From assembly GCF_001485215.1 (NCBI RefSeq), contig NZ_BBWW01000001.1:372001-436000 (forward strand): 64,000 bases of DNA, written 5' to 3'. The DNA is from Leptolyngbya sp. NIES-2104. GTDB taxonomy: Bacteria; Cyanobacteriota; Cyanobacteriia; Leptolyngbyales; Leptolyngbyaceae. Position numbers and translations under genes: made by a program. The notes below the pieces were generated by a model that saw nothing but the letters and a program-made list of their open reading frames with translations, was not told where the DNA came from and ran no database searches. Shown here in pieces: positions 1 to 64,000 of this stretch; the first letter of the stretch is position 1, and each line of letters begins with the position of its first letter.

Positions 1-346
1 CCTGCACATTGGCAATCAGCTTAGAAATGCCGGGACTAAATTCTTTTGTCAGCCAGCGAATCAGTCCAACTAATACGCCGCCGAGAGTCGGAACACAAGC
101 CAACGTCCACGCGCCAAAATGCCCGATCGTTCCCATGAGATCTTCGAGCGTGAGACGGTGAATCCATTCGATCAAAAAACGAAACGTGAGTACGCCTAAA
201 CCAGCTCCACCCCCGATTACGACCGCCAAAATGAGAACGATCGTATCTGGGTGCGGTTGGAAGCGACTAAATAGACCAGAAAAGCGAGATTGAGGAGCAG
301 ACGCGGAATCAGGCAGCAGAACTTTGGGTGGCAGAATGGAGGGCAC
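1..346 (-). CDS. ClC-family chloride channel/antiporter, N-terminal fragment
   Basis: The minus strand read from a GTG at 346 stays open to the window edge, giving about 115 residues. After a short polar leader comes a hydrophobic helix (TIVLILAVVIGGGAGLGVL), then an amphipathic stretch and a second hydrophobic segment ending in GGVLVGLIRW. This pattern is typical of the first helices of ClC chloride channels and proton/chloride exchangers, which move chloride across the membrane. An in-frame stop lies upstream of the GTG, which supports this start. The selectivity-filter motifs lie outside the window, so the call rests on the N-terminus only. Confidence 0.7.
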   Translation of the reverse strand, partial: MPSILPPKVLLPDSASAPQSRFSGLFSRFQPHPDTIVLILAVVIGGGAGLGVLTFRFLIEWIHRLTLEDLMGTIGHFGAWTLACVPTLGGVLVGLIRWLTKEFSPGISKLIANVQ

Positions 347-584
347 GGCGGGAAGGGTAGCAGTAAGATTAATTTTTATTTCTCATTCTCATTGTGAGCG
401 ATCAAAGCCTGACTAGACAAGTAATTTAACGGCATCTCAACAAATCAATTTCAGCATCGCTGATCACCCAAATTACGCTTGCAAAACTTTAAGAAATCAG
501 CATGCGATCGCGCTTCTTGTCTATCCCGTCCATCAAACGACTGCTTTTGATGCACAATGAGTCGGTGTAGTGCATCGGAGCAAA

Positions 585-2234
585 ATGGATCGCGAGATTT
601 CAACCGGAAATCAATCTGGGACATCCCGATATCACAATTGGATCGACCCAGGCTGGACGATCGGGCTTTGGGGAGTTGCGATCGTGCTTTTCACGATCAA
701 TCTAGGAAGTCTTCCCCTGCGCGATTGGGATGAAGGCATCGTGGCTCAGATTGCCCGCGAAATTTCCGATGCTCCGTTTCATTCGTTCGTTTGGCTGTTC
801 CCACGTGATATGAACGGTACGCCTTACCTAAATAAGCCGCCGCTTGTTCACTGGATGATTGCGCTGTGCTATCAGATCGGAGGCGTAAATGAGTGGACGG
901 CTCGACTCCCCGGAGCGTTACTTACCGCCACTTCAGTTCCTCTACTCTATGGTGTGGGGCGCGAAATCTTTTTTCAACGCAGTCCGGCTGTGTTTGCGGC
1001 ATTGGTGTATCTGACTTCGCTGCCTGTGGTGCGTCAGGGACGCTTAGCGATGCTTGATGGAGCAGTGCTGTGTTTTTTCTTGGTGATGCTTGTCTGTTTA
1101 TTACGATCGCGCAGAGATCTCCGCTGGGGTTTGGGAGTCGGTCTTGGCTTTAGCTGTCTTTGTTTAACCAAAGGAATTTTAGGAATTTTACTGGCTGCGA
1201 TCGGGCTGATCTTCATTGCTTGGGATACGCCGCGATTGCTAACTTCGTTGTATCTGTGGATTGGGTTCGGTTTAGGGTGTGTTCCTGTTGCAGTGTGGAA
1301 TGGTTTGCAGATTCATCGCTATGGTGAAACGTTTTTGACAAGGCATTTTTGGGATCAGTCTCTTAAGCGCGTCTCAGATTCGGTTGAGAACAATCAGGGC
1401 TTTGTTACGTACTATGTATGGGAAATTGTCAAACATGGCGTTCCTTGGGTGGTGTTTTTACCGATCGCGCTTCGGAACGCCTGGGAAAATCGAAATCTCG
1501 GCTGGGCAAAACTCACGTTAGTCTGGAGCGGCATCTATTTCATTGTGATTTCGCTGATGCAGACCAAACTTCCTTGGTATGCGATGCCGCTCTATCCTGC
1601 ATTCGCATTGATGATTGGAGCGCAATTGCAGCGATTTTGGCAACCTCCGCTCAATGCGAAACCGCTTCAGCGAGTGCGAATTTGGGTCACTGTATTTGCG
1701 GTGTTATCGATCGTGGCTTGGGCAGGCGCAATCTACTATACGGTTGGAGTACAGCAGCCAGATCTACAGCTTATTTTTTCGACATTGGCGCTAACCCTAA
1801 CTGTCACTGCGATTTTGATAGCGCGACAGGATGTTCAGTTCATCGTTGTGCTGATTTGGGGAACATATTTGACCCTCCTCGTTCTGATGATGTCCAATCA
1901 CTGGCTGTGGGAACTGCAAGAAACGTTTCCAGCTAAACCCGTTGGAGTCATGATTCAACGAGCAACCCCAAAAGGGCAAACGATTTATACGTCTTATCCT
2001 TATTTCCGTCCATCGTTGAATTTCTATAGTCAGCGATCGATCATTCCAACTCCGCCTGAAACGCTGTTAAAACACTGGCGCGAAGATGTTCATCCTCATT
2101 TGTTGGTCGATCGAGAAACCTTACAAAAGCTTCCCCAAAAACAGATCCAGTTTTTAGGCATTACCGATGATTGGGTGCTTGTGAGTCGTGCTCCTGTGGT
2201 GAAGACGACTGTGACGGCAAAGCGAAGAAAGTAA
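585..2234 (+). CDS. GT39/ArnT-like membrane glycosyltransferase
   Basis: About 549 residues with many hydrophobic helices. Near residue 47 is the acidic motif RDWDEGI, which in the PMT/ArnT family sits on the first outer loop and binds the lipid-phosphate sugar donor. A second family-like motif, NKPPLVHW, follows. These enzymes move a sugar from a polyprenyl-phosphate carrier to a protein or lipid on the outer side of the membrane; the acceptor here is unknown. I chose the ATG at 585 because GGAG lies four bases upstream. A GTG at 570 in the same frame is the alternative. The P-loop kinase gene starts 22 bases downstream on the same strand. Confidence 0.8.
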   Translation: MDREISTGNQSGTSRYHNWIDPGWTIGLWGVAIVLFTINLGSLPLRDWDEGIVAQIAREISDAPFHSFVWLFPRDMNGTPYLNKPPLVHWMIALCYQIGGVNEWTARLPGALLTATSVPLLYGVGREIFFQRSPAVFAALVYLTSLPVVRQGRLAMLDGAVLCFFLVMLVCLLRSRRDLRWGLGVGLGFSCLCLTKGILGILLAAIGLIFIAWDTPRLLTSLYLWIGFGLGCVPVAVWNGLQIHRYGETFLTRHFWDQSLKRVSDSVENNQGFVTYYVWEIVKHGVPWVVFLPIALRNAWENRNLGWAKLTLVWSGIYFIVISLMQTKLPWYAMPLYPAFALMIGAQLQRFWQPPLNAKPLQRVRIWVTVFAVLSIVAWAGAIYYTVGVQQPDLQLIFSTLALTLTVTAILIARQDVQFIVVLIWGTYLTLLVLMMSNHWLWELQETFPAKPVGVMIQRATPKGQTIYTSYPYFRPSLNFYSQRSIIPTPPETLLKHWREDVHPHLLVDRETLQKLPQKQIQFLGITDDWVLVSRAPVVKTTVTAKRRK

Positions 2235-2256
2235 CTATTGTTCTTGATCGATTTCA

Positions 2257-2724
2257 ATGAAAACGCTCTATTTAATGTGTGGAATGCCATTTTCTGGCAA
2301 GACAACTCTCGCTCAGTCTATTGCAAAATATCTCCACGCTCCATACATCAGTCTTGATGACATTAACGAATTTCGGGGACTGTTTGGTGGAGATGGTATT
2401 CCAGTTGAGGAGTGGGAGAAAACGCATTCGATCGCGATACAGCAATTGCAAAATTTGATGCTGTCTCAACAAGACATCGTGCTAGATGACACGAGTTGTT
2501 TTCGATGGTTGCGCGATCGCTATCGTGATTTCAGCATCAAATACAACTATGAAACCATTCTCATTTACCTCGATGTTCCAGTTTCAGAGATTCATAGCAG
2601 AACTGAAGAGAATGATAAAACTCAAGATAGGCGCGGAGTTAGGCAAGAGATTGTAAGTGAAATGGCAAAAATGTTTGAATTACCACAATCAGATGAAACC
2701 GTGATCAAATATGGTCCAAATTAA
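2257..2724 (+). CDS. Small P-loop kinase-like ATP-binding protein
   Basis: A 155-residue soluble protein that starts almost directly with a Walker A loop (GMPFSGKTT, residues 9-17). It continues with an ISLDDIN segment and IVLDDTSCF, like zeta-toxin and AAA_33 nucleotide kinases. A lid-like stretch near residue 110 (HSRTEENDKTQDRRGV) fits a phosphotransfer enzyme. The substrate is not evident; relatives phosphorylate small molecules, nucleic-acid ends or UDP-sugars. It is followed after about 45 bases by the 3' boundary of the foreign cassette, so its downstream sequence was probably changed by that insertion. Confidence 0.7.
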   Translation: MKTLYLMCGMPFSGKTTLAQSIAKYLHAPYISLDDINEFRGLFGGDGIPVEEWEKTHSIAIQQLQNLMLSQQDIVLDDTSCFRWLRDRYRDFSIKYNYETILIYLDVPVSEIHSRTEENDKTQDRRGVRQEIVSEMAKMFELPQSDETVIKYGPN

Positions 2725-2766
2725 TCGATCGGAGAATGGATGGCAAGATCTCTTCCAGAGAGAGTA

Positions 2767-2853
2767 GACTAACGTTCCCGCTCACCGGACGCAGAGCACC
2801 TTTGCTTTTTACCGATAACCTCAATTCGTTCCGGTGCAGCGGGGTTGTTAGGT
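2767..2853 (-). repeat. attC-like recombination site (integron cassette end)
   Basis: Read on the minus strand the site begins with ACCTAAC, matching the R'' consensus RYYYAAC. It ends with GTTAGTC, one base off the R' consensus GTTRRRY. Between them CTAAC pairs with GTTAG, then AACC/GAAC is an unpaired spacer. CCGCT then pairs with AGCGG, a single G bulges out, and CACCGG pairs with CCGGTG. A loop of about 42 bases closes the stem. Unpaired central spacer, extrahelical G and terminal loop are the known attC recognition features. The stop codon of the methyltransferase gene lies inside R'', as is common for cassette genes. Confidence 0.78.
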
Positions 2854-4434
2854 GCGGTGGCTATAGTCTTCTAAAGCTTTTAGTAGAAAATCTGCTGGTG
2901 CGTTTGCTAACTCTCTAGGTTCCAATTTATGCAACCCATCTCCGTAAACCCGTCCTTCGTGAATCAAGCTTTGGATAGGAATTGAATTCAAGGCGTTCCA
3001 GACAGGCTTTATCAGTTCGGGGTTATTTAACAGTAAGTTTTTTAATTGCGGTTTTGGATACATCATCAGATAAACATTAGGTGCAACTGCCTTGGAATGA
3101 TTAAGGATAAATCGAAAGGGCTTATTGTTTCTAGATTTACGCCGTCCCATATATGGACATAAAATCATTGCAGGATCTCTAGTTTCTTGCAAATACCAAA
3201 GCGAGCGATGCCTACATAAATAACGATCTGAAATTCCAATCCTCTCGCCTTGTTGAAGATAGCTCCACACTGAAGGATATTTAACTTGTAACCATTCCAT
3301 TGGTTGTCTGCAAGTTAGCAAAAAAAGCTTGCGTTCCAGCCTCGGGTTGCCTTGCTCATCTGAAAGTATTTCATCATCTAGCAAGTACCGAGGACTAGGA
3401 AGGATGGGAGTTAAAAATTCAAACGGAATATGAAGATTGTCGATCTGCTCAAGCGTAAGGATAAAAAAGTCGTTTGCTCCAGTGGCAACTCCTCGTTTAA
3501 TTTCAAATAAATCATATAGCTTAGTTTCAGCTTGAATATCATTCTTCTGAAGTAGCGAAATTGAAGTGTAGTTCCATTTTGATAGCTCTTTCAGCGTTTT
3601 TGACGAGATTTTGCTTGAGCAAATTGGGTAAGTGATAGTTCCTCCATAAGTAAAATCTACCAAATAGTTACAATCCAGTTTGGTGTTTCTAAACCAAATC
3701 ACTGATGTAGAAACTAGAGCATCACCAAACTGCAAGTCGTCAGGAGCAAATTGATGCACTCGCAATAGGGTTACTTGCTCTAGCAGGTATTTCTTGAGCT
3801 TTTTTCCATAGTTCACGTCCATAAATTCAGAAGGAATTATCCAGCAGGCTAGACCATTTTGTGCCATCCAGCTATGCGCTGCCAACAGGAAATAACAGTA
3901 AAGACCTGCCAAACCACTTAGTTCAACACCCGTGTTTTTTATTCCTAGTCTTTTCAGGGCAATCTTCTTCTCCTTTGATAAATGGTGGTGACGTACATAG
4001 GGTGGGTTGCAAATCAACAAGTTAGATCTAAGAACTTCATGTTCGGGTGGAGGGATTTCTGTGAAATCTGCAATATGAAGCTTAAGAAGAGTTTTCGCCC
4101 ATAACTTGATTGCTACTTCGGCATAGTCTTGGTCAATTTCATAACCAACAGCGCTTTCAATTTGTTCAGAAGGAAATAATCGTAGCAATGCTGAATAGAA
4201 CGAACCAGTGCCAATCGCTGGATCTAAAAAGTGAATTCCTTCACTAGCCGGGAGTAAAGTCTTAGAGTATTTAAGAATCTCAATTGCAAGCGAATTGGGT
4301 GTAGCAAATTGTCCCAATCGGTTACGCTCTACAGAATTTTTAGAAGCATCAAGTTGAATTTGCTCAACTACTCTTTCAGCTTCTGTTAAGCCAACATTGT
4401 AAAATTGCCTACAATCCAAATCCTGCAAAATCAT
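2848..4434 (-). CDS. N6-adenine DNA methyltransferase of a XamI-like type II system
   Basis: A 528-residue class I SAM-dependent methyltransferase. It shows the GQFATP approach segment (residues 41-46), the SAM-binding motif DPAIGTGSF (71-79) and the catalytic NPPY (143-146) typical of N6-adenine methylases. The long C-terminal half has the layout of an Eco57I/TaqI-like target-recognition region. It would protect the host DNA from the neighbouring nuclease. The start overlaps the end of the nuclease gene by 26 bases, so the two are translationally linked. The stop codon lies within the attC-like site, and the gene lacks the CGATCG hexamers of the host. Confidence 0.9.
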   Translation of the reverse strand: MILQDLDCRQFYNVGLTEAERVVEQIQLDASKNSVERNRLGQFATPNSLAIEILKYSKTLLPASEGIHFLDPAIGTGSFYSALLRLFPSEQIESAVGYEIDQDYAEVAIKLWAKTLLKLHIADFTEIPPPEHEVLRSNLLICNPPYVRHHHLSKEKKIALKRLGIKNTGVELSGLAGLYCYFLLAAHSWMAQNGLACWIIPSEFMDVNYGKKLKKYLLEQVTLLRVHQFAPDDLQFGDALVSTSVIWFRNTKLDCNYLVDFTYGGTITYPICSSKISSKTLKELSKWNYTSISLLQKNDIQAETKLYDLFEIKRGVATGANDFFILTLEQIDNLHIPFEFLTPILPSPRYLLDDEILSDEQGNPRLERKLFLLTCRQPMEWLQVKYPSVWSYLQQGERIGISDRYLCRHRSLWYLQETRDPAMILCPYMGRRKSRNNKPFRFILNHSKAVAPNVYLMMYPKPQLKNLLLNNPELIKPVWNALNSIPIQSLIHEGRVYGDGLHKLEPRELANAPADFLLKALEDYSHRT

Positions 4435-5374
4435 CGATACGGTGCTCCCAAACCCAATCTATACCTTCGGCGGCGAAATAGCCTAAGTCTCCACTGTCAA
4501 AGTAACCACACAGAAATAGAACAAACTCAATTGTATTGCCATACGTGGCATTTAGCTGCTGAACCTTTTTGGCTTCTTCTTTTCTACGCTTATTGACATT
4601 TGTAAAATCTCCTGCCGATTTCGCCTCTACCAATAATGGGTAGTCGCCAGGTTGGGCAGTTTTACGCATAATGACTGCATCAATCGGGATATTAACCGTC
4701 TTTCCACCTTCTTCCGCCGAATTGACAAGGATGTTTAGCCGAAAGCTATAGGTTCCTGGAGGCATTTCATCGAACTTTACACGTTGACCAGCAGGCAATA
4801 AGCGATACTCACGTGCATCAAGCCATGTTGCGATTTCCTTTAACTGCCTTGTCTCTTGAGCATTGCGAACAATCGGATCTGCTGACGAACCACACAACCG
4901 GTCGGCAACAATCGTCGCTGCACGATAAATTTCGCTCTCCAGAGGTGTTTGATTGGTGTTTAGCCAAGGAAAGATATCTCGATCAGCAAGTCTTGTCACA
5001 ATGTCTGTAATTTTTCCTAATTCTTCATTGAGCCGAGCATCTGTCAACCGAACAGGTAGTTTTCCTTTGACTTCCATACGCTTGACAACGTTTTCAGCTA
5101 CATTTGCTAGTCCAATCAGCCGATCTCTAGCAATTGGTGGGCAGGTACACATCCTGAGAGTCGGCAATATACCTGGATTCTGCCGAAGAATCTCCGGTTG
5201 CAATGTTTTGAGATTATTGGTTGCCTTCAAGGTTGAGGCTACAACTTCCGTGACTTTAATACGAGTATCACGAAATGCCTGTGGTGCAAAATTCATAAAC
5301 CAAGAATTATACATATCCACAGACGCTGCTACGTCTGCTTTCCAACGATCTGGTTTATCACGATTTACAGCCAT
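4409..5374 (-). CDS. XamI-family type II restriction endonuclease
   Basis: A 321-residue protein whose N-terminal region (NRDKPDRWKADVAASVDMYN) and TLRMCTCPP motif resemble the XamI restriction endonuclease family. A PD-(D/E)XK-type active site can be read as Asp232 in PIDAVI followed by Glu250 and Lys252 in LLVEAKS. It should cut unmethylated foreign DNA. XamI itself recognises GTCGAC, but I cannot confirm specificity from sequence. It is the first gene of the cassette, and the methyltransferase follows with overlap. A palindromic operator-like element lies about 50 bases upstream. Confidence 0.88.
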   Translation of the reverse strand: MAVNRDKPDRWKADVAASVDMYNSWFMNFAPQAFRDTRIKVTEVVASTLKATNNLKTLQPEILRQNPGILPTLRMCTCPPIARDRLIGLANVAENVVKRMEVKGKLPVRLTDARLNEELGKITDIVTRLADRDIFPWLNTNQTPLESEIYRAATIVADRLCGSSADPIVRNAQETRQLKEIATWLDAREYRLLPAGQRVKFDEMPPGTYSFRLNILVNSAEEGGKTVNIPIDAVIMRKTAQPGDYPLLVEAKSAGDFTNVNKRRKEEAKKVQQLNATYGNTIEFVLFLCGYFDSGDLGYFAAEGIDWVWEHRIDDFAGFGL

Positions 5375-5424
5375 GCGAGCTTTGGAGAATTGTGCGTCTC
5401 CACTTTACCCCTTAATTACTTCAC

Positions 5425-5448
5425 GAGCAAAAACTTTGCTCACGTCAA
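5425..5448 (-). promoter_or_regulatory. Operator-like palindrome beside a TTGACG box upstream of the nuclease gene
   Basis: GAGCAAA, a three-base spacer and TTTGCTC form a perfect 7-bp inverted repeat at 5425-5441, flanked by partly matching bases. On the minus strand a TTGACG hexamer (5448-5443) resembling a -35 box abuts it, so a protein bound to the palindrome would sit in the promoter spacer. I see no convincing -10 box at the right distance, and there is no controller-protein gene in the cassette. The regulatory role is inferred. Confidence 0.4.
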
Positions 5449-5476
5449 TACCAAAGACTGAGAACCTAACTATTAT

Positions 5477-5509
5477 TTCTACCGATAAGACACTGCTCAA
5501 TCGGTAGAA
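5477..5509. repeat. 10-bp stem hairpin just outside the cassette 5' end
   Basis: TTCTACCGAT (5477-5486) and ATCGGTAGAA (5500-5509) are perfect inverted repeats around a 13-base loop. No T-run follows on either strand, so it is a poor terminator candidate. It lies seven bases outside the predicted 5' cassette boundary. A structured target could have favoured integration there, but that is speculation. Confidence 0.5.
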
Positions 5510-5524
5510 TCTGTCTCCAACCGG

Positions 5525-5624
5525 AATTATGCCGCGTGAAATCGCCATAACTCCCCTTTTTCCAGGATTTATCCCGATTCTAAACCGGATAACTCTCCTA
5601 TTTGGACAATTATACCGAGTGAAA
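5525..5624. repeat. Pair of imperfect 17-bp direct repeats
   Basis: AATTATNCCGNGTGAAA occurs at 5525-5541 and 5608-5624 (15 of 17 bases identical). A shorter shared piece, ATAACTCYCC, lies at about 5547 and 5589. Most of 5471-5798 is otherwise non-coding, with no other gene or RNA I can support. The function of the repeats is unknown; they could be operators or remnants of an older element. Confidence 0.4.
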
Positions 5625-5737
5625 CTCCGATTTCGCGCCCTTAACTACCCATAATGCGAGCAAGCTAGCAACGCGCTTACAGAAACCATAGACGCGATCG
5701 CAATCTATCTTCAGTCCCGTTCAATGACCACACTGTC

Positions 5738-5787
5738 AGCCCCGGAATGGAATTCGGGGCGAGTCAGCAACGAAGCGAAAAGACTGA
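5738..5787. repeat. GCCCC..GGGGC palindromic element, copy 1
   Basis: A palindrome with GCCCCGGAAT on the left, a GAATTC centre and CGGGGC on the right is followed by GCAACGAAGCG. The same core and the same GAAGCG tail recur at about 7.3, 31.5, 31.6 and 52.0 kb, so this is a dispersed small repeat. It lies just beyond the 3' end of rpiA and could form a strong hairpin in the transcript. Confidence 0.6.
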
Positions 5788-5798
5788 TCAAACTAGCT

Positions 5799-6503
5799 CT
5801 AGAACTCTCTTACGCTTGGCTGACCGTCTTTGACTTCCCCGACCATAATCACATCAGCAACGCCGACGAATAAGCCATTTTCTAGAACTCCCGGCAGATT
5901 GTTCAGCGTCTTTTCGAGTTCAGCCGGGTTATCAATCTGATCAAACTTCACATCAATCACTAAATTCCCTTGATCAGTCACAACCGGACCCGCTTTTTTC
6001 ACGCCCATTCTCAACTGAGGCTTACCACCGAGTTTCTCGATCGCTTTCATTACCGGAGTCACTGCCATCGGAACCACTTCAACGGGTAGGAGAAATGTCG
6101 AACCCAATCGATCGACGAGCTTCCCACTATCCACTACCACAATGAACTGATCCGCTAAGCTATCGACAATCTTTTCTTGAGTGTGAGCCGCGCCGCCCCC
6201 TTTGATCAAATTCTTTTGCGGATCAACTTCATCAGCCCCATCGATCGCAATATCAATCTTTTCGATTTCGTCCAAGGTCGTTAACGGAATTCCGAACTGA
6301 CGAGCGAGAACGATCGCTTGAAATGAAGTTGGAACTCCCTTAATATTTTGCAGATCACCCGACTGTAATCGTTCTCCGATCGCTTGAATGGCATAAGCTG
6401 TCGTCGAACCTGTCCCCAATCCCACGATTGAATTGGACTGGACTTTCGCTGCTGCCGCATAGCCGACTTGCTGCTTCATTAATGTTACGGGGTCTGCATT
6501 CAT
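5799..6503 (-). CDS. rpiA: Ribose-5-phosphate isomerase A
   Basis: Interconverts ribose 5-phosphate and ribulose 5-phosphate in the pentose phosphate and Calvin-Benson pathways, in the cytosol. Family landmarks are [12 protein letters not shown] near the N-terminus, DGADEVD and [12 protein letters not shown], which form the phosphate-binding and catalytic site. From the ATG at 6503 the protein is 234 residues, normal for RpiA, and AGGA lies nine bases upstream. An ATG at 6527 would add eight residues that do not look conserved. The gene is monocistronic on the minus strand. Confidence 0.95.
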
Positions 6504-6654
6504 CGATCGCGTTCCTGTAAAAATCATCCGTTTTTCACTCTATCAACTTTGGGGACTTAGCTGAAAATTTAATTTGGGGATGAATCGTGATGAAATTAAT
6601 AGTACAAAAACTCGCAGCACTGTAAAATGCGAGTGAATTAGCGGAGTGATAGTC

Positions 6655-7275
6655 ATGCGATTAGGAAAAGTAGTTAAATCAAATTCGCATTGTGATTACA
6701 TTGTGCAAGTGGATGACTCGATGGATTTTGCTCAGGCTCCACTGCCCGATGACTATGGCTTTGGCACGTTTGTGAAACTAGAAGACGAGCCGCGAAGCGG
6801 TGGAAGCCAACGACATTGGGCAGTCGGCATCGTTTACAATTCACAGCTATTCAATCCGCTGTTTCTCAATACTGGAATTCGATTGACCAGTGAGCCTGAT
6901 CCATTGTTCACACCGGATCAAGTTCAAGAAGTTCGGACATTGCTTTGGACTGTGTTAGTGGGTGAGTTAGACACTTATAACGGCAAACCTTATGGAGTTC
7001 AGGGAATTCCGCGGGTAGTGGTTCCGGTCAATACGCCAGTGCAGAAAATGACTTGGGAAGAGATTTACCATTTTCATTTGAATAAAATGGGTCGATCGCA
7101 GTTTTGCTATTACAGTCATCTACTACATTGTGGTGGAACCTTTTCAGCGCAGTTAACCCATCAGGTTTTAGAGGAATTGATCGAGACAAAACTTTTCCAG
7201 GGAGCCGAAGAACGGGCGCTAATCGTTCTTTGTAAAGAGCTTTCCTGGAAGAATACAATGGGTGCAATGAAGTAA
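6655..7275 (+). CDS. HAS-barrel domain protein, conserved in cyanobacteria
   Basis: A 206-residue soluble protein. The N-terminus (RLGKVVKSNSHCDYIVQV, then PLPDDYGFGTFVKLE) resembles the HAS-barrel fold found at the N-terminus of HerA-type helicases and ATP-synthase subunits, though no ATPase domain follows. The C-terminal part is mostly helical with a CYYSHLLHCGG segment. The function is unknown. GGAG sits eight bases upstream of the ATG at 6655, which I prefer over the GTG at 6646. Confidence 0.65.
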   Translation: MRLGKVVKSNSHCDYIVQVDDSMDFAQAPLPDDYGFGTFVKLEDEPRSGGSQRHWAVGIVYNSQLFNPLFLNTGIRLTSEPDPLFTPDQVQEVRTLLWTVLVGELDTYNGKPYGVQGIPRVVVPVNTPVQKMTWEEIYHFHLNKMGRSQFCYYSHLLHCGGTFSAQLTHQVLEELIETKLFQGAEERALIVLCKELSWKNTMGAMK

Positions 7276-7295
7276 TTTTCGCTGTCAGTCTTGAA

Positions 7296-7356
7296 GGGAC
7301 TTCGCACTGTTAGCCCCGAATTCTATTCCGGGGCGGACTCGCAACGAAGCGCAGGA
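7296..7356. repeat. GCCCC..GGGGC palindromic element, copy 2
   Basis: Contains GGGACTTCGCACTGTTAG, then GCCCCGAATTC and ATTCCGGGGCGG, then GCAACGAAGCG. Compared with copy 1 the inner palindrome is inverted relative to the tail. It fills the gap between two convergent genes, ending only a few bases from the stop of the oxidoreductase gene, so it may serve as a shared transcript end. Confidence 0.6.
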
Positions 7357-7359
7357 ACT

Positions 7360-9576
7360 TCAATAAACCACAACCGGAACGCGCTTATAAGCTGGAGTGC
7401 CCGATCGCGGATCAACTTTCGCCTTAAAAATCGCGTTCACCTCCGGGTAAAACATCATTGCAGCCCCCGAGCGAATTGTTCCATAGATAATCTCAACATC
7501 TTCGATCTTTCCAGCATCTCCTTGAACAGTCACCCGTTGATGCTCTCGGAATCCCGCTCGTTCTGCATCTTCCTGATTTATCCAAATACAATTCCGGTGG
7601 GGCATAGCGCGGTATTTATCTCCAGGTTTGTACACCACAGTATTGTGCTGCGTGTAGCTTCGTCCGGTTCCCAAAATTAGAACAATTCCGGGAGTTGATT
7701 CAGATAGACCAAAATCAGCTTTGGTCGGTATTTTCAATTCTGGCAAAGATGTGACGAACATCGAAGCTTTTCCGGTTGGGGTTGGAAATTGAGGCGTTGT
7801 AAAGACGCGATTCGAGATCGTAAATTCCTCTTCGGTTTCGTCGATCGAGCCAATCTTCTCGTACCCCGGAATCGTCTGAGCAATCAATTTCCGCACGTAT
7901 TTTGTATCTTGAAGTTTGCGCCATTCAACTAAGGAATTGGGGAGAATGCGATCGGCAATCTCAGTCAAAAATTCCACTTCAGAAATTAACTCGGCATCTT
8001 TCAAATGCGTTTGCCCCTCATCATTCAATCGCACAAAGTTATTGCCCGATTCAGCCGTGGTTTTGTGCGGATTCTCGAATCGCGTTAGTACAGGAATGAC
8101 GATCGTATTGTGTTCAGCAAGCCCGTGAAAATGTCCTAAATTCGGCTTGGTTGCAACATAGAAGATTGTTTCAATGTTGCCAAGAGCGCGTTTTGTTTGA
8201 GCTAAATCTGGATTTGCAGCATACAGATTGCCACCTAAACAGATCAAAGTATCGACTTCGTTTGCATCTGCGGCTTCAATCAAGGCGCGAGTATCATAAC
8301 CCTGAACTCGACTCAGAGGCTTTTGAAGTAATTTCTCTAATGCTTGTTGAATCTCTTTCTTGAGGCGAATCGTGACTCCCATTGATCCGAAGCCTTGAAC
8401 ATTGGAATGTCCCCGGATCGGCATTGTTCCTGCCCCTTCTTTGCCGACATTGCCACTGATTAAAGCGGTGTTTGCAATGCTATAGATGTTATCAACTCCA
8501 TTGGCTTGCTGAGTCACACCCATCGCCCAAGCAAACACCACTCCGTTAGAAGTTCCAATCATGTTTGCAGCTAGATCAATCTCAGGTTTAGCAACACCAC
8601 AAACTTCTGTAATGACTTCCCAAGAGATTGACTTTGCATACTCGATCGCAGATTCCCATTGTTCCGTGTGAGCTTCGAGAAAGTCCTGTTTTACTAAATT
8701 CTGCTCGATTAATGCTTTTTGCAATCCGACAAACAATGCAACATCACTACCGGGAATCGGTTGTAAGTACAGTGAGGAGATCTCAGAACCACCACTGAGC
8801 ATCAACTTAATCGGAAAAGCGGGAGAGCCAAATTTGACTAAACCCACCTCGATCGCTGGATTTACAACAATCACCTTGCCACCTCGATCGCGCAATTGAA
8901 TCAACTCATTCATCAATCGCGGATGATTCGCAGGCGCATTCGATCCAATTAATACAACACAATCCGCTTGCTTCAAACTTTCTAAGCTCACCATTGATGT
9001 GCCCGACCCGAACATATCCTTCAATCCAACGGTTGAAGCAGAATGACACAGATCCGAACAATCCGCTAAATTGTTCGAGCCAAATGCTCTCATCATTAAT
9101 TGCAAGAGATACGCCGCCTCATTCGACGATCGACCAGAACTATAAGAAGCGACTCTTTCCGGTGCTTTCTGAAACGCTTTCTCAGCAATCCGGTACACTT
9201 CATCCCAACTGATGCGCTCATATCGGTTGCTCCCTTTTCTCAAAATCAGCGGATGGCTCAACCGCCCTAGATTATTCGCCTCTTGAGAAGTTAAAGCTTG
9301 CAATTGCTCGATCGTATATTCCTGTTCAAACGTCGTTGCAGGTTGTAGCTCCGATGCGATCGCTTCCACACTCTTCGCGCACCGCTGCAACACTTCCCCA
9401 TCCTCATTCACAAAGCCGCCTTTCTGCCCCCCAGTTCCCCAAGCACAGGACAAACACGCACTTTTATGAAATAGCGTCTGCCAAATTTTGACACCATCGG
9501 GCGATAAAGTCTGCTCCGCCCAATATTGCACGACTGCCATTCCACCGCCCGACTGAGGAAGTTTATTTTGCGCCAT
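7360..9576 (-). CDS. FdhF/YdeP-family molybdopterin oxidoreductase
   Basis: A 738-residue protein of the formate-dehydrogenase-H-like YdeP family. It has an N-terminal CLSC pair (Cys41, Cys44), a SSGRSSNEAAYLLQ segment, CSDLCHSAS and the cofactor-contact motif GSNAPANHPR. The C-terminal ~110 residues form a dinucleotide-binding-like barrel (RSYTQHNTVV, PHRNCIWINQEDAE). It should bind a bis-molybdopterin guanine dinucleotide cofactor. E. coli YdeP is linked to acid resistance, but the physiological substrate of the family is not established. No accessory subunit or cofactor-insertion gene lies beside it. Confidence 0.88.
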   Translation of the reverse strand: MAQNKLPQSGGGMAVVQYWAEQTLSPDGVKIWQTLFHKSACLSCAWGTGGQKGGFVNEDGEVLQRCAKSVEAIASELQPATTFEQEYTIEQLQALTSQEANNLGRLSHPLILRKGSNRYERISWDEVYRIAEKAFQKAPERVASYSSGRSSNEAAYLLQLMMRAFGSNNLADCSDLCHSASTVGLKDMFGSGTSMVSLESLKQADCVVLIGSNAPANHPRLMNELIQLRDRGGKVIVVNPAIEVGLVKFGSPAFPIKLMLSGGSEISSLYLQPIPGSDVALFVGLQKALIEQNLVKQDFLEAHTEQWESAIEYAKSISWEVITEVCGVAKPEIDLAANMIGTSNGVVFAWAMGVTQQANGVDNIYSIANTALISGNVGKEGAGTMPIRGHSNVQGFGSMGVTIRLKKEIQQALEKLLQKPLSRVQGYDTRALIEAADANEVDTLICLGGNLYAANPDLAQTKRALGNIETIFYVATKPNLGHFHGLAEHNTIVIPVLTRFENPHKTTAESGNNFVRLNDEGQTHLKDAELISEVEFLTEIADRILPNSLVEWRKLQDTKYVRKLIAQTIPGYEKIGSIDETEEEFTISNRVFTTPQFPTPTGKASMFVTSLPELKIPTKADFGLSESTPGIVLILGTGRSYTQHNTVVYKPGDKYRAMPHRNCIWINQEDAERAGFREHQRVTVQGDAGKIEDVEIIYGTIRSGAAMMFYPEVNAIFKAKVDPRSGTPAYKRVPVVVY

Positions 9577-9695
9577 GATTCCTTTCTTAAAATTCGTGGA
9601 ATCGATCGTAGCGCGATCGCACCGATCAGTGCTGATTCTTCGCCATTTGTCCAGGGAACACTGCCAATATCTCGATCGAACTTCAGGTCATTTCT

Positions 9696-11396
9696 ATGTC
9701 TCCCAAAACCCCCTGGACGCTTGGTTTATTAGCACTCGCTGGCATTGGAATTCAATCTCCCGCATTCGCCAATCCTGCCGCAAATCTTGGTGAATTCACA
9801 GGCAGGCTCACTGCCGAACCGCTCAAACTAAAAGATATTGAGCCAAAACCTGTTCTAGAAACTTCGACGCTCCCTGCTCCGAAACTACCAGAAACAACCG
9901 AAGTGGCAACCGGAACATTTCGCGTTGATCGCTTTGAAGTCGAAGGCAGCACCCGCTTCAAACCCGAAGATTTCAAAGCCGTCACCGCACCCTTTGTCGG
10001 AAAAGATTTAACCTTCGCTCAATTGCTCGAAGCGCGATCGGCAATTACGAAACTCTATGTCGATCAAGGCTATACAACTACAGGAGCAATGATTTCACCG
10101 CAAACGCTCGAAGATGGCGTGGTGAAAGTTCAAGTCGTAGAAGGCACACTCGAAGACATTAAAGTGACCGGAAACCACCGATTGAATCCGAAATATATTC
10201 GCGATCGCATCAAACTCGGAGTTGGAGCGCCATTAAATGTCTCTCGATTATTAGAAAACTTACAGCAACTCCGACTCGATCCGAGAATTAGCAATGTTTC
10301 TGCGGATCTGCAATCGGGAGTCCGTCCCGGCACAAACTTGCTTCAAGTTGAGGTTCGAGAAGCCGATACTTTTAGCATTGGCACTTCATTCGATAATGGT
10401 CGATCGCCCAGTGTTGGCAGTTTCCGCCGTAAGCTCGAATTGCGAGAAGGTAACTTATTCGAATTTGGAGACGCGCTGACTTTCGCCTACTCGAATACGA
10501 GAGGCAGCAATACGATCGACTTAAACTACACCGTTCCAATCAACGCCCGAAATGGTGCAGTTTGGTTAAGCTATGGTTCCGGTCGCAACAATGTGATCGA
10601 AGAACCTTTTACGGTATTAGATATCCAATCTCGATCGCGCTATTACGAACTCGGTTTTCGTCAGCCTCTGATCCAACGCACCTCAACTGATTTCGCGATC
10701 GGCTTCCTGTTCTCCCGCCAAGAAAGCCAAACCGCCCTTGGACTCGATAACATTGGTGGCTTCCCGCTCTCACCCGGAGCCGATTCAGAAGGACGCACGA
10801 AAGTTTCTGCATTGCGCTTTTTCCAGGAGTATACTCAGCGCAGTACACAGCACGTTTTTGCTTTACGATCGCAGTTCAGTCTCGGTCTGAATTGGCTAAA
10901 TGCCACTGTGAACGAGAATGCTCCGGACAGTCGTTTTTTCTCGTGGCGCGGTCAAGGTCAATGGCTCCGTCAAGTCGCACCTGAAACTGTATTTTTAGTG
11001 CGGGGTGATGTTCAACTTTCAGGCAATTCGCTCGTTCCGCTCGAACAATTTGGCATCGGTGGACAGCTTACCGTACGAGGATTTCGACAAGATGCACTCT
11101 TGACTGACAGTGGTGCATTAATGTCGGCTGAATTTCGCTTTCCCGTTGTGCGATCGCGCAGTCTTGGAACCTTCCAACTCGCGCCGTTTATCGATGTTGG
11201 CACAGGTTGGAACATTGGTAGCGATACTCCAAGCTCAAATACTTTAGTCGGTGCAGGACTGGGATTGATTTGGCGACAGAGCGATCGCGTTTCGGTGCGA
11301 CTCGATTGGGGAATCCCGCTGACTTCCACGGGTGGCGAACGTCGATCGCTGCAAGAACGCGGACTGTATTTCTCAGTGAACTACGCACCGTTCTAA
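9696..11396 (+). CDS. TpsB outer-membrane transporter (ShlB/FhaC/HecB family)
   Basis: A 566-residue protein with a signal peptide ending at AFA (residue ~25) and a proline-rich linker. One POTRA_2 domain (FRVDRFEVEGS to VVEG, about residues 75-152) and a second POTRA-like repeat follow, then a ShlB-type beta-barrel. The VRGF motif near residue 460 is the conserved barrel-lumen tip of the Omp85/TpsB superfamily. Such proteins export one partner TpsA exoprotein across the outer membrane. No TpsA is adjacent; two candidates lie on the opposite strand at 25.9-30.9 kb. Confidence 0.92.
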   Translation: MSPKTPWTLGLLALAGIGIQSPAFANPAANLGEFTGRLTAEPLKLKDIEPKPVLETSTLPAPKLPETTEVATGTFRVDRFEVEGSTRFKPEDFKAVTAPFVGKDLTFAQLLEARSAITKLYVDQGYTTTGAMISPQTLEDGVVKVQVVEGTLEDIKVTGNHRLNPKYIRDRIKLGVGAPLNVSRLLENLQQLRLDPRISNVSADLQSGVRPGTNLLQVEVREADTFSIGTSFDNGRSPSVGSFRRKLELREGNLFEFGDALTFAYSNTRGSNTIDLNYTVPINARNGAVWLSYGSGRNNVIEEPFTVLDIQSRSRYYELGFRQPLIQRTSTDFAIGFLFSRQESQTALGLDNIGGFPLSPGADSEGRTKVSALRFFQEYTQRSTQHVFALRSQFSLGLNWLNATVNENAPDSRFFSWRGQGQWLRQVAPETVFLVRGDVQLSGNSLVPLEQFGIGGQLTVRGFRQDALLTDSGALMSAEFRFPVVRSRSLGTFQLAPFIDVGTGWNIGSDTPSSNTLVGAGLGLIWRQSDRVSVRLDWGIPLTSTGGERRSLQERGLYFSVNYAPF

Positions 11397-11427
11397 TATG
11401 ATGAGGAGTATCTAAGTTGAAAATGCT

Positions 11428-12153
11428 ATGGTTCTCCAAACTCCTCAACAATTGATCGTGACTTGGGAGCCGCTACCCGAAGACTATCCTCTCCCTGATG
11501 ACCCTGCGGAAAACATTCAACAACCCGCACTCGCTGCCGCGCTCACCGATGCGTTAGGAGCCAATGATCGCATTCAGCCCGAAACGCTAATCGGCTCTAA
11601 CTTTGGTATCGTTGCCTCAGTTCATAGAAAGATTGTGGTCAAAGCTCCCGATTGGTTTTACGTTCCACAAGTTCAGCCGATTGCAGAAACTGTCATTCGA
11701 CGCAGCTACACCCCAAATTTAGAGGGTGCTCCCGTCGCGGTCGTGATGGAATTTCTTTCAAATGAAGACGGGGGCGAACTCTCAATCCGCTCAACTCCCC
11801 CTTATGGCAAGTTGCACTACTACGAACAAATTCTGCAAGTCCCAACTTATGTGACTTACGATCCATATGAGTTGAGTCTAGAGGTTCGCTGTCTCCAGGA
11901 TCAGCGCTACCAAATTCAGGCAGCGAACGCAGATGGGCGGTTTTGGATTCCAGAACTTCAGCTATTCCTGGGAATTTGGAACGGTGAACGGCTAGGTCAA
12001 CGAACGAATTGACTCCGCTGGTGGGACAGCGAGGGGAATTTGTTGCTTTGGAGTTCAGAACAGGCAGAACAAGAGCGGCAACGAGCAGAAATCCTTGCTG
12101 CAAAACTGCGTGAGCTTGGCATTGACCCGGATACTCTAACAGGAGGATCTTAG
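11428..12153 (+). pseudogene. Uma2-family gene interrupted by one in-frame TGA
   Basis: The reading frame from the ATG at 11428 codes for an Uma2 (DUF820) protein of the PD-(D/E)XK nuclease superfamily and meets TGA at 12010-12012. Reading on in the same frame gives LRWWDSEGNLLLWSSEQA, then a charged QERQRAE helix and KLRELGIDPD, ending at TAG 12153. This is the usual Uma2 C-terminal tail. Family members commonly carry Trp just before LRWW, so a TGG-to-TGA change is the simplest explanation. The truncated product keeps 194 of 241 residues and most of the core fold, so residual function is possible. Confidence 0.85.
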
Positions 12154-12165
12154 AAAGGAACGTCT

Positions 12166-12762
12166 CTATTTCGCTTTCAGAAGGAACCAAGCCAGCCAAC
12201 CGACAAGATGAACAGCGACGATCGCACGAAATTCAAATTGATAGGAGGGCTTGCTACTTTTATGGCGAAAGAGACGTTGAGCAACATAAGCGCCTAACCA
12301 TCCGCCGCAAAATTCGCAGAGGTGTAGTGTATTTTCTGAGAAGCGCCACTTTCGCTGTTGAGCGCGAAGCTTATCTTCATGGTAGAGGACAAAAGTAAGT
12401 CCACTCATTGCAGGGTAAAGAATGAGTGGAGTTGGATTCGCTTGAGTGAATGTGAAATGGATCGAACCTATGATTGGTATGAGTGCCAGTGGCACGACTT
12501 CCAAAACTAATTTTGGCGAAACTGGCTTGAGTTGAGGTAGCTGTGGTGCGATCGCGCTTTGAATGGTGGCAAAACAAGCGCGAGGCTTCCCATTTTTACT
12601 GGGTATTGTTTGATAGTGAATGATGTCACCTACTTGCGGTGATCGATCGATATCCGAAATATGTAGAAATGCTTCTTCGTTGTGATCTTCTGGCTGAATA
12701 AAGCCAAATCCTCGATCGTCGTTCCATTTCACGAGTTTTCCGCGTTGTACACCAGTTCTCAT
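12166..12762 (-). CDS. Cold-shock domain plus DUF1294 membrane protein
   Basis: A 198-residue two-domain protein. Residues ~5-65 are a cold-shock domain with the RNA-binding signature GKLVKWNDDRGFGFIQ and a following EEAFLHIS. The C-terminal half holds hydrophobic helices and the DUF1294 motifs YHEDKLRAQ and LCEFCGGWLGA, with a short membrane anchor at the end (FRAIVAVHLVGWLAWFLL). The fusion is common in bacteria, its role is unknown, and it may tether RNA binding to the membrane. It is convergent with the broken Uma2 gene. Confidence 0.85.
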   Translation of the reverse strand: MRTGVQRGKLVKWNDDRGFGFIQPEDHNEEAFLHISDIDRSPQVGDIIHYQTIPSKNGKPRACFATIQSAIAPQLPQLKPVSPKLVLEVVPLALIPIIGSIHFTFTQANPTPLILYPAMSGLTFVLYHEDKLRAQQRKWRFSENTLHLCEFCGGWLGAYVAQRLFRHKSSKPSYQFEFRAIVAVHLVGWLAWFLLKAK

Positions 12763-12806
12763 TCCGACACCTTGAGCTTAATTCTGCTGTAGAGTGCCCA
12801 AACTCT

Positions 12807-13724
12807 CTACGATCGCTTTCTCAATACTTCTAATAGTGTGGTGAAGTAAGCGGGAACAGGCGCGATCGCTTCGATCCATTCTTCAGTGACCGGATGAATT
12901 AATTGCAGTCGCCACGCATGAAGCGCTTGTCCAGGAAGGTTTACACCAATCGATCGACCAGAACTATAAACCGGATCGCCTACGACTGGATGCCCGATAA
13001 AAGCGCTATGAACTCGAATTTGATGAGTTCTTCCAGTTTCTAGCTCGAATTGCAGGAGCGAGTAATTTCCTAATCGCTCTTTGACTTGCCAGTGAGTGAT
13101 CGCATGTCTGCCACCTTTTTCTTCAGGCACGATCGCTTGTTTTTGTCGATCAACCGGATGCCGCCCAATCGGTTGATCGATCGTGCCGCTCTCTTGTTTC
13201 GGTGCGCCGTAGACGATCGCGTAATAGTCTCGACGTGCGGTTTTGGTGCGGAATTGTTCTTGTAAATGATGAAAGGCTTGTTCGGTTTTGGCAGCCACGA
13301 TCGCGCCTGTTGTATCTTTATCTAATCGGTGAACAATTCCGGGACGTTGCACACCATTGATTCCTGGTAGTGTTTCACAGTGTGCTAACAGAGCATTCAC
13401 TAAAGTTCCTGATTCGTGTCCCGCTGAAGGATGCACTACCATTCCAGCAGGTTTATTAAGGATAATCAGCGAATCATCTTCGTAGAGAACATCTAAAGGA
13501 ATCGCTTCTGGTGCAAGTTCAAGCGGTTGGACTTCTGGAAGTTCGATTTGAATTAGATCGCCATCTTCGACTTCGGCTTTTTTGGATTTGCAGAGTTCGC
13601 CATTGACTTGAACGTGACCGAGTTCGATTAATTTTTGGATGCGCGATCGCGATAGATCCGGAAGCTGATCCGCGAGATATCGATCGATGCGCTCCCCGCT
13701 TTCTTCAACATAAAACTCAATCAA
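12807..13724 (-). CDS. RluA/RluD-family 23S rRNA pseudouridine synthase
   Basis: A 305-residue protein with an N-terminal S4 RNA-binding domain (RIDRYLADQLPDLSRSRIQKL) and a PseudoU_synth_2 catalytic domain. The catalytic aspartate lies in HRLDKDTTG, and the later motifs RTHQIRVH and VVGDPVY are intact. It isomerises uridine to pseudouridine in large-subunit rRNA; the RluD subtype is likely but not certain. No ATG fits the N-terminus and TTG at 13724 is the first in-frame start that keeps the S4 domain. Confidence 0.92.
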   Translation of the reverse strand: MIEFYVEESGERIDRYLADQLPDLSRSRIQKLIELGHVQVNGELCKSKKAEVEDGDLIQIELPEVQPLELAPEAIPLDVLYEDDSLIILNKPAGMVVHPSAGHESGTLVNALLAHCETLPGINGVQRPGIVHRLDKDTTGAIVAAKTEQAFHHLQEQFRTKTARRDYYAIVYGAPKQESGTIDQPIGRHPVDRQKQAIVPEEKGGRHAITHWQVKERLGNYSLLQFELETGRTHQIRVHSAFIGHPVVGDPVYSSGRSIGVNLPGQALHAWRLQLIHPVTEEWIEAIAPVPAYFTTLLEVLRKRS

Positions 13725-13872
13725 TTTTGACTCGACTTCGATTGCATAGAGAGTAAAGCTCTATTTTATGAGTTATCGAAGCAAGGCGACGAACCCTGCT
13801 TGCTCGAAATGTTTGTCGTATGCTAAAGCTTCTGTTTGATATGATGAGCTTACCGCAGCGAGGTGAAATCAC

Positions 13873-14472
13873 ATGAACATTGCAGCGAAAAAACTGTCCT
13901 TTGAAGACTACCTAAAGTTTTGTGAAACTAGCCAAGAGCCTTATGAGTTGGTTCGGGGAGAATTGCAGCTTATGACTCCGCCAACTTGGATACATTTCCT
14001 GATTACTGACTATCTAGCCACATCCTTTAAGCATGAAATTGCTCGGATTGGACATTCTTGGATCGTTGTGCAAGGTTCTGGACAGCAAACGGCTGAAGAT
14101 ACTTCGCGATTACCAGATATATCGATCGTGCCTTTCGATGTGATTTCAAATAGTCTTGATCAAACTGCTGTCTTAACGATCGCGGCTCTGTTAGTGGTAG
14201 AAGTGATTAGCGATAGTACTGCACTGCAAGACTATCGAGAAAAAGTAACCGAGTATCAAACCAAAGGCATTCGAGAATACTGGATTGCTGATCCTGATCC
14301 GTTTGGAGCAGCGAAGTATATTGGCTCTCCTAAGCGCCCGACAGTTAGTATTTACTCACTAGTCGATGGTGTTTATGAAGTAAAGCGGTTTCAGGGAAGC
14401 GATCGCGTTTTTTCCCCAACGTTTCCAGCCCTGCAACTGACTACTGAACAGATTTTGAGGGCTGGAAAATAG
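13873..14472 (+). CDS. Uma2-family (DUF820) protein
   Basis: A 199-residue intact Uma2 protein. Visible landmarks are FEDYLKFCE, YELVRGEL, LPDISIVP, LLVVEVISDST and IREYWIADP, which form the PD-(D/E)XK-like core. The family is greatly expanded in cyanobacteria and often annotated as an endonuclease, but its biological role is not established. It ends directly against the stop of cobA on the other strand. AGCGAGG lies about ten bases upstream of the start. Confidence 0.88.
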   Translation: MNIAAKKLSFEDYLKFCETSQEPYELVRGELQLMTPPTWIHFLITDYLATSFKHEIARIGHSWIVVQGSGQQTAEDTSRLPDISIVPFDVISNSLDQTAVLTIAALLVVEVISDSTALQDYREKVTEYQTKGIREYWIADPDPFGAAKYIGSPKRPTVSIYSLVDGVYEVKRFQGSDRVFSPTFPALQLTTEQILRAGK

Positions 14473-15273
14473 TTACATCGATTGATGGGTGACTTCTAGA
14501 AATTGAGGGCGACACTGCGACAAAATTTCATGTAGATTCACAACGTTACCAATGACCGCGATCGCTGGCGCTCCAAAATTCGCGGCTTCCATTTGTGCAG
14601 GCATGGTTGCTAAGGTTCCGATCAATTCCTGCTGCTCTGGACGAGTTCCCCAGCGTACCATCGCGATCGGGGTTTCTAAACTCATTCCCGCTTGGTGCAT
14701 CTTCTCAATAATCACAGGCAGATTGTGAACGCCCATGTAAATCACGATCGTTTCTGAACCGTGAGCGATCGCGCCCCAATTCACGGCAGGGCGATACTTT
14801 CCAGCTTCTTCGTGTCCGGTTACGAATGTTACCGATGAACTATACGATCGATGAGTTAACGGAATTCCCGCATAAGCTGGAGCCGCAATTCCAGAAGTAA
14901 TGCCTGGAACCATTTCGACGGAAACACCTGCTGCAATCAGATCCATCATTTCTTCGCCACCACGCCCGAAGATAAACGGATCGCCGCCTTTTAAGCGCAC
15001 CACGATCGCGGCTTCATGGGCTTTGTCGATTAACAATTGATTGATTTCGTCTTGTGCCATTGAATGCCGCCCACGACGTTTTCCCGCATCGATCTTTTCT
15101 GCGATCGGGTTAATCATCGCTAAAATCGGCTCACTGACTAACGCATCGTAAACGACCACATCCGCAGTTTCGAGCAATGCTTTTCCTTTCAAGGTCATGA
15201 GACCCGGATCGCCCGGTCCCGCACCAACTAAATAGACCTTACCGACACAAGCTGGATCTGTTGAATTCATCAT
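14473..15273 (-). CDS. cobA: Uroporphyrinogen-III C-methyltransferase
   Basis: A 266-residue SUMT. It methylates uroporphyrinogen III twice, using S-adenosylmethionine, to make precorrin-2, the entry to siroheme and cobalamin. Signatures are VYLVGAGPGDPGLMTLKG at the N-terminus, RLKGGDPFIFGRGGEE, and PGITSGIAAPAYAGIPLTHR. There is no fused CysG oxidase/chelatase part. The next gene upstream on the same strand is a sirohydrochlorin chelatase 136 bases away, so the two likely serve one branch. A 7-bp hairpin lies in the leader at 15297-15316. Confidence 0.95.
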   Translation of the reverse strand: MMNSTDPACVGKVYLVGAGPGDPGLMTLKGKALLETADVVVYDALVSEPILAMINPIAEKIDAGKRRGRHSMAQDEINQLLIDKAHEAAIVVRLKGGDPFIFGRGGEEMMDLIAAGVSVEMVPGITSGIAAPAYAGIPLTHRSYSSSVTFVTGHEEAGKYRPAVNWGAIAHGSETIVIYMGVHNLPVIIEKMHQAGMSLETPIAMVRWGTRPEQQELIGTLATMPAQMEAANFGAPAIAVIGNVVNLHEILSQCRPQFLEVTHQSM

Positions 15274-15409
15274 GAAGGGAGAAATGAGGACAACGGGTGA
15301 GAACTGAGTTTCTCACGGTAACGAGTCTGAGCGATAAAAATTGCTACTTTCGATACATGACAGTTGAGAAGATTGTAAAGCTTGTCCTGTTTAATTTGAG
15401 AATATGCGG

Positions 15410-16138
15410 TTATTTGCTCGATCGCGTTAGCAATTCGGCTGAAGTTTGCACCGCGATAAACTCAAGAATCAATCGCACCAAATCTTCACAATAATCAAAC
15501 GGGGTGAGCCATTGCAGCGTTAGATCAGGGTGTTGTTCAGACAGAGTTTGGATGGATTGAGCGATCGCGTCTGTAATTCCGCCTGAGAAGAGAAAGTACG
15601 GCAGAATTGCGATTCTCTGACATCCTCGCTGTTTCAATTCTAAAATTCGCGTTTCTAGCTTTGGTTCAACTGACCAATAAGCAGAAACAGCATTGATCGC
15701 GCTTGCGATGTTGTCGATCGGAGCATTTCCACCTGTGCGACGGCTGCCATGAGACATCAAAATTCGGGCATCTGCGGAAATTTGAGAAATCCGTGAAGCG
15801 AGAACTTCGACCATTCCCGAATGACTCCCTAAATGGGGTAACAGTTCAAGTTTTGGATGAATTCGAGATTGAGCGATCGCAATTTGCTCCGGAATGTCTT
15901 CTTTGACATGAACGCCGGGCAACAAAAATAGCGGCACAATCTTAATTTCTGAAAGGGTTGGGTGCTGGCGGCTAAACTCTTCGATCTGTTCATGCAATTC
16001 GGTTGGGGCGCATTCTAAAACGGCAGCTCCAACGGGAACAGATAAACGCTGTTCGATACGATCGCGCAACTGATCGATCGCGATCTGAGGGCGAATATCT
16101 CGGCTTCCATGCGTAACGAGGAGATAAGCAGATTGCAA
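15410..16138 (-). CDS. Sirohydrochlorin chelatase (CbiX/SirB-like)
   Basis: A 242-residue protein with two similar halves. The first begins LLVTHGSRD, where the His is the expected metal-insertion residue, and continues to PLFLLPGVHVKEDIP. The second repeats the pattern as ILMSHGSRRTGG and ILPYFLFSGGI. This matches the two-domain class II chelatases that insert Fe2+ (siroheme) or Co2+ (cobalamin) into sirohydrochlorin. With cobA just downstream on the same strand, a siroheme role for nitrite and sulfite reductase is likely; metal choice cannot be read from sequence. Confidence 0.88.
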   Translation of the reverse strand: MQSAYLLVTHGSRDIRPQIAIDQLRDRIEQRLSVPVGAAVLECAPTELHEQIEEFSRQHPTLSEIKIVPLFLLPGVHVKEDIPEQIAIAQSRIHPKLELLPHLGSHSGMVEVLASRISQISADARILMSHGSRRTGGNAPIDNIASAINAVSAYWSVEPKLETRILELKQRGCQRIAILPYFLFSGGITDAIAQSIQTLSEQHPDLTLQWLTPFDYCEDLVRLILEFIAVQTSAELLTRSSK

Positions 16139-16286
16139 AATCCAAGCCTCTCAGTAAATTGTGAAGTTAAGTAACATTCTAGCGGTTTGGGGTGAATTTG
16201 CGGATCGAATTGAGCAGATTTGCAAAGGTGAAACGATCGAGACGCTGCATGGTACACTGACCCCAACTTATTCGTGACGGGCATCT

Positions 16287-16991
16287 ATGCGAGTTCAATT
16301 GAAACGATTTGGAAACACGATCGCAGTTGGATTACTCTTCGGATTCGGTCAGGTCAATCTTGCCCAAGCTCAGAGATTACCCCCGCCCCCGAATGTTCCG
16401 CCCGTTCCGAGTGCGCCCCTTCCAAACGTTCCGGTCACACCGATTCCGGTCGCACCTGCTCCGATTCCAAATGTTCCAGTGACTTCTCCAGATGAGCGGA
16501 TTTACACCGCACCACGAATCGATCCCGGTGGAAATCCAGTTAGTCGTGGATATCGGGTGATTGTCGATAGCGATAGCCCATTTTTGTTACAGCAAGTCCG
16601 ATCGATTCAACCCGATGCGTTTATTCAAAATTTTGGCGGACGCAGAGTGATTCAGGCTGGATTGTTTAGCGATGAGTCGAAAGCACGTTTTCAGGTTTCA
16701 CGATTGGCATCTCAGGGGATTGATTCGCGAATTACAGGTCGATCGCCGGAATTTGGCAACGCTCAACGCGGATATTACGCGATCGTTCCGGGCAGTCAGC
16801 GCGAGGTGCAAGAATATCGAGAACGGGCGCTTCGTTTGGGTGTCAGTTCCTCACTGTTACAAATTCGCGATCGTCCTCGTGGCTTGCATTTAGCTGTAGG
16901 TCCGTTTGCAAATCAGCGTGAGGCGGAACAAGTCGTGCGGTATTTGCGCGATCAAGGCAGTTTAGATGCTCGATTGTTTTACGATCGCTAA
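16287..16991 (+). CDS. Secreted proline-rich SPOR-type protein
   Basis: A 234-residue exported protein. A signal peptide ends at AQA (residue ~29), followed by a Pro/Val-rich low-complexity stretch (residues ~31-65). A C-terminal region then contains two SPOR-like alpha/beta repeats (RRVIQAGLFSDESKARFQV and HLAVGPFANQREAEQVVRYL). SPOR domains bind denuded peptidoglycan glycan strands, so a periplasmic cell-wall role is likely. It converges with the PepSY gene twelve bases downstream. Confidence 0.75.
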   Translation: MRVQLKRFGNTIAVGLLFGFGQVNLAQAQRLPPPPNVPPVPSAPLPNVPVTPIPVAPAPIPNVPVTSPDERIYTAPRIDPGGNPVSRGYRVIVDSDSPFLLQQVRSIQPDAFIQNFGGRRVIQAGLFSDESKARFQVSRLASQGIDSRITGRSPEFGNAQRGYYAIVPGSQREVQEYRERALRLGVSSSLLQIRDRPRGLHLAVGPFANQREAEQVVRYLRDQGSLDARLFYDR

Positions 16992-17003
16992 ACCTTCATC
17001 CAA

Positions 17004-18116
17004 TCAACGATTTACGATTGTTGGACTGAGCGTAGCTTTTCTGCGCTTACGATACCACCACATGACGAATCCTGTGATCATTAGAATTGTCGGCGCGAAT
17101 CCAACAAACACATAAAAGATCCGAGTCGGTAAGCCACCAAATGTACCATAGTGAATCGGCGTGAACGCATTGAGAACTCGATCGCCGAGGTTTGCAGTGC
17201 GGCTATCTTTGACCTGTAGAACTTTTCCACTGTATTGATCGAGCTTGACAGAGCTGATAAAGTCTTCGCGGTCTTCGGGCAGCTTCTTAAAAATGTGAAA
17301 CACGCCATCAGGACTAGACGGCAGAATTACAAACGTATTCACCGCACCCGGAAGTGCAGTGTTCGATCGACGAATGATCTCATCTAAGCTTAGAGGTTTA
17401 CTCTTCGTGACAGTGGATTGCACTTCTGGTGGTTTCGGTGTGAAGGTTGCTGCGTAGATCAGTGGTTCTGTTTGCTCGTAGAAATTCCAGCAAAATCCAG
17501 TCAATGCGATCGCGCTCAAAAATCCCGCCGTAACAATGCCCGCTACTTTGTGAATGTCGTAGTGAACTCGTTTCGGATGAGCATTCCACTTGATTTCGAA
17601 TCCAAGAAAAAACTTGCGCCAACCTGACCACAACGCAATCCCAGTCAGGCTTAAAACACAGAGCATCAATGCTGCAACTCCAACAATTTTCATGCCGATT
17701 TCGCCTGCGAACAATTGGTAATGCAGCGTTAAGGCACGATTGAACAATGCGGTTTCTCGTTGTCGATCTCCGATCACAGATCCAATGTATGGATTTACAA
17801 ATACTTCCCACTGAGTCTGATCTGGGCGATTCAACCGAACAGTATAAAATTCCTGACTCGGAAGCATTTGCACCTGTGCAATCTTCCAATCTGGATGATC
17901 GGCATAAGTGGCTTGAACGGTTTCGACGATCGCGCCGATGGAAAGCCTTTGTTCTTGATGAATCACACGCCCAAAACGTTGTTGAATGATCCAATCATCA
18001 GTTTCATGCTCAAAGACCAGCAAGCTACCTGTTAAACCAACAACGACCAGAATCAAGCCGACAAACAAGCCCAGGTAACGATGAACTGTAAAAATGGTGT
18101 TTCGGAAGGATTTCAT
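17004..18116 (-). CDS. PepSY-associated TM protein (PiuB-like, iron-related)
   Basis: A 370-residue integral membrane protein starting MKSFRNTIFTVHRYLGLFVG, with GGAG upstream of the ATG at 18116. It has the typical PepSY_TM plan: one N-terminal helix (LFVGLILVVVGLTGSLLVFEHE), a PepSY-like domain, two central helices with HYQLFAGEIG and a HYDIHKVAG motif, and a last helix ending in MWWYRKRRK. Relatives act as heme-containing ferric reductases or accessories of siderophore uptake. It is the third gene of a TonB receptor-lipoprotein-PepSY series with gaps of about 14 bases, which supports iron use. Confidence 0.85.
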   Translation of the reverse strand: MKSFRNTIFTVHRYLGLFVGLILVVVGLTGSLLVFEHETDDWIIQQRFGRVIHQEQRLSIGAIVETVQATYADHPDWKIAQVQMLPSQEFYTVRLNRPDQTQWEVFVNPYIGSVIGDRQRETALFNRALTLHYQLFAGEIGMKIVGVAALMLCVLSLTGIALWSGWRKFFLGFEIKWNAHPKRVHYDIHKVAGIVTAGFLSAIALTGFCWNFYEQTEPLIYAATFTPKPPEVQSTVTKSKPLSLDEIIRRSNTALPGAVNTFVILPSSPDGVFHIFKKLPEDREDFISSVKLDQYSGKVLQVKDSRTANLGDRVLNAFTPIHYGTFGGLPTRIFYVFVGFAPTILMITGFVMWWYRKRRKATLSPTIVNR

Positions 18117-18129
18117 GATGTCTGCTCCT

Positions 18130-18744
18130 TTATCCTTTGCCACACTTGGTTTTGCCGCCCCCACAATAGGTCGCAAACCACGGACTAAACTGAGCAGCAT
18201 TCTCCTCGTTCGTACTCATTCTCAACAATGTGGCAAAGCTAGATTGATCATTGCCGTAGCGAACGTGCATATGAATCGGCTCATCATGCGGTGCAGTGAG
18301 TGTTAGATACTGGAATCGCTTACAGTTTGGATCTTGGTCTTCATCGTTTGCCAACTCAAACAGATCCCAGGTTGCTTTGAAGGCTTGATAGTATTTTGGA
18401 TCAGGAGCCGCGCCCATATAGATGTAGTGGCAATTTCGAGCGATCGCACTTTTTCCAGCCGCATCTTTGTAAAAGGTAATCTTCTCCATTTTTGAGATGC
18501 CAATGCGCTTTGGATTGCGCGGATCTTTGATCGAGCTTTCTTGTTCAGTATTGAGCATGAATGTGCCGTTGTAGCCTAAATAAGGAACTTTGTAAGCATT
18601 GGGAGAAATCACTTGAGCGACAGAGGAAGAATCTGACTGAGACGCGATCGATACAGATTGAGTTGCGGACGGAATAGCGTTTGGCTGACAAGCAACCGTG
18701 ATCGTGCTACTTGCAATCACAGTCCAACATGAACCTAATTTCAT
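18130..18744 (-). CDS. Unassigned secreted, probable lipoprotein of the iron-uptake block
   Basis: A 204-residue protein with a lipobox-like ITVAC ending at residue 19, then a Ser/Gln-rich linker and a compact domain. That domain has NCHYIYMGAAP and a His-rich HDEPIHMHVRYG. The C-terminus is unusual (YCGGGKTKCGKG), with two cysteines that could bind metal or form a disulfide. I do not recognise a family. It lies between the TonB receptor and the PepSY protein with about 15-base gaps on both sides, so co-expression and a role in metal handling are inferred. Confidence 0.75.
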   Translation of the reverse strand: MKLGSCWTVIASSTITVACQPNAIPSATQSVSIASQSDSSSVAQVISPNAYKVPYLGYNGTFMLNTEQESSIKDPRNPKRIGISKMEKITFYKDAAGKSAIARNCHYIYMGAAPDPKYYQAFKATWDLFELANDEDQDPNCKRFQYLTLTAPHDEPIHMHVRYGNDQSSFATLLRMSTNEENAAQFSPWFATYCGGGKTKCGKG

Positions 18745-18759
18745 ACAGAGCGCTCCTGA

Positions 18760-21291
18760 TTAAAATTGCACTGACACAGACCCAACCACCGTGAGCGGTT
18801 CGCCAAATTCGATTCCACCTTCGTTGCCCGTTGCGGCTCGAACATATTTTGCGTTACCAATGTTTCGCACATTAATCGCAAACCGATAGCGATCGCGGCG
18901 GTAAAAGATGCCTAAATTACCAATCAGATAGTCACCGACTTGATAGCTATTTGCTAAATCTCCAAAGCGATCGCTGACATAGTTAATGCCTGCCCCAAAT
19001 CCAAATCCTCTCAAAGCACCGGAGCGAATTTCATAGGTTGTCCACAAACTTGCACTATGTTTTGGAACGCCGAATAACCGATTGCCAATGATATCAGGAT
19101 CGGTATCGTCACTGACTTTAGCATCGGTATAAGCATAAGAACCGATGATTTTCCAACCCGGTAAAATTTCGCCAGCGACATCGAATTCGATTCCTTGGCT
19201 CTTTTGTTCACCCACTGCGATCGAGAATAAAGGAAAGTTCGGATCAGTCACTGCAACATTTTGCTTCGTGATGTTGAAATAAGTTAGGGTTGCTAAAACT
19301 CTTTGATTGAATAGCTCAGTTTTCAAGCCAACTTCAAACCCGCTTCCCCGCTCTGGCTCTAGGATTGCATCACTTGCTGAGCTTGCTGTATTCGGATTGA
19401 ACGATTGAGAATAATTTGCAAACAAAGAGAGCGCTGGAATCGGTCGATAAAGCAACCCAACTCGCGGAGTGACAGCACGATCGCTTTGCTCTGAATCAGC
19501 ACCTTCAAGCTCTAAGCCTAAATCCGTGGCGATGTTGGTTGTCTTTCGAGTCACCGAGTCATAGCGGAGTCCAGCAACTAAAATCAAGTTATCTAGCAAA
19601 TAAACTTGGTCTTGCAGATAAATGCCTAGTCGATTTCCGGTAACGGTTTCATCACTAAAAAGCGGAATCACAGACCGATTTGGTTTTGGAACGAAATCGT
19701 AGTCTGGATTGAAAATATCGATCGTTGAAGGATTCTCAGCATCAAATAGCGTGTAAATTCTAGACTCACTGCGATTGAGATCAATTCCTGCTGTGAGCGT
19801 GTGTCTGACAGACCCCGTTCTAAAATTGCCGACAACGCTGGTGTACAAAGAATACGATCGATCTTGTCCATCTTGATCCGCATAGAACCGAGTTACGAGC
19901 GCATCTTCAACAATGAACGGTAAAGCAACAACACTATAGTTGTAGTCATAGGAAATGTATCGGAAACCATTTCGCAGTCTCCAATCATTGTTGAATCGAT
20001 GTTCAAGGTCATAACCAAGACTGAGATAATCAGTCTTAATCGAGTCGTCTGGATTGTTAATCACTCGACCTCTGGGGATTGGAGCCACACCCTCTCCAAA
20101 CTGAGTGACACCAAAATCAGCAGGCTCATCTCTGCGAATGTACTCCAACGAAAGATTGAGATCAGTCCGATCGCTCAATTTCCAACTTAAGGAAGGCGCG
20201 ATCGCAAATCGATTGATGTCCGTGTCAAAATCTCGAAAACTCTCTTCGCGCAGATAGACTGCATTCAAGCGATAAAGCACTTTTCCGTCATCGCTCAACG
20301 GACCCGAAATATCCAGCCGAGGACGCACCAACCCACGACTTCCAAGCTGAAGTTCCGCTTCATAAAATGGAGTTGCTAACGGTTTCTTGGACACTAAGTT
20401 AATGATTCCACCTGGATCAATCTGTCCATACAAAATTGAAGCAGGACCTTTCAACACTTCAATCCGCTCTAGATTGGAAACTTCTGGAATCGCCTGAAAG
20501 CTACCATAGATCCGATATCCATCTCTCAAAGTTGGAACAGAGCCACCTAATTGATTCCCAAAGCCACGAATATTAAAACTTGCTTCCCGTCCTCCATTTG
20601 TGCCAGCAAAGTTCACGCTACTAATGTTGCTCAGTGCATCTTCGATTCGAGTCACCTGCTGATCCCGAAGCACTTCTTGGGGAATCGCTTGAACCGAAAA
20701 AGGCGTTTCTAAGATTGGTGTGTCTGTTCCGGTTGCTGTAGAAGCGTTCGGGACACGGTAGCTCGGAGCTTGATTTCCCGTTACTGTAATTTCTTCTTCG
20801 TTCTCGTCAGGAGGCTGTGAGATTGGATCGGGCTGAGCAATGACTGTGGCAGTTGGAACAGCCGTTTTACCGATAACCTGTACCTGAACGCGATTAGCTT
20901 CTAGCTGTGTCACTATCACCGTTTCGGTTGAAGTATCTGCTTGAAAGGGGCGCTGAAGTGTGACATTCGCGACTTCGATCGTTAACGTTTTACCTTCGAC
21001 ACTCTGAATCGCTTGCAGTGCTGTTGGGGTTGTAGTTTGAAGAACAATTTGCAGCCCTGTATCAGTTCGATCGAGCCGGACATTGGTGACTTGGATCGGC
21101 GCTTGGGACAAAGGAGGGGATTGCGATAACCAGTCTTGAACCGTCGTGGCAGGACGATCGACTTCACTGAGTCGAGGTATTGCATCGCGGCTCGGCGTTG
21201 AAGAGTTTGTCAGATCTTCGGCTCGCAGCGATGGAGCAATCAGCAGAAAAATACTTCCTGATAGCGATCGTAATAAATGAGAATTCTTCAC
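18760..21291 (-). CDS. TonB-dependent siderophore receptor with AMIN domain
   Basis: An 843-residue outer-membrane receptor. A signal peptide ends at LRA (residue ~24). Residues ~60-150 form an AMIN domain (IQVTNVRLDRTDTGLQIVLQ), a cyanobacterial addition. A TonB-box-like EEEITVTG then precedes the plug (VQAIPQEVLRDQQVTRIEDAL, NIRGFGNQLGG, LKGPASILYGQIDPGG), and the beta-barrel ends in Phe. It imports ferric siderophores using energy from TonB-ExbBD. It is the first gene of the iron block, with a weak Fur-box-like sequence upstream. Confidence 0.93.
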   Translation of the reverse strand: MKNSHLLRSLSGSIFLLIAPSLRAEDLTNSSTPSRDAIPRLSEVDRPATTVQDWLSQSPPLSQAPIQVTNVRLDRTDTGLQIVLQTTTPTALQAIQSVEGKTLTIEVANVTLQRPFQADTSTETVIVTQLEANRVQVQVIGKTAVPTATVIAQPDPISQPPDENEEEITVTGNQAPSYRVPNASTATGTDTPILETPFSVQAIPQEVLRDQQVTRIEDALSNISSVNFAGTNGGREASFNIRGFGNQLGGSVPTLRDGYRIYGSFQAIPEVSNLERIEVLKGPASILYGQIDPGGIINLVSKKPLATPFYEAELQLGSRGLVRPRLDISGPLSDDGKVLYRLNAVYLREESFRDFDTDINRFAIAPSLSWKLSDRTDLNLSLEYIRRDEPADFGVTQFGEGVAPIPRGRVINNPDDSIKTDYLSLGYDLEHRFNNDWRLRNGFRYISYDYNYSVVALPFIVEDALVTRFYADQDGQDRSYSLYTSVVGNFRTGSVRHTLTAGIDLNRSESRIYTLFDAENPSTIDIFNPDYDFVPKPNRSVIPLFSDETVTGNRLGIYLQDQVYLLDNLILVAGLRYDSVTRKTTNIATDLGLELEGADSEQSDRAVTPRVGLLYRPIPALSLFANYSQSFNPNTASSASDAILEPERGSGFEVGLKTELFNQRVLATLTYFNITKQNVAVTDPNFPLFSIAVGEQKSQGIEFDVAGEILPGWKIIGSYAYTDAKVSDDTDPDIIGNRLFGVPKHSASLWTTYEIRSGALRGFGFGAGINYVSDRFGDLANSYQVGDYLIGNLGIFYRRDRYRFAINVRNIGNAKYVRAATGNEGGIEFGEPLTVVGSVSVQF

Positions 21292-21445
21292 AATTGTACC
21301 TCACACCAAAACTGAAGAGCAGAAAAAAGGCATTGCAAAATTAGCCTTTAAGCAAGAGCTTAAGGGACTTTCAGCCACAAGAGCCTCTCCACGAACACTT
21401 TACGATCGCGGAGTATTGAAAATAAGCATAGGGCTTATATTATGA

Positions 21446-21466
21446 TCAAATGAGATTTATTTGCAA
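21446..21466 (-). promoter_or_regulatory. Weak Fur-box-like sequence upstream of the TonB receptor
   Basis: The minus strand reads TTGCAAATAAATCTCATTTG about 155 bases before the receptor start, matching the 19-bp Fur consensus at roughly ten positions. A CATAAT hexamer lies a few bases downstream and could be a -10 box. Fur control of such receptors is well known, but the match here is marginal. Confidence 0.3.
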
Positions 21467-21562
21467 TAGCTGAGCAAGCAGAATGCTGATCCGAAAAAAC
21501 AACTCACGATCGCCACACTTTGCCAACAGAGCGATCCAAAGCAAATTCAAGTTCGCGAATTT

Positions 21563-21979
21563 CTAAACGTAAGTTGCCATGAGCCAACCAAGTCCCAGAC
21601 CCAACCAAGCCACTACAACGAGAATTCCTAACGCTTGGTGCTGAGTGTATTCTGCGGTTTGCAAATCCAATCGCACCAAAGCTTCTGCGGTCAATACCAT
21701 GATGATCGGCAAAAAGATCTTGAACCAGTTGAGCAGAATCGATGCAAAACCAGCAAACATAAGCAGGCTGAGAAAAGCAACCGTATCGGAGCGAAACCAT
21801 CTCGCCAACATCTTTTCAGAACTGGTAAGCGGGTGCATCAAAATAATCGCCAGTACAAGACCCAGCCCAGCCGCAGAAGCCACAGATGTCCACAAATGAG
21901 CCGTTGAGATCACAATCTTGCCGAATACCGCATAAGCGATAAACAGCAGTGTTGCCGTCATCCAGGGAAATCTTTTCAT
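21563..21979 (-). CDS. Small four-helix membrane protein coupled to the glucosidase gene
   Basis: About 138 residues from the ATG at 21979, which overlaps the TGA of the glucosidase gene as ATGA, so translational coupling decides the start. Four hydrophobic segments are visible, ending in LGILVVVAWLGLGLGWLMA, with a short charged stretch (SSEKMLARWFRSD) in the middle. I do not recognise a family. It is the last gene of the phoH-glucosidase series. Confidence 0.65.
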   Translation of the reverse strand: MKRFPWMTATLLFIAYAVFGKIVISTAHLWTSVASAAGLGLVLAIILMHPLTSSEKMLARWFRSDTVAFLSLLMFAGFASILLNWFKIFLPIIMVLTAEALVRLDLQTAEYTQHQALGILVVVAWLGLGLGWLMATYV

Positions 21980-23346
21980 ACGACGCGATTTTGGCGAATA
22001 CACTCAGCGTACCAGTGATAACTCGATTTCGGGATGCGCTTCTGATTTTTGTAATCGACATACGTGATGCCAAATCGTCGATCGTATCCCCAAGCCCATT
22101 CAAAGTTATCCAGAAAACTCCATACAAAGTAACCTTTGATCGGATAACCCTCTGATACTGCTCGATGAACGCCTTGAAGGTGCTGACGTAAGTAAAGAAT
22201 GCGATCGAGATCCAACACTTCCCCAGACGATTTCAATTGATCCTGAGCAGCACACCCATTTTCAGTAATGTAAATCTTCAAATCCGGACGGTTCAACGTT
22301 TCGCTAACGTGCCGAATTCCCCAGTACAACGACTCTGGAACCAGTTGCAACCACGGCATATTTAAACCTGGATAACGGGATGGAAAATCAATCCATTCAC
22401 AGCCCTGCCAATTGTCCGCTGCTCTGATGTAAGTTCCGGTGTAAATGTTTAACCCCACAAAATCTAAAGGTTGATGAATGGTTTCGAGATCGCCTTGTTG
22501 AATCTCCGGAATATCATTTTTCAACTGTTCTAGAAATGCTGGATTATATGAACCTGTCAACGCTGGATAGATAATTCCGCCATTCTGACAGTGATATTGG
22601 AACGCTTTCTTTGCTGCTTCGATATTCTCAGGAGATTCATTAATCGGAACAGTGACACCAAAGTTATCGACTAAGCCGATCGAGGATTTTACCGAGTTCG
22701 ATCGAATTGCCTGACACGCTAACCCATGAGCTAGTAACGCATGATGTGAAGTCTGCCAAACTTCTTTTCGAGAGCCAACCCGCTTTCCTGGAGCGTGTTT
22801 CGGCTTTTCTAACACGTCGTAGCCCATGTGCGTAAAGCAGGTGATTTCGTTGAGCGTCATCCAGTTCGTAACGCGATCGCCCAATCGAGACACAACGACA
22901 CTCACATAGTCCGCAAAATCCTTTGCCATTTCCCGACTGCGCCAAGACCCATATCGATCTTCCAACGCCTGCGGACTATCCCAATGAAACAACGTCGCCC
23001 AAGGTGTAATTCCGTGATCAAGCAAGCAATCGACTAATCGACAGTAGAAATCGATTCCTGCTTCATTCACGGCTCCCCGTCCGTCTGGAACAATTCGACA
23101 CCAGGAAATGCTGAAACGGTAGTGTTTCACGCCCAATTCCGCCATCAATTTGATGTCATCTTTGTAGCGATCGTAATGTTCGCAAGCGATCGCGCCAGTG
23201 TCTCCCCCAAGCGTACTTCCTCTCTTTGCGCTGAATGTATCCCAAACGCTCGGTTTGCGCCCGTCTCGATTCACGGCTCCTTCGATCTGATACGCAGAAG
23301 TTGCAGTTCCCCATTCAAAGTCATCTGGAAATTGATAGCTAACCAT
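21976..23346 (-). CDS. GH1 beta-glucosidase
   Basis: A 456-residue family 1 glycoside hydrolase. The N-terminal signature FEWGTATSAYQIEG, the acid/base Glu167 in TLNE and the nucleophile Glu362 in ITENG are all present, as is the C-terminal WSFLDNFEWAWGY. It hydrolyses beta-linked glucosides with retention; there is no signal peptide, so it acts in the cytosol. It overlaps the small membrane gene at its 5' end by 8 bases and another at its 3' end by 4. Confidence 0.95.
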   Translation of the reverse strand: MVSYQFPDDFEWGTATSAYQIEGAVNRDGRKPSVWDTFSAKRGSTLGGDTGAIACEHYDRYKDDIKLMAELGVKHYRFSISWCRIVPDGRGAVNEAGIDFYCRLVDCLLDHGITPWATLFHWDSPQALEDRYGSWRSREMAKDFADYVSVVVSRLGDRVTNWMTLNEITCFTHMGYDVLEKPKHAPGKRVGSRKEVWQTSHHALLAHGLACQAIRSNSVKSSIGLVDNFGVTVPINESPENIEAAKKAFQYHCQNGGIIYPALTGSYNPAFLEQLKNDIPEIQQGDLETIHQPLDFVGLNIYTGTYIRAADNWQGCEWIDFPSRYPGLNMPWLQLVPESLYWGIRHVSETLNRPDLKIYITENGCAAQDQLKSSGEVLDLDRILYLRQHLQGVHRAVSEGYPIKGYFVWSFLDNFEWAWGYDRRFGITYVDYKNQKRIPKSSYHWYAECIRQNRVV

Positions 23347-23533
23347 TTTTTAGAGAAGCTAAAAGTACAGTTGCCAGAATGGTTGTAGGCGATAGTACCG
23401 CTAACAGTACGTTAAAGGTCGTAGGTTCAATCTCTACAAAAGGAGCGAGATATTTAATCGCGATCGCAATTAATAACGACGCTCCCATCACTTTGAAAAT
23501 AACCGAGAGCGTATCAGCGTTCATACTGTTCAT
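23339..23533 (-). CDS. Very small membrane protein between phoH and the glucosidase
   Basis: A 64-residue protein with two hydrophobic helices (FKVMGASLLIAIAIKYLAPF and NVLLAVLSPTTILATVLLAS). Its start overlaps the last 20 bases of phoH and its end overlaps the glucosidase start, so it is likely co-translated. A second in-frame ATG lies nine bases later. I recognise no family; the composition and tight packing make it a believable gene. Confidence 0.6.
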   Translation of the reverse strand: MNSMNADTLSVIFKVMGASLLIAIAIKYLAPFVEIEPTTFNVLLAVLSPTTILATVLLASLKNG

Positions 23534-24467
23534 AAGCTTCTACAATTTTCTGCACGAGTGGATGACGCACCACATCAGCTTTGTTCAAGGTGCAAAATGC
23601 GATCGTATCGATCGATTTCAAAATCTTCTGCGCCATTGCTAATCCTGATTCCTGGTGCATCGGTAAATCTGTCTGCGTCAAATCTCCCGTTACGACCATT
23701 TTGGATTTAAACCCAATCCGAGTCAGTAACATTTTCATTTGTGCAGGCGTTGTATTTTGCGCTTCATCGATAATCACAAACGCATTGTTTAAAGTTCGTC
23801 CTCGCATATAAGCGATCGGGGCTACTTCAATGATTCCACGTTCCATCAATCCGCTAATTTTCTCAGGCTCGACAAATTCGTAAAGCGCATCATAAAGCGG
23901 ACGCAGATAAGGATCAATCTTCTGCTGCAAATCTCCCGGTAAGAATCCGAGTCTTTCCCCTGCTTCCACAGCCGGACGAGTCAAAATTAAGCGCTCATAC
24001 TGATTCGATAACAGTGCTTGAATCGCTAAAACTGCCGCTAAATAAGTCTTACCCGTTCCCGCCGGACCAATACAGAACGTTAAATCGTGCGTTCTCACTG
24101 CTTGAATATATTGCCGCTGTCGAAACGTTTTCGCCCGAACCGCTTCCCCACGCCGCGTCCGTCCCAACACATCCTGCTGAATCGTCTCTAATTCACCTTC
24201 TTGCTGCGTATCGAGTGCATGACGCGCTGTGAGAATATCCACGCTCGAAATCGCCTGCCCTTTACTCCAGGAAGATTCCAGCGCACCGATCAACCGCTTA
24301 ATTAGCTCAATTTGATTCGGCGTTCCAGTAATCACCAAGTCTTGCCCGCGTAACACGAGTGTCGCTCCGGTCTGGCGGGCGATCGTTTTGAGATTATCTT
24401 CCTGAACGCCAGAGAGAGCAATCGCGCTTTCAGGACTCGGCAAAGGCAGCGTAAATGTTTCGACCAT
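23514..24467 (-). CDS. PhoH-family P-loop ATPase
   Basis: About 317 residues from the ATG at 24467 (MVETFTLPLPSPESAI), which matches the usual PhoH length; a TTG at 24542 would add unconserved residues. An N-terminal KH-like region (ATLVLRGQDLVITG) is followed by the PhoH ATPase with Walker A GPAGTGKT and Walker B FVIIDEAQN, and the ILTRPAVEAGERLGFLPG segment. PhoH proteins are ATPases tied to RNA metabolism or phosphate stress. It opens an overlapping run of four genes. Confidence 0.92.
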   Translation of the reverse strand: MVETFTLPLPSPESAIALSGVQEDNLKTIARQTGATLVLRGQDLVITGTPNQIELIKRLIGALESSWSKGQAISSVDILTARHALDTQQEGELETIQQDVLGRTRRGEAVRAKTFRQRQYIQAVRTHDLTFCIGPAGTGKTYLAAVLAIQALLSNQYERLILTRPAVEAGERLGFLPGDLQQKIDPYLRPLYDALYEFVEPEKISGLMERGIIEVAPIAYMRGRTLNNAFVIIDEAQNTTPAQMKMLLTRIGFKSKMVVTGDLTQTDLPMHQESGLAMAQKILKSIDTIAFCTLNKADVVRHPLVQKIVEAYEQYER

Positions 24468-24565
24468 GCAATACCCAAAGAAGGATTCTATATTTAGTCT
24501 AGGGGTTTCATCTGCGATTGAGTCGAGAAAATTTACAATCAAGATAGTTTCACGATTAGAAATCC

Positions 24566-25132
24566 ATGAGCCAAACGAAAAGCGGCGTTCGTTGGACGAT
24601 TCAAGACATCGAAGCCATGCCCGATAACGAATGGATTCGATACGAAATCATCGACGGAGAACTGTTCGTGACGCGATCGCCCCACTGCCAACACCAAAAA
24701 GTCACAGGAAGAATCTTCGCAGTGCTCGATCGCTGGTCTACCGAACACGATCGAGGTGAGGCGTTCATTATGCCAGGTCTAATCTTCTCGGATGCCGACA
24801 ATGTTTCTCCGGATGTTGTCTGGATAAGCCGCGATCGCTATGCTCAAATCGTGGACGAAGCCGGACATTTCCAAGGTGCACCAGAATTAGTCGCCGAAGT
24901 CCTTTCACCGGGAAAAGCCAACGAAGATCGCGATCGTTCTGCCAAACTCAAACTTTATTCCACTCAGGGCGTACAAGAATATTGGATTGTCGATCGCATC
25001 ACTCAACGCCTCGAAGTCTATCGCCGCGAAAACGCCCAACTCGTTTTAGTTGCAACCTTATTACCCGGAGACACTCTTACTTCGCCACTCCTACCCGAAT
25101 TCGCTTGTGAAGTGGCTCAATTGTTCCGTTAA
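24566..25132 (+). CDS. Uma2-family (DUF820) protein
   Basis: A 188-residue intact Uma2 protein with IRYEIIDGELFVT, VSPDVVWISRDR, LVAEVLSPG and VQEYWIVDR as core nuclease-like motifs. The role of the family is not established. It is divergent from phoH and convergent with khpA. Its stop codon merges with the A-run of the khpA terminator. Confidence 0.88.
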   Translation: MSQTKSGVRWTIQDIEAMPDNEWIRYEIIDGELFVTRSPHCQHQKVTGRIFAVLDRWSTEHDRGEAFIMPGLIFSDADNVSPDVVWISRDRYAQIVDEAGHFQGAPELVAEVLSPGKANEDRDRSAKLKLYSTQGVQEYWIVDRITQRLEVYRRENAQLVLVATLLPGDTLTSPLLPEFACEVAQLFR

Positions 25133-25156
25133 AAAAAGCACCTCACAAAGAGATGC
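25131..25156 (-). terminator. Rho-independent terminator of the rpsP-khpA operon
   Basis: On the minus strand GCATCTC, a five-base loop and GAGGTGC (one mismatch) are followed by seven T. It lies ten bases past the khpA stop. It also covers the last bases of the convergent Uma2 gene. Confidence 0.7.
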
Positions 25157-25166
25157 CTTCAGAATA

Positions 25167-25517
25167 CTAATTTTTCGTCGGTCGCTTCGGAGCATCTGGG
25201 CGAGGTGAAGAGCGAGTAGTACGAGGCGGACGATCCTCGTCGTTATCCCGATTCTGTCCACTGCCGTAAATATCCAAACTTACGGTTTGTCCGACTGATG
25301 CCGCGACTCCCTCGATCGCGCTCCGAATCGCCTGAACATTCCGACCACCGCGCCCAAACACGCGCCCTTTATCCGTCCCTTCAAACGCCATCCGTATCCA
25401 AATGCGCGATCCATTGGCTAACACTTCACAATCGACCCGCAGCGCATCAGGCGTTTCTAAAAAGGGTTGAACGAGAAACCGGATCAGTCCGGCATAATCA
25501 GGAGTTGCAGATTTCAC
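25167..25517 (-). CDS. khpA: KH-domain RNA-binding protein KhpA
   Basis: A 116-residue protein. A single KH domain spans residues ~5-80 with the GXXG-type loop in GRVFGRGGRNVQAIR, which contacts RNA. The C-terminal ~35 residues are a disordered, charged, proline-rich tail. KhpA often pairs with KhpB and binds small and messenger RNAs. It follows rpsP by five bases, a very common bacterial arrangement. Confidence 0.92.
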   Translation of the reverse strand: MKSATPDYAGLIRFLVQPFLETPDALRVDCEVLANGSRIWIRMAFEGTDKGRVFGRGGRNVQAIRSAIEGVAASVGQTVSLDIYGSGQNRDNDEDRPPRTTRSSPRPDAPKRPTKN

Positions 25518-25522
25518 AAGCT

Positions 25523-25780
25523 TTAGACAGATTCAGATTTCAATTGCTCAAGCACGTTGTTCTTGAAGAGAATATCACGAACGGTCTCGGTCGGCTGTGC
25601 GCCTTTCTTTAACCAATCGAGAATCACAGGCACATCGAGCCTGACTTCATCCGATCGCGGATTATAAAATCCGACTTCTGCCAACGGACGACCATCGCGA
25701 CGAGACGTGCTTTGAGCGACCACAATCCGATAACTAGCTTCGCGTTTTTTACCGAAGCGCTTTAATCTCAATTTGAGCAT
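25523..25780 (-). CDS. rpsP: 30S ribosomal protein S16
   Basis: An 85-residue S16 beginning [20 protein letters not shown], with the family segments [16 protein letters not shown] and [10 protein letters not shown]. It is a structural part of the small ribosomal subunit. The ATG at 25780 is set by alignment to the family and by AAGGAG about 15 bases upstream; a much longer frame upstream is not coding. It forms an operon with khpA. Confidence 0.96.
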
Positions 25781-25889
25781 AACTAAAACCGAGGACTCCT
25801 TATTAGAATTACAAAGTGATATGGCACAATTTGCCATACTTCCCGGAATAGTTATCCTAGCATGAGTCCGACACTCTGAGAAAACCCTT

Positions 25890-28388
25890 TTAATGACCGC
25901 TCTGCAACCCGGCACACGTGACATTTGGATGCAATACACGGCTGGAATGATTTGCAGTTAAAATCACCTTGCCTTCACGATCGCGTTTCCATCCGGTCGC
26001 TTCGATCAGAGAAGGCTCTTGTACAGGTGCGATCGCAGAAGTCGAGGATGGCACCGATCGCAAATCCACCCAAACGCGACTCCACATCAGTTGATCAGTC
26101 GGATTCTCAGGAATGCCCCCGCGACCTGTCACAATAAACTGACTATTCGATGCGGAGCTACAGCCCTGAGCCATCTGCTGATTAGAATCAATCAGATTGC
26201 TGGGTAACTCAATCAAGTCTGCATTCGGATTGACATTCGGCGAAGAGATAGTAACATTCCCATTCAATCCAACGATATCTGAACTCGCAGTAATGTCATT
26301 GTCTGAAGTTTGACGAGTGCGAAAGGCTCCACCCAGCAATCCTTGCGTTGAAATCTCGATCATTCCACCCCGTCCACGACTCGCATTCGCAGTAATGTCA
26401 CTATTTCCCCGCTGAATCACAAAAGTAGAATCAATCTCAATGTTGCCACCTTTGCTAGTTCCGCCTGCGGTGGTTGTGATAGCGCTATTGTTTTGCAGTG
26501 AAAGAACCGTCGATCGCAGCAAAATTTCACCCCCTTCACCCGAAGCCGTATCCGCTAAAATCTTGCCTTGATTCTCCAGTCGAATCCGGTCTGCGTTAAT
26601 CTCGATCATCCCCCCGTTGCCGCTGCCCTGATTGCGAACTTGAACTGATGCACCGTCGGTCACTCGAAGCAATGGCGTATTGATGACGACTCTTCCGGCA
26701 TCTCCGCTCGGAATTGAAGGCAAGCCTAAGAACCGCCGGAGTGAAGTTGGCACTAGGTTGCCAGATGATCCAATATTGCTGGGAATGAGAAATTCTCGTC
26801 CTACCACGGCACCGCTGACTAAAACCGATTCGGTGGCATTCACCGTGACGCTTCCGGCTCGTCCTGCTGCCAAGGTTGAACCGAGGATCGAGGCTCCATC
26901 GAACACCGAAACGCGATCGGCATTGATCACAAGCTTGCCTGAATTTCCAGCATTCAGCGCAGAAATGCCAATATTACTATTTTCATCCGTGTCAAAGTTG
27001 AACCCTTGCAATCGAACATCAGCAGCATTGATCAAGACATTGCCAGTATTGCCAGTGCCGAAAGTGCTGCTAAAAAGTTGTCCGCCATTGAGCAGCGTGA
27101 AGGTTGGAGTCGTGACTTCGAGTGAACCTGCTTGTCCGGAGCGAAACGAAGAGATATAAACGCCACCCCGCACCAGCGACACCTCTGAGCTACTTCCATC
27201 GACGAGGATGGATTCAGGTGCAGTCAGTCGCACCGCGCCAGTCGTTGCAGGACTAAAGGTGGTGCTGACAATTCTCGATCGTTCTACCATTGTGAGCCGA
27301 GGCGCGAACACGACAATTTCAGACCCTGCTCCCTGTCCGATCGTCTGGCTCCAAAGTCCACTCGTCACCGTTCGATCACTCGGATCTGCACCTTCGAAAA
27401 CGATCGATTCGCTCGCCGTGACTTGAATCGGTGATGCGGCTTGCAGTCCCGTGTTTCCGATAAAAGCAAAAGAGCCATCTTGAAACGAAAGTTGTCGCCC
27501 TTGAATCTGAATGCCATCACTGCCAAATCCGCTTGCATCCAAAAGCGATCGACGAGAAAGCCGAATGTCTCGAAACACGGTATCGGGCGTGTAATTGAAT
27601 CGCCAACCGCTGGAAGTTTGAGCAAGCCCGACTGTGGTGAATCGATCAACCGCGCCGATTTCAATGCGTCCTTGAGGAGCCGTCAGCACTCCACCTTCTA
27701 ACGCTACTTCTCCACCGATTAACGCTAGGGTTTGTTGAGACGGCAGCGTTAAACCTGCTGGAGTGCTTGGAAAAACTGGCGCAAGAATGGAATTGATTTG
27801 AATCGTGTGTCCGCTCCCTTGCACCCGAATCGCTCCGGGGTTCTGCCCGAACTGCAATCCAATCGGAGCACTGATGGTTAACAATGGAGACTGATCAGGA
27901 TTGACCGCACTAAAGGTTGAGCCATCTGCAAAAAGAATGCGATCGCTACTGGTTGCAATGAATGATCCGCTAACTTCTAATCGAGCGTTTGCGCCAAAAA
28001 GAATGCCATTAGGATTGAGTAAAAAGAGGCTAACTGGGTTGGCTGAATTGATGGTGCGAAGGGTTCCATCAAGGTTTGAGAGCGTTCCGCCTGTGACTCG
28101 ACTGAAGATTCTCGAAACAGTGGAAGTATTGATCAAATCGAAGGTTGCTGAACCACCTGTAGGAATCGAGAATTCGCGGAAACTGTGGAACAAGTTCTGT
28201 CCGGTTGCGGTTCCATTGGTGATTGTAAAATTTCGACCATCAGAACTCATCTGAACTTGAGTATTGAGCGATTGATCAGGTACGACAGATTGAGCCTGCA
28301 CGATCGAGGTCAACATCAGTGACTGACTCATCCAACCCATTAACCAGAATGCGGCACGAGACATGAGCTTAGTTTTCTGTAAGAGCAT
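25890..28388 (-). CDS. TpsA-type exoprotein, filamentous haemagglutinin N-terminal domain (second of two)
   Basis: About 832 residues. A signal peptide ends at VQAQS. The TPS secretion domain follows (residues ~35-270) with [20 protein letters not shown], and NPNGILFG, whose NPNG box is the hallmark of TpsA proteins. The rest is a beta-helix of short repeats rich in G, N, I and S. The C-terminal motif [14 protein letters not shown] is typical of cyanobacterial members. It should be exported by a TpsB. The ATG at 28388 follows the stop of the upstream paralogue by six bases; TTG 28391 is possible. Confidence 0.9.
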
Positions 28389-28394
28389 CAAGCT

Positions 28395-30881
28395 TCAGTG
28401 TGCCCCGCGTGAATCAGAACACGTTGCGATCGCTCCAGCTTGTGGCGCAAGAAGTACAATTTTACCGTTTGTCGTCCGAGACCAACTCGTCGCTTCTACT
28501 AGAGGCGGGGCGGGGACGGGCGTTGATCGATTGAGCGATCGTAAGTCGTTCCAGGTGCGATCGCGATTTGTTCGTGCGGTTGGATCTTCAGGCAATCCTC
28601 CTTTTCCGGTGATCACAAATCGGCTGTTATTTGGTGTGCATCCTTTAGCGATTTGCTGGCTTGGGTCAATGACTTCAGTCGGAAGATTGCTCACGCCTGA
28701 ATTTGGATCAACCGCTGGACTGGTTACTTCAATGTTTCCATCAATGCCAAATTCTGAACTAGCAGAAATATCACTATTTGAAGTGAGTCGATCGCTCCGT
28801 TGTAAACCGAGAATGCTTTGAGTTGTGATTTGAATGTTACCGCCGTTTCCATTAATTGCATTCGCAACAATGTCACTATTTTCCAATCCAATCAAGTTCG
28901 CAGTGTTGATTCTGATGTTTCCACCGGATGCAGCCCCTGAAGCATTCGTTGTGATTTCACTGCCGCGTCTGAGGAGAATTGCATCTGCGATCGTTAAATT
29001 GATATCGCCTTGAGTTCCGCCTCTAGCTTCAGACTGTAAGCTGGCTCGATCGTGTAATCTCAAATACCGTGCATTGATATTCAAGTTTCCGGCATCGCCC
29101 GCCCCCAAACTACTCACCGAAATCGTACCCTGATTGTTCAAGTTCACCGTGTCTGCATTGATCCGAATTGAACCTGCGGGAAGATCACTGACAGAGATTG
29201 CAGAGATGCGGCTAGGAAGGTTCAGATCTGGAGAAAATCCGGAGATGTCTATCGATCGAGCATTGATCACCACATCACCTGCTTGACCCGTTCCCAAGTT
29301 GGAAGCAGAGATCTGACCGCCATTAAGAATCCTCAAGCTGTCCGTATCGATTCGCAGTGTTCCAGAATTGCCATTGCCATTTTGAACATCTGCCAATAAC
29401 CCGCTGAACTTTCCGGGTTCATTAAAAATGACTCCATCTACCGTCACTTCATTCGCTCGAATTGAAACATTTCCTGCATTTCCAGAGAGGGCATTTGGAT
29501 CGACCGAGGCAGCCAGTCTTGCCCCCCCAGATAGCGTTAATCGTCCAGTATCGATCGCAATATTTCCACCATTCCCAGTCGCGTCTCGTTCTACAGTGGC
29601 AATGATTGCAGTCGAAAAGATAAAGAATCCGCCCCCTGCTTCAGATTCAAACGTGGGGAAAAAGCCATCGAGCTTAATTGTATTCGTAGCCTGAATCTGA
29701 ATATCACCTGCTGAGCCTGCACCGAAAGTCGAGGTTGAAATTTGGGAGCCTTGAGAAAGGTCTAATTCTCGTGCTCTGACCGAGAGATTGCCCGCTTGCC
29801 CTGCATCAAAGGTCTGAACTGCAATTAACGCTCCCTCTACTACAATCTTAGGTGCGACAATCTCTAAATCTCCCCCTCTTCCCGTTGCACCCATATCTGC
29901 CACAATGCCGATCGTACTGTAGTAATCCCCTTCGGGCGTGTAGCCTGAGGCGGTCAACGAGTCTGTTGCATTGATTGTGACATTTCCGGCGTTGCCCGCA
30001 CCTTGATTGTAAGAATAAATGAACGAAATACCAGACAGAGCAATTTTGCGTCCTTGAAACTGCATTCCTGCAACCGTGTCATTTTGCGATCGTACGGTCG
30101 AAAGGTTGGTAATGGTGATATCACCGAAGTTCTGAATTTCATCAAATCCCAGTGTCCAGTCTGGGTTCAGCGTCACGGTTCCCGCTTGTTGAATGCTGCC
30201 GTAAGCAATCGAGCCACCGCGAGAAGACACGATCGCGCCATCTTGAACAATGTTGCCACCTGCCAAAATTAATGGTTGATTGGGCTGTAGCTCTAATGTC
30301 GTTCCTCCCAGAATCGCATCTCCGATAACAGACGGATTTGCAATCGTTGTCTTGCCCCGGATCGCAATGTCACCCGGAGCATTGAGAAAGCCTAAGCCGA
30401 TTGGGACACTCACTGTGAGGAGCGGAATTTGAGGCTGAGTAGTGCCAAACTCTGTCCCGTCAGCAAATTTGAAATTGCTGGCTGTGGTGACGAGCAATCC
30501 TGCTTTTAGATCCAAGCTGGCATTTGCACCAAAGAGAAAGCCGTTTGGATTGAGCAAAAATAGATTTGCAGTTCCCGCCACACCGAGAACACCACCAATG
30601 CTAGAAACATTGCTACCCGTTACGCGAGTAAAAATATTGTTAATTCCCGCAGGATTGCTAAAATAGAGTTCTCTTCCGGTCTGAATATTCAACTCTTGAA
30701 AGCTATGGAAAAGATTCGCGCCTCGGATTGCGCCGCCATCAATGCGATCGCGAATCGAAGTTTCAGGTGTCACGATCGACGATTCTGCACCCAGTGTGTT
30801 GTCCGGCGCGAGTTGTGCGATCGCTGAAGGGGCGCAAACCGAGATCAAAACGCTGCAAAGCAAAAAACGAAAAAGGGTCAT
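28395..30881 (-). CDS. TpsA-type exoprotein, filamentous haemagglutinin N-terminal domain (first of two)
   Basis: An 828-residue paralogue of the following gene. A signal peptide ends at AIAQ, the secretion domain carries RGANLFHSFQELNI and NPNGFLFG, and the C-terminus has FVITGKGGLPEDP. The middle is a predicted right-handed beta-helix with many GNAGN-like turns. It lacks the very long repeat arrays of classic adhesins, so a surface-associated or released short exoprotein is likely. The tandem with the next gene suggests an operon produced by duplication. Confidence 0.9.
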   Translation of the reverse strand: MTLFRFLLCSVLISVCAPSAIAQLAPDNTLGAESSIVTPETSIRDRIDGGAIRGANLFHSFQELNIQTGRELYFSNPAGINNIFTRVTGSNVSSIGGVLGVAGTANLFLLNPNGFLFGANASLDLKAGLLVTTASNFKFADGTEFGTTQPQIPLLTVSVPIGLGFLNAPGDIAIRGKTTIANPSVIGDAILGGTTLELQPNQPLILAGGNIVQDGAIVSSRGGSIAYGSIQQAGTVTLNPDWTLGFDEIQNFGDITITNLSTVRSQNDTVAGMQFQGRKIALSGISFIYSYNQGAGNAGNVTINATDSLTASGYTPEGDYYSTIGIVADMGATGRGGDLEIVAPKIVVEGALIAVQTFDAGQAGNLSVRARELDLSQGSQISTSTFGAGSAGDIQIQATNTIKLDGFFPTFESEAGGGFFIFSTAIIATVERDATGNGGNIAIDTGRLTLSGGARLAASVDPNALSGNAGNVSIRANEVTVDGVIFNEPGKFSGLLADVQNGNGNSGTLRIDTDSLRILNGGQISASNLGTGQAGDVVINARSIDISGFSPDLNLPSRISAISVSDLPAGSIRINADTVNLNNQGTISVSSLGAGDAGNLNINARYLRLHDRASLQSEARGGTQGDINLTIADAILLRRGSEITTNASGAASGGNIRINTANLIGLENSDIVANAINGNGGNIQITTQSILGLQRSDRLTSNSDISASSEFGIDGNIEVTSPAVDPNSGVSNLPTEVIDPSQQIAKGCTPNNSRFVITGKGGLPEDPTARTNRDRTWNDLRSLNRSTPVPAPPLVEATSWSRTTNGKIVLLAPQAGAIATCSDSRGAH

Positions 30882-30999
30882 CGTTGTGCAGGGCTATAGT
30901 ACGCGCTCAGTATTCCCTAGATTGCGCATAATCATTTCTTAACTTGAAACTGCGATCGATTTCGCTTGAATAGAAGTACTAGGTGTCACAAGGATTAAC

Positions 31000-31416
31000 A
31001 TGACGCAGTATCAGAAAGTTCTTAGAATTGCCACACAGGGGAAATCGCTGCACAAAATTACCTCACAGGTAAATGCGATCGTGGCTGAGTCGGGGATACA
31101 AACAGGATTGTGTAATCTCTTCTTGCGGCATACTTCAGCGAGTTTAATTATTCAGGAAAATGCTGATCCAGACGTGTTGCAAGATCTGGAGAATTTCTTT
31201 GCCAAGCTAGTTCCTGAGTGGGAAAACTACATTCACAATGCCGAAGGAGCAGACGATATGCCTGCTCATATTCGGACAGTGTTAACGCATTCTTCTGAGC
31301 AAATTCCAGTATCCCACGGGCGATTAGTGTTAGGAACTTGGCAAGGAATTTATGTGTGGGAACATCGCCAACATCGCCATACACGGGAATTGGTTGTGCA
31401 TTTGATGGGTGAATAG
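31000..31416 (+). CDS. YjbQ/UPF0047 family protein
   Basis: A 138-residue single-domain protein. The family signature is visible as GLCNLFLRHTSASLIIQEN, DMPAHIRTVLT and LGTWQGIYVWEHR. NCBI names the family secondary thiamine-phosphate synthase because E. coli YjbQ can replace ThiE weakly, but the natural role is unclear. It stands alone and is divergent from the TpsA pair. Confidence 0.93.
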   Translation: MTQYQKVLRIATQGKSLHKITSQVNAIVAESGIQTGLCNLFLRHTSASLIIQENADPDVLQDLENFFAKLVPEWENYIHNAEGADDMPAHIRTVLTHSSEQIPVSHGRLVLGTWQGIYVWEHRQHRHTRELVVHLMGE

Positions 31417-31424
31417 CAATTCTA

Positions 31425-31618
31425 GGGGGCGCTTTAAAACCTTTTCACTCCGTTGCTCACCCGCCCCGGAATGGAATTCGGGGCTAATCAAACGAAGTCC
31501 ACTAAAGGGGACTAACAGCCAATTTGAGTCTCTTTAGTCCTTTTCAAAGGACTTCGCACCGATAGCCCCGAATTCCATTCCGGGGCGGAAGCGAACGAAG
31601 CGAGAGGTCTTTAAAACA
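31425..31618. repeat. Long inverted pair of GCCCC..GGGGC elements (copies 3 and 4)
   Basis: Two copies of the dispersed palindrome face each other. The left arm runs from TTTAAAACC through CCGCCCCGGAAT to GGACTAA; the right arm runs from TTTAGTCC through GCCCCGAATTC to GGTCTTTAAAA. The arms match for about 85 bases with scattered differences and small gaps, around a core of some 20 bases. It resembles a MITE-like structure. It fills the whole gap between yjbQ and the EcsC-like gene, and contains no gene. Confidence 0.7.
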
Positions 31619-31622
31619 TGCC

Positions 31623-32666
31623 TTAACCCTGTATTTCAGCCATCGCTTTCGGACAGCGCTTCTCGATCGTGCTCAAAATTTCCATTTCTTGCGGCGAAAC
31701 ACCATTGGTGCTTTCAGCGATTCCCCGACACTGAACTAATAAAGGAACTGCAAAATCACAGTTCAACTGATCAAGCAGGGCATTGAGCGGCTGGGGCGAT
31801 CGTAGATTTGCTTCGATCGTTTTAAGTGAAGAAGGTTCCAGATTCAACGATTTGAGTTCCGGAGCGATCGAGTTCCAAGTCTTTTCAGGATAGCTTGCTA
31901 ACAACATGTGAGCGAGAATCTGATCCATCACTGTTTGCTGTGCGATCGCAACATTCAGATATTTCTCACTGTCTTGGTGAATCTGTTCTAAGGTTGCTGA
32001 CTCTGGGACATCTGCTTCGAGTTTTGCTTCATAAAATCGGCTGGCAGCGTACCCTAATGAGTAGAGAATCGTTGCATTTGTGCTGGCACCGATCGCGGCT
32101 CCGGCAAACGGAATGTTCCGCAAAAATTTCAAACCCGCTCTTAGCGCATTACTTCCACCCAGCGCCAAGCCAAAAATTGCAAGGACTTCTCCTTTGCGTT
32201 CTGGGTCGCGGAGATTTAACCCGTAAACGGCAGCAATTTCGTAGACTAGCGCAGTTTGAAGGGCAGTGACCGCAGCGAGATCAAGTGCGAGAAACGCGAT
32301 CGCAAATCCTGGAATAATGCTACTAATAAACCCAGTTCCACCCGCTTGAGCAGCTTTACGAACAATCAATCGATGAGCAATCTGTTGATGCGTTTCGTTC
32401 GGGAATTGGCTCCGGAGTTTTCTCACCGCTTCTTCTGCTTTGCCAACATCCACTTGATCGCTCACACCCAGCAACCAACCAAACTTGAGAACACCTGCGA
32501 ACCGTCTGATGATCGGGTTTTTCAAGAGCGGAAGACTGCCTACAAAATTCAGAAGATGTCCTGCACGTTTGCTTAATTGCCCAGCTAACCCAATCGATCT
32601 TCGAGCGATCGACTTTCCGAAGTTAGAAGAAGGAGTGAGTTTATTAGATTGCGCCATCGGTTTCAT
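31623..32666 (-). CDS. EcsC-like membrane-associated protein
   Basis: A 347-residue protein. The centre (GFISSIIPGFAIAFLALDLAAVTALQTALVYEIAAVYGL, in two hydrophobic pieces) followed by a DPERKGEVLAIFGLALGGSNA segment resembles the EcsC family. A glycine/alanine-rich hydrophobic IPFAGAAIGASTNATILYSLG stretch follows. EcsC proteins are associated with membranes and have no fixed biochemical role. The C-terminal 130 residues are helical and polar. An in-frame second Met at codon 4 is an alternative start. Confidence 0.6.
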   Translation of the reverse strand: MKPMAQSNKLTPSSNFGKSIARRSIGLAGQLSKRAGHLLNFVGSLPLLKNPIIRRFAGVLKFGWLLGVSDQVDVGKAEEAVRKLRSQFPNETHQQIAHRLIVRKAAQAGGTGFISSIIPGFAIAFLALDLAAVTALQTALVYEIAAVYGLNLRDPERKGEVLAIFGLALGGSNALRAGLKFLRNIPFAGAAIGASTNATILYSLGYAASRFYEAKLEADVPESATLEQIHQDSEKYLNVAIAQQTVMDQILAHMLLASYPEKTWNSIAPELKSLNLEPSSLKTIEANLRSPQPLNALLDQLNCDFAVPLLVQCRGIAESTNGVSPQEMEILSTIEKRCPKAMAEIQG

Positions 32667-32731
32667 ACTGAGGGTTTAATAATTACGGTACTTTGATTAA
32701 AATATTTCTCATCGTTCTGAGTGCATAGTTC

Positions 32732-32761
32732 AAAAGCAGCCCAGCAATCAACTGGGCTGCT
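32732..32761 (-). terminator. Rho-independent terminator after the 170-aa hypothetical gene
   Basis: AGCAGCCCAG and CTGGGCTGCT form a perfect 10-bp stem around a seven-base loop, followed on the minus strand by TTTTG. It lies eight bases past the stop of the gene at 32769. Confidence 0.75.
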
Positions 32762-32768
32762 AGAACCA

Positions 32769-33281
32769 TTAGCGATGACCGAACCACTTCGACGCAATCG
32801 CGCCAAGTGCAGCGCCAACCACTGGATTACTCAAGAACTTCACCAGTGCAGGTTGATCTGCCAACACTTCTTGAAAGACATCCGGGTGATTGTGATACGC
32901 GAAGCCTGCCAGCTTACTCACATCGTCTGCGCTCATGCGACTCGGATGGTGAGTCGAAAGTCCAAGCTGCTGTTCTAAATCACGATCGCTCAGTCCACGC
33001 TTTTTCAGATGGTTGAAAAACTCACGCGCTACATCATCGCGTTCATTGGGCTGGATTTGTGCGATCGCGTGCTGTAATTCCGGTTCCATCTGACTGGTCG
33101 GAACCTGATTCGGATGAAATGACTGTTTGAACAATTGATGCCGCTCATCTCTGCTGGTTCGCTGAGCAAAATCATCAAAGCTCTGATAGTTCTGCGTTGA
33201 ATCGACATCATTCAACTGCTCTTTATTTCCGGCTGCCAAATCTTGCATTACTTGGCGCTTATAAGCATCACTGCTCGACAT
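32769..33281 (-). CDS. Unassigned 170-aa soluble protein
   Basis: A polar, helical protein without a signal peptide. The first half is rich in Gln, Asp and Ser. The second half contains AREFFNHLKKRGLSDRDLEQ, MSADDVSKLAGFAYHNHPD and a C-terminal glycine-rich NPVVGAALGAIASKWFGHR that could touch membrane. I do not recognise the family; similar proteins occur in cyanobacteria. It lies 35 bases from the lipoprotein gene on the same strand and has its own terminator, so the two may be co-transcribed. Confidence 0.65.
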   Translation of the reverse strand: MSSSDAYKRQVMQDLAAGNKEQLNDVDSTQNYQSFDDFAQRTSRDERHQLFKQSFHPNQVPTSQMEPELQHAIAQIQPNERDDVAREFFNHLKKRGLSDRDLEQQLGLSTHHPSRMSADDVSKLAGFAYHNHPDVFQEVLADQPALVKFLSNPVVGAALGAIASKWFGHR

Positions 33282-33315
33282 AATTTATCTCCTAAAATCA
33301 AATCACAATCAATGT

Positions 33316-33750
33316 TTAACCCGCTTGATACTGAATCTGTTTGGACTGTTGATCATACTGAGCCGTAAGAATCAACTGTTTGTCAGGCGCATACACCAAC
33401 ACAGTTAAATCTTGGCTAGGAAAGTTTTTGTGAAATCCTTGAGCCAGCGATCGCGCTAACTCTCTGACTTCAGTCGGGCGAACCTGCGATGAAATCACAA
33501 CACCAAGCTTATTGTTATCACGCACGTACGCATCTTTGATCAATCCTTTGCTGGCACTCACAACCCAGTTGCCAAAATCTTGTCCAGCAGTGGAATTTCC
33601 ACGTGCTAACTGTCCATAGCTACTCGTGCTTTGAGTGGGGGCAATCGGTTCTCGTGCCGTTGCCGGACCGCCACAAGCAGTTGTAATCGTCAGCAGAAGA
33701 ATGAGCGCGATCGTAGCGAAAATCCTACGCCCTTGTTGAAAAAAGCTCAC
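33316..33750 (-). CDS. Unassigned lipoprotein
   Basis: A 144-residue protein with a clear lipoprotein signal: a positively charged start, a hydrophobic core and a TTAC lipobox ending at Cys26. The mature part has a polar linker and a compact domain (NWVVSASKGLIKDAYVRDN, LTVLVYAPDKQLILTAQYD) that I cannot place. It should be anchored in a membrane facing the periplasm. Upstream lies the motif-rich region 33763-33840 shared with the divergent HTH regulator. Confidence 0.7.
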   Translation of the reverse strand: MSFFQQGRRIFATIALILLLTITTACGGPATAREPIAPTQSTSSYGQLARGNSTAGQDFGNWVVSASKGLIKDAYVRDNNKLGVVISSQVRPTEVRELARSLAQGFHKNFPSQDLTVLVYAPDKQLILTAQYDQQSKQIQYQAG

Positions 33751-33762
33751 ATTATCCTCCTT

Positions 33763-33840
33763 TACTTCTAAAGTATTTGAAGTAGCTTTACTTTAGATTA
33801 GAGCGCTTGATCCCCAGCATTCACCCTACTTTAGAGTGAA
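33763..33840. promoter_or_regulatory. Repeated TACTTTAGA motifs in a divergent control region
   Basis: The motif TACTTTAGA, or its reverse form, occurs at 33763-33775 (inside TACTTCTAAAGTA), 33789-33797 and 33827-33835, and again at 34549-34556 before the zinc-ribbon gene. The third copy sits within an inverted repeat, TTCACCCT and AGAGTGAA, at 33820-33840. The copies lie between the lipoprotein gene and the HTH gene. Operator function for that regulator is inferred. Confidence 0.45.
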
Positions 33841-33967
33841 CAATTGCAGCACTTGAGGAGCCATAAGATAGACACTAGACAGATGATCATTCGATGACTG
33901 ATTCTTACGCTATAGATTAATACAATTGTTTCGATTATTCATTAGATAAAAAAGCCTGGAATGAATT

Positions 33968-34483
33968 ATGAATGCGCTCAAGTTAAACGCTGAAGAATGT
34001 TCGTCGTTCGGACAATTAGTTTTGCAGTATCTAGAAAAAAATTCAGAAACGAATATGAGTCAATTAGCTCGCGAAGTTGGGATCTCACGAGCGGGCTTGG
34101 GCTGGATTTGTCGTAAAGAAAGTAACCCGGATGAAGAAACGGCGCTAAAGGTCGCTCGATCGATTGGAGCAAACGCGACCGATGTAGCGCGACTCGTCCA
34201 CGAGAACAAGCTAGAAAAATTGGCACAGCGTCATCGATTGATTTACGCCACGAAATTTAGCAAGGAGTCCTATCAAACTACGATTCCCCTCGAAGATGCG
34301 ATCGCGGGTTTAGATGCGCTTTTCCAAGCCTTTCATACGGTAACGCAGAGCATTCCAACCCTTGAGAAACCGACTGATTTTCAAATTTACAAACAATCTT
34401 ATGAAATCATCAAGCGAGAGTTTTTAAGCCGAAAAATTCCCCGAAAACTGCAAGACTTCCAAAAAGAACCCAGCCCATCTTAA
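33968..34483 (+). CDS. HTH (XRE-like) transcriptional regulator
   Basis: A 171-residue protein. Residues ~30-75 form a helix-turn-helix (MSQLAREVGISRAGLGWICR, then PDEETALKVARSIGA), like the Cro/C1 family. The C-terminal half is helical and may dimerise or sense a ligand. Its own upstream region carries repeated operator-like motifs, so autoregulation and control of the neighbouring lipoprotein and zinc-ribbon genes are plausible. Confidence 0.7.
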   Translation: MNALKLNAEECSSFGQLVLQYLEKNSETNMSQLAREVGISRAGLGWICRKESNPDEETALKVARSIGANATDVARLVHENKLEKLAQRHRLIYATKFSKESYQTTIPLEDAIAGLDALFQAFHTVTQSIPTLEKPTDFQIYKQSYEIIKREFLSRKIPRKLQDFQKEPSPS

Positions 34484-34625
34484 CTGCCCGGTCTTAGGCA
34501 AGTTTGGAACCTGTCACATCTGGAATTTTCTTTGCTCTCTGTGTGTCCCTAAAGTAAGAGAGCACAGCGGGGATGTGTTCCACTCACTTCACCTGAATAA
34601 TCCCCGATTCAGGCAATCAGAAACC

Positions 34626-35891
34626 ATGTTGAGAAGACTTCGGCGATGGGTTAGACAGTTCTTCACTCGGACTCGATCGATTAACAAGCAGCCGCTGAAT
34701 CCTGTGAGCTTGATTGTGATTATTCTGATCGATATTTTTATCTTAGTAAATGTCTTCAATGGGTTAAACGATATTAGCAATTGGGTATTGAGTCCGAATG
34801 AAGCTTATCCTTGCTATGAGCAATGGCGCACATATCGAGAAAACACTTCTCCAGACAAAAACATCCAGCAGCTTGAAACCATTTTAAGCGAGGATTATAC
34901 ACTCCCGACCTATTCCCCGAATTCACCGCCACCGCCTCGCGCCCAAGACCAATTTCAACAAACAAGTCGAGGACGACTCGGAACGGTTTCATCGACCTGT
35001 TTAGCGTTTGGAACGGCGAAAGATAAAGTTGATACGCCTGCAAATCAGACCATTAAGAAAGCGATCGACCAAAAGCAAACTGCGATCGGCAATCTAGAAA
35101 ATTCCAATCGCAATATTCGCGCTCAGTACGATTCAACTTTGCTCGAAAAGATTGCAGGACAGAATCGCGACCAATCAATCAACGCAGTCGGAGCAGAGAA
35201 AGCAAAAGCACAACTCGATAGCAATAATGAGAAGATCGCTCAGCTTAGATCAGAGATCAAAAAGCTCGAATCGGATCTACTCGCAAAACCTGAAAGTGCT
35301 GAGTTGTTCAAGGTTTTAGCAAATAATGATGCTTTCACTGAAGTTGAACGAGGCTATAAACAAGCTTCATTTTGGTATCCGACAATCCAACTCTCTTTAC
35401 AAGCCTTGTTCTTGGTTCCTCTGTTAATTGGAGCAGGCTTAGTCTACCGATTTGCAGAACGGAAACGCTACGGATTGATTGCGCTGATTAGCTGGCATTT
35501 GTTGATCATCTTCTTCATTCCGTTGATTCTGAAGATCTTTGAATTTCTACAAGTTGGGGCACTGTTCCAATTCTTGTTTAGCATTATTAGCAGGCTTTTC
35601 GGTGGATTAGTCTTTTTAGTCAGCTATACTTACATTCTGCTGATTCCGATCGCGGGTTTCATCCTGATCAAAGTCTTCCAAAAAATCAACGTTCGCAGCA
35701 AGGCTTCACCTTCGAGCTTAGTCCAACAATCGCGCTGTCTGAATTGTACTCGCACTTTGAAGCACAATGAGAGCTACTGTCCACACTGCGGACATCATCA
35801 ACATCAAGAGTGCCACAACTGTCATCAGCCCACATACAAACAACTGCCCTACTGCCGAAACTGTGGAGCAGATCAAGAATCGGTGTCGTGA
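34626..35891 (+). CDS. Membrane protein with C-terminal double zinc ribbon
   Basis: About 421 residues from the ATG at 34626 (a GTG at 34575 is the alternative). There is one N-terminal helix (PVSLIVIILIDIFILVNVF), a long polar coiled-coil-like region (about residues 40-235), and three more hydrophobic segments. At the C-terminus four CxxC pairs (CLNC, CPHC, CHNC, CRNC) form two zinc ribbons. The layout suggests a membrane-anchored sensor or scaffold with cytosolic zinc fingers, but I do not recognise the family. A TACTTTAG motif lies about 70 bases upstream. Confidence 0.7.
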   Translation: MLRRLRRWVRQFFTRTRSINKQPLNPVSLIVIILIDIFILVNVFNGLNDISNWVLSPNEAYPCYEQWRTYRENTSPDKNIQQLETILSEDYTLPTYSPNSPPPPRAQDQFQQTSRGRLGTVSSTCLAFGTAKDKVDTPANQTIKKAIDQKQTAIGNLENSNRNIRAQYDSTLLEKIAGQNRDQSINAVGAEKAKAQLDSNNEKIAQLRSEIKKLESDLLAKPESAELFKVLANNDAFTEVERGYKQASFWYPTIQLSLQALFLVPLLIGAGLVYRFAERKRYGLIALISWHLLIIFFIPLILKIFEFLQVGALFQFLFSIISRLFGGLVFLVSYTYILLIPIAGFILIKVFQKINVRSKASPSSLVQQSRCLNCTRTLKHNESYCPHCGHHQHQECHNCHQPTYKQLPYCRNCGADQESVS

Positions 35892-35967
35892 GACTGATCA
35901 AAAAATTGTTCGATCGTCTTTCTGCCCAGTATGATGTTGTACTACCCAAATTTTGTGTTGAAAAGAA

Positions 35968-36666
35968 ATGTTCAAAAAGGCGATTCTTCCTACGCTTGTT
36001 TTAGCTGGAATTTGTGCATTCCCAGCGCTGACAGAAGCGCGTCGTCCGATTTCCCGTCCCAAACCCGCCCCACAAACCCGCAATGTTCCCGGACAATTTG
36101 ACTACTATGTCTTATCGCTGTCTTGGTCGCCGGACTACTGCGCGACAAAAGGTGGAAACGACTCACAGCAGTGTGGAAACGGGCGGCGGTTGGGCTTTGT
36201 TCTTCATGGCTTGTGGCCCCAATACGATCGAGGATACCCTCAAGATTGCACGACCGAAGCCTTTAATCCCAAGATGGAGCAGCAGTTTCCGGGTCTTTAT
36301 CCGAGTTCTAAGCTATTTCGCCACGAATGGGAGAAGCATGGAACTTGTACCGGATTAAGCCAAGTTCAGTATCATCAGTTGTCGAAAACCTTGAAAGAGA
36401 GCGTGAACATTCCCGATCGCTATGTGCGCCCGGATCAACCGTTCCGCGTGACGCTGACTCAGTTTAAGCAGGATTTTGTCAAAGCAAATCCAGGATTTAC
36501 AGCGAGTAGTGTTGCGCCGAGTTGTTCCGGATCGGGACGGTTTTTACAAGAAACTTTGGTGTGCTACTCGAAGGATGGTAAGCCGGGGACTTGTAGCGAA
36601 GAGGTGTTACGTCGATCTCAAAAAAGTTGTGGTCAGGCGAATTTCTTGGTGCGGAGTGTGCGGTAA
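35968..36666 (+). CDS. Secreted ribonuclease T2
   Basis: A 232-residue protein with a signal peptide ending near LTEA (residue ~24). Both catalytic boxes are intact: CAS-1 FVLHGLWPQ with His80, and CAS-2 HEWEKHGTC with His119, Glu120 and His124. Six or more cysteines fit the disulfides of the fold. The enzyme cleaves single-stranded RNA through a 2',3'-cyclic phosphate in the periplasm or outside the cell. A nutrient-scavenging role is likely. Confidence 0.95.
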   Translation: MFKKAILPTLVLAGICAFPALTEARRPISRPKPAPQTRNVPGQFDYYVLSLSWSPDYCATKGGNDSQQCGNGRRLGFVLHGLWPQYDRGYPQDCTTEAFNPKMEQQFPGLYPSSKLFRHEWEKHGTCTGLSQVQYHQLSKTLKESVNIPDRYVRPDQPFRVTLTQFKQDFVKANPGFTASSVAPSCSGSGRFLQETLVCYSKDGKPGTCSEEVLRRSQKSCGQANFLVRSVR

Positions 36667-36683
36667 GAAGCAGAGTTTGTCGT

Positions 36684-36781
36684 GCCCTCACCCCCAGCCC
36701 CTCTCCCAAGTTTGGGAGAGGGGAGCAAGAATTCCGGTTCCCCTTCTCCCAGCTTGGGAGAAGGGGTTAGGGGATGAGGGC
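36684..36781. repeat. CCCTCACCC..GGGATGAGGG palindromic element, copy 1
   Basis: About 98 bases with two hairpins, CCCCTCTCCCAA..TTGGGAGAGGGG and CCCCTTCTCCCAG..CTTGGGAGAAGGGG, around an AAGAATTC centre. Complementary CCCTCA and TGAGGG ends close the whole element. The same plan recurs at 54.1 kb. It sits between two convergent genes, where the hairpins may end both transcripts. Confidence 0.75.
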
Positions 36782-36800
36782 AGAAGGGCTGGAAACGAAG

Positions 36801-38600
36801 CTAGCTCTCCAACATTTGTAAGTGATACAAGCTGGCATACAATCCACCCACGTTCAAAAGCTCTTCATGCGTTCCAGATTCCACAAGCTGTCCACGCTTG
36901 AGCACCAAAATACGATCGACATTCCGAATCGTCGAAAGTCGGTGAGCAATAATAATCGCGGTTCGATCTTCTAACAATCGCTCTAACGCATCTTGGATCA
37001 AAGCTTCCGTTCCGACATCTAAGCTAGCGGTCGCTTCGTCGAGTACAAGAATTTTTGGATCACGAATGGCTGCACGCGCAAATGCAAGCAGTTGTTTTTG
37101 TCCACCAGAAAGGTTGGTTCCTCGTTCTCGTAGCATGGTGTCGTAGCCTTGGGGCAACTGTTCGATCAAGCGATCGACATTTGTTTGCTCGGCAGCCGAT
37201 CGCACTTGTTCAAAGCTATACGATTCACCCAAGGTAATGTTGCTTTTCACATCGCCTGCAAAGAGAAAGCCATCTTGCAAAATGATCGCCATCCGTCGCC
37301 GTAATTCTGCTTGAGGTAAATCCCGGATATCAACCCCATCGAGCAAAATTCTGCCTCTGGTAGGCTCGTACAATCGACTGAGCAAGCGAATAATCGAGCT
37401 TTTTCCTGCTCCGGTGGGTCCAACTAATGCGACTTGCTCGCCTGGACGAATCGTAAAATCGAGGTCTTGCAAGACGTATTCATCAGACTTGTACGCGAAC
37501 CAGACCTTTTCAAAGCGAATTTCGCCTGCATTGGAAGAAGGTGGAGTGTGTCCGTCTGCTCGATCGCGAATCTCGATCGGTTCATTCAAAATTTCGCTCA
37601 CCCGTTCCACTGCGGTAAATCCAGCCTGAATTGCTGTGAATTTTTCCGCAAACTGTCGCAGCGGATCGAACAATCGTTGAGCATACAAAATAAACGTTGA
37701 AAGCACCCCGAAGCTAAGATTTCCGCCTGTTATGAGCCAACCGCCGATCGCGAGAACTCCAGAGATCGCAATCAATGAAACCCACTCCAATGTGGCAGAC
37801 ACAGCGGAATCATGGAAAATTGTACGATCGACTTCTTTGATATAGCGCTCATTCACCTGACGATAGAGGTCGCTGTTAAACTTCTCACGTCGAAACAGTT
37901 GCACTACTCCGATGCCCGTAATATTTTCTTGCAGCATCGAGTTCAGTTCTGAGAGTTCTTCACGCGCTCGATAGTTCGCTTTGCGATATTGCTGCTGAAA
38001 ATAAACAATCAATGCAGTGACCGGAACAAGCATCAGAATTAGAAACAATGCAAGCTGCCACTGAGTCAAGAACATCGCCCCAGCGATGACAAGCATTGTG
38101 AACAGATCGCCAATTACACCGATCGCTCCAGTTGAAAAGACCTCTCCCAGCGCTTCGACATCACTGGTTAAGCGCGTGATCAACTTACCGACGGGAGTTC
38201 GATCGAAGAATCGCACCGCTAATGAAGTCACATGATCAAACAAATCATTCCGAATGTTCGCTGTGATTCGCTGACCGACATTCTGAACCAGAAAGCCTTG
38301 AGACGCATCAAAGAACAACCGTAAAACAACCGTCGTCAGTAACACTAAAGTTAGAGCATTCAAGCCTTGCGCGATCGTTAAACCCCGCAGAAAACCAAAC
38401 GGAAAATCGTAAGCAGACGGTTCTTGCTTGAGAAGAGAAACCGCTCTTCCGATCAAAATCGGCTGTAGTGTACTCGCGATCGCAGATGGCACGAGAAACA
38501 CCATCGACAACAGCAACAATCGGGCATTTCGACGGGCATAAGGGGCGAGACGAAGAAACAAACGCCAGTCAGTTTCTTTAGGGCGGCGAGAAGAAATCAT
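36801..38600 (-). CDS. ABC exporter (fused permease and ATPase)
   Basis: A 599-residue half-transporter of the MsbA/multidrug type. Six helices fill residues ~30-320. The nucleotide-binding domain carries Walker [10 protein letters not shown], the signature LSGGQ (in [15 protein letters not shown]), Walker [11 protein letters not shown] and the H-loop IIAHRLS. It works as a homodimer or with a partner in the inner membrane; the substrate (lipid, drug or peptide) is unknown. Its ATG overlaps the hisG stop as ATGA, so the two are translationally coupled despite unrelated roles. Confidence 0.93.
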
Positions 38601-39244
38601 ACGATCGAAGCAGTAAGTTGGTTGCGAATTTGTTCAATGTGCTGGCTGATGTTGTCTGTATCCAGTCGATAACTCAGTGGGTGAGCAATCAATCGAGCGG
38701 TACTGTGAAACAGCACATCAATTTCAATCAAGCCGTTTTCTCTCAAGGTGTTCCCGGTTGCGACCAAATCCACGATCGCTTCTGACATTCCCGTAATCGG
38801 ACCGAGTTCAACCGATCCAGACAGCGGCACAATTTCCACAGGTAGATCTAAATTCTCAAAATACTCTCGCGCACAGTGGACGAATTTAGAAGCGACTCGA
38901 CCGTGCAGCGGTAATTCTAACGACGATCGATAAGGACTCGATGCTTTCACTGCCACTGACATCCGGCATTGTCCAAACCCCAAATCGATCAGATGTGCCA
39001 CATTTGGAGCCTTTTCTTTCAGCACGTCATAGCCAACAATTCCAAGCTGTGCTTGACCGTACTCGACATACACAGAGACATCCGAATTTCGCACCAAGAG
39101 CGCTTTGGCGGTATTCGTTGGATCGGTAATCTGAAGTTGTCGGTTGCCGGATTCGAGAAACGCGCTAAAATCTAGCCCGATCGCTTTGAATAACCGAATA
39201 CTGTCTTTTAATAATGCGCCTTTGGGCAATGCAACCGTCAACAT
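38597..39244 (-). CDS. hisG: ATP phosphoribosyltransferase, short form
   Basis: A 215-residue HisG(S) starting [16 protein letters not shown] at 39244. It catalyses the first step of histidine synthesis, joining ATP and PRPP. Key segments are [16 protein letters not shown] and the PRPP-binding [18 protein letters not shown]. The short form lacks the regulatory C-terminal domain and needs the partner HisZ, which is not in this window. A longer upstream frame overlaps the opposite regulator gene and is rejected. It is the first gene of a coupled pair with an ABC exporter. Confidence 0.95.
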
Positions 39245-39314
39245 ATCAATCAAAATGATTAGGGGAATCTCTATATTAGATCTTGGTTGATCAATTTTTT
39301 CTCGATCGAATGGC

Positions 39315-39995
39315 ATGAAAATTCTGTTGGTGGACGATGAAATCGAAATGGCGGAACCTTTAAGCCGTTTGCTGACGCGGGAAGGGTATGAAGTCGATGT
39401 CGCATCTGAAGGCGATCGCGGTTTACAACTCGCATCAGGAAGCCAGTACGATCTCTTAATTCTCGATTGGATGCTACCGGGAAAATCAGGCTTAGAAATC
39501 TGCCAAAGTTTACGATCGCGGGGAGATGCCACCCCCGTTTTATTTCTCACTGCCAAAGATACGATCGACGATCGCGTTCAGGGACTCGATGCAGGCGCAG
39601 ATGATTACATTGTCAAACCGTTTGAACTGCGAGAATTATTGGCGCGAGTGAGAGCCTTATTAAGACGACCAACCACGATCGAGCCTGTTGCGATCGCTCG
39701 ATTAAAAGTCGAAGATTTAGAATTAGATTTACAAAATCAAGTCGCCTATCGCAATGGAAGAGCGATCGAGCTTTCAGAAAAAGAAAGTCAACTCTTAGCG
39801 TATTTAATGCGGCAACCGAATCAACTCCTCACGCACGAACAGATTTCGCAATACCTTTGGAGCGACAGCGAGAAACCAACGAGCAATGCTTTAGTAGCAC
39901 AAATTCGATTATTGAGACGAAAAGTTGAAGCCAAAGGAGAAACGCCATTAATCACAACGGTCTATGGAAAAGGGTATCGATTTGGCAGTCCTTGA
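39315..39995 (+). CDS. OmpR-family response regulator (RppA-like)
   Basis: A 226-residue two-domain regulator. The receiver domain has the acidic pair in LLVDDE, the phospho-acceptor Asp51 in LILDWMLPG and the switch Lys in VKPFELRE. The C-terminal winged helix ([19 protein letters not shown] to [10 protein letters not shown]) binds DNA. No histidine kinase gene follows, so its partner must lie elsewhere. It diverges from hisG across a 70-base gap. Confidence 0.92.
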
Positions 39996-40051
39996 GATCT
40001 TTTATTGCCCATCTATTAGAATTTGTATACCTCCTAACTTTCTTTTGTTCG

Positions 40052-40954
40052 ATGAGTTGTGACACACAGCAATCTGAGAAATTGACAGATTGTATCAATC
40101 AAGTCAAAGCCTTTTCGCTGCAAGAGTTCGATCGACAAATCCAATCGCATCAGTTGTACTATCACACCCGCGATCATATTGCTCAGGTACAACGTCGATC
40201 GCAGTTCATTTTTGAAGTCATTCGCTCAGATTTAACCCGCGACGAAGTGAATCAAATCGATCGATTGCTCGATCTGTGTGTGGTTGCTCACGACATGGTT
40301 CAGATTTTTCAGGCACAGTCCCAACCCCACGCAACAAGAACGCGATCGAGCGGAGTCAGCGAGACTGCCACGATCAATCACTTACTCGATTACATCGATT
40401 CAGTTTGTTCAGGAACATTCACGGATGTCGATCGAGAGATTGTCCGCGCTGCGATCACTGCCACGATCTGCGCCTATGACCCAGAACAGCAAGCTATCTA
40501 TCAGCCTTCACTCGATCAGCCGAATTTACCGATCGTCGCTCGAATTTTAGCTTTAGCGGATCTTGGCGCATTAGGAATCGATGGCATCGAAATGTACAAC
40601 CGAGAAGGAAGCTTACTATTCTTAGAAGAAAACTTAGATGTAGTTCCATTGCTGACCACAGGCAAGATCGAACAATTAGAAACCACAGATCCAAGTCTTG
40701 CTGAGAACATTCGACAAAGATTGCTCAAGCGATCGCGATTTCAGGTGAACCTTGCGAAAAGTCGATTAGCTAGGTTCGATCATGAGATTTCTGGCTTTCC
40801 GGGAAATGCGATCGAGAAGCTCTGTCGAGAAGTATTTCAGTATTTGAATATTGAGACTGTTCAAGAGATTGAGAAGATTACGCCGATTAGCGATCGGGCT
40901 TCGTTGAAAGAATTGCTGAAGTTCTTTAACTTCGAGCAGTATTTAGAAAGTTAA
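40052..40954 (+). CDS. HD-domain-like metal-dependent hydrolase
   Basis: About 300 residues. The pattern YYHTRDHI, LLDLCVVAHDMVQ and a later EIVRAAITATI segment fits the His/His-Asp metal ligands of HD-type phosphohydrolases. The final third is helical and has no clear domain. The substrate is unknown. I chose the ATG at 40052; a TTG at 39992 that overlaps the stop of the response-regulator gene (TTGA) is also possible, in which case the two genes would be coupled. Confidence 0.6.
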   Translation: MSCDTQQSEKLTDCINQVKAFSLQEFDRQIQSHQLYYHTRDHIAQVQRRSQFIFEVIRSDLTRDEVNQIDRLLDLCVVAHDMVQIFQAQSQPHATRTRSSGVSETATINHLLDYIDSVCSGTFTDVDREIVRAAITATICAYDPEQQAIYQPSLDQPNLPIVARILALADLGALGIDGIEMYNREGSLLFLEENLDVVPLLTTGKIEQLETTDPSLAENIRQRLLKRSRFQVNLAKSRLARFDHEISGFPGNAIEKLCREVFQYLNIETVQEIEKITPISDRASLKELLKFFNFEQYLES

Positions 40955-41115
40955 GCGCCTTCCTCTAAACAGCTTTTTAGTAGACGAGGCGTAAGATTAT
41001 TCTCTAAATCTAGAAGATTGTATAGCTCGACTGTAGGAAATAGGCATCAAAAATTCGTGTAATCTTTGATATCAGTGTTATAAGGGACAGACAAGGAAGC
41101 CCTGATCGAAATCCT

Positions 41116-42636
41116 ATGGTTCAGCAAGTTCTCTCTCTTTCCGAGCGCTACTACCAATATCTAGAGCACTGTGAGATTGGTTTGCAGCGAGCGATCAATC
41201 AGAAGATTCAGCAAAGCTTAGAAAATACAAACTGGGATGAGCCACAATCAGCGCTAGAGCGAAACAATATCGCGGTAGCGATTTTAATTGAAGCCGAACA
41301 ATGTGAACCCTCATTTCGAGGAGTCCTGCTAGAAAGCGCGATAGAACTTCTAAATCCTGTTGTTCATGAACATCCGCTGTGCGTCGCCCACTTTGCACTG
41401 ATTCAAAGCTTAGTAGGCAACACTTCTGAAGCGATTAATCTCGCCTTTTCAGCATTCATTCAGACGCTTGGAACGGTAGATACAGTGCAAATAGGAGCAG
41501 TTTATTTACCAGAGAGAGCGCTGTTAAAAACCGTTTTGCAAGCCGAAACTGGATCAATGCAAGCCTTGTACTTGCTAACTACAATTCTGCAACAGGCTCA
41601 ACTCGTTTTTTACAACAATTCTGGGCTTCGATTTCTCAATCTATCAACTCAAATCTTACCTCCAAATCGCTTCACCGCTCTAAAGTTTGGAATTGCCTCG
41701 CTGGTAAACTCCCAGTGGGAAGGCTTAGCGGTTCTCCATCACGCACAACAGCTTGAGCCAGATCATCCTCAAGTGTTACAAGCACTCTTCTTGGCATATC
41801 GAGGTCTGAGACAGATTGAGACTGCAACACATTGGTTAAAAGTAGCTCAAGATTTGCGATCGCATTACAGCACGTGGAACTGGACTGAAGCTGCGATCGA
41901 CAGCGACATCACCTATCTACCATTCGAGAACTGTACGCTTGCAGTTGAAGCTAGCTTTCGGAGCATTGTCACCAGCGTACTATTGGCTGAAGGAGACTGG
42001 TTTGAGCGAGAGATGGAGTTTTGGCGATCGCAAATTCAGCCAGGAATGACAGTTATTGATGTGGGTGCAAATGTCGGCGTTTATACGTTTAGTGCAGCTT
42101 CACGAGTTGGAAAAGAGGGGTGTGTGATTGCAGTTGAGCCATTCTCTGGGTGTGTTCATTGCTTGGAAGAAACCCGTCAGATCAATGATTTCTCTCAGGT
42201 GCGAATCTGTGCTGGAGCCGCAAGCGATCGAGTTGGAACAGTAAAGCTTTCTCTACAAAGTGCAAGTGAGTTAAACGAAGTCGTTGATGCAGACAGCAAC
42301 ATTGAAAATGCTGAAGTTGTGAAGTGTTTTACTTTAGACAGTCTGATTGAAGCAGAACAAATCGATCGCATCAATCTACTAAAGCTCGATGCTGAAGGTC
42401 ATGAAATGCAAGTGTTACAAGGCAGCGATCGTATTCTGACTGAATTTCGACCTGTACTTCTTTATGAAAACATTGCAGGAAGTAAAGGGAGTAACTTACC
42501 TGTTGCGGAATACTTGATAGCAAAGAACTATCGATTATTCCGCTATCAGCCATTCGTCCAGGAGTTGATTGAAATCCGATCGCTCGAAGATCTGCAAGGC
42601 AACCTCAATGTGATTGCTTTACCTCATTCTATTTAA
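41116..42636 (+). CDS. FkbM-family methyltransferase with TPR-like N-terminus
   Basis: A 506-residue protein. The first ~270 residues are helical repeats (for example VLHHAQQLEPDHPQVLQALF) like TPRs. The C-terminal domain is an FkbM SAM-dependent methyltransferase with motif I TVIDVGANVGVYTFSAAS, the acidic IAVEPF, and INLLKLDAEGHEMQVLQG. FkbM enzymes O-methylate sugars or polyketides. It is followed after 12 bases by a second FkbM gene and converges on an OGT and a pilin, so a glycan or glycoprotein substrate is likely. Confidence 0.88.
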   Translation: MVQQVLSLSERYYQYLEHCEIGLQRAINQKIQQSLENTNWDEPQSALERNNIAVAILIEAEQCEPSFRGVLLESAIELLNPVVHEHPLCVAHFALIQSLVGNTSEAINLAFSAFIQTLGTVDTVQIGAVYLPERALLKTVLQAETGSMQALYLLTTILQQAQLVFYNNSGLRFLNLSTQILPPNRFTALKFGIASLVNSQWEGLAVLHHAQQLEPDHPQVLQALFLAYRGLRQIETATHWLKVAQDLRSHYSTWNWTEAAIDSDITYLPFENCTLAVEASFRSIVTSVLLAEGDWFEREMEFWRSQIQPGMTVIDVGANVGVYTFSAASRVGKEGCVIAVEPFSGCVHCLEETRQINDFSQVRICAGAASDRVGTVKLSLQSASELNEVVDADSNIENAEVVKCFTLDSLIEAEQIDRINLLKLDAEGHEMQVLQGSDRILTEFRPVLLYENIAGSKGSNLPVAEYLIAKNYRLFRYQPFVQELIEIRSLEDLQGNLNVIALPHSI

Positions 42637-42648
42637 GGAATTTTTACG

Positions 42649-43617
42649 ATGGCTTTTTTTCTAGATGCACTCAAACAACATGGTTTTCTCGATCGCATTC
42701 ATCTGAGTATCTGCAATGTTGGTTCGCGCAAGGTGAGCGCTCAAGATGACTATGCAAGCCAAGTTTGGCGGGTTTTTGCTCCGAATCTGACGATCTATGG
42801 CTTCGATGCTGATCCAGAAGCCTGTGAGATTGCAAATTCAGAGTTTGAATCACGAGGAGCAGATTGGAATGAGTTTCATATTCCGATCGCACTTGCTAAA
42901 GAATCTGAAGTTGCAACGCTGTATGTCACTAGAAATCCAATGTGTAGTTCTCTCTATCAACCCGACGAAGAACTACTTCAGCATTTCCCCGGTCTGCCGA
43001 GTCTCGTGAACCTAGATCACACAATCGAAATCGAGACGACCACACTAGATGCTTTTTGCCAAGGGGAGTTGATCGATGAGATTAATTTCTTACAGATCGA
43101 TGTGCAGGGCGCAGAGCTTCAGGTTTTAGAAGGCGCAGTTCAGACACTCAATCAAAGCATTTTAGCGATTCAGGCTGAAGTTGAATTTTCGCCGCTTTAT
43201 CAAAATCAGCCTTTGTTTGCAGATGTGGATACATTTTTGAGACGACAAGGATTCACGTTGTTTGATGTCTCCAAAGCACAAATTGCGCGATCGTCAATCC
43301 GCTCAGCAAGTCGTCTGGGACAATTGCTTTGGGGAGATGCGATCTATCTTCGTGATCCATTTGATAAAAATACTCCAAAACAGTTCAAAACACCTGACCA
43401 GATTTTCAAGTTAGCTTGTGTTGCCGATGCACTAGAGTTTACAGATTATGCTTTGGAGCTTCTGATGGCTTTAACCCTGAACTATGCAAGCAGTTTCGAC
43501 TATAACTTCGCAGAAATCATTCTTGAAAGCTTAAATCAGATTTCAGGGTTAGAGCAATTAGAAAGAGTACAGGCTTTAATCGCTGAGCTAAAGCCATATG
43601 TAACAGTTCAGCATTAA
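42649..43617 (+). CDS. FkbM-family methyltransferase
   Basis: A 322-residue protein. Residues ~10-220 form an FkbM domain with ICNVGSRKVSAQD replacing the usual motif I, then IYGFDADPEACEI and INFLQIDVQGAELQVLEG. The tail is helical. It follows the previous FkbM gene on the same strand. Its stop codon overlaps the stop of the convergent OGT gene by four bases. The acceptor is unknown; methylation of sugars added by the neighbouring OGT is a reasonable guess. Confidence 0.85.
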   Translation: MAFFLDALKQHGFLDRIHLSICNVGSRKVSAQDDYASQVWRVFAPNLTIYGFDADPEACEIANSEFESRGADWNEFHIPIALAKESEVATLYVTRNPMCSSLYQPDEELLQHFPGLPSLVNLDHTIEIETTTLDAFCQGELIDEINFLQIDVQGAELQVLEGAVQTLNQSILAIQAEVEFSPLYQNQPLFADVDTFLRRQGFTLFDVSKAQIARSSIRSASRLGQLLWGDAIYLRDPFDKNTPKQFKTPDQIFKLACVADALEFTDYALELLMALTLNYASSFDYNFAEIILESLNQISGLEQLERVQALIAELKPYVTVQH

Positions 43618-45824
43618 ATTGCTTTTTTCATCTGTGTTTGCCACATTTGCAGGTAGGCAGCTTCCATCTGGCGGGTGAAAGCTTTTGCATTCCAGAGCGG
43701 GGCAGTTTGGCGCGATCGCATTAAATCCCAGTGAATCTTCTGGCGTAGAGCGGCATCAGTCCCCAGCTTTACGCCCCATTCAATGTATTCTTCATCTGTC
43801 CAAGCAATTCCTTCACTAATCCCTGCATTTTTTAGCATGGTGTAACTATTACGAGCAGCGAACTGTTCTCCAACACGAGTAACAAGAGGAATTCCCATCC
43901 ACAGGGTTTCAAGTGTAGTGGTTGCACCGTTGTACGGGAACGTATCGAGAACTACGTCTGCGATCGCTAAGTTTGCACGATGTACCTCAGAAGAAGCAAC
44001 ATTACCTAAGAACCGTAGCCGCTCTTGTTCAATCCCAAGTTCTTCAGCAATATCAAAGAAGAACTTTTGAATTGATTTTTCATCTGATAAGCCTTTAATC
44101 AGAAAATAGCTGTTTGGGACTTGTTTGATGATTTGCAGTTGCAGACGAGTTGTATCGAGATGGCGCTTAAACCCTCGCTGTGCACTGAGAAAGACGATCG
44201 CATCGTTTGGAATGTTTAAGTCAGAGCGGTGCAACGTTGGAACCCCAACTTCAAAACCATCAACTGCAATGTATGTTTGAGGCAATCGCCAGATTTTTTC
44301 GCGGTAATACTCTTGAGCCGTGTCTGGTAAAACGTAAGGATCAGCAATGAAGTAATCGACCGCAGGCAGACCAGGTGCATCCCAACCGAGCCAAGTGATT
44401 TGGACAGGTGCGGGTTTGAGAGCAAGGATTCGACAACTGAGATCTAATGTGATGCTGTCGAGATCAATCAGAATATCAATCTCGTCTTGCTGAATCTGAT
44501 ATGCAATGTCGATCGGAGTATCGTCTAAAGTGAAATGATGAGCGCGATCGAAAGTCTGGACATACCAAGCTTGCAGCGGATCAGTCGAGGAACGATTTAG
44601 AAAATAACCGTAGACTTCAAATGTATTGCGATCGTGGTATTGAATTAACCAACGCGCTAACCAACCAACTGAGTGAGTTGCCATACACCGGGAAAGATAA
44701 CCCACTTTTAAGCGCTTCGGAGAACACCGCTGGATTGGCAAAACTGGGTTTCCGATACGAGCAGCGTGATCTTGAGTTTCAGTCTGAATAAACTCAAGCA
44801 GTCGATTTTGTAGAGTTCGCCACGATCGAGGCTGGTCTTTAAGGTACACCAAGTAGTAAGCCACATTCGTCAACTGACTCAAAATGCTGGGATCAAGTCC
44901 GTCTGTGGGTTGATCTACAAATGCTTGAAGGTTCGCTTCTTGCTCTTGAGCGATCGAGAGTGCTTCTTCCCAGTAGCCTCCCGCACTCATTAGACCCCGG
45001 AGCAGCAGATGACCTGATCTGACTTTCTCATCTAATGTACTGCTGAGTTCATACCGCTGCTTTGCAGTCTGAATGCCTAAATCGTATTCGTGGCAATTTT
45101 GGTAGAAAGAAGCTAGATGACCTAACGTTTCGATATCGTTCGGATAGAGTCGGAGAAACAACCGCGCAAGTTCGATTGAGAAACGGTAGAGCGATCTCGA
45201 ATAAGCAAGCTCGATGGCAGCCGTGAGAATTGCCCATCGGAAGTCTCGCTTGTCTGGAATCCAGCGATCGCAGGCTTCAACGAATGAGAGAACTGTAGGC
45301 GAGGGTGGAACAAATTCAAGAACCCGCCGCAACATGAGCAGTATTTGATTGACCTCGATCGAGGTTTCACAAGTCTGAAGCAGGGGAATTGTTTGCTCAC
45401 AGATCTCAGTCATTTGATGTTTAAGCTCGATCGACAAATCTAGCACCTTGAGCATATTTACTAGATCATCTGGATGAAATTCGCGTAAATGTTGGCGAAT
45501 GACCCAAGCGATCGACAAGTCTGCGTCTTTCTCAAATCGTTGAGCGGCGTTCTCTAATACTTCGGTTAGTTCAGCGATCGCTGATTCAGTTTGCCCTGGC
45601 TCACCGTTTGACAGCACAAATAGCCAAGTCGTTTGTGCTTCTTCTTCTTCTCCTTGCAGCAGTAGTACTAGACCATAGTGCCAATAGTGCAATTGGGTTT
45701 TTGGCTCTTGATCAATCAGTTGCTCATACAATAGTGCTGCTTTGCTGTAGTAGCCTTGCAAAAGGGCTTCATGCGCTTGAAAAGTTAGCGTAACTTCAGC
45801 CGGAAATGGGGGAGTGAGAGTCAT
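43614..45824 (-). CDS. SPINDLY/OGT-family O-GlcNAc transferase-like protein with TPRs
   Basis: A 736-residue protein. Residues ~1-330 are TPR-like helices (YYSKAALLYEQLIDQEPKTQ). The C-terminal GT41 domain has LKVGYLSRCMATHSVGWLAR, PAPVQITWLGWDAPGLPAVDYFIAD, FLSAQRGFKRH and DTFPYNGATTTLETLWMGIPLVT, the UDP-sugar pocket. It attaches a sugar to Ser/Thr of proteins in the cytosol. It lies downstream of a type IV pilin gene on the same strand. In Nostoc punctiforme an OGT gene beside pilA is needed for hormogonium motility, so the same link is likely here. Confidence 0.93.
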   Translation of the reverse strand: MTLTPPFPAEVTLTFQAHEALLQGYYSKAALLYEQLIDQEPKTQLHYWHYGLVLLLQGEEEEAQTTWLFVLSNGEPGQTESAIAELTEVLENAAQRFEKDADLSIAWVIRQHLREFHPDDLVNMLKVLDLSIELKHQMTEICEQTIPLLQTCETSIEVNQILLMLRRVLEFVPPSPTVLSFVEACDRWIPDKRDFRWAILTAAIELAYSRSLYRFSIELARLFLRLYPNDIETLGHLASFYQNCHEYDLGIQTAKQRYELSSTLDEKVRSGHLLLRGLMSAGGYWEEALSIAQEQEANLQAFVDQPTDGLDPSILSQLTNVAYYLVYLKDQPRSWRTLQNRLLEFIQTETQDHAARIGNPVLPIQRCSPKRLKVGYLSRCMATHSVGWLARWLIQYHDRNTFEVYGYFLNRSSTDPLQAWYVQTFDRAHHFTLDDTPIDIAYQIQQDEIDILIDLDSITLDLSCRILALKPAPVQITWLGWDAPGLPAVDYFIADPYVLPDTAQEYYREKIWRLPQTYIAVDGFEVGVPTLHRSDLNIPNDAIVFLSAQRGFKRHLDTTRLQLQIIKQVPNSYFLIKGLSDEKSIQKFFFDIAEELGIEQERLRFLGNVASSEVHRANLAIADVVLDTFPYNGATTTLETLWMGIPLVTRVGEQFAARNSYTMLKNAGISEGIAWTDEEYIEWGVKLGTDAALRQKIHWDLMRSRQTAPLWNAKAFTRQMEAAYLQMWQTQMKKAI

Positions 45825-45880
45825 AGGTTACACACAAACAAGTGATATCAGTATGGACGGTTTGATGAGAACTGAAACAC

Positions 45881-45913
45881 AAAAAATAAGTGAGTAGATT
45901 CCTCTACCCACTT
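45881..45913 (-). terminator. Rho-independent terminator after the pilin gene
   Basis: On the minus strand AAGTGGGTAGA, a short loop and TCTACTCACTT (one mismatch) are followed by ATTTTTTG. It starts 23 bases past the pilin stop, so most transcripts should end here and OGT would be made by read-through or its own promoter. Confidence 0.75.
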
Positions 45914-45935
45914 ACGTGAAGCTAAATCGACAAGA

Positions 45936-46475
45936 TTAATTCATTGCTGACGATTTTGCTGGAGGTGTCATTGCGTTGTTAGCGGGGTTGATCGTTGCAA
46001 GACCCAGCGGGTTGGTCGTGGGCACGTCGCTTTCATAAGCGATACCAAGCGTGGTCGTTTCAGTGGTGGTCGGATCAGTCACAACAAACACAGTTCCACC
46101 ATACGATCGGAGAGCAGCCACGCGGGAAGTTCCAGTCGTAAGAACTTGAGTCGCGCTGGTAGCAACATCATCACCCGATGCGTAATCGTAGTTCGGGGTT
46201 TGCTTGGGAACTGGATTTGCCATCTGCTCTAGACCTTTAGCAAATCGCGTCTTCTCAAGGTAGAACGATTGCTGAGTTCGGTTGAGTGTACCGACGTAGG
46301 TCTTTGCTTCAGACTGTTTACCCTTGTTCGCTTGGTTGAGGAACGAAGGAAGCGCAATTGCAGACAGGATACCGATAATGATGATCACCACGAGCAATTC
46401 GATCAGAGTGAAACCACCTTCTCTTTTTTTCGAGATCAAATGATTCAGGAATTTTGCCTTCAGTTCAGATTTCAT
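45936..46475 (-). CDS. pilA: Type IV pilin (PilA-like major pilin)
   Basis: A 179-residue prepilin. The leader KKREGG precedes the cleavage site G21/F22 and mature FTLIELLVVIIIIGIL, with the invariant Glu at position 5 of the mature chain. The N-terminal helix is followed by QANKGKQSEAKTYVGTLNRT and a Thr/Ser-rich, cysteine-free globular part (TTETTTLG, TSATQVLTTGTS) with many possible O-glycosylation sites. Pili of this type drive twitching motility and DNA uptake. The OGT gene just downstream and the methyltransferase upstream suggest post-translational modification of this pilin. Confidence 0.93.
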   Translation of the reverse strand: MKSELKAKFLNHLISKKREGGFTLIELLVVIIIIGILSAIALPSFLNQANKGKQSEAKTYVGTLNRTQQSFYLEKTRFAKGLEQMANPVPKQTPNYDYASGDDVATSATQVLTTGTSRVAALRSYGGTVFVVTDPTTTETTTLGIAYESDVPTTNPLGLATINPANNAMTPPAKSSAMN

Positions 46476-46662
46476 GAGAAACGTTTCTCCTTATAAGGTG
46501 CGGTTTGTTTGAACTTCTAACGCCTGAATCTAATCTGCCCAGCCCGATCAAGTTTCATATCACCTTGAATTAGAAATTCTAGAACTTCCAACTTTCATTT
46601 CGGTGCAATGTTCCCTACAGATAGATATGACTTCCAGCACTGAAGTTTTCTAATCCACAATC

Positions 46663-47988
46663 CTAGGCATTTCTTTCAATCATTACATAGCCGTTTTCTT
46701 CCAAAGGTAGCAACAAGCCTTTCACTCGTTCCAATGCCTCTGTTTCCGACGTTGGTTCTTGTGTCACCGGATTAAAGGGACGAAGCTTTTGCCACCATTG
46801 AACTAGAGCATTGATCGATCTTGGCATTTCCAAAAGTGGCAGCAGGCATCCTGCACCCTGGCTATCGATGATCAGTGATAAATCAGATAGTTGACAAACT
46901 CGGCTCAGTTCAAAGATTTTTGCCCCAGTCACACAATGATTTAGGGCTTCGCGAAACTCAGTCGTGACCACCTGTGGGTGCAGATGCGCGATCGCGGACT
47001 GCCAGGTTTCGTCACTCCATTGCGAGATCGGCTCATACTCCTGAGTTTTTTCTGGTAGACCGCACCAAACATCTAACAGTCGATGACGGGGATTCAATAG
47101 TTCACAGAGATAGAGTTGTTCAGCGATCGACTGATCCGATAAGCTCATCATCACTGAGAGTGGCATCTCATCAAGATTGTCAAACAGCGATAGTAAATCC
47201 CACTCTCGCCAATTTACCATCGAGATAAACTCCAATTCTGCCGCTTCGATTGCTTCAAACAGCTCCAGAATTGTCCATCCTTTATCACCCTCAAGCAGGT
47301 AATTTGCCAGAACAGTTTCATCGTCCGTTTCAAAGTTTGAGTTCCAGCCATACACCTTCATAAACGCATTGTTTTTGACACAACGCATGGTTTCTCGCAC
47401 TAATTTCACTTCAGCTTCAGGTTCAGTACCAAGCATGAATCCAAGCTGTTTGAAGAATTTCTGAGCGCTGTAATAGATTGATCGTTGCAATGAACTATGA
47501 AAATTGGTGCGAAGAACTCCATCTGGCTTCAGGGCTTCCCGCATTGCCTTCAATCCCGCGATCGGATCAGGCAGCAGATATAGCACTTCATCATTATTGA
47601 TGTAGTCAAATTGCATTCCCAAGCTGGGCAAATCTTCAAGAGCGATCGCATGAAATTCCACGTTCTCGATATTGTGATACTGCAATCGCTTCTGAGCTAA
47701 ATCGACTGATGCAGGAGAAAGATCGATTCCCACAACTTTTGCGCCTGGATTCGCGATCGCGAGTTCTAGGGATTTATAGCCTGTTCCACATCCAGCATCC
47801 AAAATCAGCTTTCCAGCCGGAGTGACCACTTTTTGATTGCGACGGTAGTAAGCTGTCACCAAACTGTGAATGTAGAGGCTTCTGAGATTTTTGGGAAACT
47901 GTTCGAGCGGGGTTCTGGGATAGGGCGCATTATCAAACTGCTGACGCATCTTTTCTAGAAAGTCAGACTTTAGCGGAGTCATGGTCAT
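46663..47988 (-). CDS. Class I SAM-dependent methyltransferase upstream of the pilin
   Basis: About 441 residues from the ATG at 47988, set by GGGAG eight bases upstream. Motif I KLILDAGCGTGYKSLELA (residues ~59-76) and VVGIDLSPASV identify a Rossmann methyltransferase. The C-terminal ~200 residues resemble no domain I know and may bind the acceptor. It precedes the pilin gene by 187 bases on the same strand. A role in modifying pilin, its glycan or a lipid is possible but unproven. Confidence 0.85.
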   Translation of the reverse strand: MTMTPLKSDFLEKMRQQFDNAPYPRTPLEQFPKNLRSLYIHSLVTAYYRRNQKVVTPAGKLILDAGCGTGYKSLELAIANPGAKVVGIDLSPASVDLAQKRLQYHNIENVEFHAIALEDLPSLGMQFDYINNDEVLYLLPDPIAGLKAMREALKPDGVLRTNFHSSLQRSIYYSAQKFFKQLGFMLGTEPEAEVKLVRETMRCVKNNAFMKVYGWNSNFETDDETVLANYLLEGDKGWTILELFEAIEAAELEFISMVNWREWDLLSLFDNLDEMPLSVMMSLSDQSIAEQLYLCELLNPRHRLLDVWCGLPEKTQEYEPISQWSDETWQSAIAHLHPQVVTTEFREALNHCVTGAKIFELSRVCQLSDLSLIIDSQGAGCLLPLLEMPRSINALVQWWQKLRPFNPVTQEPTSETEALERVKGLLLPLEENGYVMIERNA

Positions 47989-48159
47989 CGTCGTTTCTCC
48001 CAAATTGCCGAAAATTCCTTTCAATATGCCTGTGAGATTTCGATTGACCTCCGTAATGGTGCGGGTGGATTTGAAGCGTGAAGAAAGCGATCGCAATTTC
48101 TACGGAACTAGAACCTTTATACTGAAGTGAGAAAAATCGCGTTGCAGGAGGCTCGATCG

Positions 48160-48837
48160 ATGGTGACTCAGCCGCAAACCTCTAACGAGGTCGTTTACCC
48201 GGAGAGTGACGGCAAACCAATGGCAGACAATACGAAGCAATTTCGCTGGATCGTGGTGATTGAGCAGAATTTAGAATTGTTGTTTGCCGATGATCCGAAT
48301 GTGTTCGTCGCAGGAGATTTACTGTGGTATCCGGTTGAGGGAAATAATCGGCTCTGTACCGCTCCGGATGCGATGGTTGCGTTTGGTAGACCGAAAGGCG
48401 ATCGAGGTTCCTATCTGCAATGGCGAGAGGATAACATACCGCCCCAAGTTGTGTTTGAGATTCTGTCACCGGGTAACACAGCACGTGAAATGAGCCGTAA
48501 GCTGATGTTTTACAGCACTTATGGGGTTGAAGAATACTATCTTTATGATCCAGATCGAAATCGATTAGAAGGATGGTGTCGATCGGATGATCCGTGGTTG
48601 GAACAAATAGAATCGATCGAGGGGTGGATCAGTCCCAGATTAGGAATTCGATTTGAACTTGGTGAAGAATTGAACCTGTATCGACCTGATGGAGTCCCCT
48701 TTTTCTCGTTCGCTCAACTTAATCAAATGCTCGATCAAGAACGGCAAAGAGCAGAACAGGAAAAACAGAGAGCCGATGACATGGAAGCTTTGTTGAGACA
48801 ATATCGCGATCGCTTCGGAGAAATAGACCAAGAGTAA
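48160..48837 (+). CDS. Uma2-family protein with charged C-terminal helix
   Basis: A 225-residue Uma2 protein starting MVTQPQTSNEVVYPESDGK, with GCAGGAGG upstream of the ATG at 48160. It shows LCTAPDAMVAFG, QVVFEILSPGN and VEEYYLYDPDRNRLEG. The tail is a coiled-coil-like RQRAEQEKQRADDMEALLRQ, as in the intact form of the broken gene at 11.4 kb. Its role is unknown. It is divergent from the methyltransferase above. Confidence 0.87.
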   Translation: MVTQPQTSNEVVYPESDGKPMADNTKQFRWIVVIEQNLELLFADDPNVFVAGDLLWYPVEGNNRLCTAPDAMVAFGRPKGDRGSYLQWREDNIPPQVVFEILSPGNTAREMSRKLMFYSTYGVEEYYLYDPDRNRLEGWCRSDDPWLEQIESIEGWISPRLGIRFELGEELNLYRPDGVPFFSFAQLNQMLDQERQRAEQEKQRADDMEALLRQYRDRFGEIDQE

Positions 48838-48960
48838 GAACTTTTAGGATTGCAATCTAGAAATCCAACACCCTAGAAAATCACGTGTCATAATGGTGAG
48901 GCTGAAAATCCGTAGGGGAAAAGATAGCACTCCCAAACTTACCTAATTGAAGGAGAAAAA

Positions 48961-50160
48961 ATGGCACGAGTGATGGTCGTTGGAGCGGGTGGAGTGAGCC
49001 GCGTTGTAACTCACAAACTTGCTGCACTGGAAGAGTTTGATGAAATTCTACTCGCCAGCAGGACTTTAGAACGATGTACCCAGATCGCAGAGAGTATATC
49101 TACTAAGTCCATTCAGACCGCACAGTTGGATGCGGATAACGTGCCCGAAACCGTAAAGCTGATCAAAGCGTTTCGACCCGATATTCTGGTCAATGTGGCT
49201 CTGCCTTATCAAGATCTGTCGCTGATGGATGCGTGTCTCGAAGCGGGAGTGAACTACCTCGATACGGCGAATTACGAGCCTCCCGACAATCCGAAATTCG
49301 AGTATCGCTGGCAGTGGGCATATCAGGAACGCTTTTTCGAGGCAGGGTTAACGGCAATTCTTGGCTGTGGTTTCGATCCCGGTGTGACCGGAATTTTTAC
49401 CGCTTACGCACTCAAACATCATTTTGATGAAATTCACGAACTCGATATCGTGGACTGTAACGCAGGAACTCACGGAAGAGCGTTCGCAACGAATTTCAAC
49501 CCAGAAATCAATATTCGCGAGATTACGCAGCCCGGACGCTACTACGAAAAGGGTGAATGGGTGACGGTTCCGCCGCTCTCGATTCATCAGCCAGTAGCTT
49601 ATCCCGAAATTGGCGATCGCGAATCGTATCTGCTCTATCACGAAGAACTCGAATCGCTGGTAAAACACATTCCAACGCTGAAACGAGCTAGATTCTGGAT
49701 GACGTTTTCGGAGAACTATTTAATGTATCTCCGGGTGTTGGAAACGTTGGGACTGACGCGGATTGATCCGATCGATTACGAAGGAACTCCAGTCGTGCCG
49801 CTGAAACTTCTGAAGAAATTGCTGCCTGATCCGTCTTCGTTGGCGGCGACTTATACGGGACAAACCTCGATCGGGTGTCATCTGCGCGGGATCAAGAATG
49901 GTCAACCGCAGCAGTATTACATCTACAACAACTGTGATCACGCCAAATCCTATCAAGAAGTGGGAGCACAAGCGATTTCCTACACTACGGGTGTGCCCGC
50001 TGCTCTGGGTGCATTGATGGTGGCGAATGGAACTTGGCAGAAACCAGGAGTCTTTAACGTCGAGCAGCTTGATCCTGATCCGTTCTTGGAACGGTTGGGG
50101 GCAATGGGTCTGCCTTGGCATGAAGTGATTGGTCAAGCTTCCCCGTTTGTGGAGGAGTAG
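48961..50160 (+). CDS. Carboxynorspermidine/carboxyspermidine dehydrogenase (saccharopine dehydrogenase fold)
   Basis: A 399-residue NADPH-dependent enzyme with the Rossmann start RVMVVGAGGVSRVVTHKLA and the substrate region LGCGFDPGVTGIFTAYAL. AAGGAG lies nine bases upstream. Saccharopine-dehydrogenase-like proteins next to nspC condense aspartate beta-semialdehyde with a diamine (diaminopropane or putrescine) to carboxynorspermidine or carboxyspermidine. The partner decarboxylase starts three bases after the stop, which fixes the assignment. Confidence 0.92.
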   Translation: MARVMVVGAGGVSRVVTHKLAALEEFDEILLASRTLERCTQIAESISTKSIQTAQLDADNVPETVKLIKAFRPDILVNVALPYQDLSLMDACLEAGVNYLDTANYEPPDNPKFEYRWQWAYQERFFEAGLTAILGCGFDPGVTGIFTAYALKHHFDEIHELDIVDCNAGTHGRAFATNFNPEINIREITQPGRYYEKGEWVTVPPLSIHQPVAYPEIGDRESYLLYHEELESLVKHIPTLKRARFWMTFSENYLMYLRVLETLGLTRIDPIDYEGTPVVPLKLLKKLLPDPSSLAATYTGQTSIGCHLRGIKNGQPQQYYIYNNCDHAKSYQEVGAQAISYTTGVPAALGALMVANGTWQKPGVFNVEQLDPDPFLERLGAMGLPWHEVIGQASPFVEE

Positions 50161-50163
50161 GAC

Positions 50164-51282
50164 ATGATCAACGATGCAGTTTTGGAGGCGATTCCGTCTC
50201 CCTGCTTTGTGCTGGATGAAGAGCGACTTGAGCGGAATTTGCAGATCTTCGATCGAGTTCAACGCGAAGCCCCCGTTAAAGTTCTCTTAGCATTGAAAGC
50301 GTATGCCTTGTTTCATTCGTTTCCAATGATCAATCGGATGTTATCCGGGGCATCGGCAAGTTCGCTCTGGGAGGCTCGGTTAGCAGCCGAAGAATTCGGA
50401 GGTGCATTGCACGTCTATTCGCCTGCATATCGGGAGCAGGATTTACCGGAATTGTTCGATCGAGCAACTCATGTGACTTTTAATTCTCTAAGTCAGTGGG
50501 AGCGCTCACCAAAAGGATCGGCATCGATCGGGCTTCGGATTAATCCGCTCTATTCCCCGGTTAAAACCGCTCTCTATAATCCTTGCCAGCCTGGATCACG
50601 TTTAGGTGTTTTGCCTGAACAATTAGGCGATCGCTTACCGGATGGCATCAGTGGCTTCTTGTCTCACAATCTGTGTGAAAGCGATTCTTTTGCATTAGAG
50701 AAAACGCTTCAGCAGATTGAACAACATTATGGTCACTTGTTGCCTCAGATTCAGTGGTTGAATCTGGGGGGTGGGCATTTGATGACGCACGAAAACTATG
50801 ATGTCGATCATGCGATCGCAGTTCTGAATGCGTTTCACGATCGCTATCCTCATTTGCAGTTGTATCTAGAACCCGGTTCCGCGATCGTTTGGCAAACAGG
50901 CGATTTGATCGGTTCGGTTCTCGATCTGATTCCGACTGCTGATTTTACTCATGTGATGTTGGATGTGTCTTTCACTGCACACATGCCCGATTGTTTGGAG
51001 ATGCCTTATCAGCCGGAAATTGTGGGAGCATCGCAAAACGGAGAATATCGCTTAGGGGGATCAAGCTGTTTAGCTGGAGATTTCCTCGGTGATTACGGGT
51101 TTGAGAAACCGTTAGCCATCGGCGATCGCATCATTTTCAAAGACATGATGCACTATACGATGGTCAAATCCACGATGTTTAACGGGGTCGCGCATCCGGC
51201 GATCGGGTGTGTCCGCAAAGATGGATCGTTTGAATTGTGGCGCGAATTTGGCTACGAGGATTATCGATCGCGAGTCGGTTAA
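50164..51282 (+). CDS. nspC: Carboxynorspermidine decarboxylase
   Basis: A 372-residue PLP-dependent decarboxylase of the alanine-racemase fold (type III). The PLP lysine is Lys45 in VLLALKAYALF. SGFLSHNLCESDSF, LNLGGGHLM and YLEPGSAIVWQTGDL follow, and the active-site SSCLAGDFLGDYGF is intact. It removes CO2 from carboxynorspermidine or carboxyspermidine, giving norspermidine or spermidine. It is co-transcribed with the dehydrogenase. This route makes polyamines without decarboxylated SAM. Confidence 0.94.
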   Translation: MINDAVLEAIPSPCFVLDEERLERNLQIFDRVQREAPVKVLLALKAYALFHSFPMINRMLSGASASSLWEARLAAEEFGGALHVYSPAYREQDLPELFDRATHVTFNSLSQWERSPKGSASIGLRINPLYSPVKTALYNPCQPGSRLGVLPEQLGDRLPDGISGFLSHNLCESDSFALEKTLQQIEQHYGHLLPQIQWLNLGGGHLMTHENYDVDHAIAVLNAFHDRYPHLQLYLEPGSAIVWQTGDLIGSVLDLIPTADFTHVMLDVSFTAHMPDCLEMPYQPEIVGASQNGEYRLGGSSCLAGDFLGDYGFEKPLAIGDRIIFKDMMHYTMVKSTMFNGVAHPAIGCVRKDGSFELWREFGYEDYRSRVG

Positions 51283-51296
51283 GGAAAGTTAGAGAG

Positions 51297-51351
51297 AATC
51301 CACGATCGTAAAAATCCTGATTTACTATTTGGATTAATGCGATCGTGGATT
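51297..51351 (+). promoter_or_regulatory. 12-bp perfect inverted repeat in the leader of the next gene
   Basis: AATCCACGATCG (51297-51308) and CGATCGTGGATT (51340-51351) pair exactly, and AATCC and GGATT nest inside. The right arm ends six bases before the ATG at 51358. The hairpin lacks a T-run but would shield the start region of that gene. It may equally be a transcript end for nspC. Confidence 0.5.
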
Positions 51352-51357
51352 TGATCT

Positions 51358-51930
51358 ATGGGCAAAAAGAAAGGAAAACCAGAGTGGATCAAAGAAACTC
51401 TGGAAATCGATGATAATCATGGCTGGCAGTCGAAACCGGGCTACAAGATTTTCGTAGCGGGACGGGGTGCGGTTCGATTCGATGTGCCGCAAGACTGGCA
51501 TTTTGAACCGAACGAAAAATCTTTTAGCTTCCATGATGCAACGCCGCCAAACGATGATTGTCGGTTAGAAGTTTCTTACAATCACTTGCCGAAACAAGAT
51601 TGGAGCTTGTTTCCGTTGGAACATACGGTGAAAAAGGTTGCGACTGCCGATCGACGTGATGTGATCGAGGTCGGGGAAGTGGTCAAAGTGAAACGCCAAA
51701 CGGCTCGAATCGCTTGGATTCAAATTAAATTCATCGATTCTAATGAAAATCGTGAAGCGTATTCTCGGATCTGTGTCGGGCTTGGGTCGAGTATTCAGTG
51801 TTTGATTACGTTTGATTATTGGGCGGATCAAGCGGAGAAGTTGACTCCGGTTTGGGATGAAGTGATTAATTCGCTGGTGTTGGGCTTGTATATTCGCGAT
51901 CCGAGGACTGGGTTTGCGATACCGGATTAG
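51358..51930 (+). CDS. Unassigned 190-aa protein with a PsbP/Mog1-like look
   Basis: A soluble protein without signal peptide or known motifs. The pattern VRFDVPQDWHFEP, CRLEVSYNHLP, then RICVGLGSSIQCLITFDYWADQA and WDEVINSLVLG, with alternating beta strands and a last helix, resembles PsbP/Mog1-type (DUF1795) folds. The similarity is only suggestive. Its start lies within reach of a strong leader hairpin. No operon partner is obvious. Confidence 0.6.
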   Translation: MGKKKGKPEWIKETLEIDDNHGWQSKPGYKIFVAGRGAVRFDVPQDWHFEPNEKSFSFHDATPPNDDCRLEVSYNHLPKQDWSLFPLEHTVKKVATADRRDVIEVGEVVKVKRQTARIAWIQIKFIDSNENREAYSRICVGLGSSIQCLITFDYWADQAEKLTPVWDEVINSLVLGLYIRDPRTGFAIPD

Positions 51931-51957
51931 TGTGTAGTTTGGGGTTCTGACTGCGTT

Positions 51958-52090
51958 GTCAGTCCGCGCCGGAATAGAATTCGGCGCGGATGAGTGCGAT
52001 CGACGAGGGATGTGTGATTATCTTTCTTTTTCCAATTCACCACCAGTATCATTCTATTCCGGGGCGGAATTGAACGAAGCGAACAAAACA
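51958..52090. repeat. Palindromic elements, copies 5 and 6
   Basis: At 51963-51990 TCCGCGCCG and CGGCGCGGA flank a GAATAGAATTC-type centre. At about 52050-52090 a half copy, ATTCTATTCCGGGGCGG, is followed by GAACGAAGCGAAC, the tail shared with the other copies. The 51931-52166 gap holds no gene I can support. Confidence 0.6.
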
Positions 52091-52166
52091 CACTAATTCA
52101 AAATTCCGCGACCCATTCAAGATTCCTGAACTTGATAGGATATTCAAGCAGCTTACAGTTCAGTTC

Positions 52167-53270
52167 ATGCCTCAAACGATCGTTGTAAAAATCGGGACTT
52201 CTAGCCTGACTCAACCCGATTCAAGACAATTAGCACTTTCGACGATCGCTTCTCTAGTCGAAGTTCTCAGTCAGCTCCGCCAACAGGGAAATCGCGTTGT
52301 TCTCGTTTCATCTGGCGCGGTCGGGGTTGGATGTGCACGATTGGGATTAGTCGAACGTCCGAAATCGATGGCGCTCAAACAAGCGATCGCGGCGGTCGGT
52401 CAAGGTCGTTTGATGCGGATTTATGATGATTTTTTCACCGCACTCCAACAACCGATCGCACAAGTCCTTCTCACTCGTGGCGATCTGATTCAACGCAGCC
52501 GCTACATTAATGTTCTTCGCACGTTTCAAGAACTCTTAAACTTGGGTGTTGTTCCGATCGTGAATGAGAACGATACGGTTTCGGTCGATGAATTGAAGTT
52601 TGGCGATAATGATACGCTCTCGGCACTGGTTGCGAGTGTGGTCGATGCGGATTGGTTATTTTTGATGACGGATGTAGATCGCTTATATTCTGCTGATCCC
52701 CGCAACAATCCGAACGCGCAACCGATCACGATCGTCAAACACATTGATGAATTGTCAGACGTTCAAACCGGAAGCTCTGGGACACAGTGGGGCACTGGGG
52801 GAATGGTGACGAAGATTCAAGCGGCTCGAATTGCGACGGGTGCGGGTGTGAGAACTGTAATTACTCAAGGTCGATCGCCGCGTAATCTTTTAAAAATTCT
52901 GTCAGGTGAATTGATTGGAACGCAGTTTGAACCGCAGCCGCGCCCGTTTAATGCTCGACAGCGGTGGATTGCTCATGGATTGGTTCCGGTCGGGCAGTTG
53001 TATCTCGATGAGGGTGCAGTGAAAGCGATTCGACATTCAGGTCGATCGCTATTAGCCGCAGGCATTATTCAAGTCAAAGGCGAATTTGATAGTCAGAACG
53101 CGGTGAAAATCTGCGATCGCTCTGGTGAAGAAGTTGCGCGAGGCATCGTCAACTACAACAGCGACGAACTAGAAAAAATTCGCGGTCGTCAATCCGATGA
53201 AATTCCCGAAATTCTTGGATACGCGGGTGAAGAAACCGTCGTGCATCGCGATAATTTGGTTCTTTCCTGA
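52167..53270 (+). CDS. proB: Glutamate 5-kinase with PUA domain
   Basis: A 367-residue enzyme that phosphorylates glutamate in the first step of proline synthesis. The amino-acid-kinase domain (residues 1-260) shows [44 protein letters not shown] and [12 protein letters not shown]. The C-terminal PUA domain spans ~280-365 with RSLLAAGI. The ATG at 52167 is the first in frame. proA is not in the window. Confidence 0.95.
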
Positions 53271-53308
53271 TACAATTCAATCCCGAATCATCCCCGCCGA
53301 GAAAGCTT

Positions 53309-54079
53309 GTGACTCACGTTCCTTACTCTGATTCTTTGCAGCCCTTTCCCGTGTTGGGACTGCCGATGCACCTCGTGAATGATTACGATCGCTGGCTGAG
53401 TCACCGCATCGAACAGCGGCTGGGTTGTCATGTGATTACGCTGAATGCGGAAATGACGATGCAGGCGGAACAAAATCCAGCGTTAGCAAATATCATTCAT
53501 CAAGCAGAATTAGTGATTCCGGATGGTTCGGGAATTGTTTTGTATATGCGGCTTCATGGGAAGCGGGTAAAGCGGACTCCGGGGATCGAACTCGCGCAAG
53601 GTTTGTTAGAGCGATCGACACAATTCGGTGAACCTTGGTCGATCTTTTTCTTCGGAGGTGCGCCCGGAGTTGCGGAAACAGCGGCGCAAAAATGGCGGCA
53701 AAGCATTCCAGGAATCTCGATCGTCGGTGTTCAAAATGGCTATCTCAAGCCTGAAGATGAACCTGAATTTCTTCAACATTTGAAAACACTACAACCCCGA
53801 CTAATCTATGTGGGTCTGGGTGTGCCGCGACAAGAATTATGGATTTCTAAAAATCGGCACGTCTGCCCGAATGCGGTTTGGATCGGTGTCGGTGGCAGCT
53901 TTGATGTGTGGGCGGGAACAAAGGAACGCGCCCCAAAATGGTTCTGTGATAATCACCTCGAATGGTTGTATCGACTGTATCAAGAACCTTGGCGATGGAA
54001 ACGAATGACTGCACTACCGAAATTTGCGATGAAAGCGATCGTGTATCGTCTCACTAAACGCAATCCGGTCAGCCGCTAA
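53309..54079 (+). CDS. WecG/TagA/CpsF-family glycosyltransferase
   Basis: A 256-residue GT26 enzyme with VITLNAEMTMQAEQNP, ADLVIPDGSGIV-like (here ELVIPDGSGIVLYMRLHG), FFFGGAPGVAETAA and the signature GLGVPRQELWI, plus WIGVGGSFDVWAG. It adds N-acetylmannosaminuronic acid or a similar sugar to an undecaprenyl-linked intermediate of an envelope glycan; the donor is not certain. It starts with GTG at 53309. It lies 39 bases past proB. Confidence 0.92.
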   Translation: MTHVPYSDSLQPFPVLGLPMHLVNDYDRWLSHRIEQRLGCHVITLNAEMTMQAEQNPALANIIHQAELVIPDGSGIVLYMRLHGKRVKRTPGIELAQGLLERSTQFGEPWSIFFFGGAPGVAETAAQKWRQSIPGISIVGVQNGYLKPEDEPEFLQHLKTLQPRLIYVGLGVPRQELWISKNRHVCPNAVWIGVGGSFDVWAGTKERAPKWFCDNHLEWLYRLYQEPWRWKRMTALPKFAMKAIVYRLTKRNPVSR

Positions 54080-54110
54080 GGAATGGGAATTAATTGACTT
54101 ACAATTCTCT

Positions 54111-54209
54111 GGGTTTACCCTCACCCTAGCCCTCTCCCTAGGGGAGAGGGAACAAGAATTCTAGCTCCCTTCTCCCCCAGGGAGAAGGGTTGGGGATGAG
54201 GGCAAACCC
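54111..54209. repeat. CCCTCACCC..GGGATGAGGG palindromic element, copy 2
   Basis: Outer arms GGGTTT and AAACCC enclose CCCTCACCC and GGATGAGGG. Inside, two hairpins (CCCTCTCCCTA..GGGGAGAGGG and CCCTTCTCCCC..GGGAGAAGGG) flank AAGAATTCTAGC. The plan equals the element at 36.7 kb. It sits between two convergent genes. Confidence 0.75.
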
Positions 54210-54252
54210 GTTCAATCTTGCACATTATTTAATTCACAATCCTAAACAATTA

Positions 54253-54285
54253 AAAACACCCCAGTCGTATCGATCGGAGTGTTTT
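54253..54285. terminator. Bidirectional terminator between the GT26 and ctaB genes
   Basis: AAAACACCCC and GGAGTGTTTT pair over ten bases (one mismatch) around a 13-base loop. The A/T ends give a T-run on both strands, so it can end both the plus-strand GT26 transcript and the minus-strand ctaAB transcript. Confidence 0.65.
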
Positions 54286-54375
54286 ATTTGTAGTCGCAGC
54301 CATGCGACTAACTAAGTTCCCATTGCCAGAAGAGTAATTTAGCTCTATTACCTGTAAATCAGTCTAAAGATAGAC

Positions 54376-55347
54376 CTAGAACACCATTCCGATGATTGTT
54401 TGAGCGTGTTCAATGAGCGTACTGACAAGCTGACGAGTTGCAGGTAAAGAATCGATTCCCATTCCAGCGCAAAGCAGCATCATGTAAAGAATCGAGTATT
54501 TGAACGTCGATCGAGCTTCCATTAAATCCGACGGAGCCTGCATCAATTTCCAAGCTTTCTGGACAAAAATGCCGCCCAACAGAAGCGCGATCGCAGCATA
54601 CACCGCACCCATCACATGCAGCGGATAAACCAACAACAGCGACACCGGAATCAATGACAGCGTGTAGTAAAAGATCTGCTTACTCGTCGGCTCATTGCCA
54701 TTCACAACAGGCAACATCGGCACCCCGACTTTGGCGTAATCTTCACGAATCATGATCGCCAACGCCCAGAAATGCGGGGGAGTCCAGAGAAATACGATCG
54801 CAAATAACACCCAAGCCGCCCAACTCAAGTCGCCTGTCACCGCAGCCCAACCCACCAGAGGCGGAATCGCACCCGCAGCACCGCCAATCACAATATTTAG
54901 AGTGCTATGCCGCTTCAGCCAGTGAGTATAGACCACCACATAAAAGAAGATGCCGGACATCGCCAAACAAGCACTGAGCAGATTCGCAAAATACACGAGC
55001 AAACCAAACGATGTCACCGCTAACGTAATCGCAAAGATTAACGCATCGCGGGGACTCACTCGACCCGATGGAAGTGGACGGCTGCGAGTCCGTTCCATCA
55101 CGTAATCAATATCTCGATCGTACAAACAATTAATAGTGTTTGCTGATCCTGCGGCAAAGGCACCACTGATCAGCGTCACGATTAGCAAGACGGGATCAAC
55201 TTGTCCTTGAGCCGCAATCCACATTCCTCCCGCTGTAGTGATTAGGAGCAATAGAATGATACGCGGCTTGGTCAGTTGCCAATAGCTTTTAATGACTTGT
55301 AGGAAATCTTGATTGTGGCGAATTACGCCCGTTACTGAATTTTGCAT
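54376..55347 (-). CDS. ctaB: Heme O synthase (protoheme IX farnesyltransferase)
   Basis: A 323-residue UbiA-family membrane enzyme with several helices. It farnesylates protoheme to heme O. The prenyl-diphosphate motif [23 protein letters not shown] (shown here as NCLYDRDID and ERTRSRPL) and the second acidic motif in [14 protein letters not shown] are intact. It follows ctaA by 37 bases on the minus strand, so the pair makes heme A for the oxidase encoded divergently. Confidence 0.96.
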
Positions 55348-55384
55348 TTTTATCTTCGGTCAAACGAGAGTAGCTAAAAAAGAT

Positions 55385-56311
55385 TTAGGCTTCGACTTTG
55401 ACGATCTGACCTTCAGCAGAATCGCGTAAAGCCAACACAGTAAACACCAGCAATGTTCCAAGGAGAGCGGCTCCAGTGGCTTGGTGTGCAACCGTTAAAG
55501 GTTCAACTTGAAGGCGCAGTTTGAAGGTCGCAACCCCCAATGAAATTTGTAGCACTAACAACAATCCAGCAACATTGATCAAGCGACGCAGCAACGGGTG
55601 AAGTGCAGGAGTGCGCCAAGCGAGAATCACTAATGCCAGAACAGAAAGCGTCGGAGGAACAATTCCCGCAATGTGACTGTTCATGATTGTACAGAGTTGG
55701 GATTGTCCGAAGCACTGATGTAATGCCCACTGAGACGAGACTAATCCGCCTAAGATGCTTTGAAAATAAACAAATCCGGTTGCCGCAATTCCGACTAAAC
55801 GGAGCTTTCCGACGGTTCCCGTTCCTTGATATGGAATCAGCATTGTCCCGATCGCGAGTAAGGTGCTAAAGAACAATAATCCCGTTCCCAAATGCGCCGT
55901 TACAATGTCGAACCGCAAAAGTTGCGTGACCGTTAAGCCCCCTAACACCCCTTGGAAGACCACCAAGAACAGTGCGAACAAGGTTGCCCAAGGAGTCCAC
56001 TTCGGTAGGTCACGACGGAACCACCAGGACACAGCCACAAGCGCGATCGTTCCAAAGCCGATCGTTGTCGCAACCAGTCGGTGAAACCATTCTAGAAACA
56101 CCTCAAGATTCATCTGATCACGAGGCACAATCTCACCATAGCAGAGGGGCCAATCCGGGCAAGACAAGCCTGCATTCATGACCCGTGTGGCGCTGCCGAC
56201 TGCCATGAGAAACAAGGTCGAGAAAGCCAGTGCAAACACGAGGCGAGTAATCCAACTGCGGGCTTGCGTGGGTTGAGAAATCGTCGGGGAATTAAACAGT
56301 GAATCTGACAT
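55385..56311 (-). CDS. ctaA: Heme A synthase (COX15/CtaA family)
   Basis: A 308-residue protein with eight predicted helices in two similar halves. Heme-ligand histidines are visible in EWFHRLVATTIG, VTAHLGTG, MNSHIAG and VAHQATGAALLG. It oxidises heme O to heme A. It starts the minus-strand ctaA-ctaB pair and is divergent from ctaCDE across a 409-base gap. Confidence 0.94.
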   Translation of the reverse strand: MSDSLFNSPTISQPTQARSWITRLVFALAFSTLFLMAVGSATRVMNAGLSCPDWPLCYGEIVPRDQMNLEVFLEWFHRLVATTIGFGTIALVAVSWWFRRDLPKWTPWATLFALFLVVFQGVLGGLTVTQLLRFDIVTAHLGTGLLFFSTLLAIGTMLIPYQGTGTVGKLRLVGIAATGFVYFQSILGGLVSSQWALHQCFGQSQLCTIMNSHIAGIVPPTLSVLALVILAWRTPALHPLLRRLINVAGLLLVLQISLGVATFKLRLQVEPLTVAHQATGAALLGTLLVFTVLALRDSAEGQIVKVEA

Positions 56312-56720
56312 AATTAATTCCGAAAAGCGGATAGTCGTTATTTAGAAATAAAACTTCATCAACCGTGAAGCATCTGCTCTAAGTTCTACTTTAGTTACGT
56401 AATCTGGAATCGACTACGAGTTTTGGAAATTCTTTCGATTTCAGCTAAATCTACTCCTTTCGCCTCTACCTAAAGTTCGATCCCGAAGAAAGAGTTAAAT
56501 TTCTCTGATTTCGATCGCCCGAATGATGAAACCTGCCCTACCGTGGAAGGAAGACTAGACTGGAAATTGAGCAAGCGTTCTCAAACATACAGTTCTCTCT
56601 GAGCGTTGGAATTATTGTCATAACGGCAAACAAAACAGCAAGATCTCTACCCAAAAGCTGTTTACCCAATATCCAGAATCTAGAACCCTGTTAAGTAGTT
56701 ATAGGCAAGATTGGTGAGCC
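56312..56720. other. Non-coding divergent control region of ctaAB and ctaCDE
   Basis: No reading frame here looks coding. The region is AT-rich near both ends and should hold the promoters of both operons. AACAGC and AGCTGTT pair weakly at about 56634-56671. A TCTACTTTAG sequence near 56386 resembles the motif seen at 33.8 kb. I see no convincing -10/-35 pair or riboswitch. Confidence 0.5.
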
Positions 56721-57788
56721 GTGAATATTCCTAGTCAAATTTCAACTCTCCTCGCGGGTATCGTTCTGACCCTCGTGAGCCTCTGGTACGGTCAGAACCA
56801 TAATCTGCTTCCGGTTGCTGCGTCTGAAGCAGCCCCACTGGTTGATCAATTATTTAATGCGATGCTGACGATCGGGACTGGCATTTTCCTGCTGGTGAGC
56901 TTTATCCTGATCTACTCTTCGTTTCGCTTCCGTCGCCAGCCAGGAGACTTGAGCGATGGTCCTCCTGTTCATGGCAACATTCCCCTCGAAATCCTTTGGA
57001 CAGCAATTCCGGCTGTGATCGTGTTGGGCATTTCAGTGTTTAGCTTTGAAATCTACAACACCGAAAGCGGAATGAATCCGATGGATCACTCAATGGCGGC
57101 ACATGGAGGTCATCCCGTGGCTCATGTTCAAAAAGGAGCCGCGATCGCTGCCCCGTTAATTGCCGATACTGATCCGAATATCGCCATCACCAAGGAAATT
57201 CGGAAAAATGCGGCAACGAATGCGATCGAAGAAGATATTCCCGTTCGCAAAGATGCGCCCATTCCTGGAGTGGTTTCGCCTAGAGCAGGTTCAATTTCTC
57301 CGAACAACAAGCAAGAGCCGCTGGTTATCAATGCCGCAGGAATGCAGTACGCTTGGCTGTTCACTTATCCCGAAGAAATCATTGCGGGTGAAATGCACTT
57401 ACCCGTGGGTCGTCCGGTGATCATGAACATCACCGCGAACGATGTACTACACGCCTTCTGGGTGCCAGAGTTCCGATTAAAGCAGGACGCAGTTCCGGGA
57501 CGGCAGACACAGATTCGCTTTGTCCCGACCAAAGAAGGGGACTATCCGATTATTTGTGCGGAATTGTGTGGTGCGTATCATGGCGCGATGAAATCTCATG
57601 TAGTGGTAGAGTCGCCTGAAGCATACGAGGAATGGGTACAGAGCATGAAGATTGCTCAAGCGAAGGGTGAGGAGCAAACGGTAGCCCTGAATCCCGCTCA
57701 GATGACTGAGAGTGAATACCTCGCACCTTACGCCCAAGAGACGGGTGTGACCCCTGAAATGCTACATCAACTTCATTCGATGAGTTAG
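56721..57788 (+). CDS. ctaC: Cytochrome c oxidase subunit II
   Basis: A 355-residue subunit. Two N-terminal helices (residues ~5-25 and ~45-70) are followed by a cupredoxin domain. The CuA site is complete in ICAELCGAYHGAMKSH (two Cys near residues 279 and 283, His and Met), with the upstream His in VLHAFWVPEF. A His/Met-rich loop (MNPMDHSMAAHGGH) near residue 120 is unusual and could bind copper. It takes electrons from cytochrome c6 or plastocyanin. It starts with GTG at 56721. Confidence 0.95.
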   Translation: MNIPSQISTLLAGIVLTLVSLWYGQNHNLLPVAASEAAPLVDQLFNAMLTIGTGIFLLVSFILIYSSFRFRRQPGDLSDGPPVHGNIPLEILWTAIPAVIVLGISVFSFEIYNTESGMNPMDHSMAAHGGHPVAHVQKGAAIAAPLIADTDPNIAITKEIRKNAATNAIEEDIPVRKDAPIPGVVSPRAGSISPNNKQEPLVINAAGMQYAWLFTYPEEIIAGEMHLPVGRPVIMNITANDVLHAFWVPEFRLKQDAVPGRQTQIRFVPTKEGDYPIICAELCGAYHGAMKSHVVVESPEAYEEWVQSMKIAQAKGEEQTVALNPAQMTESEYLAPYAQETGVTPEMLHQLHSMS

Positions 57789-57826
57789 TCGAAATTCGGA
57801 GCCGCTCTTTTTCTTAAGAACTTGCT

Positions 57827-59587
57827 ATGACACAAGCAGCCCAAATTCAAGAACAAGCGAATCCTTCCGCTCGCGGTCAAGAACCGGGCGATTGGAGACG
57901 CTACTTTGGCTTTAGTACAGACCACAAAGTGATCGGGATTCAATACCTGGTCACAACTTTCTTTTTCTATCTGGTGGGTGGTGTGCTGGCGACGATGGTT
58001 CGCACTGAGTTAGCCACTCCTGAATCAGATTTCGTTAGCCGCGAAGTTTATAACAGTCTGTTCACGGTTCACGCGACGGTGATGATCTTTTTGTGGATTG
58101 TGCCTGCGGGAACGGGCGGCTTTGGAAACTATCTAGTGCCCTTGATGATTGGGGCGCGGGATATGGCGTTTCCGAAGCTGAACGCCTTGGCATTCTGGAT
58201 CATTCCGCCTGCTGGGATTATGTTGCTCAGTAGCTTTCTGGTCGGTGCGCCCGGTGCAGGCTGGACGAATTACCCCCCGCTGAGTTTGATTAGCGGGAAA
58301 GCTGGAGAAATGATCTGGATTCTCAGCGTATTACTGTTGGGAACCTCGTCGATTCTGGCGGCAGTGAACTTTCTCGTGACGATCTGGAAGATGCGAACTC
58401 CCGGAATGGGCTGGAATCAGATGCCGCTCTTCTGTTGGGCAATGTTCGCAACCTCGATTTTGGCGGTGATTGCGACTCCAGTATTGGCAGGTGCGCTGAT
58501 TTTACTGTCGTTTGATGTGTTGATTGGAACGGCGTTCTTTAATCCAACAGGAGGCGGCGACCCGATCGTTTATCAGCACTTGTTCTGGTTCTACTCGCAT
58601 CCAGCGGTGTATATCATGATCTTGCCTGTGTTCGGCATGATCTCAGACATTATTTCTGTACACGCTCGGAAGCCGATTTTTGGATATAAAGCGATCGCTT
58701 ATTCGAGTCTGGCGATCTGTGGGTTGGGCTTGATCGTGTGGGTGCACCATATGTTCACCAGCGGAACGCCGCCTTGGATGCGGATGTTCTTTATGATCAC
58801 GACAATGATCATCGCAGTTCCGACGGGCATTAAGATCTTTAGCTGGCTGGCGACGCTTTGGGGCGGAAAATTAGACGGAAGTTCTGCGTTGCTGTTTGCG
58901 ATGGGATTTATTTCGCTGTTCGTGATTGGTGGGATTAGCGGTGTAATGGTCGCGTCTGTTCCGTTTGATATTCACGTTCACGATACTTATTTCGTAGTCG
59001 CCCACCTGCACTATGTGTTGTTTGGGGGTAGCGTATTTGGACTGTATGCCGGGTTCTACCACTGGTTCCCGAAGATTACAGGACGAATGATGGACGAAAC
59101 CTGGGGCAAGGTTCACTTTTGGTTGAGCTTTGTTGGGTTTAACTTAGCGTTCATGCCGATGCACAAATTAGGTTTGGAAGGCATGAACCGCCGGATTGCC
59201 GAGTACGATCCGAGGTTTGCGACGTTGAACTTGATTTGTACGATCGGTGCTTTTCTCCTTGCCATTTCTACGATTCCATTCGTGGTGAATGCAGCTTGGA
59301 GTTGGTTAAGCGGTGCGCCTGCGGGTGACAATCCTTGGCGTGGTTTAACGCTGGAATGGATGACCACTTCGCCGCCTCCGGTTGAGAACTTTGACGCTGA
59401 TCCGATCTTGGCAACAGGTCCTTATGACTACGGGATGGGATCGCGATCGACAGAGGTTGATGTTCCGTTCTCCGATGCCAGTGATCCTGCCCTTTCAGCG
59501 GGACCGAGTTCGACGCTGAGAGCAAAACCTGATCCGGTCGTTGCGGCAGATCCGAGCGATCGGGGAACCGAAAGCCACAATCGCTAA
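57827..59587 (+). CDS. ctaD: Cytochrome c oxidase subunit I
   Basis: A 586-residue heme-copper oxidase core with twelve or so helices. The low-spin heme His lies in LFTVHATVMIFLW, and the CuB His-Tyr pair in WFYSHPAVYIMILP. The other CuB histidines are in VWVHHMFTSG, and DTYFVVAHLHYVL carries the high-spin heme ligands. It reduces oxygen to water and pumps protons. The last ~55 residues are a polar tail without known function. It follows ctaC by 38 bases. Confidence 0.97.
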   Translation: MTQAAQIQEQANPSARGQEPGDWRRYFGFSTDHKVIGIQYLVTTFFFYLVGGVLATMVRTELATPESDFVSREVYNSLFTVHATVMIFLWIVPAGTGGFGNYLVPLMIGARDMAFPKLNALAFWIIPPAGIMLLSSFLVGAPGAGWTNYPPLSLISGKAGEMIWILSVLLLGTSSILAAVNFLVTIWKMRTPGMGWNQMPLFCWAMFATSILAVIATPVLAGALILLSFDVLIGTAFFNPTGGGDPIVYQHLFWFYSHPAVYIMILPVFGMISDIISVHARKPIFGYKAIAYSSLAICGLGLIVWVHHMFTSGTPPWMRMFFMITTMIIAVPTGIKIFSWLATLWGGKLDGSSALLFAMGFISLFVIGGISGVMVASVPFDIHVHDTYFVVAHLHYVLFGGSVFGLYAGFYHWFPKITGRMMDETWGKVHFWLSFVGFNLAFMPMHKLGLEGMNRRIAEYDPRFATLNLICTIGAFLLAISTIPFVVNAAWSWLSGAPAGDNPWRGLTLEWMTTSPPPVENFDADPILATGPYDYGMGSRSTEVDVPFSDASDPALSAGPSSTLRAKPDPVVAADPSDRGTESHNR

Positions 59588-59642
59588 ACCTTGAAAGGAT
59601 GGAGCCGACTTCATCCTTTGTGTCCTTCATTCTTTCAACACC

Positions 59643-60260
59643 ATGACTACGATCGATCCTGCAAAAACTTCGCTCAACTACCACCACGAGAAAGCCGCAG
59701 AAACACACCATCACGAACATCCGGATCTTCGGATTCCAGGAATTATCGTGTTTCTAGCGGCGGAATCGATGATCTTTCTGGGGCTGTTCATGGCGTATAT
59801 CGCGTTCCGAACCGTAACCCCCGTGTGGCCCCCCGAAGGCACTCCAAAGCTTGAACTCTTACTGCCTGGAATTAACACTGCGATTCTGATTAGCAGTAGC
59901 TTTGTGATTCATAACGCGGATACTGCAATCAAGAAAAATGATGTCAAAGGATTGCGGTTGTGGTTTGGTGTGACGGCTCTCATGGGCGCGGTCTTTTTGG
60001 TCGGTCAGCTTTATGAGTACTTCCACTTAGAATTCGGGTTGAAAACAAACATTTTTGCCAGCACGTTCTATGTTCTGACTGGATTTCACGGGCTGCACGT
60101 TTGTTTCGGGTTGATTTTGATTTTGGCGGTACTTTGGCGATCGCTTAAACCGAATCATTACAACAGCGAAAAACATTTCGGAGTCGAAGCCGCAGAAATT
60201 TACTGGCACTTCGTAGATGTCATCTGGATTATTTTGTTTCTACTGCTGTACATTCTTTAG
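59643..60260 (+). CDS. ctaE: Cytochrome c oxidase subunit III
   Basis: A 205-residue short-form subunit III with five helices after a His-rich start (NYHHEKAAETHHHEH). Family segments are FLAAESMIFLGLFMAYIAFR, TFYVLTGFHGLHV and AAEIYWHFVDVIWI. It stabilises the oxidase complex. It ends the ctaCDE operon, with a terminator 19 bases past its stop. Confidence 0.95.
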   Translation: MTTIDPAKTSLNYHHEKAAETHHHEHPDLRIPGIIVFLAAESMIFLGLFMAYIAFRTVTPVWPPEGTPKLELLLPGINTAILISSSFVIHNADTAIKKNDVKGLRLWFGVTALMGAVFLVGQLYEYFHLEFGLKTNIFASTFYVLTGFHGLHVCFGLILILAVLWRSLKPNHYNSEKHFGVEAAEIYWHFVDVIWIILFLLLYIL

Positions 60261-60278
60261 ATTTGAGCCAAATTCAAG

Positions 60279-60312
60279 AACGGGCGGGGTGTGAGTGCCT
60301 TGCCCGTTTTTT
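60279..60312 (+). terminator. Rho-independent terminator of the ctaCDE operon
   Basis: AACGGGC and GCCCGTT pair around a 16-base loop and are followed by a T-run (TTTTTT from 60307). It overlaps the end of the opposite hicB gene by two bases. Confidence 0.8.
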
Positions 60313-60520
60313 AATGAGTTTCGACATACTCACAAGTAGAAATCGGCTCAGGAACGGACAAGCCATCTTCTATCAATCCTTCGAGATGAAACTCGATCGC
60401 TTCATGAATCAGTTCTCTGACTTCCTCAATCGTCTCACCCACTGCCACACATCCTGGAAGATCTGGCACGTAAGCACCGTAGCTAGTTTGTCCTTTTTCG
60501 ATGACGATCGCATATCGCAT
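60311..60520 (-). CDS. hicB: HicB-like antitoxin
   Basis: A 69-residue protein. The partial RNase-H-like HicB fold is recognisable as YAIVIEKGQTSYGAYVPDLPGC and ETIEEVRELIHEAIEFHLE. There is no C-terminal DNA-binding extension, so it is a minimal antitoxin. It neutralises HicA. Its ATG overlaps the hicA stop by one base (TGATG), giving translational coupling. Confidence 0.92.
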   Translation of the reverse strand: MRYAIVIEKGQTSYGAYVPDLPGCVAVGETIEEVRELIHEAIEFHLEGLIEDGLSVPEPISTCEYVETH

Positions 60521-60732
60521 CAGTTCTGCTCCTCTTCTGGTCCGATCGATTCAATTTGAGCCTGTCTCCAGATACTTTTTAGTGTACCAATTGGAACATC
60601 AACACTAAGTTTTCCTGACACAGTGACTGTTCCTGATTTTTCTGAGTGCTTAAACTGTCGATGACTGCCTTTAGTCCGAGCTAGATACCAACCATCGGCT
60701 TCTAACCGTTTGATTACGTCTTTGACTTTCAT
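60520..60732 (-). CDS. hicA: HicA-like mRNA interferase toxin
   Basis: A 70-residue protein of the dsRNA-binding-like HicA fold: MKVKDVIKRLEADGWYL, the catalytic His in TKGSHRQF, and VPIGTLKSIWRQA at the end. HicA toxins cut mRNA. The ATG at 60732 fits the family start; an ATG 12 bases earlier is possible. The pair sits between the oxidase operon and smc. Confidence 0.92.
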   Translation of the reverse strand: MKVKDVIKRLEADGWYLARTKGSHRQFKHSEKSGTVTVSGKLSVDVPIGTLKSIWRQAQIESIGPEEEQN

Positions 60733-60923
60733 GGCTTGTTCCATGATGGGTGAGCCATTATGTCATGTTCAAAGACTGCAACAACGTTGTCGATCGCCTA
60801 ATATTATTTCAAATTTATATAGATCAGACGTTCTAAGTGTGCTATCTATGTTAGAAACTCGACGATTTTCGTTCAATTGTCGGATTCCAAGCTACACTAA
60901 TCACTGATTTTTACTAAATCCCT

Positions 60924-63900
60924 GTGTACGTCAAGCGCGTTGAACTGACTAACTTCAAATCTTTTGGCGGCACAACGCCGATCCCGTTGCTGCCTGGATT
61001 TACTGTGATTTCAGGACCGAATGGATCGGGAAAATCAAATCTTTTGGATGCTCTGCTGTTTTGTCTGGGTTTGGCAGGCTCGAAAGGAATGCGGGCAGAA
61101 CGATTGCCCGATTTGGTGAATCACACGCAGGCGACAAAAGGTCGATCGACAGTCGAAGCCGCTGTAACGACGGTGTTTGATCTGACAGACGAATTGGATC
61201 TGTTCCAAGCGTTGATGAATCCGAGCGAAGAAAACGCAGATACTTCACTCAATGAACCTAGCAATGGTAACGGGCACAAGCATGAACCGGATACTGTTTA
61301 TGAAGTAAATGGAAATGGAAACGGTTCGACTAACGCTGAATGGTCTGTAACGCGAAAGCTACGAGTGACGCAACAAGGAACGTATACGTCAAACTATTAC
61401 ATTAATGGTGAACCTTGTACGCTGACGGAATTACACGAACAGTTAGACCGCATGAGAATTTATCCTGAAGGATACAATGTGGTACTTCAGGGAGACGTAA
61501 CCCGGATTATTTCGATGAATGGTCGGGAGCGGCGGGAAATCATTGACGAATTGGCGGGAGTCGCATCGTTCGATCGCAAAATTAATCAAGCCAAAGACAA
61601 GCTCGATGCGGTGAAAGATCAAGAAGATAAGTTTCACATTGTTGAACGAGAATTGATCGAACAGCGCGATCGCTTAGCGCAAGATCGCATCAAAGCCGAG
61701 AAGTATAAAAAACTCCGCTCTGAAGTTCAATCTAAAGAACAATGGGAAATTGTCCTCCGCTACGAGCAAGCCGCTCAAGGTGTTCGTAAATTACAAGAAC
61801 AAATCCACTCTGGCGAAAAAGAGATTGCTGATTTGACCGAGCAGATTGCAGCGATCGACATTCAAATCGGAACCACGACCGCTGAACTCGAACGGCTCAA
61901 TGCTCAAGTGCGATCGCTCGGTGAAAAAGAATTACTCGCTGTTCAATCGACGTTAGCGACACGAGAAGCCGAACTGCGTCAACTCGAACGCCAGCAGGCA
62001 GATTTACAAAAAGCGAGTCAGGAACTAATCGAAACTCTGATAAAACATCAGCGCGATCTTCAGGAGAATCAGCAAACATTAGCGGCGCTGACTCAAGAGA
62101 AACAATCGATCGAGACTCAAGAACTCATCCAAGCGACACGAGAACGCGATCAGTCGCGGGAATTGCTCGATCGTAAACGCGATGAAGCGAATGCCTCGGC
62201 TGAAAATGCGGATGCGTGGGTGCAAGAACAATCGCAGTTACACCACCACATCGATACGCTGTCGAAATCTTTGGAGCCGCAACGAACCGAACAGGCAGCA
62301 TTGCGAGAGAAAACCAATCAACTCGATCGACAAATTCTAGAGCAAACGGATTCACTCCGAACCACGACCGCACAACTGAACGAAAAACAGATCGAAGAAA
62401 GCGATTTATCTGAACGGTTAAACGCTGCAACCGGACAAATTCAATCACTAGCAGCATCACTATCCGGAGTTGAACAAGAATTACAAATTCAACGCCAAAC
62501 TCAATCGCGATTAATCGAAGAACAACGCGATAAACAACGCAAGCTAGACAAATTAGAAGCACAAACGCAAGCGGTACAGGAAGCGCAAGGGACACAAGCC
62601 TCACAAGTCATTCTTAAAATGGGATTAACTGGGGTGTGTGGCTTAGTTGCAGAGTTGGGACAAGTTGATCCGCGATATCAGCTTGCGCTTGAAACCGCAG
62701 CAGGCGCGAGAATGGCAAATATTGTGGTCGAAGATGACGCGATCGCGGCGGCAGCGATCGACATTCTGAAACAAAGACGCGCCGGACGTGCGACCCTTCT
62801 CCCGCTGAACAAACTCAACCCGCCTCACATTCCAAATCGCGCCACAATGCGATCAATGCAAGGTTGTATTGGTTACGCGATTAATTTAGTTAACTTTGAA
62901 GATCGCTATCACGATGTATTCGCGTATGTGTTCGGTACGACCGTTGTGTTTGAAACGCTGAGCGATGCACGAAGACATTTAGGGCAGTATCGGATTGTTA
63001 CGCTCAATGGAGAGTTACTCGAATCCAGTGGAGCCATGACCGGAGGAAGTGCTGGACATCGATCGCCGCTCAAATTTGGAACAGGTCATGCGGCAGAATC
63101 ACCGGAGTTAGCCGCATTACGCCGTCGATTAGAGGAAATCGATCGAATTCTTGGACATTGTGAAGGCGCGATCGCCAAAGCAATGATCGCCCAAAGCGAT
63201 CGTACAAAAGCCTTAACCGAAGCTCGTCAACAACATCGAGAATTAGAACTCAAACTTGAACAAGCGAAAAAAGAACTCAAACGCTTGGAATCAGAACAAA
63301 TTCAATTCACAAAGACCTTAGAGAAAAATCAGCAAGAACTTTCTACGGCTCAATCTCGTTTACAGATTCTTGATCGTGAAATTCCAACTCAAGAAGCGCA
63401 ATTAGAGCAATTGAGAACGAATCTAGCTGAGATTGAACAGTCTCAAACTCATAGCGAATGGCAGCAAATTCAGGCAGGAATACGATCGCTCGAATCCACC
63501 TTGAGCGAAAAGGAACTTGCTTTAAGAGCGATCGAGCAGCGATCGCAAGATATCGAAACCCGCTATCAACGCTTGCAAGAAAAAATCGAACAGGGACAAA
63601 TTCGGATTCAAGAAGCGCGATCGCAGCAAACCATTCAACTGCAACAGCGATCGGAGAATTCGGAGCAACAGACCGCAGTGAATACCCAGATAACCGAGCT
63701 GAGAAATCAACTCGCGGAACTCGATAAAACACTGGGTGAAGAAAGAGCGAAACGGGATGCTGTCGATCGACAATTACGCGAACTCCAAAATCGCCATCAA
63801 CAACACGAATGGCAACGCAATAAAACTCACGAAACCATTCAAGCCCGCCGCGAACAGCTTGTCATCGAACAAGCACAACTTGCAGAACAGAGCGCTGAAC

Positions 63901-64000
63901 TTCCTGATCCGCTCCCCGAAGCGCCAGAAGGGATTACCCGCGATCTAGGGCAACTTCAGCACGAAATTCGATCAATGCAAAAACGGCTACAGGCAATGGA
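60924..64000 (+). CDS. smc: Chromosome segregation protein SMC, N-terminal ~1025 codons
   Basis: Open from GTG 60924 to the window edge. It begins MYVKRVELTNFKSFGG and carries Walker A GPNGSGKSNLLDALLF (near residue 32). Coiled coil follows to about residue 565. The hinge spans about 570-710 (GVCGLVAELGQVD, LETAAGARMANIVVEDD, RATLLPLNKL, SSGAMTGGS). A second long coiled coil runs to the edge. SMC dimers organise and segregate the chromosome with ScpA/B. The C-terminal ATPase half with the signature motif lies beyond the window. Confidence 0.96.
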   Translation, partial: MYVKRVELTNFKSFGGTTPIPLLPGFTVISGPNGSGKSNLLDALLFCLGLAGSKGMRAERLPDLVNHTQATKGRSTVEAAVTTVFDLTDELDLFQALMNPSEENADTSLNEPSNGNGHKHEPDTVYEVNGNGNGSTNAEWSVTRKLRVTQQGTYTSNYYINGEPCTLTELHEQLDRMRIYPEGYNVVLQGDVTRIISMNGRERREIIDELAGVASFDRKINQAKDKLDAVKDQEDKFHIVERELIEQRDRLAQDRIKAEKYKKLRSEVQSKEQWEIVLRYEQAAQGVRKLQEQIHSGEKEIADLTEQIAAIDIQIGTTTAELERLNAQVRSLGEKELLAVQSTLATREAELRQLERQQADLQKASQELIETLIKHQRDLQENQQTLAALTQEKQSIETQELIQATRERDQSRELLDRKRDEANASAENADAWVQEQSQLHHHIDTLSKSLEPQRTEQAALREKTNQLDRQILEQTDSLRTTTAQLNEKQIEESDLSERLNAATGQIQSLAASLSGVEQELQIQRQTQSRLIEEQRDKQRKLDKLEAQTQAVQEAQGTQASQVILKMGLTGVCGLVAELGQVDPRYQLALETAAGARMANIVVEDDAIAAAAIDILKQRRAGRATLLPLNKLNPPHIPNRATMRSMQGCIGYAINLVNFEDRYHDVFAYVFGTTVVFETLSDARRHLGQYRIVTLNGELLESSGAMTGGSAGHRSPLKFGTGHAAESPELAALRRRLEEIDRILGHCEGAIAKAMIAQSDRTKALTEARQQHRELELKLEQAKKELKRLESEQIQFTKTLEKNQQELSTAQSRLQILDREIPTQEAQLEQLRTNLAEIEQSQTHSEWQQIQAGIRSLESTLSEKELALRAIEQRSQDIETRYQRLQEKIEQGQIRIQEARSQQTIQLQQRSENSEQQTAVNTQITELRNQLAELDKTLGEERAKRDAVDRQLRELQNRHQQHEWQRNKTHETIQARREQLVIEQAQLAEQSAELPDPLPEAPEGITRDLGQLQHEIRSMQKRLQAM

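Follow-up and report, generated by a model that had tools for sequence, protein, structure and literature searches.

A XamI-type restriction-modification cassette beside an attI-like site in a probable integron remnant of Leptolyngbya sp. NIES-2104

Integrons are bacterial gene-capture devices. The window analysed here, a 64 kb stretch of DNA from Leptolyngbya sp. NIES-2104 (contig NZ_BBWW01000001.1, positions 372,001 to 436,000), carries two overlapping genes on its minus strand. The gene at 4409–5374 encodes a XamI-type type II restriction endonuclease of 321 amino acids, which matches Pfam RE_XamI (PF09572, E 1.2e-121) and PADLOC REase_II (E 9e-105) and keeps the EAK motif in the family alignment. 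The gene at 2848–4434 encodes an N6-adenine DNA methyltransferase of 528 amino acids, which matches Pfam Eco57I and N6_Mtase and PADLOC MTase_II (E 6e-130) and has an NPPY motif in its translation. The two genes overlap by 26 bases and both are intact; the pair is thus a complete type II restriction-modification (RM) system of the XamI family, as originally predicted. The target of XamI is GTCGAC. This hexamer was seen once against 21 expected occurrences in 111 kb of the host genome, made up of the window and other stretches. Its avoidance is uninformative because the relatives are equally depleted and CTCGAG is depleted too. CTCGAG and GAGCTC were both seen 0 times in the 111 kb (36 and 12 expected, respectively), and the relatives show the same depletion.

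At the methyltransferase end lies an attC site (2767–2853, minus strand). Read from the sequence, R'' is ACCTAAC (2853–2847) and R' is GTTAGTC (2773–2767), which differs from GTTRRRY at one base, with a stem and spacers between them on the minus strand. The methyltransferase stop codon (2850–2848) falls within R'', as had been claimed. The site has the conserved R and L boxes, unpaired central spacers and extrahelical bases of attC sites. The original prediction gave R'' and the unpaired spacer correctly, but it counted one extrahelical base where two are present on the L'' side, and the 42 bases it gave for the terminal loop are too many.

Covariance model R2, built from 26 copies with the window and every attC of its genome left out, scored the site at 88.5 bits (E 1.8e-21), its sole match across the 64 kb window; model R1 gave 91.4 bits. 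The single minus strand of 2767–2853 folds better than 199 of 200 shuffles (z −2.8), which is modest on its own. The 84-base element was found again in many cyanobacterial genomes. When 28 cyanobacterial copies were aligned, 92.9% of the cells were paired, both-sided (compensatory) changes filled 95 cells versus 30 in shuffles, and the covariation score was 0.456 versus 0.121 for shuffled alignments. A search of Rfam returned no relevant family. It is these relatives that provide the strong evidence, and we regard the predicted attC-like fold as real.

From crossover point to crossover point, the cassette covers 2,697 bases (2773–5469, minus strand), with both points between the G and the TT of the core and the limits taken from core positions and boundary homology. 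It ends at cores of the GTTRRRY type. The 5' core, GTTAGGT at 5464–5470 (minus strand), forms the junction with the attI-like site described below and is, as predicted, the exact reverse complement of R''. It lies about 2.7 kb from the attC site and 89 bases ahead of the first ATG at 5374 (90 in the original prediction).

The leader between the core and this start codon (5375–5463, minus strand) is conserved among cyanobacterial XamI RM loci. Four of them were compared: the window, UBA8803 (L150), MP9P1.79 (L005) and a Chroococcidiopsis plasmid (L230). The alignments from core to ATG gave z values of 6.5–11.7 in all six pairs, and homology begins at the core, whereas the 100 nt upstream of it gave z of about 0 in all six pairs and are unrelated. 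Directly ahead of the core, L150 has an attC and the window another, attI-like sequence. A leader shared from the core on, with differing sequences ahead of the core, is what cassette exchange at the core predicts, and the leader homology among the four loci supports the 5' boundary. Taken as a whole, the sequence supports a genuine integron-type gene cassette with a complete XamI-like RM system, and its recombination by IntI in a cell is predicted. A promoter scan of 5300–5800 found no more than expected by chance.

The attI-like site occupies 5470–5640 (minus strand), with an approximate 5' limit; its 3' end reads CGGTAGAAATAATA followed by G, and then comes the crossover point. This family has 11 copies in 7 of 58 genomes. 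The window copy is 68–82% identical to the others up to the core, and beyond the core identity falls to the shuffled level. In G033:C451, a copy sits between an intact integron integrase gene (intI; 319 amino acids, 437 bits with TIGR02249) and two attC sites. This complete integron (L054) shares its attI and attC families with the window but has an intact intI and different cassettes. In G003:C254, at a contig end, a copy directly adjoins an intact intI (87% identical in protein). As the family adjoins intact intI in two relatives and its homology ends at the core, we read 5470–5640 as an attI site, a function assigned from position and homology boundary. The cassette thus occupies what appears to be the regular place of a first cassette in an integron, which contradicts the original prediction that it was inserted outside one. 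Three attI copies in G027 (C52, C80 and C37; L056, L096 and L098) are followed by an identical first-cassette sequence.

By position and homology boundary, the locus has the attI site of a complete integron; it does not have the adjacent intI. A tblastn search detected no intI in the 64 kb window, so the earlier claim that no integrase lies nearby holds locally; the genome as a whole, however, contains intI remnants. The TIGR02249 search of the host genome returned only two. One, at C1:326335-326961, about 48 kb from the cassette locus, is an intI with an internal deletion of residues about 122–228, and the other is a fragment on C5; no functional intI was found in the host genome. The former is an integrase pseudogene, and about 2 kb from it the opposite strand carries an attC (L094:6312-8962, G000:C1:324311-326961). 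The latter (L095:339-461) codes for 41 C-terminal residues that share 85% identity with the cognate IntI, and it lies close to the beginning of a contig of 25 kb.

Beside the 11 attI copies, intI is full in two, truncated in three and without recognisable remnant in six, to which the window copy belongs. The truncated genes are N-terminal remnants in G027:C57 and C52 and a C-terminal remnant in G027:C37, so deletion of intI has occurred more than once beside this attI family. Because three related copies carry truncated genes, we favour loss of intI from the window locus as well.

The cassette was also described as lone. This is correct locally, with one attC in the window, but a genome-wide search detected about 19 attC sites in about a dozen places (E < 0.01) in addition to the intI remnants. 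All eight genus genomes contain 13 to 46 attC sites each (E <= 0.05). Solitary attC sites are common in the host genome. Where copies of the element form arrays, they share one strand and run opposite to intI. A second integrase-less attI occurs in the host genome at C1:139152 and is followed by two attC sites. This locus (L044:4381-7279, G000:C1:136380-139278) holds genes for a WYL-type regulator, a Rieske protein and a GNAT acetyltransferase.

On the attC side, the cassette converges with an AAA_33 kinase-like gene on the plus strand (2257–2724, Pfam AAA_33, E 1.2e-15), at which no attC of its own was seen. On the other side, where an intI gene would normally lie, the attI site is followed by rpiA (5799–6527, minus strand, Pfam Rib_5-P_isom_A), which is kept in nearly all relatives. 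Four genus relatives have the PMT/rpiA neighbourhood without the insertion: PMT and rpiA are about 100 bases apart in G006 and G007, and another short gene lies between them in G001 and G004. Since the relatives keep this neighbourhood without it, the integron piece was probably gained in this lineage. The intergenic regions of the four relatives have no sequence in common with the window locus, so no exact empty-site junction is readable. Between attI and rpiA, at 5739–5794, lies a short dispersed repeat around GCCCCGGAATGGAATTCGGGGC, of which several copies occur in the host genome and its relatives.

With an attC site, an attI-like site, a core junction and intact RM genes at the locus, no intI beside them and other integron parts across the genome, we consider it quite likely that the locus is an integron remnant without its integrase gene, in which a single XamI-type RM cassette holds the first position beside attI. 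An integrase would have taken up the circular cassette at attI, using the folded, single-stranded form of attC, and intI would subsequently have been deleted, as the truncated copies beside three related attI sites suggest. Expression of the RM genes would probably start from the attI side or from the conserved cassette leader, and the endonuclease would cut incoming unmethylated DNA. As the genome holds no intact intI, the cassette is probably now fixed in place.

A less probable explanation is that intI was never present here: the attI-like site would disperse with no integrase gene attached, and integrases encoded elsewhere in the cell would act on it in trans. A full intI is missing beside nine of the 11 attI copies, six of which show no remnant either, the host genome has two integrase-less attI loci, and the G027 copies share their first-cassette sequence, all of which would fit such use. 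The truncated intI directly beside three copies, however, requires deletion only. Moreover, the 5' edges of the attI-like copies do not coincide sharply, and neither ends nor a transposition mechanism of an attI unit was found. We think it rather unlikely that dispersed integrase-less attI sites of cyanobacteria, served in trans, capture cassettes at many chromosomal places.

The original proposal of insertion outside any integron, at a secondary site of the attG type, has become improbable. Such insertions are described (Loot et al. 2024, as cited in PMC12901181), many attC sites of this genome stand alone and the window contains no intI; but the 5' neighbour of the cassette belongs to a conserved attI-like family found beside intact intI in two relatives, and the attI-like homology ends at the crossover point. 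An attG-type target at the 5' junction was dropped as a candidate once this family had turned up next to intact intI. That the palindrome is a dispersed cyanobacterial repeat unrelated to integrons, next to the RM genes by chance, might be suggested by its recurrence in many cyanobacterial genomes, but its copies form arrays on one strand that run against intI, and both cassette ends are marked, which refutes this; with attC-type covariation and extrahelical bases as well we give it almost no credence.

Like CALIN, which are attC sites without an integron integrase and are regarded as degraded integrons (PMC9024848), and like single-attC loci, the window has an attC cassette without an adjoining integrase gene. 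It differs from CALIN in having one attC only, below the current IntegronFinder default of two, and in its recognised attI-like site; IntegronFinder detects no attI outside class 1. Cyanobacterial attC sites have been modelled earlier (PMC8352920), and both cyanobacterial intI (PMC2426708) and RM systems in cassettes (PMC9892861) were already known. The kind of locus is thus familiar; what is less well known is the attI family of cyanobacteria, which is dispersed and mostly lacks an integrase gene. Outside class 1 integrons, attI sites are reportedly little characterised (PMC9024848), and the present family is defined by sequence. An attI at the 5' junction makes decayed integrons separable from insertions outside integrons. 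In cyanobacteria, a whole defence system appears to move as one integron cassette, and the same XamI system appears as cassettes in several other phyla.

Among 80 endonuclease relatives, an attC was found at an expected end in seven, and most showed none with this model. A hand-written attC detector, applied to the 80 XamI loci, let too much through (a score of 11 was passed by about 2% of random windows) and served only for reading individual loci. Five contigs, namely Nitrospira (L159), Thiobacillus (L162), Desulfobacteraceae (L169) and two unclassified ones (L170 and L205), carry XamI RM cassettes that match the window in gene content and order; each has an attC on the methyltransferase side, and a GTTRRRY core precedes the endonuclease gene by a short distance. 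They have a common GTTAGCGGGC before the endonuclease gene, and the attC after the methyltransferase gene begins with CGCTAAC. In contrast to the window, their attC is of a different sequence type, their endonucleases are about 60–65% identical to ours, and the contigs of L159 and L205 also carry intI. L205 has its RM cassette in first position, with an intact intI immediately ahead of it.

Closer to the window are L150 (UBA8803), L005/L151 (MP9P1.79) and L230 (Chroococcidiopsis thermalis pCHRO.01), with endonucleases 82–85% identical and leaders homologous from the core onward. They differ in that the upstream element of L150 is an attC and not an attI, in L005 only GCCTAAC, which resembles R'', is left at the stop codon, and inspection of L230 by eye showed no attC. 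XamI RM systems may have entered integrons repeatedly, or one cassette lineage may have spread widely.

Other genes precede the RM cassette at two loci. In Cyanothece sp. SIO2G6 (L061:4369-5467), a TIR/SEFIR-domain cassette (PADLOC bSEFIR) lies directly before the XamI RM cassette and is the second defence-like cassette in that array. In UBA8803 (L150:5150-7804), a helicase-like gene (PADLOC candidate PDC-S28) is directly followed by an attC and then by the XamI RM genes.
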